Shown piece by piece: positions 1-39,878 of a stretch of 39,878 nt of DNA. Within the stretch, counting starts at the first letter, position 1. Each line of letters begins with the position of its first letter. The stretch lies in NCBI GenBank assembly GCA_024643655.1, contig JAHEMM010000003.1:1-39878 (forward strand), written 5' to 3'. A program made the translations under genes and the position numbers. This DNA is from Chitinophagaceae bacterium (GTDB taxonomy: Bacteria > Bacteroidota > Bacteroidia > Chitinophagales > Chitinophagaceae). Under the pieces are notes generated by a model. That model was not told the DNA's origin. It saw only the letters and a list, made by a program, of their open reading frames with translations, and did not search any database.

Positions 1-157
1 ATATAGAACCTTAAATCAATATTATTTGAACAACAATTTCTTATAATATATATTATGTTAAATAAGTGTTGCAAACAATAGACTCAAAAAAAAGGTACAT
101 ATCCTTCTTTCGTGATTGGTAGTAAAGATTCTCTAGATTTCGAATAGCTTAAAAAAG

Positions 158-186
158 AAAACCCCAACTTTTAATGTTGAGGTTTT
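158..186 (-). terminator. Intrinsic terminator after the gyrA-TPR transcript
   Basis: An inverted repeat (158-168 with 176-186, one C-A mismatch, 7-base loop) lies just past the stop codon of the minus-strand gene ending at 206. Read on the minus strand the hairpin is followed by a T-rich run (positions 157-151), as expected of a rho-independent terminator. The remaining 1-157 holds no gene that I can see. Confidence 0.65.
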
Positions 187-205
187 GAAAAATTTAAATA
201 GATGT

Positions 206-1579
206 TTAATTTTTTATTGTGGGTAGGGTTTTAATTGAATCATATAAGTCATTCCACTTTTTTTCCTGAGCTGTGTATTTTGCTACATCAGTAGCATTCC
301 CTTTAGCTCTGATTCTATTGTATTGTGCAATTTCAGATAAAAAATTGGCTGCTTTTTTATACTGTTCTTTGTCTCTGATATCCAAACCATTTTTTTCTTT
401 TGCTCTGGCTTCTAAAATTACTACTGCTTTTTCATATGGCTCTCTAGCACTTTCAAGTTGATTGCCATATGTTTTATCAAGCATATCTCTTTTGGCAATA
501 TCTTCTTTAGAAGCCATTGTTCCTGGTTTTGTATGATTTTTCATATCTGCGGCATGGGCAATTCTTGCTTCATTAGTTTTTACAGCTTTCGTATAAAAAT
601 GATCTCCAAGATATAAATATGGATTTTCAAAACCTGATTTTGCTGCGGCAGCCTTATTAAAAGCCGTAACCATTATTTTCTCTAATTCATCGACATTGGC
701 GGGCATTACATGTCCTTTTTTATCTGAATTTAAAGTGTCATAAATGATTTCTCCCAATAATTGATTTGCTTTAAAATTAGTCGGATCTTCTGCTAACACT
801 TCTTGGAGTGCTTTTGATTTATTTGCAAATCCTTCTGCCAGTCCAAAGGCAAAGTCTACCTTGTCATAAGTGAAAAACTCAATATCAGGATATGCTTCTG
901 CTCCAATTTTTTTATACTTTTCAAAAAGCTCAATATTCTTGTTTGAAATATAATAACGTACAATATATTGATATATGTTGTCGTATCCCTCTCCGGTAAC
1001 CTTAGCATCTATTAAGCGTAAATAATATTTTGCTGCCTCATCTTTTTTGTCATTTTTTTCAGCAGTAAATCCAGCCAGTGCTAACCCATTTGTGTCTAAT
1101 GCAAAATTTACTGTTTTGGTTTTGATTAAATAATCTGATAATTCAATTATTGGTACAAATCTATTAAAGGCCTCTTTCCAATCCATTTTTATGTATTGCT
1201 TATATGCATAATTATATGAAGAAACATATAAGTAATAAGGAGCATTTTTATAGATAAGATCATCATTAAGCAGGCTTAAAGTAGCATCCATTTCTTTATA
1301 TTTTTTAAATGCTTCCTCAGCTTCTTTAAGTAAGTTTTCACCTGCTGGTGAATTTGCTAATGAAGTATCTGCAGCAAGAAGACCGGCATAGATTCCAGTT
1401 TTAAGAAGATATGCTTCTGGTTTACTAGCATATTTTGCATTTGTAATAGCTTTATCAAATTCTGTTTTAGCTTTCTCAAATTGATTTATAGCAAAAAGAT
1501 TTTTGACAGTTTCATACCGCTGAGCAGATACAAAGACAGTAGAAAAAATGATTGTAATTAAAAACAAGATTTTTTTCAT
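206..1579 (-). CDS. Secreted helical/TPR-like repeat protein
   Basis: A 457-residue protein with a clear N-terminal signal peptide (hydrophobic residues 4-17, then FVSAQ, signal peptidase I site near residue 19). The rest is predicted to be almost all alpha-helical, with TPR-like stretches (for example QFEKAKTEFDKAI near residue 33) and many Lys, Ala and Tyr residues. It probably acts in the periplasm as a scaffold or binding protein, but no ligand or catalytic motif is visible. It begins 27 bases downstream of gyrA on the same strand and is followed by a terminator, so it is likely co-transcribed with gyrA; a functional tie to gyrase is not implied. The product type is inferred from signal peptide and helical repeat character only. 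Confidence 0.75.
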   Translation of the reverse strand: MKKILFLITIIFSTVFVSAQRYETVKNLFAINQFEKAKTEFDKAITNAKYASKPEAYLLKTGIYAGLLAADTSLANSPAGENLLKEAEEAFKKYKEMDATLSLLNDDLIYKNAPYYLYVSSYNYAYKQYIKMDWKEAFNRFVPIIELSDYLIKTKTVNFALDTNGLALAGFTAEKNDKKDEAAKYYLRLIDAKVTGEGYDNIYQYIVRYYISNKNIELFEKYKKIGAEAYPDIEFFTYDKVDFAFGLAEGFANKSKALQEVLAEDPTNFKANQLLGEIIYDTLNSDKKGHVMPANVDELEKIMVTAFNKAAAAKSGFENPYLYLGDHFYTKAVKTNEARIAHAADMKNHTKPGTMASKEDIAKRDMLDKTYGNQLESAREPYEKAVVILEARAKEKNGLDIRDKEQYKKAANFLSEIAQYNRIRAKGNATDVAKYTAQEKKWNDLYDSIKTLPTIKN

Positions 1580-1606
1580 TGCAGATTGATATTAATTATT
1601 AAAGTT

Positions 1607-4174
1607 TTATTCAGTATTACCCTCTGTAGATGCATTTTCATCCGCAGGAGTTGCGTTATTTTCGTCGATATTACTATTTTCTTCATCATCACTTTGGTCA
1701 TCAATTTTGGTAATAGCAGCTATCTCATCTCCTTCATCGAGACGTATTACTTTTACTCCTTGCGTGGCTCTTCCTTGCTCACTTATACCGCTTACTCCCA
1801 TTCGAATGGTTACACCACTTTTACAAGTAATCATAATGTCTTGCGTTTCTTCTACGCCTAAAAGACCTACTAATGTACCCGTTTTTTCAGTTACATTTAT
1901 TGTTTTTACTCCTTTTCCACCTCTGTTCGTATATCTGTATTCATCAACCGGTGTCCGTTTACCATATCCTTTTTCACTTACTACCATTACTGTTTTGTTG
2001 GCATCGGTAACTGGATTAATACAAATCATACCAATTACCTCATCTTTTTCATCATCTACATAAATTCCGCCAACACCAATCGCTCCTCTACCGGTTGCTC
2101 TTACTTTTTCTTCTGAGAAGCGGATAGCTCTACCGCTTTTCACCGCCATCATTATTTCACAATTGCCATCTGTCATTTTTGCTTCTAACAATTCATCCCC
2201 TTCCACAATATTAATGGCATTTACACCTGTTTGTCTTGGACGACTGAAATCCTGTAAAGCTGTTTTCTTAATTATTCCCTTCTTTGTACAAAGAACTATA
2301 TTATGAGAATTTACAAATTCCTCATCTTTTAGGTCTTTTACATCGAGGATAGCTCTGACTTTATCATCTGGAGGAAGTTGCATTAAATTTTGAATGGCTC
2401 TTCCTTTACTTGTCTTCTCCCCTTCTGGAATTTCATATACATTTAACCAATATACTCTTCCTTTTTCAGTAAAGAATAACATGGTATGATGGGTTGATGC
2501 TACAAATAAATGTTCAATATAATCTTCATCTCTTGTTTTTCCGCCCATTACTCCCCTGCCACCACGTCGTTGTGAACGGAATTCATCTGCAGGAGTTCTT
2601 TTAATATAGCCAAGATGAGATATTGTAATAACAACATCTTCTTCTTTAATAAGATCTTTAATTTTTACTTCATCATCCAGATAGGTGATCTCTGTCTTTC
2701 TCTCATCACCAAACTTCTCTTTGATTTCAATTAACTCTTTCTTTATGATATCAAATCGCATTCCTTCATTAGACAGAATCTCATTTAAATGAGCAATGAG
2801 TTTCATCAATTCGTCAAATTCTTCTTTGATCTTATTTCTTTCCATTCCGGTTAACCGCTGTAAACGAAGTTCCAGAATGGCTTTTGCTTGTATATCATCT
2901 AAACCCCAGCCTGCATTTATTAAATTTTCTTTTGCTATATCTGGTGTAGCAGACGAACGAATCAAAGCAATTACTTCATCCAGGTGATCAAGAGCAATTA
3001 GATAGCCCTTAAGAATATGTGCTCTTTTTTCAGCTTCTTTTAATTCATATTTTGTTCTACGAACCACCACTTCATGACGAAAATCTACAAATTCGCTAAT
3101 AAGATCTTTCAAGTTCAGGGTTCTTGGCCTACCCCTAACTATCGCTACATTATTGATTCCATATGAAGTTTGCAAATCAGTCATTTTGTATAACTGATTC
3201 ACTATTACATTTGCAATAGCATCCCTTTTAAGATCGATTACAACTCTTGTTCCTTCTTTATTATTTGATTCATTATTTACATGAGCAATCCCTTCAATAA
3301 TTTTATTATTGACTAACTCGCCAATTTTATTGGTGAGTGCATCACGGTTAACTTGATAAGGAACTTCCGTTATAATTATTTGTTCCCTACCACTTGGCTT
3401 TGCTTCTACTGTTAATCTACCTCTTACTACTACCCTACCTCTTCCAAAATGAAATCCGGCTTTTACACCTTCCATTCCGAATATAATTCCTCCGGTAGGA
3501 AAATCAGGAGCTTTTACAAATTCTATTAACTCTTCTATTGAAATGTCTTTATTATCGATATATGCAATGCAGCCATCAATCACCTCTGATAGATTGTGTG
3601 GCATCATATTCGTCGCCATTCCTACGGCAATACCACTTGACCCATTTACCAGAAGCTGTGGTATTCTTGATGGTAAGACAGTGGGTTCTGTTTCAGAATC
3701 ATCAAAGTTGTTTTGAAAATCTACAGTATCTTTTTCAATATCATCCAATAAATGTTCAGCTAATCTATCTAATCTCGCTTCCGTATAACGCATGGCTGCA
3801 GGACCATCTCCATCCTGGTTACCAAAGTTTCCCTGACTGTCAATCAACGTATACCGCATACTCCACTCTTGTGCCATTCGCACCATTGCATCATAAACAG
3901 ACGTATCGCCATGTGGGTGATACTTACCTAAAACTTCTCCGACTATACGGGCTGATTTTTTATAAGGCTTGTTATAATGAATTCCCAATTCGTTCATTGC
4001 ATATAAAACCCTTCGATGAACTGGTTTTAATCCGTCTCTTACATCTGGAAGAGCTCTGCCTACAATAACAGACATTGAATAATCAATGTATGCTGTCTTC
4101 ATTTGCTCTTCAATGTTTACAGGAATTATACGGTCACTATCGTTTGTTTCCAGCGGATTTGAGTTGTCTGCCAT
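1607..4174 (-). CDS. gyrA: DNA gyrase subunit A
   Basis: An 855-residue GyrA, the subunit that breaks and rejoins DNA in the A2B2 gyrase that introduces negative supercoils. The winged-helix/tower region carries the quinolone-determining segment around 74-99 ([17 protein letters not shown]), the catalytic tyrosine is Tyr130 in [10 protein letters not shown], and the C-terminal beta-pinwheel carries a GyrA box QRRGGRG at about 535-541, which separates gyrase from topoisomerase IV ParC. The tail is acidic and low in complexity (Asp/Glu/Asn/Thr), common in GyrA. The residue matching E. coli Ser83 is Thr91 and that matching Asp87 is Asp95. The start is the ATG that precedes the conserved [21 protein letters not shown]. 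gyrB is not in the window. Confidence 0.98.
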
Positions 4175-4250
4175 TGTTTATTTTTCGTTCTGCTTTTTTA
4201 TTGAAATGATGTGCCTCTTAAAGGAGAAATCTGCACTTTTTTGAGGTTCG

Positions 4251-4258
4251 CAAATTTA
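4251..4258 (-). promoter_or_regulatory. Bacteroidota -7 promoter box for gyrA
   Basis: On the minus strand this reads TAAATTTG, an exact match to the TAnnTTTG -7 element of the Bacteroidota primary sigma factor. It would give a 5' leader of about 65-70 bases for gyrA. I could not make out a convincing -33 TTTG, so the call rests on the -7 match and position in the divergent intergenic region 4175-4425. Confidence 0.45.
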
Positions 4259-4425
4259 ACTTTTTTAGGGTTTAAAACCTGATAAAATGTATTGTTTTTT
4301 AGTCCTTTTTATCCACTATTGTGGAATAGTTAAGTGATTGGATTTCAAGTATTTTTTTGCAATTTAGTTTACTTTCATTTTTTGGATAAATCGAACTAAA
4401 TTTCGACTAATTGAAATAAAAAAAT

Positions 4426-5835
4426 ATGAAAACAATACTATTATTTGGTGCTGGTAAATCTGCAACTATACTTATTGACTATTTAATTAATAATGCAGTA
4501 TCTGAAGATTGGCAAATAATAGTAATTGATGCCAATTTAAAATTGGCTGAATCCAAAATTGGAAATTCAAAAAGGGCAACTGCTTATTCATTTGATATAA
4601 ATGATACAGATGAACGGGGTAAATATATTAACAAAGCAGATATTGTTATTTCAATGCTCCCGCCTTTTTTGCATATTGAAGTTGCAAAAGATTGTGTTAA
4701 GTATAAGAAAAATTTATTGACAGCGTCGTATGTAGATGATGCTACCAAAGGATTAAAAACAGATATTGAGAAAAGTAATTTGCTTTTTCTATATGAAATG
4801 GGACTTGATCCAGGTATCGATCATATGAGTGCCATGAAGATCATTGATGCAATTCATGCTAAAGGAGGAAAAGTAAGTTCTTTTCAATCACATTGCGGCG
4901 GATTAGTTGCACCTGAAAGCGATGATAACCCCTGGCATTTTAAAATAAGTTGGAATCCGAGGAATATTGTATTGGCCGGAAAGAGTGGAGCAATTTTTAA
5001 AGAGAATGGTGAAGAAAAAAGAATGGAGTATGAAGAATTGTTTTCATCAAGCCGGCAAGTTGAAATTCCCACGATTGGATTATTAAGCTGGTATCCTAAC
5101 AGAGATTCACTTGGCTATACTTCACTTTATGGGTTAGAAGATGTACCAACTTTTATTCGTACTACATTACGTCATCCCGATTTTATGTATGGGTGGAAAA
5201 ACATAATTGATTTAAAACTAATTGATGAAACAGTAAAATATGAAACAGATGGGAAAAGTTTACAGCAAGTTTTTAAAGAACATTTGGATAAAAATGATTT
5301 CAGCGGATGGCTGAACCAACACTTACCTGAGAGATTGGCTGAATCAAAAGGAATGATAGAAAACCTGAAAGATTTAAAAGATGCCGAGAAAACCAATACG
5401 GTTGAAATGTTAGCTTACAAAATGGGGCAGACAAATCTTATTTTAAAACAACTGTTCTTTTTGGGTTTGGATGATGCTCAAACAGAGTTAAACAAAGGAT
5501 TGTGTAGTGCTGCAGATATCTTGCAATTTGCTGTAGAGAAAAAAATGGCATTAAAGCCTGATGATAAGGATATGATTGTAATGCTTCACCAAATAGAATA
5601 TGATTTAAATGGCAAGAAAGCTGTTATCAACAGTTCAATGGTTGTAAAAGGTGAAAACAGCAAGCGTACAGCTATGGCAAAAACAGTTGGCTTGCCATTA
5701 GGTATTGCGACAAAATTAATTTTGAATGGGACGATACGACTTTCCGGTTTACAAATCCCGACTTTAAAAGAAATTTATGAGCCGGTTTTAAAAGAATTAG
5801 AATCATATGGTGTTCAATTCATAGAGGAATTTTAA
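4426..5835 (+). CDS. Saccharopine dehydrogenase family protein (glutamate-forming type)
   Basis: A 469-residue cytosolic enzyme with an N-terminal Rossmann nucleotide-binding motif (GAGKSA at residues 8-13) and the Sacchrp_dh catalytic/C-terminal domain from about residue 125 (YEMGLDPGIDHMSAMKIID, then SHCGGLVAPESDDNPWHFKISWNPRNIVLAG). The family interconverts saccharopine and glutamate plus aminoadipate semialdehyde; members resembling this one match the LYS9/SDH half of lysine metabolism. In this phylum the likely role is lysine catabolism, but no lysine-ketoglutarate reductase partner is seen here, so the direction is inference. It is followed 28 bases later by a cupin gene on the same strand. 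The divergent 4175-4425 gap upstream holds its promoter and that of gyrA. Confidence 0.88.
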   Translation: MKTILLFGAGKSATILIDYLINNAVSEDWQIIVIDANLKLAESKIGNSKRATAYSFDINDTDERGKYINKADIVISMLPPFLHIEVAKDCVKYKKNLLTASYVDDATKGLKTDIEKSNLLFLYEMGLDPGIDHMSAMKIIDAIHAKGGKVSSFQSHCGGLVAPESDDNPWHFKISWNPRNIVLAGKSGAIFKENGEEKRMEYEELFSSSRQVEIPTIGLLSWYPNRDSLGYTSLYGLEDVPTFIRTTLRHPDFMYGWKNIIDLKLIDETVKYETDGKSLQQVFKEHLDKNDFSGWLNQHLPERLAESKGMIENLKDLKDAEKTNTVEMLAYKMGQTNLILKQLFFLGLDDAQTELNKGLCSAADILQFAVEKKMALKPDDKDMIVMLHQIEYDLNGKKAVINSSMVVKGENSKRTAMAKTVGLPLGIATKLILNGTIRLSGLQIPTLKEIYEPVLKELESYGVQFIEEF

Positions 5836-5863
5836 ATTTTGGGATTAAATAAAAATTTAATTG

Positions 5864-6190
5864 ATGAAAATAAAAATTTCAATTGCAGAAGCGATAGAAG
5901 AGTTAAAAAAGGAAGCCAAGCAAAAATTTACAACTGTTTTGCAACATGGCACGTTGAAAGTGGAGTATTATAAGCCAGAAAAAGTTGATTTGCAAAAACC
6001 ACATTCTCAAGATGAATTATATATAATAGCTAGTGGATCAAGTGTTTTTATTAGAGGGGATGAAAAGGTTTCCTGTCAAACAAATGATGTATTATTTGTT
6101 CCAGCTGGTATAGAACATCGCTTTGAAGATTTTACAAATGATTTTGCTACCTGGGTCATCTTTTATGGAGTTGAAGGCGGTGAAAATTAA
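5864..6190 (+). CDS. Small cupin-domain protein
   Basis: A 108-residue single-domain cupin. The conserved barrel is seen as KPHSQDELYIIASGSSVFIRGDE (motif 1, with the His and Glu metal-ligand positions) and PAGIEHRFEDF (motif 2, with the second His). Such proteins bind a metal or small ligand; the substrate cannot be told. I start at the ATG at 5864, not the in-frame TTG at 5861 directly before it. The gene follows the saccharopine dehydrogenase gene by 28 bases and is probably co-transcribed. Its stop codon overlaps the stop codon of the convergent sirtuin gene within one TTAA (6187-6190). Confidence 0.8.
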   Translation: MKIKISIAEAIEELKKEAKQKFTTVLQHGTLKVEYYKPEKVDLQKPHSQDELYIIASGSSVFIRGDEKVSCQTNDVLFVPAGIEHRFEDFTNDFATWVIFYGVEGGEN

Positions 6191-6873
6191 CCAACCAATA
6201 ATTTTCTTAAGTCCTCCACTCCTTCGGTTGCCGGTTTTTCAATTAAAATTAAATTTTTCATTGGTGAAGTATAAGGTATCTTTTTGTCTATTATATATTT
6301 CGGCGTTTCTGGAGAAACATAATTGACTAAGCCTGCTGCAGGATACACCGCCAATGAAGTTCCTACTACCACAAAAATATCTGCACTATAAACAACTTCA
6401 ATAGCTTTATCCATCATCACTACCGGCTCGCCAAACCAAACAATGAACGGTCGAAGTTGATTGCCATCTGATGCTTTGTCTCCTAATAGTATTTCTCCTC
6501 TTATTGCTGAAATCAATTTATTATTTCTATCACTATGCATCTTAAATATTTCGCCATGCAAATGCAGCACTTTTGTCGATCCTGCTCTTTCATGTAAATC
6601 GTCAATATTTTGTGTGATGACAGTTACTTCAAAATCGTTTTCCAATGCTGCCAATCCAATATGAGCTGCATTAGGTTTTGCTTCAGCAACACTTCTTCTT
6701 CTTTCGTTATAAAAGTTCAAAACAAGTTGAGGGTCTTTTTCCCAGGCTTCAGGAGTTGCTACATCATGTACATTATATCCTTCCCATAACCCATCACTAT
6801 CTCTAAAAGTTCTTAAGCCACTTTCTGCACTTACGCCGGCACCAGACAAAATAACAAGTTTCTTTTTTGACAT
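6187..6873 (-). CDS. cobB: NAD-dependent protein deacylase, sirtuin (class III-like)
   Basis: A 228-residue sirtuin that would remove acyl groups from lysine side chains using NAD+. Motifs in order: GAGVSAESGLRTFRDSDGLW (NAD binding, 11-30), Tyr55 and Arg58 of YNERRR (the pair that marks SIRT5/CobB-like preference for succinyl or malonyl lysine), TQNIDDLHERAG (87-98), HLHGE with catalytic His106, and VVVGTSLAVYPAAGL (168-182). The four zinc-binding cysteines of the small domain are absent; the whole protein has no cysteine. The length is normal for bacterial sirtuins. It lies 12 bases downstream of the EVE-domain gene on the same strand, probably one operon. Desuccinylase activity is inferred from the Tyr/Arg pair. 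Confidence 0.92.
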   Translation of the reverse strand: MSKKKLVILSGAGVSAESGLRTFRDSDGLWEGYNVHDVATPEAWEKDPQLVLNFYNERRRSVAEAKPNAAHIGLAALENDFEVTVITQNIDDLHERAGSTKVLHLHGEIFKMHSDRNNKLISAIRGEILLGDKASDGNQLRPFIVWFGEPVVMMDKAIEVVYSADIFVVVGTSLAVYPAAGLVNYVSPETPKYIIDKKIPYTSPMKNLILIEKPATEGVEDLRKLLVG

Positions 6874-6885
6874 ATAGTTTAAGAA

Positions 6886-7296
6886 TTACTTTTCTCCAGC
6901 CATTGCCATTACAATTTTCCATTCAGCATCACTTACAGGTTGTAGTGATAAGCGGCTAATGCGTACCAAAGCCATTTCTGCTAATTTTTTTTCTTTTTTT
7001 ATGGCGTCAAGTGATACGGGTTTCATCAATTTTCTCACTGACTTCAAATCAACAGCTACCCAGCGATCATCATCTGTTGTTGGATCAGGATATGCTTCTT
7101 TTATAACTTTGGCAATACCAACAATTTCTACTCCTTCATTACTATGGTAAAAAAAAACTTCGTCCCCTTTCTTCATGTTTCTCATATGAATTCTTGCTGC
7201 ATAATTTCTAATGCCACTCCAGCAGGTTTGTTTTTCTTTTACAAGGTCATCCCAACTATATACAGAAGGTTCAGATTTAGCAAGCCAATAAGCCAT
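6886..7296 (-). CDS. EVE domain-containing protein
   Basis: A 136-residue single EVE (PUA-like) domain protein. It opens with the family's typical MAYWLAKSEPSVYSWDDL, followed by WSGIRNYAARIHMRNMKKGDEVFFYHS and the GIAKVIKEAYPDPT strand. EVE domains bind modified bases in DNA or RNA (for example 5-methylcytosine derivatives in restriction systems, or modified RNA in the eukaryotic THYN1 relatives). As a stand-alone short protein next to a sirtuin there is no restriction partner in view, so its target is unknown. Length and opening are typical of the housekeeping-like bacterial THYN1 group. Confidence 0.92.
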   Translation of the reverse strand: MAYWLAKSEPSVYSWDDLVKEKQTCWSGIRNYAARIHMRNMKKGDEVFFYHSNEGVEIVGIAKVIKEAYPDPTTDDDRWVAVDLKSVRKLMKPVSLDAIKKEKKLAEMALVRISRLSLQPVSDAEWKIVMAMAGEK

Positions 7297-7607
7297 ACAA
7301 TTAATATTAAAAGTGTTCAGAAAGATTTGTTTTAAATATACTTTTCAATTGAGTAAAAATAAATGTTTTTAGCAAACTGAATTCTTTAAAATCAATCGGA
7401 CTAAGGCCCGTTTACTGTATTTGCCCCTGCCAATTTAGCATTTGAATTTCTACCCGCAGGTTACAATCACTATTAAAGACGTAATCAAAGTAATGGAGTA
7501 ATACATGTAATTGATCATGTGATTATTCCAAAATAATTTCTTTTTTATAAAATTAAACCCTGTGAGAATTTTAAAGCCGGTTTCTAAAACGAAACTGGCT
7601 TTAATAA
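7297..7607. other. Intergenic region without a recognisable gene
   Basis: A 311-base AT-rich gap between two minus-strand genes. It holds presumably the promoter of the EVE gene near its left end and a hairpin at its right end (7573-7602). The stretch 7395-7470 is less AT-rich than the rest, but all six frames are interrupted and I recognise no product, repeat or RNA gene in it. Confidence 0.6.
7573..7602 (-). terminator. Hairpin after the pdhA-ribH-lutA-like transcript
   Basis: An 11-bp inverted repeat (7573-7583 with 7592-7602, one G-T wobble, 8-base loop) begins 5 bases past the stop codon of the gene ending at 7608. The stem is flanked by A/T bases, but the T run on the minus strand is short, so the terminator call is moderate. 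Confidence 0.5.
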
Positions 7608-8327
7608 TTAATAGCCTGAAGCCAGCACATCTGCAATGTGCATGGTTTTCAATTTATATCCTTTAGTATTGATATAACCTTGTAAATGCATCAGACATGA
7701 AAGATCTGTGGAGATTAAATAATCAGCATCAGTTGCTAAAGCATTGTCTATTTTTTGCTCTCCCATGGCAACAGAAATAGCTTCAAATTTTACAGCAAAA
7801 GTTCCACCAAATCCGCAACAAGTTTCCACCTCATTCATTTCAACCAACTCTAAACCCTTAACATTCGACAGCAAAATCCTTGGCTCCTCTTTTATTTTAC
7901 ATTCTCTTAGTGCTGCACAGGAATCATGATAAGTTGCCTTGCCATTTAATACTGCACCTACATTTTCTACTTTTTGAATGTCGATCAGGAATTCAGAAAA
8001 CTCAAATATTTTTTTGCTTAAATCTTTTACTTCATTATGAACTGATGAATTCTCAAAAAGTTTGGTGTAATAGTTTTTTACAAAACCTGCACAACTTGCA
8101 CTCGGTGTCACTATACAATCAGCATCACCAAAGTCTTTTATGAATTTGCTACATACAGCTTTTGCTTCATCCCAAAACCCGGCATTAAAGGCCGGTTGAC
8201 CGCAGCATGTTTGTGATGTATTATAACTAACGGTACATCCAGCTTTCTCCAACACTTTTATCATATTGAAAGCAGTATCAGGATACAACTGATCAACAAA
8301 ACATGGTATGAATAATTGAACGTTCAA
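7608..8327 (-). CDS. LutA/YkgE-like (Fe-S)-binding oxidoreductase subunit, two CCG domains
   Basis: A 239-residue protein with two cysteine-rich CCG domains: TCCGQPAFN (40-48) with PSASC (75-79), and HDSC (134-137) with ETCCGFGGTF (168-177). Both have the CxnCCGxnC pattern that binds an unusual iron-sulfur cluster or related cofactor in LutA, GlpC, GlcF and HdrB. LutA works with LutB and LutC in oxidising L-lactate to pyruvate. Here no lutB or lutC is adjacent; the gene sits 2 bases downstream of ribH and in the same likely transcript as pdhA, so coupling to lactate or pyruvate metabolism is plausible but unproven. Length (about 240) matches LutA. Confidence 0.88.
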   Translation of the reverse strand: MNVQLFIPCFVDQLYPDTAFNMIKVLEKAGCTVSYNTSQTCCGQPAFNAGFWDEAKAVCSKFIKDFGDADCIVTPSASCAGFVKNYYTKLFENSSVHNEVKDLSKKIFEFSEFLIDIQKVENVGAVLNGKATYHDSCAALRECKIKEEPRILLSNVKGLELVEMNEVETCCGFGGTFAVKFEAISVAMGEQKIDNALATDADYLISTDLSCLMHLQGYINTKGYKLKTMHIADVLASGY

Positions 8328-8329
8328 TT

Positions 8330-8830
8330 TTATTTGCTTTTTGTTGGATTGTTAAGTGCAATCATCTTTATTGCAGTTATGGCAGCTTCTTCTCCTTTAT
8401 GTCCATGCTTGCCACCAACTCTTTCAATAGCTTGTAGCTCATTGTTGACAGTAAGAACACCAAATATTGTTGGTACAGGTAAACTTAGATTTAATTGTAC
8501 TACACCATCGGTAATTGCTTTACACACATACTCAAAATGCGGCGTATCTCCTTTTATTACGCATCCTAATGCGATAAATGCATCGGCCTTATTTTTTTTA
8601 GTAGCTGTGTTATAATAGTTTTTAATGGCAAATGGTATTTCAAATGCACCAGGAACAGTAACAACAATGATCTTTTTTAAACCAACCTTTTCCAGCTCAG
8701 CAATACAACCTCTTTCTAGTTGATCAACAATTGATGCATTCCACTCGGTTTTAACCAAAACAATACAGGCATCCTTTTTTAGAATGCCTGTATCTATATT
8801 TAATAAGTTGCTATCTTTTATTTCAGCCAT
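8330..8830 (-). CDS. ribH: 6,7-dimethyl-8-ribityllumazine synthase
   Basis: A 166-residue lumazine synthase, the penultimate step of riboflavin synthesis, joining 5-amino-6-ribitylaminouracil with dihydroxybutanone phosphate. Signature motifs are PGAFEIP (60-66), GCVIKGDTPHFEYVC (89-103, with catalytic His98), IFGVLT (122-127) and GGKHGHKGEEAA (139-150, phosphate-binding). Length is normal for the icosahedral bacterial enzyme. The N-terminal 20 residues before the first strand are a little extended. It lies 2 bases from both neighbours, within a minus-strand operon. No FMN riboswitch is visible, and no other riboflavin gene is in the window. Confidence 0.97.
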   Translation of the reverse strand: MAEIKDSNLLNIDTGILKKDACIVLVKTEWNASIVDQLERGCIAELEKVGLKKIIVVTVPGAFEIPFAIKNYYNTATKKNKADAFIALGCVIKGDTPHFEYVCKAITDGVVQLNLSLPVPTIFGVLTVNNELQAIERVGGKHGHKGEEAAITAIKMIALNNPTKSK

Positions 8831-8832
8831 AA

Positions 8833-9525
8833 TTATTTTTCTGTGCTATATACACCCATTTGGGCAAGATAATTATCTGCATCTCTTGCTTGCTCTGTTC
8901 TTGGAAACTTTTCCTTTATTTCCTTATACAATTCAATAGCACTTTTATTGTCATTCAAACTGCGTTGTGCAAGATAAGCTGCCATAAATAAGGCTTCTGC
9001 TGAGTTGGTTGCATCGCTTTCAAAATGATGTCCAGCTTTTTTATAGTATTCTACGGCTTCTTTATTCTTTCCCAAATCACCATAAGCATCTCCCATTAGT
9101 TTGTAGGCTCTTGCTTGTATTTGTTTAGCACTGGTGCTGAATTTTTTTAATTGATCAATAGCTTTCTGATTTTCATTTAACTTAATAAAGCAATCACCAG
9201 CATAAAAACGGGCAAGATTTCCTGCTTTTGTGCCGCCATATTTATCAATAACTTTCAGAAAACCCCAATTTTGACCATCACCGTTTAAAGCTAACAAAAC
9301 AGAATCTTGACGATAATAGTCTTCTGCTTTAAAAATTACTTCCGCTGCTTTGGTTTCCTTTGGCTTAACAAAATAGTTTTGATAAATATACCAGCCTCCA
9401 ACTAATAAGATGATAGCAACAGATACAATCATCAATGGTTTATTATATTTTTCCCAAAAGTCTTTAGCTTTTGCCACGATTACTTCACCTGAATCTACAT
9501 CCTGCACATTTTTCTTGTCTGCCAT
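8833..9525 (-). CDS. Membrane-anchored tetratricopeptide repeat protein
   Basis: A 230-residue protein with a short cytosolic N-terminus, one transmembrane segment (about 31-48, PLMIVSVAIILLVGGWYIY) and an outside domain of TPR-like repeats, clearest at ARAYKLMGDAYGDLGKNKEAVEYYKKAGHHF (about 138-168) and SAIELYKEIKEKFPRTEQARDADNYLAQM. The architecture is like YfgM/BamD-type periplasmic TPR proteins used as scaffolds or chaperone partners at the inner membrane. It is 2 bases upstream of ribH and 30 bases downstream of pdhA on the same strand. No enzymatic motif is present; the partner is unknown. Confidence 0.8.
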   Translation of the reverse strand: MADKKNVQDVDSGEVIVAKAKDFWEKYNKPLMIVSVAIILLVGGWYIYQNYFVKPKETKAAEVIFKAEDYYRQDSVLLALNGDGQNWGFLKVIDKYGGTKAGNLARFYAGDCFIKLNENQKAIDQLKKFSTSAKQIQARAYKLMGDAYGDLGKNKEAVEYYKKAGHHFESDATNSAEALFMAAYLAQRSLNDNKSAIELYKEIKEKFPRTEQARDADNYLAQMGVYSTEK

Positions 9526-9555
9526 TGTTTTATTTTTTGTCTTGTTTTTATTTTA

Positions 9556-10551
9556 TTAATCAACGATAAATGGATAATGCTGATCCATGTAAACATCTTT
9601 CAGTACTTCATCATCATTTGGCCAAGGGCTTTCTTCAGCAAACTTTACTGATTCATCCACAATAGCATCTACTCTTTTATTTATTAAGTCAATTTCGTCT
9701 TGTGTTGCAAATTTATTATCCAGTATTGTTTTTAAAACCATATGAATCGGGTCTTTGCTCTTGTAAACGTCCACTTCTTCTTTAGTTCTATATTTTTGTG
9801 GATCGCTGATTGAGTGACCTTTATAACGATATGTTTTAATTTCTAATAAAGTAGGTCCGCCTTTTTCCCGAGCTCTTTTAACTGCTCTGGCTACACCTTC
9901 ATGTACAGTTTCTGGGCTCATACCATCAATAGTATCTGCTGGCATTTCATATGCATCTGCCAGTTTATAAATATCTACTACGTTTGAAGTACGTTCGATA
10001 GAAGTACCCATAGCGTAGTTATTATTCTCACATATAAATATTACTGGCAATTTCCACAACATCGCCAGATTGAATGTTTCATGCAACATACCTTGTCTTG
10101 CAGCTCCATCACCAAAATAGCAAAGTACTATATTGTCAGTATCACGGTATTTTTCAGCAAATGCTAGTCCTGCTCCTGTACCTATTTGGGCGCCAACTAT
10201 TCCATGTCCGCCATAAAAGCCAACATCTTTACCAAAAAAGTGCATACTGCCGCCTTTACCTTTTGCGCAACCAGTTGCTTTTCCATATAACTCTGCCATA
10301 CAACTATTCACTGATACGCCTTTAGCAATTGCTAATCCATGATCACGGTAAGCTGTGATCATCATATCTTCTGGCCTGGTAGCAGTTATACAACCTGCAG
10401 CTATAGCTTCCTGCCCAATATAAGCATGGAAAAACCCACGGATTTTACCTTCCATTTTATACTTCTCTTCCGCCATTAATTCAAACTGACGAATCAGTTG
10501 CATTAATTCGTACCAATAGAGATAAGTATCTTTTGAAAATTTAGTGGCCAC
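9556..10551 (-). CDS. pdhA: Pyruvate dehydrogenase E1 component, alpha subunit
   Basis: A 331-residue E1-alpha. The thiamine diphosphate motif runs GDGAARQGMLHETFNLA to ENNNYAMGT (147-183). HAYIGQEAIAAG (42-53), YRDHG (68-72) and the loop YRYKGHSISDPQKYR (241-255) are all typical. It would decarboxylate pyruvate with E1-beta and pass the acetyl group to the E2 lipoyl domain. The matching start is a GTG at 10551; no ATG lies between it and the conserved FSKDTYLYWYELM, and the TAnnTTTG box upstream fits this start. E1-beta (pdhB) and E2 are not next to it. It is probably the first gene of a transcript running through the TPR, ribH and lutA-like genes. Confidence 0.95.
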   Translation of the reverse strand: MATKFSKDTYLYWYELMQLIRQFELMAEEKYKMEGKIRGFFHAYIGQEAIAAGCITATRPEDMMITAYRDHGLAIAKGVSVNSCMAELYGKATGCAKGKGGSMHFFGKDVGFYGGHGIVGAQIGTGAGLAFAEKYRDTDNIVLCYFGDGAARQGMLHETFNLAMLWKLPVIFICENNNYAMGTSIERTSNVVDIYKLADAYEMPADTIDGMSPETVHEGVARAVKRAREKGGPTLLEIKTYRYKGHSISDPQKYRTKEEVDVYKSKDPIHMVLKTILDNKFATQDEIDLINKRVDAIVDESVKFAEESPWPNDDEVLKDVYMDQHYPFIVD

Positions 10552-10593
10552 AAGCTAATAATTTAATGTCAATTTATACCCATTTACGGGACG

Positions 10594-10601
10594 CAAAAAT
10601 A
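10594..10601 (-). promoter_or_regulatory. Bacteroidota -7 promoter box for pdhA
   Basis: On the minus strand this reads TATTTTTG, an exact TAnnTTTG match. It lies 42 bases upstream of the GTG start of pdhA, giving a leader of roughly 35-40 bases. No clear -33 element is seen. Confidence 0.5.
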
Positions 10602-10685
10602 AGGGGAAAAAATGGAATTTGTAGGCCTGAAAAATATCTTTCTGAAAGGATAAGTGTGCTGATTAAGAACAACATAGAAATGTTC

Positions 10686-10693
10686 TACTTTTG
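10686..10693 (+). promoter_or_regulatory. Bacteroidota -7 box abutting the radical SAM gene
   Basis: TACTTTTG is an exact TAnnTTTG match ending only 3 bases before the ATG at 10697. If used, transcription would begin at or next to the start codon, giving a leaderless mRNA. No ribosome-binding site is visible upstream, which is normal in this phylum. Confidence 0.4.
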
Positions 10694-10696
10694 CGC

Positions 10697-11785
10697 ATGG
10701 CCAATCGGATTACCCGTCGTCGACTTCGCAAAGCATTTCTCCGTTTGAAAAGGCTTCCTGGCGGCTTCAATTTCATTAAATATTCAGCAAATAAAGCATA
10801 TGGTTTTTGGCTGCGATTGATCAAAAGCACCAAAGTCCCTCACCCCTCTTCTATCATGTTGGAAGTGACGAATCAGTGTAATTTGGCCTGTATTACCTGT
10901 CCCAGAGAATATGCTTATGGTGAGCAGATGGCCAAAGGTTTTATGGATATGGCAAAAATGAAAAAAGTGGTAGATGAAGCATTCCCATATGTTGATTCGA
11001 TCGGCTTAACTGGTTTGGGCGAAACGTTCATGTATAAGAATCTTCCCGAAATTGTTGATTATATACGTTCAAAAAACAAAGGCATTATTATCAGCGTATC
11101 TACCAATGCTCATTTACCAATTAGTATAAAAATGGCAGAGGAGTTGGCAGATAAATTAGATACGATACAGGTTTCTATTGATGGAATTGGAAAAGTGTAT
11201 GAGACTGTGAGATTAAAAAGTGACTATACTTTCTTTTATGAAAATATGTTACAAACGATTGAAGTTTGCCGAGGAAAAAGAACCAGTGTTATGTTCAACT
11301 TTGTAGCCATTAAAGAAAATTATCAGGACATGGCTGAAGTAGTTGAACTGGCTGGCAAACTTGGCGTAAAATATGTCAACATTACTCCTTTTAATGTGGC
11401 TTCAGTAACTATTTATGATAAAACCTATTACGATTTTTTTCAAACTAAAGAATTCAAATCGGAATTGAAACGAGCAAAAGCGATGGCGAAGAATTTTCCA
11501 GAGATTGAATTTACAACCTGGGATATCGAAGCACCGAAAGGATTTAGAAAATGTGATTTGGTATGGTCGCATTTTTATGTTTCCTGGGATGGATATGCAA
11601 CGCCTTGTTGTGCCAAACCTTTTCCAAAAGAATTAAATTTCGGAAGCATTTTTGATGATGGATTGATGAAATGTTTGAATAACAAAGACTATCGCCATTT
11701 CCGTGCTATGTGGTATAAAAACGAACCACCAGCATTTTGCAAAAATTGCCATGTGATCGATCTTGATCCTGTTCTATTAGATTAA
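10697..11785 (+). CDS. Radical SAM / SPASM-domain protein
   Basis: A 362-residue radical SAM enzyme. The cluster-binding motif is CNLACITC (Cys61, Cys65, Cys68, CxxxCxxC); GLTGLGETF and VSIDG are the glycine-rich and SAM-contact strands. A C-terminal SPASM-like region has further cysteines (KCDLVW, ATPCCAKPF, FCKNCHVID), which would hold an auxiliary Fe-S cluster. Enzymes of this type modify peptides, proteins or small molecules, but no precursor peptide or maturation gene is next to it, so the substrate is unknown. The N-terminal 45 residues are basic and precede the core. I use the ATG at 10697, not the TTG two codons upstream, which lies inside the -7 box. recF follows 9 bases later. Confidence 0.88.
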   Translation: MANRITRRRLRKAFLRLKRLPGGFNFIKYSANKAYGFWLRLIKSTKVPHPSSIMLEVTNQCNLACITCPREYAYGEQMAKGFMDMAKMKKVVDEAFPYVDSIGLTGLGETFMYKNLPEIVDYIRSKNKGIIISVSTNAHLPISIKMAEELADKLDTIQVSIDGIGKVYETVRLKSDYTFFYENMLQTIEVCRGKRTSVMFNFVAIKENYQDMAEVVELAGKLGVKYVNITPFNVASVTIYDKTYYDFFQTKEFKSELKRAKAMAKNFPEIEFTTWDIEAPKGFRKCDLVWSHFYVSWDGYATPCCAKPFPKELNFGSIFDDGLMKCLNNKDYRHFRAMWYKNEPPAFCKNCHVIDLDPVLLD

Positions 11786-11794
11786 TGACACAGC

Positions 11795-12877
11795 ATGTTG
11801 CAAATTCATTCCATATCATTAATACAATTCAAGAACTATAAGAACCGTTCGTTTGATTTTACTAATCGGATTGTTGGTATTTGTGGCAACAATGGTGTAG
11901 GGAAAACAAATTTGCTTGATGCTATTCATTACCTGTGTTTTACTAAAAGCTATTTTACAAGAGTAGATGCTATTAATGTGTTACATGGCAATGCCGGGTT
12001 TAGAATTGAAGGAAATTTTGAGTTATTTGATAACAAAGAAAAAGCCGTTTGTATTTTGAGGGAAACTGGTAAAAAGGAGTTTTCAGTCAGTGATAATCAA
12101 TATGATAAATTTTCACAACATATTGGCCGGTATCCTTGTGTAGTTATTGCACCAGATGATGCTGAATTGATAACTGGTGATAGTAAAGCAAGAAGGACAT
12201 TTCTTGATTCATTACTTTGCCAATTGGATAGTGAATACCTGCAACATTTAATTGTGTATAAGAAAATTTTGGAGCAACGAAATTCTTTATTGAAATCATT
12301 TACAGAAACAGGAAGTAAAGATTTTTCTTTGTTGGATGTTTTAGACGAACAACTTGAAAAACCAGGCGATTATATTTTTAATAAACGAAAAGAGTTCCTG
12401 ATCCATTATTTGCCAATCGTAAAACATCTCTACTCTGAAATTGCTAACAAAGAAGAAAACGTGTCTCTGTTTTACGAAAGTGAATTGATTCAAGCTCGAT
12501 TTGCAGAACTATTAAAACTCAACCGTCAAAAAGATTGCTTTGCTCAAAGAACTACTTCTGGTGTACATCGGGATGAGCTGGAAATTAATCTAGGTAATCA
12601 ACCATTCAAATCAATTGCATCACAAGGTCAACGTAAGAGTTTATTATTTGCTTTAAAGCTTGCAGAATTGGATGTGTTGAGAAAAGAAAAAAAGTTTGCC
12701 CCTCTTCTTTTACTGGATGATGTATTTGAAAAATTAGACGAAGACCGAATCAGTAATTTATTGAAAAAAGTTTGTGTAGAAAATGAAGGGCAGGTTTTTA
12801 TAACAGATACGAACCCTGAACGATTAAAGCAGCATTTAAATGATTTAGGAATAGATTTTCAACTTTTCAATATATAA
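11795..12877 (+). CDS. recF: DNA replication and repair protein RecF
   Basis: A 360-residue RecF, the SMC/ABC-type ATPase that helps load RecA at single-strand gaps with RecO and RecR. It opens with the family's N-terminus IHSISLIQFKNYKN, Walker A is GNNGVGKT (31-38), the ABC signature is SQGQRKS (276-282), and Walker B is LLLLDDVFEKLD (304-315). HRDE near residue 255 matches the conserved GVHRDEL. The length is normal. It lies between the radical SAM gene and the DUF721 gene on the same strand; pairing of recF with a DUF721/DciA gene fits a replication/repair cluster. Confidence 0.97.
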   Translation: MLQIHSISLIQFKNYKNRSFDFTNRIVGICGNNGVGKTNLLDAIHYLCFTKSYFTRVDAINVLHGNAGFRIEGNFELFDNKEKAVCILRETGKKEFSVSDNQYDKFSQHIGRYPCVVIAPDDAELITGDSKARRTFLDSLLCQLDSEYLQHLIVYKKILEQRNSLLKSFTETGSKDFSLLDVLDEQLEKPGDYIFNKRKEFLIHYLPIVKHLYSEIANKEENVSLFYESELIQARFAELLKLNRQKDCFAQRTTSGVHRDELEINLGNQPFKSIASQGQRKSLLFALKLAELDVLRKEKKFAPLLLLDDVFEKLDEDRISNLLKKVCVENEGQVFITDTNPERLKQHLNDLGIDFQLFNI

Positions 12878-12902
12878 CTAAACAAAAAATTATCTTTACA
12901 TC

Positions 12903-13184
12903 ATGGGTGAATATTCTCTTGGCGATGCAATGAAAAAATTTCTGGATGGTAGCCGGATCAAAGGCGGCATACAGGCATTGCAGATTCAAGATGTGTGGGA
13001 AGACATTATGGGGAAAACAGTAGCCCGATACACTGATAAACTCCAGATTATAGGGGATAAATTATTCATCACTACGCATGTTGCCCCGCTGAAACATGAA
13101 TTAATGTATCAGAAAGAAAAAATCAAACAAAGGGTCAATGAAGCATTGAAGCAGAAAGTAGTGAATGAAGTGATTATTCAGTAA
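12903..13184 (+). CDS. DUF721 / DciA-like protein
   Basis: A 93-residue DUF721 protein: an N-terminal helix (LGDAMKKFLDG), the conserved DVWEDIMGKTVARYTDKLQIIGDKLFITTHVAPLKHEL core and a basic end (KQRVNEALKQKVVNEVIIQ). Related DciA proteins load or regulate the replicative helicase DnaB in bacteria without DnaC. It lies 25 bases downstream of recF, which supports a replication role. The near-consensus -7 sequence TATCTTTA (12891-12898) directly before the ATG suggests it may also have its own promoter. Assignment as a helicase loader is by family and context. Confidence 0.85.
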   Translation: MGEYSLGDAMKKFLDGSRIKGGIQALQIQDVWEDIMGKTVARYTDKLQIIGDKLFITTHVAPLKHELMYQKEKIKQRVNEALKQKVVNEVIIQ

Positions 13185-13207
13185 AATACTATCTATTCAA
13201 TATTTAT

Positions 13208-13570
13208 ATGATGATAGACTATGAATTTTGCGAAGTATTAGAATACCGTATTTCAGAATCTTTATCAAACTCCGAAAACATTGAAATGAGAAGATGTTGG
13301 TGCGATGGGGTATTTGTACCAGAAATGCAAGATGTTTTTTCAATTACAAGGCTAAATAACATTAAAACAAAGGCATGGATTGATGAAGGAAAAATAAAGG
13401 GAGAAGAAAGAGGACAATTTGAATATGAATTAATAATTAAGCTTGGTGAAAAATCTGTTCATAATTTTAAGAAAGACTTGTCTCTAAATGAATGTATTTC
13501 GAAAAGCAAAACTGATGATTGGATTTTAATTGACATAAAACAAAAAATAGTTGAAATTCAACTTGATTAA
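13208..13570 (+). CDS. Hypothetical small acidic protein
   Basis: A 120-residue protein that I do not recognise. It has no signal peptide or membrane segment and has mixed alpha/beta character, with several Trp, Cys and acidic residues (RRCWCDGVF near residue 28, then WIDEGKIKGEERGQFEYELIIKLG). It starts at ATGATG, 23 bases after the DUF721 gene on the same strand, and ends 4 bases before the permease remnant. The position at the edge of a rearranged stretch suggests it may be a late arrival. Small single-domain partner proteins such as immunity proteins can look like this, but nothing here shows it. Confidence 0.6.
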   Translation: MMIDYEFCEVLEYRISESLSNSENIEMRRCWCDGVFVPEMQDVFSITRLNNIKTKAWIDEGKIKGEERGQFEYELIIKLGEKSVHNFKKDLSLNECISKSKTDDWILIDIKQKIVEIQLD

Positions 13571-13574
13571 TATA

Positions 13575-13658
13575 CTATTCCACTCTCACACTCGAATCAA
13601 CAACACCATACAAAATATCTGCCAGTATATTTATAAGTATAAAAAAAGTAGCCGCCAC
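13575..13658 (-). pseudogene. 3' remnant of a second DppB-like permease gene
   Basis: Read on the minus strand this stretch encodes the last 26 residues of a peptide-type permease plus a stop codon. It matches the C-terminus of the intact permease gene at 13800-13880 at 24 of 26 residues (the only changes being Pro-Arg to Ser-Ser before VRVE). By my count 66 of 78 coding bases agree, and 10 of the 12 differences are silent. The matching frame is cut off by a stop codon at 13659-13661. So a second permease copy, once under purifying selection, has lost all but its 3' end. Confidence 0.85.
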
Positions 13659-13680
13659 TTAAACAAAGTTTCATGAGAAT

Positions 13681-13791
13681 GTCTTGCCGGACTTGATCCG
13701 GCATCTTTCTCTAGTCATACTTTATTTAATAAAAACTCTATTCGTAGTATAAAATTTTTTGTAAAAGATACCGGGTCAAGCCCGGTATGAC
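13681..13791. repeat. Inverted pair of GC-rich palindromes (REP-doublet-like)
   Basis: Two 28-base units in opposite orientation: 13681-13708 (stem TGCCGGA/TCCGGCA around loop CTTGA) and the complement of 13764-13791 (stem TACCGGG/CCCGGTA around TCAAG). They agree at 23 of 28 positions, and four of the five differences form two compensated base pairs in the stem. The spacer (13709-13763) is AT-rich. This is the form of a REP doublet or a small non-autonomous element; no transposase or RAYT gene is in the window. It lies between the permease remnant and the intact permease. Confidence 0.7.
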
Positions 13792-13799
13792 TTTCGGTG

Positions 13800-14846
13800 T
13801 TATTCTACCCTCACCCTCGGATCAACAACTCCATAAAGAATATCAGCCAGAATGTTTATCAGAATAAAAAAAGTAGCCGCAATTAAAACTGAACCCATTA
13901 CAACCGGGTAGTCCAATTTTTCAAGGGCATCCACTGTTACTTTTCCAATTCCCTGCCAGCCAAAAATATATTCTACAAAGAATGCTCCGGCCAATAATTC
14001 TGCAAACCAACCGGTGATTGCTGTTATAACTGGATTCAATGCATTACGTAAACCATGTTTCCATATTACTTGACTTTTACTTAAACCTTTTGCATAAGCT
14101 GTACGGATATAATCCTGATCCAGCACATCGAGCATAGCACTTCTTGTCAATTGTGTGATAATCGCCAGTGGCCGGATACCCAATGTTATTGCAGGAAGAA
14201 TTAAGTTTTGCATTGTAAGCCTTTTATTGCCATCATCATCAATTACAAACCAGCTTCCGGCTATATGCAATCCCGTCCAATCACTAAGTACAAATCCAAA
14301 TAAATAGGCAATAATAATTCCCATAAAAAAAGAGGGTGCCGAAATGCCTACTATACTTGAAAAAATAGCAGACGTATCCAACCATGTATTTTGTTTGACT
14401 GCCGCCATTACACCCAATGGAATTCCTATGAGCACTGCGATAAACATGGCTGCAAAAGCCAACATTAATGTTCCGGGCAATGCCTGCATTAAAACATTCC
14501 AGACAGGTCGCTTGGTTTGATACGATGTTCGGAGATAGGGAACTTTAATGCCAATCTTTGTTTCTTTTCCAACAAAAAAACCATCCAATTTCTTCTTTTC
14601 AATTTCAGTTTTGCTATGAATACAGATCGGTGAAACATCATTCAGGTAATAAATAAATTGTTTCCATTTTGGCTGATCGAGGTATAATTCTTTTTTGATA
14701 TTAGCTTGTGTCGTAGAGTCGCCAGATTGCCCCATCACCAATCTGGAGGGATCTCCAAAACCCTGAAATAAAAAAAATACCAACACTACCACTCCTACCA
14801 GCACCAAAAGGCCATATAAAGATTTTTTGATGATGAATTTTATCAT
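13800..14846 (-). CDS. Peptide/nickel-type ABC transporter permease (DppB family)
   Basis: A 348-residue inner-membrane permease: one N-terminal membrane segment (about 8-28), an outside loop (about 30-115), then five more segments. The ATPase-contact EAA loop is DYIRTAYAKGLSKSQVIWKHGLRNALNP (245-272), and the ending DILYGVVDPRVRVE is the usual family C-terminus. It would form a heterodimer channel with a DppC-type permease and work with DppD/F ATPases and a binding protein; none of those is in the window. The extra-long first outside loop is typical of some relatives. It lies 18 bases downstream of the DoxX-like gene on the same strand. Substrate (peptide, nickel or other) is unknown. Confidence 0.9.
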   Translation of the reverse strand: MIKFIIKKSLYGLLVLVGVVVLVFFLFQGFGDPSRLVMGQSGDSTTQANIKKELYLDQPKWKQFIYYLNDVSPICIHSKTEIEKKKLDGFFVGKETKIGIKVPYLRTSYQTKRPVWNVLMQALPGTLMLAFAAMFIAVLIGIPLGVMAAVKQNTWLDTSAIFSSIVGISAPSFFMGIIIAYLFGFVLSDWTGLHIAGSWFVIDDDGNKRLTMQNLILPAITLGIRPLAIITQLTRSAMLDVLDQDYIRTAYAKGLSKSQVIWKHGLRNALNPVITAITGWFAELLAGAFFVEYIFGWQGIGKVTVDALEKLDYPVVMGSVLIAATFFILINILADILYGVVDPRVRVE

Positions 14847-14864
14847 AAATATTTGTGCTCGTTA

Positions 14865-16064
14865 TTAGTTTGTATTACCCAGACTATCTGCTGCACTATT
14901 TAACAAAGTATCAATTTTTACTTCTTCTTTTTTAGGGAGTGCCGGATAGCTTTCCAGTTTTTTTAACGCAGCAGTAAAACCATGATGGCTCCATTTATCA
15001 ATAATGGTTCCTTTTGCTAATACATATAAATTAGGGCTTACTCTGGCTGCAGTTCTTACGGCAGTAAAATCACAACTAAATATTTGTATCCCAGCAAATG
15101 AAGTATTGGCAATCTCTTTTGCAACAATATCTGTGCGGCTTGTTACAAGATAAATAGGAATGTTTTTTTCTTTTGCAGTTGCAAAAATTTTAGCAAATTT
15201 ATTCTCCCATTTATTAACCGGAATTGAAAAATTCTCAATAAATAATAAAATTGCATTTTCTTGGTTCAAAACAATTTCAGTAGAATCGATTTTACTTTCA
15301 CCTGATAATGCAAAACCTTTTATCGGAGGTTCATTATTACTACCTTTTCTTATCACCTTATCATAGCGTTTAATCAGTTTATAGGGAGGTACTTTAAAAT
15401 CTGCTGGGAATTCAGTTGCTGTAAATTCAACAGTCTGACCGTTTTTATCATAAACAAAAGTGATAACAGTGCTATCTGGAATAGCATTGGCAGGCATTTT
15501 CATTTTCTCTGCTATATTGTTCCCTTTTTTGAAAGGCATACAATCAACCACTGGCATATATGTCAATGTGTACCATTGAAAACCAAAAGATAGAACAGTA
15601 ATACCCAGCATTTTAATTGTGGTCAATGTTTTGGAAAGAAATGGTTTGATATGCTTTTGCTGCCAAAATAAAAAACCGATCAAAATCGTAAGGACAACAT
15701 CTTTTAAAAATGATGTTTTTGAACTGATAGGCAGACAATCTCCAAAACATCCGCAATTTCTGGGCATACCTGTCATGTAAGTATAACCGGTAAGGAAAGT
15801 GAAAAAGACAATTAGTAATAATAATAACCAGTTAAATAGTTTTATGCGCCAGCCCAATAATAATGCAAAGCCTGCAATTATTTCAAAGGCATTCATCATC
15901 ACTGACATAAATAATGACCATGAATTGAATTGATGTAAATTCCAGATCTCAAAAAACTCCTGCATTTTATAGCTTAATCCAAGTGGATCGTTAGCTTTTA
16001 CTAGGCCTGAGAAAATGAAAAGTAATCCAACGATGATTCTAATAATGGTTACAATAAATTTCAT
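14865..16064 (-). CDS. DoxX/MauE-like membrane protein with C-terminal thioredoxin-like domain (BT_3928 type)
   Basis: A 399-residue membrane protein. The first 150 residues carry four or five hydrophobic segments of DoxX/MauE type (IRIIVGLLFIFSGLVKANDPLGLSYKMQEFFE, then LLLLLIVFFTFLTGYTY), with the cysteine motif NCGCFGDCLPI and later VDCMPF. The rest (about 180-399) is predicted to be periplasmic and looks thioredoxin-like (ILLFIENFSIPVNKWENKFAKIFATAKEKNIPIYLVTS) but without a CxxC pair. MauE-type proteins move electrons or help disulfide chemistry. It starts 1 base after the DUF1599 gene, a pairing I know from other Bacteroidota, and is followed by the permease gene. A role in redox homeostasis is inference. 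Confidence 0.82.
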   Translation of the reverse strand: MKFIVTIIRIIVGLLFIFSGLVKANDPLGLSYKMQEFFEIWNLHQFNSWSLFMSVMMNAFEIIAGFALLLGWRIKLFNWLLLLLIVFFTFLTGYTYMTGMPRNCGCFGDCLPISSKTSFLKDVVLTILIGFLFWQQKHIKPFLSKTLTTIKMLGITVLSFGFQWYTLTYMPVVDCMPFKKGNNIAEKMKMPANAIPDSTVITFVYDKNGQTVEFTATEFPADFKVPPYKLIKRYDKVIRKGSNNEPPIKGFALSGESKIDSTEIVLNQENAILLFIENFSIPVNKWENKFAKIFATAKEKNIPIYLVTSRTDIVAKEIANTSFAGIQIFSCDFTAVRTAARVSPNLYVLAKGTIIDKWSHHGFTAALKKLESYPALPKKEEVKIDTLLNSAADSLGNTN

Positions 16065-16065
16065 A

Positions 16066-16596
16066 TTACATCAATATTAATGCGAATACAGCGTAATTAA
16101 CAATGTCTAAATAATTGGCATCTACGCCTTCACTCATTATGGTTTTGCCGTCATTATTTAATATCTGTCGGATGCGTTGCAGCTTCATCAGTATAAGATC
16201 TACAAAGCTTTCCTGACTCATACTTCGCCATGCTTCACCATAATCATGGTTCTTATTTTCCATCAAACTTTTTGCAATAGCTACATTTTTATCAAATAAC
16301 TGTGACACTTCATCAATCTTCATTTCTTCAGGGGCATCATCAGGTAATTCAAGTTGTATTAAACCGATTATAGCATAATTGATTATTCCTTTAAACTCTC
16401 CAGAAACATCATCCAATATTTTCTGTTCTTTCTTTTCCTGTATAGTACGGATTCTCTGGGCCTTGATAAATATCTGGTCTACGATAGAAATGGTTCTCAG
16501 AACCCTCCAGGCTGTTCCATAATCTTTCGATTTTTTTAAAAAAATTTCCTTGCAAGAAGTAATAGCTTTGTCGTATTGATTATTCGTGTTGGTCAT
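16066..16596 (-). CDS. DUF1599 protein with internal duplication
   Basis: A 176-residue DUF1599 protein made of two similar halves. Half one has KDYGTAWRVLRTISIVDQIFIKAQRIRTIQ (24-53) and NYAIIGLIQL; half two has HDYGEAWRSMSQESFVDLILMKLQRIRQIL (118-146) and NYAVFALILM. The shared K/HDYGxAWR..D..L/I.K.QRIR pattern likely places acidic and basic residues at a nucleotide- or metal-binding site, but no activity is established that I can cite. It is soluble and all helical. It is the first gene of the DoxX-permease transcript and is divergent from folP. Confidence 0.85.
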   Translation of the reverse strand: MTNTNNQYDKAITSCKEIFLKKSKDYGTAWRVLRTISIVDQIFIKAQRIRTIQEKKEQKILDDVSGEFKGIINYAIIGLIQLELPDDAPEEMKIDEVSQLFDKNVAIAKSLMENKNHDYGEAWRSMSQESFVDLILMKLQRIRQILNNDGKTIMSEGVDANYLDIVNYAVFALILM

Positions 16597-16642
16597 TTAT
16601 TTTTATAGCTGCTTTATCATCAAAAATAACGAACTAAGACTA

Positions 16643-17473
16643 ATGTTTACACTGAATTGTAAAGGAAGATTGCTGATTATTGATAAACCCATTGTTATGG
16701 GTATAATAAATGTTACACCAGATTCATTTTACGGTGGAAGCCGCCAGCAAAATATAGGAGCAGCGTTGGCGCAGGCTGAGAAAATGTTAAAAGAAGGTGC
16801 TACGATTTTGGATATTGGTGGTCAAAGCACCAGGCCAGGAAGTGAAAAGCTTACAATTGAAGATGAGTTAAAACGAGTTCTTCCAGCCATTGAAGCTATT
16901 CATGCAAACTTTTCTGAAGCCTTTTTATCCGTTGATACATACTTTTCTTCTGTAGCAAAAGAAGCAGTTGCGGCCGGGGCTTCAATTGTTAATGATATTT
17001 CTGCAGGAAGTATCGATGATAAAATGATTGAAACAGTAGCTACTTTGAATGTGCCATATGTACTAATGCATATGAAAGGCACACCACAAACGATGCAAAA
17101 AGAACCATATTATGAGGATGTGACGAAAGATATTCTGGACTTTTTTATTCAAAAAATACCATTTATTCACAAATCAGGTATTAAAGATATTATTGTAGAT
17201 CCCGGTTTTGGATTTGGGAAAACAAAAGCTCATAATTTTCAACTGCTTCGTCAACTTTCTGTATTTGAAATATTAAAATGTCCTATACTGTTAGGTATTT
17301 CCAGAAAGTCATTTATCTATAAAACGTTAGGAGTACAAGTAGAAGAATCATTAAATGGCACAACGGCCTTACATGGAGTTGGATTATTAAATGGCGCATC
17401 AATATTACGAGTTCATGATGTTAGAGAAGCGGTAGAAGTAATAAATCTTATTACGAATTACAAACATGTTTAA
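16643..17473 (+). CDS. folP: Dihydropteroate synthase
   Basis: A 276-residue DHPS of the folate pathway, condensing hydroxymethyl-dihydropterin pyrophosphate with p-aminobenzoate; it is the sulfonamide target. Motifs in order: GIINVTPDSFYGGSR, ILDIGGQSTRPGSE (the substrate loop), SVDTYFSSVAKEAVAAGASIVNDISAG, VLMHMKGTPQTMQ, IIVDPGFGFGKTKAHNFQLL, LLGISRKSF, LNGTTALHG and RVHDV. I start at the ATG at 16643 before MFTLNCKGR; an earlier in-frame TTG would overlap the divergent DUF1599 gene. In many Bacteroidota folP precedes a diadenylate cyclase gene; here a terminator follows instead. Confidence 0.97.
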   Translation: MFTLNCKGRLLIIDKPIVMGIINVTPDSFYGGSRQQNIGAALAQAEKMLKEGATILDIGGQSTRPGSEKLTIEDELKRVLPAIEAIHANFSEAFLSVDTYFSSVAKEAVAAGASIVNDISAGSIDDKMIETVATLNVPYVLMHMKGTPQTMQKEPYYEDVTKDILDFFIQKIPFIHKSGIKDIIVDPGFGFGKTKAHNFQLLRQLSVFEILKCPILLGISRKSFIYKTLGVQVEESLNGTTALHGVGLLNGASILRVHDVREAVEVINLITNYKHV

Positions 17474-17482
17474 ATAGAAAAA

Positions 17483-17504
17483 GGCTTCGCAAAGTTGCGA
17501 AACC
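17483..17504 (+). terminator. Hairpin just after folP
   Basis: TTCGCAA and TTGCGAA form a perfect 7-bp stem with a 2-base gap, extended by GG/CC, 9 bases after the folP stop. It is followed by CTCTTTCT on the plus strand. A tight loop and weak T run make this a moderate terminator candidate. Confidence 0.45.
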
Positions 17505-17650
17505 TCTTTCTCATGACATTGTAATCGTTACCTTAATCACTGTAAAAACAGTCAGGAGAAACTAAAATAAATCAATTACTGTTAACTTCATTAAATCTAT
17601 AAGAATATCTATTAAAATAATTATTCAATCAGGTAAACCTATATCAAAAA

Positions 17651-17678
17651 AATACCTGTCTAAGAATAGACAGGTATT
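17651..17678. terminator. Bidirectional terminator between folP and the FKBP gene
   Basis: An 11-bp perfect inverted repeat (17651-17661 with 17668-17678) around a 6-base loop, with a T run on the plus side and an A run on the left side that serves as T run on the minus strand. It stands between the convergent folP (ends 17473) and FKBP (ends 17706) genes. Confidence 0.8.
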
Positions 17679-17705
17679 TTTAATTTGTTTGATTACTTAT
17701 TTAGG

Positions 17706-18626
17706 TTATTGAGGTTGCCCTGGTTGCATTGGTGGTGCCGAAGGGGCTTTTTCTTTAATATCAAGCACTACAACATCAAAAACTAAATGTTCGTAAGGTT
17801 TGATTCCTGATTGAGGATTTGGTTGCGAACCATAACCTAATAAGGAAGGGATATATATATTAACATGGGCTCCTTTTTTTAAGTTTAGCACTCCCAAATC
17901 AACGCCTTTTATCATTTCTCTATTACCAACTGTAAATCTTAGGGGTTCCAGATGTCCAAATGTTGAATCTGTATTACTATCAAATTTAAAACCTCCAAAA
18001 GTTTTTCCAGTATAGCTCAAAGAAACATAGTTCCCTTCAACGATTGGATTTCCTGTTCCAGCTTCGATTGTTTCTATAAATACGCCAGTTTCAGTTTTCT
18101 GAGCATTGATTTTGTTTTCCTTTATATAGTTTGCAACAAGTTCAACTTCTTTAATTGCCCAAGCTTTATTCATTTCTTCTTCATCTACTCTTGCTAAAGA
18201 ATCAGAGGTAAAAACATCAAGTATCTTCATTTTTATTCCAATCTTATCGCCTTTTTTATACTTACCACTTACAAAATCAGGATGTTGCGGATTTCTTTTA
18301 ATAAATGTATCCATCATTTGAGTTGCAATAACACTATCTCCCTTTTTAAATTTCGTCCATATTTCAGAAAGATCATAAGGAACAGATTGCCCTGTTACAG
18401 GAATATAAACAGGTAAACTATTTGTAGTAGTAAACTCAACACTATCATTAAAAGTTCTTGTAAATTGTACTTTAATAATATTTCCATCGAAAACTTTCTG
18501 GGTATCGTTACTAGTACTGATAATTTTATATGGCATTCCACCAGGTGTTTTCTTATAAGTTGCTTGTCCGCAACTAGCTACAATACCGCCGATAAATACT
18601 ATCAGCACCAAATTTTTAAAATTCAT
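17706..18626 (-). CDS. FKBP-type peptidyl-prolyl isomerase lipoprotein
   Basis: A 306-residue lipoprotein: hydrophobic N-terminus and lipobox IVASC with Cys19. The FKBP domain occupies about 185-292 (AGTGNPIVEGNYVSLSYTGKTFGGFKFDSN, LRFTVGNREMIKGVDLGVLNLKKGAHVNIYIPSLLGYGSQ), with the conserved Tyr, Phe, Asp and VI-like contact residues of the active cleft mostly kept. The middle region (30-150) looks like a second, degenerate FKBP-like fold (KKGDSVIATQMMDTF). It would assist folding of proteins in the periplasm or outer membrane. The tail is Pro/Gln rich. It is 11 bases downstream of the nrnA-like gene, one operon. Confidence 0.9.
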   Translation of the reverse strand: MNFKNLVLIVFIGGIVASCGQATYKKTPGGMPYKIISTSNDTQKVFDGNIIKVQFTRTFNDSVEFTTTNSLPVYIPVTGQSVPYDLSEIWTKFKKGDSVIATQMMDTFIKRNPQHPDFVSGKYKKGDKIGIKMKILDVFTSDSLARVDEEEMNKAWAIKEVELVANYIKENKINAQKTETGVFIETIEAGTGNPIVEGNYVSLSYTGKTFGGFKFDSNTDSTFGHLEPLRFTVGNREMIKGVDLGVLNLKKGAHVNIYIPSLLGYGSQPNPQSGIKPYEHLVFDVVVLDIKEKAPSAPPMQPGQPQ

Positions 18627-18637
18627 TGTTATTTTTT

Positions 18638-19645
18638 TTATTTTAATAGATCGTTGTTTTCAATCATTGCTTTTTTAAATTCTTCTACTGTTTTTTCAAG
18701 AGAGCTACGACTACTGCCACCTGATGCATTATAATGTCCTCCTCCTTCAAAATACTTGCGGGCAAAAGTATTACAATCAAACTCACCTTTGCTTCGGAAA
18801 CTCCATTTTCTTTCTTCCTCCCGGTCTATAACAAGTGCTACCAGTTTTATACCCTGAATACTTAATGGATAATTAACTAAGCCTTCTGTATCGCCTGTTT
18901 TTATGTTGTACTTTAGAATATCTGATTTAGGAATTGCTATCAAAGCAGTATTGTATTCATAAAAAACTTCCATTCTGTTTAACAGCACATTTCCTGTAAA
19001 GCGAAGTCGGTTTTCCAAAAAATTATCAAACAGTTTATCATGAACTTTTCCATGATCCAACCCTCTTGTTTTCAAGTCTGCAACCAATAAATGAACTCCT
19101 GCATGCGTTGATGAAAAGCGGAAAGAGCCAGTATCTGCTACCACACCTGCATAAATGCATTCGCTTATTTCAGTATTAATTATACTTGCATTTCCTGAAT
19201 CAACAATAAAATCATAAATCATCTCACAAGTAGAACTTTTCGATGTATCACTTATTCCATAATTGAATGAAGGTGTATCAGGTTCTTGATGATGATCAAT
19301 AAGAATTTTTGTACAAGAAATCGATTTCAATTTATCTGTCATCGTTTTTGTTCGATGAAAAATATTGAAATCCAGACAAAACACCCAGTCTGTTTCATCC
19401 AGGATAAGGTCTGCTTTATTCTTATTTTTTTCATAATCCAACACCTCTTTCGTACCTGGCATCCAATCTACCCATCCAGCCCAATTGGTAGGTGAAATAA
19501 CAGTAGCAGAATGCCCCAATGCAGAAAGGAAATGAAATAAAGCTAAGGCAGACCCCATTGCATCTGCATCTGGTTTCTGATGCATAGTAATTACTACTTT
19601 GCGAGGCTCAATTAATAATGGAAATATTTCTCTTATAGCTTTCAT
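18638..19645 (-). CDS. nrnA: DHH-family bifunctional oligoribonuclease / pAp phosphatase
   Basis: A 335-residue NrnA-like protein that would degrade very short RNAs and dephosphorylate 3'-phosphoadenosine 5'-phosphate. Manganese-binding motifs are HQKPDADAMGS (22-32), LDFN (91-94), ILIDHHQEPD (114-123, the DHH signature) and ADTGSFRF (170-177). The C-terminal DHHA1 domain ends in GGGHYNASGG (301-310). Length matches NrnA. Cyclic-dinucleotide phosphodiesterase activity (GdpP/PDE2 relatives) is an alternative for this family, but there is no membrane or GGDEF part. It precedes the FKBP gene, and is divergent from ndk. Confidence 0.92.
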   Translation of the reverse strand: MKAIREIFPLLIEPRKVVITMHQKPDADAMGSALALFHFLSALGHSATVISPTNWAGWVDWMPGTKEVLDYEKNKNKADLILDETDWVFCLDFNIFHRTKTMTDKLKSISCTKILIDHHQEPDTPSFNYGISDTSKSSTCEMIYDFIVDSGNASIINTEISECIYAGVVADTGSFRFSSTHAGVHLLVADLKTRGLDHGKVHDKLFDNFLENRLRFTGNVLLNRMEVFYEYNTALIAIPKSDILKYNIKTGDTEGLVNYPLSIQGIKLVALVIDREEERKWSFRSKGEFDCNTFARKYFEGGGHYNASGGSSRSSLEKTVEEFKKAMIENNDLLK

Positions 19646-19760
19646 AAAAACGGCTGCGAAGATAGGTGATTGTCGTTTGTTTTGTAAAATGTTATAATCA
19701 TAAATTATTACCCTTGTTTATTTAGTTTAAAACCTTCTATAACAAAACCGAAACTTTCAA

Positions 19761-19768
19761 TACCTTTG
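19761..19768 (+). promoter_or_regulatory. Bacteroidota -7 promoter box for ndk
   Basis: TACCTTTG matches TAnnTTTG exactly and ends 26 bases before the ndk ATG. The same spacing (24-26 bases) occurs at two other genes in the window. No clear -33 element. Confidence 0.55.
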
Positions 19769-19794
19769 CTACCCTTAAAATAAATTAAAGAATA

Positions 19795-20211
19795 ATGAGT
19801 AATCGTACATTCACAATGATCAAACCCGATGCCTTCAAGAATGGGCATGCAGGAGCTATTTTAGACCGCATCCTTCAGGAAGGTTATAATATTAAAGCAT
19901 TAAAAATGACTAAACTTACTCCAGAAAAAGCTGGGGAGTTTTATGCAGTACATAAGGAAAGACCTTTTTATGGCGAACTGGTTTCTTTTATGTGCGAAGG
20001 GCCAATTATAGCTGCAATTCTTGAAAAGGATAATGCAGTAGAAGATTTTAGAAAGTTAATTGGAGCTACCGATCCTGCTAAAGCCGAGGCAAATACGATC
20101 CGTAAATTGTATGCAGCATCTGTTGGCGAAAATGCAGTTCATGGAAGTGATAGTGACGAAAATGCAAAAATCGAAGGCGACTTTATGTTCTCTATGCTTG
20201 AGCAATTTTAA
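19795..20211 (+). CDS. ndk: Nucleoside diphosphate kinase
   Basis: A 138-residue NDK, which moves the gamma phosphate from ATP to other (d)NDPs through a phosphohistidine. The active-site motif NAVHGSDS has His116; [11 protein letters not shown] (7-17) and the [12 protein letters not shown] segment (55-66) are the usual nucleotide-binding parts. Length and sequence are those of a standard cytosolic enzyme. It is a single-gene transcript with a promoter box 26 bases upstream and a strong terminator after it. Confidence 0.98.
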
Positions 20212-20232
20212 ACATAATATTGATCACTAAAA

Positions 20233-20266
20233 AAAATCCTGCTAAGTTCAATCGTAGCAGGATTTT
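20233..20266. terminator. Bidirectional terminator between ndk and the DUF6370 gene
   Basis: A perfect 12-bp inverted repeat (20233-20244 with 20255-20266) with a 10-base loop, flanked by A-rich and T-rich ends, between convergent genes ending at 20211 and 20286. Confidence 0.82.
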
Positions 20267-20285
20267 ATATTTTATAGTTTAAATC

Positions 20286-20657
20286 CTATTTTGATTTAGA
20301 CTTCGACTTCACTTTTTCGCCTTTTTTCACCAGTTTGAAGTAAGTTGCCTGAAACCTTCCATCCACAATCTCACCTTGTACTTTCACTTTTCTGATTGCT
20401 TCACAAAAACCATCTTCAGCATGCGCATCACCATGGTCATCAATTTTAGTTCCATCTACAAAATAAGCTTTACCATCAATTCTAACAGCCAGGTCACATC
20501 CAGGTTGATTTTTTAATTTGAAATTACACTGACCACAAGAGGCTTCTACAACCAGTACTTTTTTTGCAGGGTCAGGTTGATTCGTTTCCGAACGGGTATT
20601 CTGAGCATCCATTTGAGTGGCTAAAAAAAACGAAGCGGATAAGATTAATATTTTCAT
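20286..20657 (-). CDS. Secreted DUF6370-type protein
   Basis: A 123-residue protein with a short signal peptide (about 1-19, ending MDAQ). The core (36-110) has VVEASCGQCNFKLK, CDLAVRIDGKAYFVDGTKIDDHGDAHAEDGFCEAIRKVKVQGEIVDGRFQATYFKL, with a CxxC pair and further Cys, His and Asp residues that could bind a metal. The C-terminus is a Lys/Ser run. I match it to the DUF6370 group from memory of this motif; the function is unknown. Confidence 0.75.
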   Translation of the reverse strand: MKILILSASFFLATQMDAQNTRSETNQPDPAKKVLVVEASCGQCNFKLKNQPGCDLAVRIDGKAYFVDGTKIDDHGDAHAEDGFCEAIRKVKVQGEIVDGRFQATYFKLVKKGEKVKSKSKSK

Positions 20658-20752
20658 ACTGTTTTTAATTTATGCTAAATTAAAAATTTATATCCAGTAA
20701 TTTATAAATAGAACCGGAAGCCCAGAATTAAGGTAAAACGATCAAAAAAGCA

Positions 20753-20760
20753 TACCTTTG
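20753..20760 (+). promoter_or_regulatory. Bacteroidota -7 promoter box for the cold-shock gene
   Basis: TACCTTTG, an exact TAnnTTTG match, 96 bases before the ATG at 20857. It would give a long leader of about 90 bases, a feature often seen in cold-shock mRNAs. Confidence 0.45.
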
Positions 20761-20856
20761 AAAGGATTTGTAAAGAAATAGGCCTTTTAAATCAGCCGTT
20801 TTTCGTACTAATCATTTTTATAAGAACATTTTTTAATTAAACCCCGAATACAGTTT

Positions 20857-21303
20857 ATGGCAGAAACCTGGAACAAAAAAGAAAGAGAAAAGAAAAAAAG
20901 ACAAAACAAAAAAGAAAAAGCAGAAAAAAAAGCTGAACGCAAGGAGAATGCCAAATCTGGGCAAAGTCTTGATGATATGATGGCGTATATTGACGAGAAT
21001 GGAAATCTTTCTTCGGTACCACCCGATCCCAGGAAAAAAGTAACTGTTAAACTGGAAGATATTGAAATTGGTGTTCCAAAACATGAACCTATCAACCCTG
21101 AGGATCTTATCAGGACTGGTGTAATAACTCACTTTAATCATGAAAAAGGGTATGGATTTATTAAAGATCTAGAATCACAAGAAAGTGTTTTTGTTCATAT
21201 CAATTCATTAAAAGAACCTGTAAACGAAAGCAACAAAGTAACTTTTGAAGTTGAAATGGGGCCTAAAGGTGCCAATGCAATTAACGTTCAATTAGTGAAA
21301 TAA
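20857..21303 (+). CDS. Cold-shock domain protein with Lys-rich N-terminus
   Basis: A 148-residue protein in two parts. The first 33 residues are nearly all Lys, Glu, Arg, Ala and Asn. After a linker, a cold-shock domain runs from about 86 (TGVITHFNHEKGYGFIKDLESQESVFVHINSLKE) with RNP1 (KGYGFI) and RNP2 (VFVHI). Such domains bind single-stranded RNA or DNA and melt RNA structure. The basic tail would add unspecific nucleic-acid binding. The 5' leader is about 90 bases. It ends 1 base from the convergent GH109-type gene. Confidence 0.9.
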   Translation: MAETWNKKEREKKKRQNKKEKAEKKAERKENAKSGQSLDDMMAYIDENGNLSSVPPDPRKKVTVKLEDIEIGVPKHEPINPEDLIRTGVITHFNHEKGYGFIKDLESQESVFVHINSLKEPVNESNKVTFEVEMGPKGANAINVQLVK

Positions 21304-21304
21304 T

Positions 21305-22660
21305 TTAAAAGTCGTTATTTAGAGCAAAGACAGGTTTGCGGTACATCCATTGACCACCTGTAAAATCCGGAAATTCCACCGTTTCATTTCCCAAAGCAAT
21401 TGATTGCTCACTTAAAGGAGTGATAGCACTCCAGGCGGCTGCGTCATATACATCCATCGGTGTAGGTATATTCCTTTTAACTGATTCAATAAAAGCATGA
21501 ACAACATAAAAATCCATTCCACCGTGCCCAGAACCTTCAGCTTCTTTACTCCATCTTTCCCATAGTGGGTGATCATATTTTGTCAGCCACTCTTTAGCAT
21601 CATCCCATCTATGTGCTTTTGAAGATTTTCCTTCGATATAAATTCCATTGTTTACATCCATCCAGATACCATTGGTTCCTTGTACCCTAAAACCTAATGA
21701 ATAAGGTCTTGGTAAATTAGTATCATGCTGTAACAAAATAGATTCTCCATTTGCACAACTAATAGAAGTTGTTACTACATCGCCTAATTTAAAGTTGATT
21801 TTTGCATTCGGATGGGTTTCTCCACAAGTATTAATAATGTGATTATGTAATCCTCTTGCTTTGGTTGAAAAAGAACAAAGATTAAGGAATCGGTTTCCTC
21901 TGTTGATGTTAATATAATTTGCGATTGGGCCTATACCATGTGTTGGATAAAGATCACCATTTCGATGTATTGAATGTTCTGTTCTCCATTTTGCTTCAGT
22001 CCATCCCTTCTCTCCCATTTCACATCCACCTCCATAACCTTTTATTCCATCATTAAACTTTACTTCCCGTAAGTCATGCTGATACCCTCCCTGTAAGTGA
22101 ATCATTTCTCCGAATAAACCCTGTCGAACCATATTCAAAACAGCCATTACATCTCTACGGTAACAAACATTCTCAAGCATCATTACATGGGCTTTGTTTT
22201 TCTCAGCAGCTTTAACTACATCCCAATGGTCTTGTAATGTAATACCAAGTATAACTTCAGTACCAACGTATTTTATTCCTGCTTCAATTGAATCAATTAT
22301 CATTTCTTTATGCCATTCCCATGGTGTTGCTATCAATACAGCATCCAACTCTTTAATGGCTACCATTTTTTTCCAGGCATATAAATCACCAGTAAAAATT
22401 TGCGGCATTTTTTTGCCACTTTTCGTAATTAAGTCTTTCGCACTTTTTAGCATTCTATCGTCAATATCACATATTGCTACGATTTCAACATCTGTTCTTC
22501 TTAATAATAATTCCAAATGATTTTGACCTCGGAAACCAACACCAATTATTGCTATTTTAACACCAGGGTTTTTTACTCCTGCAAATAAGCCTGATGAAGG
22601 TAGTACTGTAAATGCAGCTGCAGCTAATCCTGATTTTTTTATAAACTCCTTTCTTTTCAT
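21305..22660 (-). CDS. GH109-type Gfo/Idh/MocA family protein (putative alpha-N-acetylgalactosaminidase)
   Basis: A 451-residue protein with a twin-Arg-like N-terminus (KRKEFIKKSG, then a hydrophobic stretch) and a Rossmann motif GVGFRG (40-45). The catalytic region resembles GH109 enzymes such as the Elizabethkingia alpha-N-acetylgalactosaminidase: ENVCYRRDVMAVLNMVRQGLFGE (163-185), GGYQHDLR (191-198), EAKWRTEHSIHRNGDLYPTHGIGP (222-245). GH109 enzymes split glycosidic bonds by an NAD+-dependent oxidation-elimination route. The Tat motif has Lys-Arg rather than Arg-Arg, so export by Tat is uncertain. It is convergent with the cold-shock gene; no other glycan-use gene is near. Confidence 0.85.
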   Translation of the reverse strand: MKRKEFIKKSGLAAAAFTVLPSSGLFAGVKNPGVKIAIIGVGFRGQNHLELLLRRTDVEIVAICDIDDRMLKSAKDLITKSGKKMPQIFTGDLYAWKKMVAIKELDAVLIATPWEWHKEMIIDSIEAGIKYVGTEVILGITLQDHWDVVKAAEKNKAHVMMLENVCYRRDVMAVLNMVRQGLFGEMIHLQGGYQHDLREVKFNDGIKGYGGGCEMGEKGWTEAKWRTEHSIHRNGDLYPTHGIGPIANYININRGNRFLNLCSFSTKARGLHNHIINTCGETHPNAKINFKLGDVVTTSISCANGESILLQHDTNLPRPYSLGFRVQGTNGIWMDVNNGIYIEGKSSKAHRWDDAKEWLTKYDHPLWERWSKEAEGSGHGGMDFYVVHAFIESVKRNIPTPMDVYDAAAWSAITPLSEQSIALGNETVEFPDFTGGQWMYRKPVFALNNDF

Positions 22661-22716
22661 ATGATTATTTTAAATTGACGGATGAAAGTTACTAAAACTG
22701 ATTACAATTTTCGAAA

Positions 22717-23562
22717 TTAATACCTGAACAAAAGTTGTGATGGAAGTATACTTAATTCTAATCGATCTGCTTCAGCATATTCACCATCCAAATGGAATTG
22801 AATAAGCTGATTGCTTTGAATTGATATTTTATTTGTTTTGAAATATGTAATGAATGGCAATTTCAAATGATTCCCTTTTTCTATAACTGGTAAATAGCGA
22901 AGTCTTTGAAAAACATTCAGCGCTTTTGAAATAATTACATCAAATAATCCATCATTTTCTTCAGCCTTAGGGGCAATATAAAAGCCGCCTCCAGCTCTTT
23001 GCCCGTTAAAAATATCAATCAATAAGTATTTTGTATTAAACTTTCCTTGTTCTGTATTTATTGAATATGATTTTGATTGATAGGTGAAAATATTTTTCAA
23101 AACCGAAAGTAAAAAACTTGTCTTTCCGGGCAATTTCTTTTTGCCGGTCAATGCTTTTGAAATAGCTGCTTCAAAACCTACACCTACCCCATTTATAAAA
23201 TAGATATTATTACATTTTCCAAGATCTACTGGTCTCGGAATTGTAGTTAATGCAACCTGAAACTGATCATCAAATGAAATATTTCCATACAGATTCCAAT
23301 GAAAATCATTGCCAGTTCCTCCATTAAATATTACTATTGGTAAATCAATTTCTGGGTACTTATTTACAAAAAAGTTTAAAGTGCCGTCGCCACCTATAAT
23401 AAACAAATCCGTAAATTTTTTAAACTCATTTGGCCAATCATTATTAAAAGTGGAGTATTCAATATTACTCTTTTTGAGTTTTAAAGCGACTTCACTTGCC
23501 ATTTTTATTGACCTCCCAGAACCAGCAAGTGAGTTACAAAGTATTGCAATATTCTTATTCAT
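22717..23562 (-). CDS. Diacylglycerol/lipid kinase family protein
   Basis: A 281-residue DAGK_cat protein of the YegS/DgkB type. It has the phosphate-binding NSLAGSGRS (11-19), the hallmark GGDGTLNFF (57-65), NGGTGNDF (80-87) and a C-terminal domain of beta type ending in FHLDGEYAE. It would phosphorylate a lipid such as diacylglycerol with ATP at the inner face of the membrane. The substrate cannot be told. It sits 56 bases upstream of the GH109-type gene on the same strand. Confidence 0.88.
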   Translation of the reverse strand: MNKNIAILCNSLAGSGRSIKMASEVALKLKKSNIEYSTFNNDWPNEFKKFTDLFIIGGDGTLNFFVNKYPEIDLPIVIFNGGTGNDFHWNLYGNISFDDQFQVALTTIPRPVDLGKCNNIYFINGVGVGFEAAISKALTGKKKLPGKTSFLLSVLKNIFTYQSKSYSINTEQGKFNTKYLLIDIFNGQRAGGGFYIAPKAEENDGLFDVIISKALNVFQRLRYLPVIEKGNHLKLPFITYFKTNKISIQSNQLIQFHLDGEYAEADRLELSILPSQLLFRY

Positions 23563-23659
23563 AAGTGAAGCAACTAAGATAGTTTAATAATTAATTGCTT
23601 ACTCCAATAGATTTCCTGATTTCGTATAATTAAATGACATTTGCAGGAATACAAAAAAA

Positions 23660-24469
23660 ATGAAAAAATTAAAGATCAAGAAAAAAATCAAAATTGTTGT
23701 TTTACTAATGCTACTAATAGCTCCAACCGTTTCATTTGGATGGGGAACGACAGGACACCGGGTTATAGGTGAAGTTGCACAACATCATTTATCAAAAAAG
23801 GCTAAAAAAGAATTAAAGAAACTTATAGGAATGGAATCCCTTTCATTATGGGCTAATTGGGCTGATTTTATTAAATCTGATACAACTCATACCTGGGATC
23901 ATGCCTCAAAATGGCATTATGTAAATATAAAAGGTGGCTTATCTAAAGAAAACTTTATTGCTGAGTTACAAAAACAAACTGGTGAAAATCTTTATACACA
24001 AATAAAAGCTTTGTCTATTGAGTTAAAAGACAAATCATTGTCAATTGAAAAAAGGCAAATTGCATTACGATTTCTTATTCATTTTATTGGTGATTTACAC
24101 CAACCACTTCATGTTGGCCGTGAGGAAGATCTTGGTGGCAACAAAATAAAAGTGACCTGGTTTGATAAAGAAATGAATCTACATTCTCTTTGGGATAATA
24201 CATTAGTTGAATTTCAAAATTATAGTTATACAGAATATGCAAACAGCCTTGATATTGCGAATGAAAGCGATGTTAAATACTGGCAAGACTCTTCATTGGA
24301 AGATTGGTTTTACGAATCTTATGTTTTAGCTACTAAAGTATATGCATCAGTACCAGCAGATGGCAAACTTGGATATAAGTACAATTATATTTTTCAAAAT
24401 GACCTTAATATGCAATTATTAAAAGGTGGTATACGATTGGCTAAGATTCTTAATGTCGCATTGAATTAA
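23660..24469 (+). CDS. Secreted S1/P1-type zinc nuclease
   Basis: A 269-residue S1/P1 nuclease. The signal peptide ends at SFG-27, so that the mature protein begins with Trp28, which in this family binds zinc through its amino group. The nine expected zinc ligands are all present: Trp28, His33, Asp69, His86, His141, Asp145, His151, His175 and Asp179. Two classic motifs are seen: [13 protein letters not shown] and LHSLWD. It would cut single-stranded DNA/RNA and release 3' phosphates outside the cell or in the periplasm, probably for nutrients. Fungal disulfides are lacking, as in other bacterial members. The next gene starts 14 bases on. Confidence 0.93.
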
Positions 24470-24483
24470 TTGAATTGTTTATA

Positions 24484-24705
24484 ATGTCTTCAAATGATCC
24501 ACTTCATGGAAAAACATTAGAATCCATTCTCATTGAATTGGAAAACCATTTTGGTTGGGAAGAACTTGGAGAAAGGATCAGGATAAATTGTTTTATAAGT
24601 AATCCAAGCATCAACTCCTCTTTAAAATTTTTACGAAAGACACCTTGGGCAAGGAAGAAAGTTGAAGAACTTTATATCAAACATGTTTCAAACCATCATT
24701 TATAA
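24484..24705 (+). CDS. VF530-family (DUF2132) small protein
   Basis: A 73-residue protein matching the VF530 family closely ([62 protein letters not shown]). The family has a compact helical, DNA-binding-like fold; no function is established that I can cite. I start at the ATG at 24484, not the TTG three codons upstream. It is the middle gene of an operon with the S1/P1 nuclease and DUF1415 gene. Confidence 0.92.
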
Positions 24706-24710
24706 GCGTT

Positions 24711-25247
24711 ATGTATCCCGAAAAAGTAATTACTGCTACAAAAAACTGGATTATAAATGTAGTCGTTGCCTGCAATTTTTGTCCGTTTGCTGCCAGAGAA
24801 ATACAACGTGGTTCTATACTTTATGATGTACTGGAAAATGCAGATGAAAAAGAAGTATTGGAATTCGTCGAAAAGACTTTTCAAAAACTAGATACTAATT
24901 TGGAGATCGAAACATCTTTATTAATTCTTACAACAACTTATAATGATTTTAATATATATCTTGATTTAATTGAAAAAGCTCAGCTTTTACTCGAAAAAAA
25001 CAAGTATGAAGGAATTTATCAAATTGCTAGTTTTCACCCTCAATATTTATTTGCAGGAACAAATAATGAAGATCCTTCAAATTATACTAATCGTTCGCCT
25101 TACCCAATGTTACATTTTTTAAGAGAAGAAAGTGTTTCAAAAGCAATTGCCAGTCATACGGATATTAGAAATGTGCCTTCTAAGAATATTGCATTTACAA
25201 AAGAAAAAGGTCTGGCATATATGCAACAGTTATTGAAAAACTGTTGA
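24711..25247 (+). CDS. DUF1415 protein
   Basis: A 178-residue soluble protein. The diagnostic parts are NFCPFA (near 22-27), then IASFHPQYLFAGTNNEDPSNYTNRSPYPMLHFLREESVSKAI (about 107-147). No enzymatic role is known to me. It follows the VF530 gene by 5 bases and is convergent, with 4 bases between, to the RNA methyltransferase gene. Conserved Cys, His and Asn residues suggest a bound metal or ligand. Confidence 0.88.
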   Translation: MYPEKVITATKNWIINVVVACNFCPFAAREIQRGSILYDVLENADEKEVLEFVEKTFQKLDTNLEIETSLLILTTTYNDFNIYLDLIEKAQLLLEKNKYEGIYQIASFHPQYLFAGTNNEDPSNYTNRSPYPMLHFLREESVSKAIASHTDIRNVPSKNIAFTKEKGLAYMQQLLKNC

Positions 25248-25251
25248 TGAT

Positions 25252-26421
25252 TTATTTGTCCGTTCTTCGGGTACCACTATATAATTCATATTCCAGCAAG
25301 CGGCAATCAATTGTGCTATTATAGAATTCAATTCTTCGTTTTGCTTTTAACCCGATTTTTTTTGCAAGATCCATATTGCCAGTAAACACATAACCATAAT
25401 AACCACCACAATTTTTTTTCATAAAGTCTCCAATCCTTTTATACGTTTCTTCTAAGGCAGAAATTTCTCCAAGTCTTTCTCCATATTCAGGATTTATCAT
25501 CATAACACCTGCACCATTTTCGGGAACTGCTGTATCAGCAAATTCACAAACAGCAAACTCAATACATTCTTCTACACCGGCCGCTACTGCATTCTTTTTA
25601 GCATTATCAATAGCTTTACTACTAATATCTGTTGCAATTATTCTTAAATTATCTACTTTTATTATTTGATCTTTAATATTTTTTAGTTCTCTATTATAGA
25701 TTGCCTCATCATATCCCAAAATATGCATAAATGCATAATTGTTTCTGAATAAGCCCGGTACTCTGTTTGTAGCTATTAATGCTGCTTCTATTGCTAATGT
25801 ACCTGAACCACACATTGGATTAATAAATGGAGAAGTTTTGTCCCATCTTGTAGCATAAATAGTGGCTGCGGCTAATCCTTCGAGCATTGGTGCCAGGCCG
25901 GGAATCTTTCTATAACCATGTCTGGCTAATGAGTCACCAGAAGTGTCAATAAAAATGGTGGCATCTTCATCTTTCCAGAATAGGTTGATGACTGTGCCTG
26001 TTAACTCTGAACCCGTCGAGGGACGTTCTCCTCTTTTATCTCTTAATCTGTCAACTATCGCATCTTTTACTCTTAAATTAGCAAACATACTGTTATTGAT
26101 CGTTGGATTGCTGACATTACTTGTTATGGAAAAATAACCCGGTTCCGGCAAGATGTTTTCCCATGGATATTTAACCAGTTCCTCATAAATACTATCTGCA
26201 TTTTGAGCTATAAAACTTTTTAAAGTATATAAAACCTGACTTGCACATCGAAGATGAAGATTTAGTTTAATACAATCATTTATGCTTCCAAAAATTCTTA
26301 TACCCGTTATAAAACTGTATTCGATCTGATAGCCCAACGCTTTTACCTCTTCTTCTAAATAAGGTACAATGCGTTTATGGCAGGTAATGATGATGGTAGA
26401 TTTCTCTGTAAATAGACTCAT
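25252..26421 (-). CDS. THUMP-domain class I SAM-dependent RNA methyltransferase
   Basis: A 389-residue RlmL/Trm14-like enzyme: N-terminal ferredoxin-like and THUMP domain (about 1-140), then a Rossmann methyltransferase domain with PFINPMCGSGTLAIEAA (SAM loop) and ATDISSKAIDNAKKN. It probably makes N2-methylguanosine in 23S rRNA or a tRNA. The catalytic motif, usually NPPY, reads NPEY in MMINPEYGERLGE. I choose the Met at 26421 (MSLFTEKSTIIITCHKRIVPYLEEE), which aligns with family starts and is preceded by a near -7 box TACCTTTA; a longer in-frame start at 26460 adds 13 residues. Confidence 0.88.
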   Translation of the reverse strand: MSLFTEKSTIIITCHKRIVPYLEEEVKALGYQIEYSFITGIRIFGSINDCIKLNLHLRCASQVLYTLKSFIAQNADSIYEELVKYPWENILPEPGYFSITSNVSNPTINNSMFANLRVKDAIVDRLRDKRGERPSTGSELTGTVINLFWKDEDATIFIDTSGDSLARHGYRKIPGLAPMLEGLAAATIYATRWDKTSPFINPMCGSGTLAIEAALIATNRVPGLFRNNYAFMHILGYDEAIYNRELKNIKDQIIKVDNLRIIATDISSKAIDNAKKNAVAAGVEECIEFAVCEFADTAVPENGAGVMMINPEYGERLGEISALEETYKRIGDFMKKNCGGYYGYVFTGNMDLAKKIGLKAKRRIEFYNSTIDCRLLEYELYSGTRRTDK

Positions 26422-26520
26422 AGCAGATAAAGGTATGTGCAATACTTTGTTTGATTTCAAGAATTGTAAATATCTTTTATGGTTTTGGATTTTTACAACA
26501 CCTAATCATTAGTAAGACAC

Positions 26521-26528
26521 TAAATTTG
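26521..26528 (+). promoter_or_regulatory. Bacteroidota -7 promoter box for the SET-domain gene
   Basis: TAAATTTG matches TAnnTTTG exactly and ends 24 bases before the ATG at 26553. No clear -33 element at the usual spacing. Confidence 0.5.
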
Positions 26529-26552
26529 AGTTATAAAACTAACTAGAAATAC

Positions 26553-26972
26553 ATGGCTTATTCTAATCTGCTTAACAAATTAAAAAGCAAAACGAACGTT
26601 TTTCTCAAAAGCTCTCCCGTTCATGGAATTGGGGTTTTCGCTTTGCAACACATACCAAAAGGAAGTCGATCAATTTTTTCTAAGGGTATTGGAGAGTGGA
26701 TTAAAGTTCCGATTCCTGAAGTTGAAAAGCTACCTCAACATTCCAGGTCTTTAATTGAAACCTATTGTTTGTTTGACGAAGAAAATTATTTTGTACCTGA
26801 ATACGGATTTAATATGATTGATCCGGTCATTTTTTTAAACCATTCCTCAAAACCCAATATTGTATCAATAAACGATGGTGAAGCGTTTGAGGCATTGAAC
26901 GATATTCATGCAGGAGAAGAGTTGTTGATTAATTATGGCACTCTTGCGGAAGGATTAGAAGAATATGATTAA
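26553..26972 (+). CDS. SET-domain protein (putative lysine methyltransferase)
   Basis: A 139-residue protein consisting of one SET domain: FLKSSPVHGIGVFALQHIPKGS (strands 1-2), then the SAM/knot segment FLNHSSKPNIVSINDGEAFEALNDIHAGEELLINYGTL, with the NHxxxPN motif and the catalytic Tyr of INYG. Pre- and post-SET cysteines are missing, as in most bacterial members. It would methylate a lysine, target unknown. It is alone on its strand with its own promoter box. Confidence 0.85.
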   Translation: MAYSNLLNKLKSKTNVFLKSSPVHGIGVFALQHIPKGSRSIFSKGIGEWIKVPIPEVEKLPQHSRSLIETYCLFDEENYFVPEYGFNMIDPVIFLNHSSKPNIVSINDGEAFEALNDIHAGEELLINYGTLAEGLEEYD

Positions 26973-26981
26973 CAGGGTTCT

Positions 26982-27665
26982 TTACAATACAATAAAATTT
27001 ATTCCACCTATTATTTGTTCTGTAGCCGGTGATTTTAAAGCTCCCCGGTATTCTCTACGATCAGTTGAGCCGTACCAAGTATATTTCATATTACCTATAC
27101 TTTTTATTTTCCCTTGCAATACTTTGTCATCAAAAGTTGTATAATAAGTAATCTGATTAAAACCAATTGATTTGGGTTTGCCAATTATAGCCTCGTTATC
27201 AAAAGAACTATAATAGTTTAGAGCCGTATTACCAGCTGATTTCAACTTTCCAGTAAAAGCTTCATTTTCAAAATTTGTATAATAATTGAGGTTTGTTCTG
27301 CCAATTGTTTTGACTTTACCAGCATTAGTAGGTATTTCAAAAGATCCATAATAGGTAATAAAACAAGTGCCGATACTCTTTACTTTTCCAATATTTATAG
27401 AATCACCTTCTGCTCCATAATATTCAACCCTGCCCATATACTGTTGTAGTTTTCCTGGATAGTAATTATAATATCCTTTATCCCAAAGGTTTCCCCATTC
27501 TACTATTTTTCCATCATCTGAAATGCGGATAACTATTTTTTGATCAGTTATAAATGAAAAAGAGGTTAATGCAGATCCGTTAGAATATTTTACCTGACTT
27601 AATTCTTGTGATTGACTAATCAAATAGAATAATAGACATAAAGTAAAAGAGGCGATTCTTTTCAT
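26982..27665 (-). CDS. Secreted protein with five 23-residue tandem repeats
   Basis: A 227-residue protein with a signal peptide (1-20, ending SQSQ). After about 70 residues of beta-rich sequence come five repeats of exactly 23 residues at 93-115, 116-138, 139-161, 162-184 and 185-207, pattern GKxKSIG-x5-YY-x2-F-x6, then a cut-off sixth (GALKSP). A degenerate unit (GKLQQYMGRVEYYG) precedes them. This predicts a beta-solenoid or a stack of hairpins on the cell surface or in the periplasm. No family is recognised, and no function can be assigned. Confidence 0.8.
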   Translation of the reverse strand: MKRIASFTLCLLFYLISQSQELSQVKYSNGSALTSFSFITDQKIVIRISDDGKIVEWGNLWDKGYYNYYPGKLQQYMGRVEYYGAEGDSINIGKVKSIGTCFITYYGSFEIPTNAGKVKTIGRTNLNYYTNFENEAFTGKLKSAGNTALNYYSSFDNEAIIGKPKSIGFNQITYYTTFDDKVLQGKIKSIGNMKYTWYGSTDRREYRGALKSPATEQIIGGINFIVL

Positions 27666-27726
27666 TTACTAAAGTTACCAAAAGTAATAAAATGAGACGA
27701 TAAAATTTCTTGGTTTTCTAAAAGAT

Positions 27727-27734
27727 TAACTTTG
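27727..27734 (+). promoter_or_regulatory. Bacteroidota -7 promoter box for the phnA-like gene
   Basis: TAACTTTG is an exact TAnnTTTG match ending 23 bases before the ATG at 27758. Confidence 0.55.
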
Positions 27735-27757
27735 CTGAAATTTAAATAAAAAGGAAA

Positions 27758-28339
27758 ATGAAACTTGAGGATAAAGTTAAAAAAAGAAGTGATAATCAAT
27801 GTGAATTATGCAATAGTACCGACACTATACAATTGTTTGAAGTAACAAGTCCAAATGGTACTACAGAAGACAATTGTATTATGCTTTGCAATAAATGTAT
27901 TCTTCAAATTAATAAAAAGGAAGAATTAGATAGTGCTCACTGGAAATGTTTAACAGAGTCTATGTGGAGTGAAGTACCGGGTGTGCAGGTTACTGCCTGG
28001 AGAATGTTAAACCGTCTTCGTAATGAAAGCTGGGCAATGGATAATCTTGATCTGCTGTATTTAGATGATGAAAAGTTAAGTTGGGCGAAAACAACTGGTG
28101 ATCATGAAAGTGATGGTGCTGTTGATTTGCATAAAGATAGTAATGGACATATTCTTCAAAATGGCGATACAGTAATTTTGATTAAATCATTGGATGTAAA
28201 AGGCTCGACAATTAATGCTAAACTTGGTACAGTTGTTAGAAATATTCGTATTGTAGAAAATAATATTGAACAAATTGAAGGGAGAATTGAAGGGCAACTA
28301 ATTGTTATATTAACCAGGTATGTTAAAAAACAACATTAA
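27758..28339 (+). CDS. PhnA/YjdM-family protein
   Basis: A 193-residue protein with an N-terminal zinc ribbon (Cys15, Cys18, Cys44, Cys47: CELC and CNKC), a helical middle (WKCLTESMWSEVPGVQVTAWRMLNRL), and a C-terminal PhnA domain (DSNGHILQNGDTVILIKSLDVKGSTINAKLGTVVRNIRI, then IEGRIEGQLIVILTRYVKK). Despite the family's name, a direct role in alkylphosphonate use is not shown for most members; the gene is not near any phn gene here. Its stop codon shares TTAA with the convergent membrane protein gene. Confidence 0.9.
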   Translation: MKLEDKVKKRSDNQCELCNSTDTIQLFEVTSPNGTTEDNCIMLCNKCILQINKKEELDSAHWKCLTESMWSEVPGVQVTAWRMLNRLRNESWAMDNLDLLYLDDEKLSWAKTTGDHESDGAVDLHKDSNGHILQNGDTVILIKSLDVKGSTINAKLGTVVRNIRIVENNIEQIEGRIEGQLIVILTRYVKKQH

Positions 28340-28944
28340 TAAGCTGTATTCTCTGTTTTATTATTTCTATAAACATAGTTATATAAACGAGAACTTAATA
28401 GATCTGCTCCCATTTTCAATACCAGAAAAAGTAAAGATGGTGTTACACCAAAAAAAGCAGGGAGTAATATCATCAGGTGCATTGGTATAATTCGTAAATA
28501 AGGTAAGAAAAATAATAACCCTGTATTTACCTTCTCTGTTTTTGCAACCATTTTATGCCGCATAAAACCAATTATTGATTCAATAAAAAAGGTAGCAATA
28601 CCTATTATTAAAATTAATCTGCTGATTAAAGTTTCATCAAACTGAACTAACAAAAAAATTGAATATACAAGATGAAATACTCCAAAATGAAACAAGAAAA
28701 ACCAGGCAGCACATCCCGTAGTAAAATTTGTGCCAGACTTTTTGTTTAATTTAATATCTGAGTTCTCATTTTTTGTAGTTAATAATTCCAAAAAATTAAA
28801 AAAGCCGATTATAACACTTTGAAACCAGTAAATCCATACAATTGTACCAAAGTCTTCCGGATGTCTTTCATAGTACCAGATGCAATAAATGTTGCCCAAT
28901 ATCAGAAATAATAATGAAGGGTTACTCAGGATTCTTTTAATCAT
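28336..28944 (-). CDS. DUF6498-type membrane protein
   Basis: A 202-residue integral membrane protein with five or six hydrophobic segments (near 8-28, 33-54, 78-104, 108-128, 140-170, 165-185). The pattern IVWIYWFQSVIIGFFNFLELL in segment 2 resembles the DUF6498 group. No transport or enzymatic motif is seen. It ends on the phnA-like gene's stop codon and has no same-strand partner. Confidence 0.72.
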   Translation of the reverse strand: MIKRILSNPSLLFLILGNIYCIWYYERHPEDFGTIVWIYWFQSVIIGFFNFLELLTTKNENSDIKLNKKSGTNFTTGCAAWFFLFHFGVFHLVYSIFLLVQFDETLISRLILIIGIATFFIESIIGFMRHKMVAKTEKVNTGLLFFLPYLRIIPMHLMILLPAFFGVTPSLLFLVLKMGADLLSSRLYNYVYRNNKTENTAY

Positions 28945-29080
28945 CTAATTCAATTATTTGCAGTAATAGATAAGATTGCAAATTAAACAATAGAACCGTT
29001 GAAATGGTTTTTTTACTACTTATCCTTTTCTTGTATATAAAATCATTCTATTGCTGTATATTCAATACAAATTTATTTTT

Positions 29081-29584
29081 ATGATAATACAATCATTGTT
29101 GGGTGAATTTAAACATGAAGTTGAAAACACCCGTAAATTATTACAAGCTATCCCTGATAGTGCATTAGATTATAAGCCAAGCGAAAAGAACTGGACTACA
29201 GGACAATTAGCATCACATATCGCCGAAGTATATAATTGGTTTGGACCAACATTTAATCAGGACACAATGGAAATGTCAACTTATAGTTATGATAAAGGAG
29301 ATATTACTAAAGCGGCTAACATTGTTGCAAAGTTTGAGGAAAATGCTAAAAATGCATTGGAAGTTTTGGAGAATGCTAAGGATGAAACAATGATGAATAT
29401 GTGGACAATGTTGATGAATGGAGAACCTGCTGGTATGCCTCCTATGCCTAGAGCTGTGGTAGTAAGAGGATTTTTATTTAACCATTTATATCATCACAGA
29501 GGGGAATTGATAGTTTACTTACGAGCAACAGGAAATAATGTACCTGGTTTATATGGGCCTACCGCAGATGAGGCTATGGGATAG
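29081..29584 (+). CDS. DinB-family protein
   Basis: A 167-residue four-helix-bundle DinB/YfiT-like protein: LLGEFKHEVENTRKLLQAIPDSALDYKPSEKNWTTGQLASHIAEVYNWF (first helices with a metal-site His) and FLFNHLYHHRGELIVYLRATGNNVPGLYGP (the paired His of the metal site). The family includes thiol S-transferases using bacillithiol or similar thiols; the reaction here is unknown. I start at the ATG at 29081, not an upstream in-frame TTG at 29051. A terminator follows. Confidence 0.9.
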   Translation: MIIQSLLGEFKHEVENTRKLLQAIPDSALDYKPSEKNWTTGQLASHIAEVYNWFGPTFNQDTMEMSTYSYDKGDITKAANIVAKFEENAKNALEVLENAKDETMMNMWTMLMNGEPAGMPPMPRAVVVRGFLFNHLYHHRGELIVYLRATGNNVPGLYGPTADEAMG

Positions 29585-29594
29585 AAATTAGTAT

Positions 29595-29634
29595 TAAAGG
29601 AGCATTTATATTTCAAAATATAAATACTCCTTTA
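29595..29634. terminator. Bidirectional terminator between DinB and SDR genes
   Basis: A long hairpin: 29595-29612 pairs with 29617-29634 (18 pairs with one C-A mismatch) around a 4-base loop. It lies between convergent genes ending at 29584 and 29642, with T-rich sequence on each exit. Confidence 0.8.
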
Positions 29635-29641
29635 AAATTTA

Positions 29642-30478
29642 TTATGAAGGTGGATTGTCTGCCCACACGGTCGTTTCTTCCCATGAATCAATATCGTTTT
29701 GTAATTCAGTAATTTTAGCCCGGGCACCTTTTAAAGCACCAACACCTAATAATAATCGTACCGGTGGTTTTTCAGCATCAACGACTTTCATAATTGCAAT
29801 GGCAGCTCTTACAGGATCACCAGGTTGAACACCGCTGTTTTTACGAATCATTTCTTGTGTAGAGTGAGCAGTGGATTTATAATCTTCAATTACAATCTTA
29901 GAATTATTTGCAGACCGGCCAGCCCAATCTGTTCTAAATCCGCTTGGAGCAATAATCGTTACTTTAATTCCCATATCAGCAACTTCTTTCGCTAATGCCT
30001 CTGAATATCCTGTTACAGCAAATTTGGTTGCATTATAAAATCCAATTCCAGGTAAAGCCATCATACCACCCACTGACGAAATGTTAATGATATGCCCACT
30101 CCGTTGTGAACGCATTACGGGCAAGATTGCATTCGTCACTTGTGCTAAACCAAAAAAATTAATTTCAAACATTCTACGAACTTCTTCTTCTTCACTTTCT
30201 TCAATGGCACCAAAGTATCCAATACCAGCATTATTCACTAACACATCTATCCTTCCGAATTTATTTGTTGCCTGTTCAACTGCAGCTTTTACCTGATCAT
30301 TTTTTGTGACATCTAATTTTATTGCAATTGATGTATCAGGATATTGATCTACAATATCTTTTACATCATCTGTATTGCGAGATGTAACAGCTACCTTATT
30401 CCCGTTTTTCAATACTTCCAATGCTATATTTCTTCCAAAGCCGGTAGAACAACCGGTAATAAACCAAACTTTATTCAT
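29642..30478 (-). CDS. Short-chain dehydrogenase/reductase
   Basis: A 278-residue classical SDR: cofactor motif TGCSTGFGRNIA (TGxxxGxG), NNAGIG, catalytic Ser in ISSVGG and YNATK (Tyr-x-x-x-Lys), then PSGFRTDWAG. TSRNTDD after strand two suggests NADP(H) preference. The substrate cannot be told; several such enzymes in this phylum are named simply oxidoreductase. I start at the ATG at 30478 (MNKVWFITG); a longer in-frame start at 30505 would add nine residues of no family match. Confidence 0.92.
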   Translation of the reverse strand: MNKVWFITGCSTGFGRNIALEVLKNGNKVAVTSRNTDDVKDIVDQYPDTSIAIKLDVTKNDQVKAAVEQATNKFGRIDVLVNNAGIGYFGAIEESEEEEVRRMFEINFFGLAQVTNAILPVMRSQRSGHIINISSVGGMMALPGIGFYNATKFAVTGYSEALAKEVADMGIKVTIIAPSGFRTDWAGRSANNSKIVIEDYKSTAHSTQEMIRKNSGVQPGDPVRAAIAIMKVVDAEKPPVRLLLGVGALKGARAKITELQNDIDSWEETTVWADNPPS

Positions 30479-30589
30479 TTTTATATTTTTTAAATAGAAA
30501 TACAAATGTAATAACAGATTAACATTAATAATGTCAGAAGGAAAAGTTTCTGAAAAATATTGAAATTGGTTGATTCAATATTTGAAATG

Positions 30590-31150
30590 CTAGTTTGTAG
30601 CAGTAATAATATTGAGCCCTTTTGAGCTAAATAGATTCGAACAGTCTTTTTGTTTACAGTGTATGATTACTAATTCAGGATGTTTTTTCATTTTCGCAAT
30701 AAAATAAGCAATTTCCTGATTGGCATATTTATCATGAGTATCTTTTACGGCAGTTCTTTTTCCAAAAAGTGCATCGGCTTCATCAAATAATAAAATCCAA
30801 TTATTAGTCTCAGCTTTATTAAAAATTTTATCAAGATTTTTCTCTGTTTCGCCAATATACTTCGTTATAAAAGCTGAAAGATCAACTTTATAAATACTTT
30901 GCTTTTTTTTAAGCATTAACCATTTGTTAATACTGTTCACATCAGTTTTACTCATACTTTTTAAAACCAAATTACCCGCCTTCATACTCTTTGCTGTAAA
31001 AGCTTTTTCCAACTGAAGGCTTAACCCTTTTTTTATTGTAATTTGACTATCTAATACAGAATATTTAATGACAGAAGATTCATTCTCTTTCTGAGCAAAA
31101 GAAAATATATTGAACATTAGGCATAGAAGTAATAAATAGTTTTCTTTCAT
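30590..31150 (-). CDS. Secreted AAA-like protein lacking Walker A
   Basis: A 186-residue protein with a signal peptide (1-19, ending FSFAQ). Residues 86-165 match the second half of an AAA+ ATPase core very closely: YKVDLSAFITKYIGETEKNL (87-106), Walker B ILLFDEADALFGKR (118-131), and DTHDKYANQEIAYFIAKM (137-154). No P-loop (GxxxxGKS/T) is present, and the segment after sensor 1 (VIIHCKQKDC) has lost the TN motif. Normally these domains are cytosolic. It starts 9 bases after the gene ending at 31160. Either a repurposed exported binding domain or decaying gene; the frame is intact and the Walker B is kept. Confidence 0.75.
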   Translation of the reverse strand: MKENYLLLLCLMFNIFSFAQKENESSVIKYSVLDSQITIKKGLSLQLEKAFTAKSMKAGNLVLKSMSKTDVNSINKWLMLKKKQSIYKVDLSAFITKYIGETEKNLDKIFNKAETNNWILLFDEADALFGKRTAVKDTHDKYANQEIAYFIAKMKKHPELVIIHCKQKDCSNLFSSKGLNIITATN

Positions 31151-31159
31151 AAAATATTA

Positions 31160-31729
31160 TTAACGGTCAGCTTTTATTCTGGTACAATCGATCTTCCATG
31201 TAGGATAAGTAACAGATTTATCTTTACTCACCCACTCTCCTATCCACTTATATCCTTTTTCCGACATTTCATAAAATGTAAGACGATAAGAGCCTTCTGC
31301 GCCATTTGGCGCATTTTGTTCTTTATATAAAACAATTTTGTCGTTTTCTTTTTTACCTTCCCATGCCGGAAGTACAGAAGGAACTCCTTTAGTAGTATAA
31401 TAATGAACATACCATTTTGCACTATCCTTATTATATTGCCTTATACTGCCTGAATGAATTCCGTCGGCTTTTAATGTTTCATCCTGAATGGCTGTTCCGT
31501 TCATTATATACCTGAATTTCCAAGTCATAGAAACAGGAGCGGCCCAACTGCCATCAGCAGCCCTTGCAACCGAACTACAATCGCAAATTCCTATCAGTGG
31601 TGCAAAGTCCTTTATTTGTTCAGGTGCTGAAGGATTGGGACTTCCAAATGGATTTTCATTATTTGCTTCATAATCATTCTGACCGAATACAAATAGAGGA
31701 AGCAGCAAAAGAATAGTACAATATTTCAT
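31160..31729 (-). CDS. Secreted DUF1579-like protein
   Basis: A 189-residue protein with a signal peptide (1-16, VFGQ). The mature part has a lipocalin-like, all-beta pattern: FAPLIGICDCSSVARAADGSW, MTWKFRYIMNGTAIQDETLKADGIHSGSIRQYNKDSAKWYVHYY, YRLTFYEMSEKGYKWIGEWVSKD. The DUF1579-like match is by pattern; ligand and role are unknown. It is 9 bases upstream of the AAA-like gene and probably shares its transcript, both being secreted. Confidence 0.7.
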   Translation of the reverse strand: MKYCTILLLLPLFVFGQNDYEANNENPFGSPNPSAPEQIKDFAPLIGICDCSSVARAADGSWAAPVSMTWKFRYIMNGTAIQDETLKADGIHSGSIRQYNKDSAKWYVHYYTTKGVPSVLPAWEGKKENDKIVLYKEQNAPNGAEGSYRLTFYEMSEKGYKWIGEWVSKDKSVTYPTWKIDCTRIKADR

Positions 31730-31817
31730 AATCTTTTATGTTTATAAATTAAACAATAAACAGAAATTATGAAACTATATTTAAATGTTACCTCAAAAAA
31801 GTATTAGCGGCAAAACA

Positions 31818-31842
31818 ACTTTCTTAAAGGTTTTAAGAAAGT
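31818..31842 (-). terminator. Terminator after the DUF2007 gene
   Basis: A perfect 11-bp inverted repeat (31818-31828 with 31832-31842) with a 3-base loop, 2 bases beyond the stop codon of the minus-strand gene ending at 31845. On the minus strand it is followed by TGTTTTG. Confidence 0.7.
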
Positions 31843-31844
31843 GA

Positions 31845-32057
31845 TTATACAGAAAGTAATGTCAATGCAGCAGCTTTATCTTTGGAAAATACTTTCAGCT
31901 TTACCCCTCCCAGCGGATTCATACCTAATACATTTTCATCATGTACAAAAGATTCAATACCTGCTTCTTTTAGTTTGGTTTGCATTACGCTAGCTTCAAC
32001 CATATCATTAAATGTACCGATCACTTCTACGGTTTCTCCAGTATGATGTGTGTCCAT
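31845..32057 (-). CDS. DUF2007 (putative signal-transducing) small protein
   Basis: A 70-residue protein made of one DUF2007 domain: VEVIGTFNDMVEASVMQTKLKEAGIESFVHDENVLGMNPLGGVKLKVFSKDKAAALTLL. The fold is a PII-like ferredoxin sandwich; members are common and unstudied. It stands alone, with a terminator after it. Confidence 0.88.
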   Translation of the reverse strand: MDTHHTGETVEVIGTFNDMVEASVMQTKLKEAGIESFVHDENVLGMNPLGGVKLKVFSKDKAAALTLLSV

Positions 32058-32221
32058 AATTGTTGTTTTTATAAAGATACTTTAAAATTTAGTGTAAAAT
32101 TTCTATTGTTTTTCTTTTATACAGATTAGTTTGTATTAAATTTTAATAGTGGGTTTTTAAAAATTAACGGTATCTATTCGCCACAGTTTCCTAATTTTAT
32201 AAATCCAATTAAGTAAATAAT

Positions 32222-33457
32222 ATGAAAAAACAGTTTCTTGCTTTTATTATAGTAATTCTTAGTTCTGCTTACACATATGGATGTGGAAATAAAAATTCAG
32301 ACGCTTCGAACGAATCGGCAGATACAACAAAATATCCTCCTGTTGAATCAAAAGCTGCCAATACAAATTACAAGCCTGCATTTAAAACACAAACAAGGGC
32401 ACCCGGTGTAAAAACTACAACTCCCTATAAGGTTGATAAAATTGCAGAAAATCTTGGTCGCCCTTGGGCTATTATTCCAATGCCAGATGGTCGTTTATTA
32501 ATGACTGAGAAAAAGGGTTTCATGATGATTCATGATGCGAATGGTGGATTTCTAAAGAAGATTACTGGATTACCTGCTGTAGAAGATGGCGGGCAAGGAG
32601 GACTACTTGATGTGGTATTGGATCCAGAGTTCACTAAAAATAAAATGATCTATTGGTCTTTTTCAGAAAAACAAGGTGCTGGAAACTTAATGGCAGTTGC
32701 TAAAGGGATGTTGAATGAAGCCGCTGGTACCGTGCAAAACATTTCTGTTATTTTCAGAGCTACACCTGCTTTAAATAGTCGTTTGCATTTTGGATCAAGG
32801 ATGTTGTTTGATAAGAATGGTTATCTTTTTGTAAGTACCGGCGAACGTTCTATTCTTGAAGGAAGAAAACAAGCTCAATGGTTATATTCGGGATTGGGAA
32901 AAATATTTCGTATAACAAAGGATGGCAAACCTGCACCTGGTAATCCCTTTATCAATAAGAAAGATGCGATGCCCGAAATTTATGCTTATGGAATCCGCAA
33001 TGCACAAAGCCTGGATATTCATCCGGCAACAGGTGAATTATGGGAAGCAGAATTTGGCCCCCGCGGTGGCGATGAACTAAATATTATTAAATCTGGAAAA
33101 GATTATGGTTGGCCTACGATTACTTATGGTATCGAATATGCAGGAGGTAAAGTTGGCGATGGTATTCAACAAAAGTCAGGCATGGAGCAACCCGTTTACT
33201 ATTGGGATCCGGTACTCTCCCCTTCCGGAATGTCTTTTTACAAAGGCAATACAATCCCAGAATGGAAAAATAATTTATTTATTGGCGGGCTTAATAGTGC
33301 CCATATTGCACGTCTTGTAATTGTCAACAATAAAGTTGTTGGTGAAGAAAGATTATTGGAAGATAAGAAAGAGCGATTCCGTGATGTCGCTTATCATAAC
33401 GGCATGCTTTATACTGTAACAGACAACGGTAATTTATACCGTATCAGTAAGAAGTAA
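32222..33457 (+). CDS. PQQ-type soluble glucose/sorbosone dehydrogenase
   Basis: A 411-residue secreted protein, probably a lipoprotein (Cys21 in TYGC, after a hydrophobic N-terminus). The GSDH six-bladed propeller begins near 70 (AENLGRPWAIIPMPDGRLLMTEKKG) and shows LPAVEDGGQGGLLDVVLDPEF, RLHFGSRMLFDKNGYLFVSTGER, EIYAYGIRNAQSLDIHPATGELWEAEFGPRGGDELNII and PVYYWDPVLSPSGMSFYKG. It would oxidise sugars in the periplasm with pyrroloquinoline quinone. No pqq biosynthesis gene is near. The 164 bases upstream contain a near -7 sequence TAATTTTA at 32192-32199. Confidence 0.93.
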   Translation: MKKQFLAFIIVILSSAYTYGCGNKNSDASNESADTTKYPPVESKAANTNYKPAFKTQTRAPGVKTTTPYKVDKIAENLGRPWAIIPMPDGRLLMTEKKGFMMIHDANGGFLKKITGLPAVEDGGQGGLLDVVLDPEFTKNKMIYWSFSEKQGAGNLMAVAKGMLNEAAGTVQNISVIFRATPALNSRLHFGSRMLFDKNGYLFVSTGERSILEGRKQAQWLYSGLGKIFRITKDGKPAPGNPFINKKDAMPEIYAYGIRNAQSLDIHPATGELWEAEFGPRGGDELNIIKSGKDYGWPTITYGIEYAGGKVGDGIQQKSGMEQPVYYWDPVLSPSGMSFYKGNTIPEWKNNLFIGGLNSAHIARLVIVNNKVVGEERLLEDKKERFRDVAYHNGMLYTVTDNGNLYRISKK

Positions 33458-33460
33458 TTT

Positions 33461-33934
33461 TTAATTTAAATTTGAAAATTCTTTTAGATAATCAAATTGC
33501 AGATCTTCATGCATTCCACTTATTGCTTTATTAATTTTTTTTAATTGATTTTGATAAAGGTTTAGTATAACAGGAGTCTTTTGTATTGATTGATCCATCG
33601 CTTTAAGTTGTTTACAAAAATGAATAAGCAATTCTGTAGCCACCAAATCAGAACCGCTATAGCGGATGAATTTATTTATAATCCGAAGTATCTTTCTCAA
33701 AGTTTTCTTTACAAAATATACATTGCTTTTGTTTATAGATTCAAAATGGTTGTCTATCTCAGCTTTTACGCTTTTAATATAGGTGTCTATATCATTTTCT
33801 TCAAAAAGCAGATAGGTTAGTAATTCTTTATTCTCTTTTTTGAATCGGGCCAGACGAATACAAAGCTCTAAAAGCCTGCCTGGTTTTTCATTTATTAGTT
33901 CTTGTTTTAATTCGTTTATAGTAGCTGCTTTCAT
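33461..33934 (-). CDS. Hypothetical helical protein
   Basis: A 157-residue all-helical, basic protein without signal peptide or membrane segment: IKELLTYLLFEE, KSVKAEIDNHFESINKSNVYFVKKTLRKILRIINKFIRYSGS, ATELLIHFCKQLK. I do not recognise a family. It is convergent with the dehydrogenase gene (3 bases apart). The residues are typical of a small cytosolic protein; function unknown. Confidence 0.7.
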   Translation of the reverse strand: MKAATINELKQELINEKPGRLLELCIRLARFKKENKELLTYLLFEENDIDTYIKSVKAEIDNHFESINKSNVYFVKKTLRKILRIINKFIRYSGSDLVATELLIHFCKQLKAMDQSIQKTPVILNLYQNQLKKINKAISGMHEDLQFDYLKEFSNLN

Positions 33935-34072
33935 TCTTTGCGATTAATTATTTCAAAGTCAATTAACATTTTTTGATATTCGAAAAAAACTGCTTGATTT
34001 TTATTCCTTTTTAAAAACAATTTTGCTGTTTATATGTTTTACTGGCATATTAAGATAAATAAATAGAATAAA

Positions 34073-36520
34073 ATGACATTTAAACATATTTCGACCAGCT
34101 TTTTGCTCCTTTTTTTACTATCAATTGCTGCAAATTCCCAAAATACAGGTAATCTTTCAGGTTCTGTCATTAATCGAAATACGCAGGAAGCCGTATCATC
34201 AATTACCATTGAATTGATTCCGGGAAGTAACAGGCTAGTTACAGATTCTAATGGTAATTTTCGTTTTACTAATATTTTGCCAGGAACGTATAGTTTATCT
34301 ATCAGCAGTGTAAGTTATCAATCTAAACTTATATCAAATCTTGTTATTACTTCAGGAAATGAAAATACAATTACAATTGAGTTAGAGCCATCAATCACTG
34401 AGTTGGGTAATGTAGAAATTACAAGCCGTAAAAATATAGCCAAAGCAACTACGTTAGAAAGTCCATTAAGCATTCAACGATTAACTACAGAAGACATAAA
34501 AGCAAATCCCGGTGGAAATTTTGATATTAGTAAAGTAATTCAATCACTACCAGGTGTAGGTGGTGGAGCTGCTGGTGGAAGTTTTCGTAACGATATTATC
34601 ATTCGTGGAGGAGCACCCAGTGAAAATGTATTTTATCTGGATGGTATTGAAGTGCCTATTATTAACCACTTCAGTACACAAGGAAGTGGTGGCGGACCAC
34701 AAGGTATTTTAAATGTGAGTTTTATTCAGGAAGTTAAATTGAGCACTTCAGCTTTTGATGCAAAGTATGACAATGCATTGAGCAGTGTATTTCAATTTAA
34801 ACAGAAAAATGGAAACAGTAACCGATTACAAGGAAACTTTAGATTGAGTGCAACCGAAGTTGCAGGTACATTGGATGGTCCTTTATCAAAGAATACAACA
34901 TTTATAGCTTCAGCGAGAAGAAGTTACTTGCAGTTATTATTTAAAGCATTAGATCTGCCAATTCGGCCTAATTACTGGGATTTTCAGTTCAAAACAACAA
35001 CAAGAATCAATAAGAAAACCACACTTAGTTTTTTAGGTATCGGTGCAATTGACGAGTTTAGTTTTGCCGCTCCGAAAGAAGCAACTCCCGAAAAATTATA
35101 TGCAATCAACAGTAGCCCTTTAATTAATCAATGGAGTTATACAGTTGGAGCTTCTTTGAAGAAGTTAACAGAAAATGGTTATTGGAATCTTTCTATTAGC
35201 AGAAATACTTTAGATAATAGTGCTGATAAGTTTGAAGACAATGATAAACCTACAGAGAATACAAGAACCTACAGGATTAGAAGTAAAGAAACTGAAAACA
35301 AATTACGTTTTGATAATACCTCGAATTTTAAGGATTGGAAAATCACTTATGGTGTAGTAAGTCAATTTATACAGTTTGAAAATGATTTTTTTCAGGTATT
35401 TCGCCCAGAGCTTAAAGATGATATGGGTAATATTATACAGGCAAAGGAACTTTTACAAAGTGGAACCAATGCTGACTTTTTAAGATATGGAGCATTTGTC
35501 CAGGCTGGTAAAAGACTATTCAATGATCGTTTAGCATTAAGTGGAGGAATAAGAATGGATGCCAATACTCTTGATAATAGTGAACAAAATCCTTTACGAC
35601 AGTTAAGTCCACGAATAAGTGCCAGTTATGCAGTAGCACCAAAGTGGAGCTTGAGTGCTAGTTATGGAATCTATTATCGCTTACCTAGCTATACTCAATT
35701 AGCTTTTATTAATACTCAGTCAGGTAATAGCATCAATCCGGGGAAATACATTCGTAGTAATCATTATGTTGCCGGAATTGAATTTTTACCTTCCGTTACA
35801 ACCAGATTTACTATAGAAGGTTTCTACAAACGCTATGCTAATTATCCGGTAAGCATTACTGACGGTATAAGTATTGCAAATAAAGGAACTGATTTTGGGG
35901 CGATTGGTAATGAACCGATCATTCAAAATGGCATAGGAAGAGCATATGGAGTTGAATTATTTGCGCAGCAAAAACTAACTAATCGTCTATTTGGTGTTTT
36001 TAGTTATACTTTATTCTGGAGTCAATTTACAGGAAGCAATGGAAATTTTGCACCAGCTAGTTGGGATAATAGGCATTTGGTAAGTCTTACATCAGGCTAT
36101 AAGTTTAATAACAATTGGGAACTTGGATTAAAGTTTCGTTTTCAAGGAGCTGCACCCTACTCTCCTTTCGATCAAAACGAAAGCCGGCTTAACTACCTTA
36201 CGTTAGGTAATGGAGTGTATGACTTTAATCAACTAAACAACTTGCGTTTAACAGCTTTCCATGCTGGAGATATAAGGATAGATAAAAAATGGAACTTAAA
36301 ACGTTTTACAATTGATCTTTTTCTTGATATCCAAAACTTTTATAATGCTAAAAGTGCTGGAATACCACAATATACTTTTAAAAGAAATATTTCTAACACA
36401 GCATTTGAAACAACAAATGGACAACCGATTCAACAGAACGGAAGTAATGCCATCCCCATTATTCTTGAAAACAGAGATGGCAATATTTTACCCAGTATTG
36501 GTTTGATACTTGAATTTTAA
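34073..36520 (+). CDS. TonB-dependent receptor with carboxypeptidase-regulatory-like domain
   Basis: An 815-residue outer-membrane receptor: signal peptide (about 1-23, SIAANSQ), a CarboxypepD_reg-like domain (25-110: NLSGSVINRNTQEAVSSITIEL, NGNFRFTNILPGTYSLSISSVSY), a plug domain (about 120-245: ISKVIQSLPGVGGG, DIIIRGGAPSENVFYLDGIEVPIINHF) and a beta-barrel ending in SIGLILEF (terminal Phe). It imports something with TonB/ExbBD energy. No SusD-like gene or glycosidase is beside it, so a polysaccharide-use locus is unlikely; iron complex, cobalamin or a peptide are open. A likely promoter is TATGTTTT (34033-34040), one base from consensus. Confidence 0.93.
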   Translation: MTFKHISTSFLLLFLLSIAANSQNTGNLSGSVINRNTQEAVSSITIELIPGSNRLVTDSNGNFRFTNILPGTYSLSISSVSYQSKLISNLVITSGNENTITIELEPSITELGNVEITSRKNIAKATTLESPLSIQRLTTEDIKANPGGNFDISKVIQSLPGVGGGAAGGSFRNDIIIRGGAPSENVFYLDGIEVPIINHFSTQGSGGGPQGILNVSFIQEVKLSTSAFDAKYDNALSSVFQFKQKNGNSNRLQGNFRLSATEVAGTLDGPLSKNTTFIASARRSYLQLLFKALDLPIRPNYWDFQFKTTTRINKKTTLSFLGIGAIDEFSFAAPKEATPEKLYAINSSPLINQWSYTVGASLKKLTENGYWNLSISRNTLDNSADKFEDNDKPTENTRTYRIRSKETENKLRFDNTSNFKDWKITYGVVSQFIQFENDFFQVFRPELKDDMGNIIQAKELLQSGTNADFLRYGAFVQAGKRLFNDRLALSGGIRMDANTLDNSEQNPLRQLSPRISASYAVAPKWSLSASYGIYYRLPSYTQLAFINTQSGNSINPGKYIRSNHYVAGIEFLPSVTTRFTIEGFYKRYANYPVSITDGISIANKGTDFGAIGNEPIIQNGIGRAYGVELFAQQKLTNRLFGVFSYTLFWSQFTGSNGNFAPASWDNRHLVSLTSGYKFNNNWELGLKFRFQGAAPYSPFDQNESRLNYLTLGNGVYDFNQLNNLRLTAFHAGDIRIDKKWNLKRFTIDLFLDIQNFYNAKSAGIPQYTFKRNISNTAFETTNGQPIQQNGSNAIPIILENRDGNILPSIGLILEF

Positions 36521-36533
36521 TATTTTATTATTC

Positions 36534-37625
36534 TTACTTACTTCCGAGTTGTGAAAGAAATTTTTCTGAATTTGCTTTTACATTTGGAGCAGGGTTTAAA
36601 CTCAATGATTTTTTAAAGGCAGCTATTGCATTTTTAGTATCACCCGTTGTAAAATAACCTTCACCAAGACTATCCCATGCGTTAGCACTATTCGGAAATT
36701 TTTTTGTATTCATTTTCAATATTTCAATCGCTTTTTCCAGGTTGCCCTGATTAAGCATTTGATATCCATAAGTATTTACTTCAGGCTCAGTCGCTATCAA
36801 TAATGCCGATTCCATTAGTTTTTCTGCTTCTTCTTTTTTTTCCATTTTTAGAAGCAACTGCCCTTTTGTATTTAAAGTAGTAAAACTATTATTGATTGCT
36901 ATAGCCTTATCTATCCATTCCATTGCTTTATCTAATTCTACATTATTTATTAATCCATAATTTGCTGCACTTTGGTATCCCTGCCAGGAAAAACCTGCTG
37001 GTCCTTTAAGCTCATCTTCAGCATTTTCCATAACTAATTTATCTACATCGAATTCAATTTTTACCGGGAACTGTTTTTTCTCCCAGTTTAAAACGAGTTC
37101 TGCTCCATTTTTTGAAAGGTTTATAAATTCAAAAGTTAATTCTTCGGTATGTGGGATATCCCTCAAGTTGATTTTACTCTTCATTTGATCTCTGTCTTCC
37201 TCATAGAAAAAACTTCCCCAGGAGCGATTGTCTTTTGAAAGGATCACTTCTCCTTCATTATTTTCATTGATGACAAAGAATAATCCATACTTACCAGCTG
37301 GCACTTTTTTGCCTTCAATCTTTGCTGCATGTGACAAAGTCAATACTGTATTTTCATTTGCTCCTGCTCTCCATGGAGCCATTTTATTATTTCCAAATCC
37401 TTGTTTATTCCATCCATAAGGAACTAATTTTCCCCAAATCTCTCTGTTTCTTACAGCAGGTCGGGAATAATCAACAGCTATAGTTGAAATACCAATCGTT
37501 TGATTTACAGAGGAAGCAGGGCTGGGTGTACGAGGTATTGTAATACCTTGACTCGTAACTGATCCAACATAAAAAAATAATGTTGCCAATAGAAATGGAA
37601 ACCGGTAGTTTAATAGTTTATACAT
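36534..37625 (-). CDS. DUF2911 protein with C-terminal TPR domain
   Basis: A 363-residue secreted protein. After the signal peptide (about 1-26, GSVTSQ) comes a DUF2911 domain (about 35-190: IGISTIAVDYSRPAVRNREIWGKLVPYG, MAPWRAGANENTVLTLSHAAKIEG, VPAGKYGLFFV), then a TPR array to the end with a canonical pair (NLEKAIEILKMNTKKFPNSANAWDSLGEGYFTTGDTKNAIAAFKKSLSLNP). The start is the ATG at 37625 (MYKLLNYRFPFLLATLFF); an upstream in-frame start at 37649 adds eight residues. It ends 13 bases from the receptor gene, convergent. Function unknown; TPRs suggest protein binding. Confidence 0.88.
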   Translation of the reverse strand: MYKLLNYRFPFLLATLFFYVGSVTSQGITIPRTPSPASSVNQTIGISTIAVDYSRPAVRNREIWGKLVPYGWNKQGFGNNKMAPWRAGANENTVLTLSHAAKIEGKKVPAGKYGLFFVINENNEGEVILSKDNRSWGSFFYEEDRDQMKSKINLRDIPHTEELTFEFINLSKNGAELVLNWEKKQFPVKIEFDVDKLVMENAEDELKGPAGFSWQGYQSAANYGLINNVELDKAMEWIDKAIAINNSFTTLNTKGQLLLKMEKKEEAEKLMESALLIATEPEVNTYGYQMLNQGNLEKAIEILKMNTKKFPNSANAWDSLGEGYFTTGDTKNAIAAFKKSLSLNPAPNVKANSEKFLSQLGSK

Positions 37626-37857
37626 AAAATTATTTTTGAGTGAATTCAAAGTAATTAATAGAAAGGTGTGTTACGTTTTTGAAAGTTTGAATGGCTATAT
37701 GAAATGCTGAAAGGTTGTCATTTTGCCTTTTTGTGATAAGCGGAAAACTATATGTAAGAAAAATTTCAATTTAATTTTGATTGATTTTTCTAAAATGTAT
37801 CTTAAATTACAATATATAAAGACATTAAATAAAGTTATAAATCCTAAACAATAAATT

Positions 37858-38481
37858 ATGACTGCTAAAAAAAAGGCACCTGCAAAAAAGGTGGTAACAA
37901 AAAAGAAAGCTGCCTCCACCCGAAAAAAAGCGACTAATAAACCTACAACTGCCAAAAAGAAAGTTACCCCTGTTAAAAAGAAAGCAGTTACAAAAAAGAA
38001 AGCAACGACTACTAAAAAGCCGGCTGCTAAAAAAACAGTAACTACAAAAAAGAAAGCTACCCAAGCAAAAAAGAAGGCCGCACCTACTGTAAGAAAAACT
38101 GCTATAAAAAAGAAGTCAACAGCAATAGCTAAAAAAGCTGTTAGTAAAATAAGTTCACTTATTAAAAATAAAGTGTTGACTTCCAGCAAAGAAATAGCTC
38201 CAAAAAAAGTTGTAAAATCCGAAGCTGAAACTAAACTAGCTTCGAAGCAAAAAGAAACAATCAGAACTAATATTGATGAGCATATAAAACAAAATACGCC
38301 AGGTATGGTAGAGCAATTAAGTTTACCACTCCCAGCAATTGAAGAAAAGAAAAAGTCAAAAAAATTTTTTAAACAAGTAAAAGGACTAGCTCCTGTTCGA
38401 AATCATGATCCACATCATATAAGCCTGAATAAAGTGAAAAAGGGTGGCCCAAAACCGTCCGGTAAAAAACCGCTTTGGTAA
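37858..38481 (+). CDS. Histone H1-like Lys/Ala-rich protein
   Basis: A 207-residue protein. Residues 1-100 are made almost wholly of Lys, Ala, Thr, Pro and Val in AKKK/TKKK-like repeats, as in the histone H1 C-terminal tail and bacterial HC1/AlgP-type proteins. The second half is less biased (SKISSLIKNKVLTSSKEIAPK, then NIDEHIKQNTPGMVEQLSLPLPAIEEKKKSKKFFKQVKGLAPVRNHDPHHISLNKVKKGGPKPSGKKPLW). It probably binds and compacts DNA or RNA. The 208 bases upstream are AT-rich with no exact -7 box. The opposite strand is open only because of the Lys/Ala bias. Confidence 0.85.
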   Translation: MTAKKKAPAKKVVTKKKAASTRKKATNKPTTAKKKVTPVKKKAVTKKKATTTKKPAAKKTVTTKKKATQAKKKAAPTVRKTAIKKKSTAIAKKAVSKISSLIKNKVLTSSKEIAPKKVVKSEAETKLASKQKETIRTNIDEHIKQNTPGMVEQLSLPLPAIEEKKKSKKFFKQVKGLAPVRNHDPHHISLNKVKKGGPKPSGKKPLW

Positions 38482-38525
38482 GTATTTGTATGTTTAATTT
38501 CTCTTGTATATTTAAAATTTGTAGA

Positions 38526-39107
38526 ATGAAATTAGTTGCGATATGTGTTTCATTGTTGCTAAATTTTTCGGCAATAGCACAGGAAAAGCCATATTATTAT
38601 CAGATTCCAGCCGTACCAGAAACCTTTACAGCTGCTTCTGTAGCGGCAAGAATGGTAGATGGACTTGGTTTTCGCTATTTCTGGGCCACATATGAGTTAA
38701 ATGAAAAAGATCTTGCTTATAAGCCATCAGAAGAAAGCCGAACTTCATTTGAAACACTGGAACATATTGATGGGCTTACAAAAGTTTTACTGAATGCAGT
38801 TAACAAAAAAATAAACACTGCTGGTGGAGCAAAAGAAAAATTATCCTTTGCCGAACTCAGACAAAAAACTTTGGAACAAATAAAAATGGCGAGTGATGTA
38901 TTGAAGCAACCTGGTACTGACCTGGAAGAATTAAAAATGATCTTTGAAAGGAAGAACGGAAATAAAGAATATCCATTCTGGAATCTGGTGAATGGGCCAA
39001 TTGCTGATGCACTCTGGCATGTTGGACAGGTAGTTACTTTTCGCCGGTCATCCGGAAACCCTTTGCCGAAAGGTGTAAGTGTTTTAGAGGGAATTAAATC
39101 AGAATAA
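38526..39107 (+). CDS. Exported DinB-like protein
   Basis: A 193-residue protein with a signal peptide (1-18, SAIAQ) followed by a DinB-like four-helix bundle: VAARMVDGLGFRYFWATYELNEKDLAYKPSEESRTSFETLEHIDGLTKVLL and a second half ending IADALWHVGQVVTFRRSSGNPLPKG with the His of the metal site. It is the secreted relative of the cytosolic DinB gene at 29081, but only distantly alike. I start at the ATG at 38526; an in-frame upstream TTG at 38475 overlaps the histone-like gene. Confidence 0.82.
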   Translation: MKLVAICVSLLLNFSAIAQEKPYYYQIPAVPETFTAASVAARMVDGLGFRYFWATYELNEKDLAYKPSEESRTSFETLEHIDGLTKVLLNAVNKKINTAGGAKEKLSFAELRQKTLEQIKMASDVLKQPGTDLEELKMIFERKNGNKEYPFWNLVNGPIADALWHVGQVVTFRRSSGNPLPKGVSVLEGIKSE

Positions 39108-39150
39108 ATTTTTCATGAACCATTTTTAAAGATGCAGCTAATGGACTGTG

Positions 39151-39654
39151 TCAATTATTCCTGCTATTATATTGTTGTGATAATTTATAAAGTGTACGGA
39201 AATATATGATTGCTTCCATCACTTCTTCTTCTGATTTGTTTTGTGTATTAGTTAATGGAATTTGCTTTCGAAATCCTTTTAAGTTATCATTCTTTACATA
39301 TTCTACTACTAAAATAAAATTATCCTGTATGCTCAACACTTTCTCCTTTTGAGTAATAAAAGCATTTAGAAAACCTTCCCAACCTGTAACAAATTGCTCA
39401 TCTTGATAAATGCCATTTTTATTAATTCGAATATAAATTCGATTGGCTCTTGCCTTTCTATTAAAAAGAAATGCTGGAATTAATAGTAAAAAAAATAAAT
39501 AACTGAGATAAGTTAAATTATTAAACCCTTTAAGAATTGCATCTATTAATCCATACAGGAAAATGCCAAAAAAAAGGAAAGCTAGAATAAATACCAGCCA
39601 TTTGTCATCTTTTACGATAAATTCACTGTCAGCATTTAAATTTTGTTTTTTCAT
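39151..39654 (-). CDS. Small membrane protein with two transmembrane segments
   Basis: A 167-residue protein: soluble start (DSEFIVKDDKW), two close hydrophobic segments (about 20-42 and 46-64), then a soluble domain of beta-alpha type (RANRIYIRINKNGIYQDEQFVTGWEGFLNAFI, FILVVEYVKNDNLKGFRKQIPL). This is the shape of a YcxB/PH-like regulatory membrane protein, but I cannot name a family. It is on the strand opposite to the DinB-like gene. Confidence 0.65.
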   Translation of the reverse strand: MKKQNLNADSEFIVKDDKWLVFILAFLFFGIFLYGLIDAILKGFNNLTYLSYLFFLLLIPAFLFNRKARANRIYIRINKNGIYQDEQFVTGWEGFLNAFITQKEKVLSIQDNFILVVEYVKNDNLKGFRKQIPLTNTQNKSEEEVMEAIIYFRTLYKLSQQYNSRNN

Positions 39655-39782
39655 GTTATACTATTCAATTGCTGATGTCCCGCTTTTTTGTGAAAAGAGA
39701 ATGCCGCCTTCTATAGAATTATCTTTGATTTAATTTCTCTTAGGGTAGAAATCAATTTTTCTTGAATTTTATGCTTTATAAT

Positions 39783-39878
39783 TTATCTAAGTTTATCAAG
39801 TAAATTCAAATTATTTGTATTTGCAGTTTCTTTGGCCAGTTCATAACCCGCATCTGCATGACGAATTACTCCCATACC
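39783..39878 (-). CDS. hutU: Urocanate hydratase, C-terminal end (partial)
   Basis: The window's right edge cuts a minus-strand gene; the last 31 codons and a TAA stop (39783-39785) are inside. They read GMGVIRHADAGYELAKETA and a short tail ending in DKLR, which fits the conserved C-terminus of urocanate hydratase (NDPGMGVIRHADAGY). This enzyme uses NAD+ to hydrate urocanate in histidine degradation. The gene begins outside the window. The intergenic 39655-39782 holds no further gene. Confidence 0.8.
   Translation of the reverse strand, partial: GMGVIRHADAGYELAKETANTNNLNLLDKLR

What the first reader, a model, noticed from the sequence alone, without database searches (positions are those of the whole stretch)
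30590..31150. Exported half-AAA+ protein with intact Walker B and no Walker A
An AAA+ module without a P-loop but with a well-preserved Walker B, arginine-rich segment and DTHDKYANQE helix is fused to a signal peptide. ATP is not normally available in the periplasm, so this is either a former ATPase turned into a binding protein or a decaying gene. Its upstream neighbour is also secreted and likely co-transcribed, which suggests a pair.
Basis: partly seen in the sequence, partly recalled or inferred. Interest (0 to 1): 0.7.

Follow-up and report, generated by a model that had tools for sequence, protein, structure and literature searches.

The report
Exported, ATP-dead relic of injection-machine ATPase
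A few related bacteria appear to export a stripped-down, probably ATP-dead piece of the motor protein of a phage-tail-like injection machine, and some of the same genomes also encode an exported form of that machine's sheath protein, which suggests that machine parts have been reused outside the cytoplasm.

Summary
Window 30590-31150 (-) encodes a 186-aa protein: a signal-peptide-like N-terminus plus an AAA+ core with Walker B and pore loop 1 but no Walker A. It is not half a core: the model shows all five strands. The lid, sensor-1 Asn and arginine finger are missing. It is not decay: seven exported homologues in two genera share these losses, with synteny to G026 and, in the second genus, dN/dS 0.13-0.22 by NG86, 0.16-0.31 by YN00. 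They descend from the AAA+ ATPase of contractile injection systems. The same family has many unexported lidless versions; 1 of 22 scored keeps GK[ST], 20 of 22 keep Walker B. Unexpectedly, four of the seven genomes also encode an orphan contractile-sheath protein (whole, or its C-domain) with its own signal-peptide-like start. Best reading: an exported, non-hydrolysing binding protein, probably partner of an exported sheath protein. Pairing with the neighbouring secreted gene is not supported. Export is read from sequence only; the partnership is inferred, and one genome listed as complete (G132) has no sheath that I could detect.

The parts
30590..31150 (-). Exported, lidless, P-loop-less AAA+ protein (186 aa)
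   Evidence: ORF; PF00004 E 2.7e-11; homologues
31091..31150 (-). Signal-peptide-like N-terminus, residues 1-20 (MKENYLLLLCLMFNIFSFAQ)
   Evidence: Read from sequence; hydropathy; no dedicated signal-peptide program was available
30935..30958 (-). Degenerate Walker A (residues 65-72, SMSKTDVN) between beta1 and alpha1
   Evidence: Alignment with 85 full-length relatives; model
30848..30862 (-). Presumed pore loop 1 (residues 97-101, KYIGE); K followed by Y or F in 7 of 7 exported
   Evidence: pore-loop role by analogy with Pvc15 Lys528-Tyr529, itself a modelling prediction (PMC11495950 section 3.3); equivalence of the motifs is my inference
30779..30793 (-). Walker B (residues 120-124, LLFDE)
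   Evidence: DE in 7 of 7 exported, 20 of 22 other lidless, 85 of 85 full-length
30713..30742 (-). DTHDKYANQE (residues 137-146), start of alpha3
   Evidence: not conserved in G041, G259, G207 and G132
30641..30658 (-). Cys165-x4-Cys170 at the sensor-1 region; first Cys 7 of 7, second 6 of 7 exported
   Evidence: disulfide not tested
31845..32057 (-). DUF2007 gene, syntenic neighbour also beside the homologue in G026
   Evidence: PF09413; 64.7% identity to L146 5477-5695
32222..33457 (+). Sugar-dehydrogenase-like gene (name recalled), syntenic in G026
   Evidence: 73.5% identity to L146 5831-7063

Best explanation
The protein is a functional pseudo-ATPase, descended from the AAA+ ATPase of extracellular contractile injection systems (eCIS), that has been moved out of the cytoplasm. 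Shown by sequence: it keeps the AAA+ alpha/beta core, pore loop 1 and Walker B; it has lost the ATP-binding loop, arginine finger, sensor-1 Asn and lid; it has a signal-peptide-like start; and it is maintained in two genera, with purifying selection measured in one. Inferred: without ATP chemistry it works as a binding protein that uses the retained pore-loop face to hold a peptide or subunit, perhaps stabilised by a Cys-x4-Cys bond. Its most likely partner is the exported orphan sheath protein encoded elsewhere in the genome (G000:C88:9382-10608). The two would be the exported remains of an injection-machine motor and sheath, acting in the periplasm or at the surface.
For: Exported homologues in 4 of 42 own-genus genomes and 3 of 4 of genus g92. 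They are one side of a branch (94/51, weak on SH-aLRT), with mini_G762 as sister (96/90). Motif counts: exported Walker A 0 of 7, pore-loop K[YF] 7 of 7, Walker B 7 of 7, Cys at sensor-1 7 of 7, RR 0 of 7; full-length 85, 85, 85, 0 and 84 of 85. dN/dS in g92 0.131, 0.224, 0.181 (NG86) and 0.158, 0.307, 0.290 (YN00). In the conserved block, 29-74% of identical residues use different codons in the 15 pairs compared (six sequences). Synteny with G026. Exported whole sheaths in G000, G024, G026, each head-to-head with a selD-like gene (name recalled), as is the unexported sheath of G213; exported sheath C-domain in G259 and G036. Own genus: 4 and 4 of 42, 3 shared, Fisher p 0.0014, phylogeny not controlled. 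A cytosolic lidless AAA gene is directly followed by a sheath gene in G362.
Against: G132 (listed 100% complete) has the exported AAA but no sheath and no tube. G041 (83%) and G207 (97%) show no exported sheath; G036 has the exported sheath domain without the AAA. Export rests on N-terminal sequence alone. G762, the sister, has the Cys pair but no clear signal peptide, so the cysteines are not strictly tied to export. The two genes are on different contigs in all four genomes that have both. dN/dS of the exported AAA is somewhat higher than that of its neighbours. The model is of medium confidence.
Confidence: 0.58

Rival explanations
1. The exported pseudo-AAA acts alone, or with an unrelated client, as a periplasmic peptide-binding or chaperone-like protein; the exported sheath is a separate story that happens to share the lineage.
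For: G132, G041 and G207 have the exported AAA without a detected exported sheath; in the four genomes with both, the genes are on different contigs.
Against: Two separate genes from the same ancestral machine both have signal-peptide-like starts in four of seven genomes, and the association within the genus is p 0.0014 without phylogenetic control. A cytosolic lidless AAA and a sheath are adjacent in G362.
Confidence: 0.28
2. Decaying gene: a truncated copy of an injection-system ATPase on its way out.
For: P-loop, arginine finger and lid are all gone; several long branches in the tree; YN00 dN/dS up to 0.31.
Against: dN/dS 0.13-0.22 (NG86) in g92; no stop inside the frame in 7 of 7; the same losses and the same Cys replacement in all seven; synteny with G026; unexported lidless relatives in genus g10 have dN/dS 0.03-0.04.
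Confidence: 0.05
3. The hydrophobic N-terminus is a membrane anchor or a mis-called start and the AAA core works in the cytoplasm.
For: No signal-peptide program was run; G762 has a non-signal N-terminus.
Against: The hydrophobic stretch ends in AQ in five of seven, TQ in G026 and LLLAG in G024; hydropathy maximum 2.62-2.87 in the seven against at most 2.26 in the other short relatives; Cys at the sensor-1 site.
Confidence: 0.07
4. Trans-activator of another AAA+ protein, as LAP1/LULL1 are for Torsin.
For: Same losses of Walker A and C-terminal domain, a secretory compartment, cysteines (PMC4358337 passages).
Against: The arginine finger, the proposed working part of LAP1, is absent in 7 of 7; no periplasmic AAA+ partner is known to me.
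Confidence: 0.02

Closest known systems
eCIS / phage-tail-like AAA+ ATPase (Pvc15/Afp15-type), full-length 400-500 aa Bacteroidota form
   Same: Clear homology of the core (up to 65% identity over 81 residues), same pore loop 1 and Walker B. In Pvc15, modelling predicts that pore-loop Lys528-Tyr529 contact the substrate (PMC11495950, abstract and section 3.3 read).
   Different: The window protein has a signal-peptide-like start, lacks Walker A, sensor-1 Asn, arginine finger, lid and N-terminal domain, and is not in an injection-system locus. That the full-length forms are of the Pvc15 type is recalled; Pvc15 itself, described as having tandem AAA domains, was not compared.
LAP1 / LULL1 luminal domains (Torsin activators)
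   Same: AAA+ fold without Walker A, without C-terminal domain, in a secretory compartment, with cysteines (PMC4358337, passages).
   Different: LAP1 keeps the arginine finger and loses Walker B; here Walker B is kept and the arginine finger lost. No common descent is implied.
Unexported lidless mini-AAA proteins of the same family (described here)
   Same: Same ancestry and same end at beta5; GK[ST] absent in 21 of 22, Walker B kept in 20 of 22.
   Different: No clear signal peptide; the Walker A lysine is kept in 18 of 22 and RR in 14 of 22, so some may still bind nucleotide.
ClpV / T6SS sheath-handling AAA+
   Same: A AAA+ protein that works on a contractile sheath (recalled).
   Different: ATP-driven, cytosolic, another AAA+ family (recalled); not compared here.

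Membership tests
Active AAA+ ATPase (PF00004) | Sequence match to the AAA profile | tested here: met
   E 2.7e-11, 44.5 bits vs cut-off 21.2
Active AAA+ ATPase (PF00004) | Walker A GK[ST] | tested here: not met
   0 of 7 exported, 85 of 85 full-length
Active AAA+ ATPase (PF00004) | Walker B acidic pair DE | tested here: met
   7 of 7
Active AAA+ ATPase (PF00004) | Sensor-1 Asn and arginine finger | tested here: not met
   Cys at the sensor-1 site 7 of 7 (an Asn within the three-residue window in 1 of 7); RR 0 of 7
Active AAA+ ATPase (PF00004) | C-terminal helical lid | tested here: not met
   ORF ends at beta5; no lid fragment elsewhere in the window below E 0.1
eCIS AAA+ ATPase (Pvc15-type) | Gene within a contractile injection system locus | tested here: not met
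   None among the neighbours read (not every window ORF was searched); own genome has one sheath match, on another contig, and no tube match
eCIS AAA+ ATPase (Pvc15-type) | Descent from that family | tested here: met
   Best relatives are the full-length P-loop forms; some lie on contigs with sheath and tube genes, e.g. G259:C50 and G016:C54. The Pvc15 label is recalled
Torsin activator (LAP1/LULL1) | Arginine finger retained | tested here: not met
   0 of 7
Torsin activator (LAP1/LULL1) | AAA+ fold without Walker A and without C-terminal domain | tested here: met
   LAP1 features from PMC4358337 passages
Torsin activator (LAP1/LULL1) | Structural disulfide | tested here: inconclusive
   Cys165/Cys170 conserved (7 and 6 of 7); bond not tested
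Contractile sheath family (for the proposed partner, L160 9382-10608) | Match to sheath domains | tested here: met
   PF17482 E 1.2e-13, PF04984 32.9 bits vs 31.4; phrog_17610 tail sheath E 2.8e-56
Contractile sheath family (for the proposed partner, L160 9382-10608) | Assembles around a tail tube | not testable with these tools
   Assembly cannot be computed here; no tube (PF06841, E 0.001) found in G000, G024, G026, G036, G041

The most novel reading that the evidence does not exclude
Parts of a contractile injection machine have been domesticated outside the cytoplasm: a sheath protein and an ATP-dead AAA+ core, each with its own signal peptide, form an ATP-independent structure or holdase complex in the periplasm or on the surface. 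Unexported sheath plus lidless AAA sets in other genomes of the family (for example the adjacent pair in G362) would be the intermediate stage.
Probability: 0.35. Interest if true: 0.85.

Novelty: new variant of a known kind. Interest (0 to 1): 0.7.

Why it matters
AAA+ motors need ATP, which is normally not available in the periplasm. A conserved exported AAA+ core that drops the ATP-handling elements tested except Walker B, and keeps pore loop 1, separates a binding role of the fold from its motor role. If the exported sheath is its partner, this would be injection-machine parts reused outside the cytoplasm. I saw no report of that in the listings of seven full-text searches of an open-licence library (some searches asked most directly; two papers opened); subscription papers are mostly not held. 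It also gives a natural set of about two dozen lidless relatives with altered Walker A for testing what Walker B does without a normal P-loop.

Tried and rejected
Mis-assembly or frameshift of a normal AAA gene: rejected; outside this ORF the 85 full-length queries give only matches of E 0.12 or worse in the window, and independent homologues exist. Pairing with the 31160-31729 secreted gene: rejected. Phage origin of the exported form: no relative in viral contigs (one scan, peptide patterns from one sequence, so weak). Exported tail tube to complete the set: PF06841 at E 0.001 finds none in G000, G024, G026, G036, G041, G132; a diverged tube is not excluded, and that was the last genome search. 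Sheath C-domain tree: too poorly resolved to show one origin of export (the five exported rows need 3 changes, 22 of 500 shuffles as low; G069 and G050 dropped because my motif cut missed them, G030 not parsed). YN00 failed for three control pairs. A regex P-loop 'hit' in G024 is a chance match inside its signal peptide. In the structural look the 50 rows shown are AAA+ proteins; LAP1/LULL1 are not listed, which proves nothing. No NCBIfam model reaches its cut-off. Rows dropped before counts: four short rows (G193 and G687, short at the 5' side; G198 and G774, which have a lid) left out of the 22 minis; G264 (contig edge) never entered the table; two of the 22 (G117, G090) are cut at a contig edge; the 22 include mini_G762. 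My first P-loop scan of the 80 genome-contig loci missed six; one search classified them, all with a P-loop. From the family searches I fetched 26 short strong hits plus three own-genus loci and four short hits; weaker hits, longer frames, unlisted matches and one 254-aa frame of the order search (G670) were not inspected, so further exported members may exist.

Full report

IS IT REAL. With the window protein as query, 7 of 42 genomes of the genus matched, three of them, besides the window's own, with a short P-loop-less protein. With a profile of seven exported sequences, exported members are in 4 of 42 own-genus genomes (G000, G024, G026, G041) and 3 of 4 genomes of genus g92 (G259, G207, G132). 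Two overlapping draws of the family (394 and 391 genomes) gave no further exported member among the short hits that I fetched; weaker hits were not inspected. Of 80 loci kept from genome contigs, 79 have a P-loop and one does not, L066. In g92, dN/dS of the exported AAA is 0.131, 0.224 and 0.181 (NG86) or 0.158, 0.307 and 0.290 (YN00); NG86 for the neighbouring yqgE-like gene is 0.064-0.165 and for the next gene 0.043-0.101. So it is constrained, a little less than its neighbours. In the 33-residue conserved block, 9 to 17 of the 22-31 identical residues are written with a different codon in each of 15 pairs of six sequences, so the constraint is on protein. The window locus is syntenic with G026 (DUF2007 64.7%, sugar-dehydrogenase-like gene 73.5%, and several others).

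WHERE IT COMES FROM. The closest relatives are longer AAA+ proteins with a normal P-loop, mostly 400-500 residues, some on contigs that also hold sheath and tube genes, for example G259:C50 and G016:C54. Alongside them the family has many short proteins that stop right after beta5, with no lid. Motif counts: 85 full-length rows have GK[ST] 85, K[YF] 85, Walker B DE 85, sensor-1 Asn 85, RR 84. The 22 unexported lidless rows have GK[ST] 1 (but the Walker A lysine 18), K[YF] 19, DE 20, sensor-1 Asn 16, RR 14. The 7 exported rows have GK[ST] 0, K[YF] 7, DE 7, RR 0, and Cys at the sensor-1 site 7. Walker B and pore loop 1 thus outlast Walker A. The lidless proteins of genus g10 are under strong selection (dN/dS 0.032-0.044). 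In the tree (57 rows) the exported seven are one side of a branch (94/51), next to mini_G762 (96/90); long branches make this tentative, and the lidless rows as a whole are not one group. G762 is already lidless and P-loop-less, has the Cys-x4-Cys and has no clear signal peptide; either these losses came before export, or G762 has lost its signal peptide.

THE SECOND EXPORTED PART. A sheath-family search (PF04984, 31 genomes) found one match in the window's own genome. It is an orphan sheath protein of 408 aa (G000:C88, L160 9382-10608) that starts MKILRIYFFSFFLFFSLAATAQ, another signal-peptide-like stretch, before the usual sheath start TPGVY. G024 and G026 have the same arrangement (503 and 398 aa; in G026 the TPGVY motif itself is gone). 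All three lie head-to-head with a selD-like gene (name recalled), and so does the unexported orphan sheath of G213, a different genus, so the gene seems to have gained or lost its signal peptide in place. A C-domain-only exported version is in G259 (149 aa) and G036 (144 aa), each beside a response-regulator-like gene; both match tail-sheath PHROGs (E 1.4e-12 and 2.2e-10), although Pfam gives nothing above cut-off. In a search of 52 genomes with a profile of the exported sheath C-domain (15 of 52 with a match), exported forms were these five only, after reading the N-termini of the hits. Within the own genus, exported AAA and exported sheath occur in 4 genomes each, together in 3, of 42 (Fisher p 0.0014); among the 33 near-complete genomes, 3, 4 and 3 (p 0.0007). 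With g92 added, 7, 5 and 4 of 46 (p 0.0010). Phylogeny is not controlled, so these p-values overstate the case. Against the pair: G132 (100% complete) has no sheath or tube detected; G041 and G207 show no exported sheath; G036 lacks the AAA; and in the four genomes with both, the genes are on different contigs. For an ancestral link: in G362 an unexported lidless AAA gene is followed 5 bases later by an orphan sheath gene, and in G161 one lies at the head of an injection-system locus.

HOW IT PROBABLY WORKS. Shown: signal-peptide-like N-terminus, AAA+ core, no ATP-binding loop, retained pore loop 1 and Walker B, conserved Cys pair, selection. Inferred: the protein no longer hydrolyses ATP and uses the retained surface to bind. 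In Pvc15, the ATPase of a Photorhabdus injection system that loads effectors, modelling predicts that pore loop 1 Lys-Tyr contacts the substrate (PMC11495950; abstract and section 3.3 read); I take the invariant K-Y/F here as its counterpart. The likely client is the exported sheath protein or its C-domain. Why Walker B stays acidic without a P-loop is unexplained; it may be structural or bind the partner.

COMPARISON. LAP1/LULL1, which activate Torsin in the ER, also lack Walker A and the C-terminal domain and have a disulfide, but keep the arginine finger and have lost Walker B (PMC4358337, passages read). The window protein has the opposite pattern, so it should not work as LAP1 does. It fails three tested features of an active AAA+ ATPase: Walker A, sensor-1 with arginine finger, and lid. 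In the listings of seven searches of an open-licence library I saw no report of an exported sheath or exported AAA core of this kind; two papers were opened, in part.

VERDICT. Its 'binding protein' reading is favoured, its 'decay' reading is not, and its partner guess is replaced by a better, still unproven one.

Noticed in passing
G000:C88 (L160 9382-10608), L161 9908-11419, L162 11147-12343: Orphan contractile-sheath proteins with signal-peptide-like starts, head-to-head with a selD-like gene; part of the main argument but outside the window.
   Followed up: yes
L206 1495-1944 (G259), L175 1306-1740 (G036): Exported proteins made of only the sheath C-terminal domain, beside a response-regulator-like gene in two genera.
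   Followed up: partly
L228 1486-1986, L230 1426-1905, L232 1489-1968, L240 1213-1689, L244 1483-1947: Orphan tail-tube (PF06841) genes, each with an extra hydrophobic and basic N-terminal stretch of 11-24 residues before the usual tube start, counted from the first ATG; perhaps a membrane-binding helix, or only an upstream start.
   Followed up: no
L129, L134, L135 and others: A broad family of unexported lidless AAA proteins with altered Walker A but kept Walker B; dN/dS 0.03-0.04 in genus g10.
   Followed up: partly
L146 4882-5520 and 4004-4882: In G026 the exported AAA gene overlaps the start of a DnaJ/CbpA-like gene, followed by a CbpM-like gene (names recalled), suggesting coupled expression there.
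   Followed up: no
L165 201-752: In G161 a lidless AAA with a variant Walker A (GPAGSGRK) sits at the head of an injection-system locus; the contig starts just before it, so a full-length ATPase beyond cannot be excluded.
   Followed up: no
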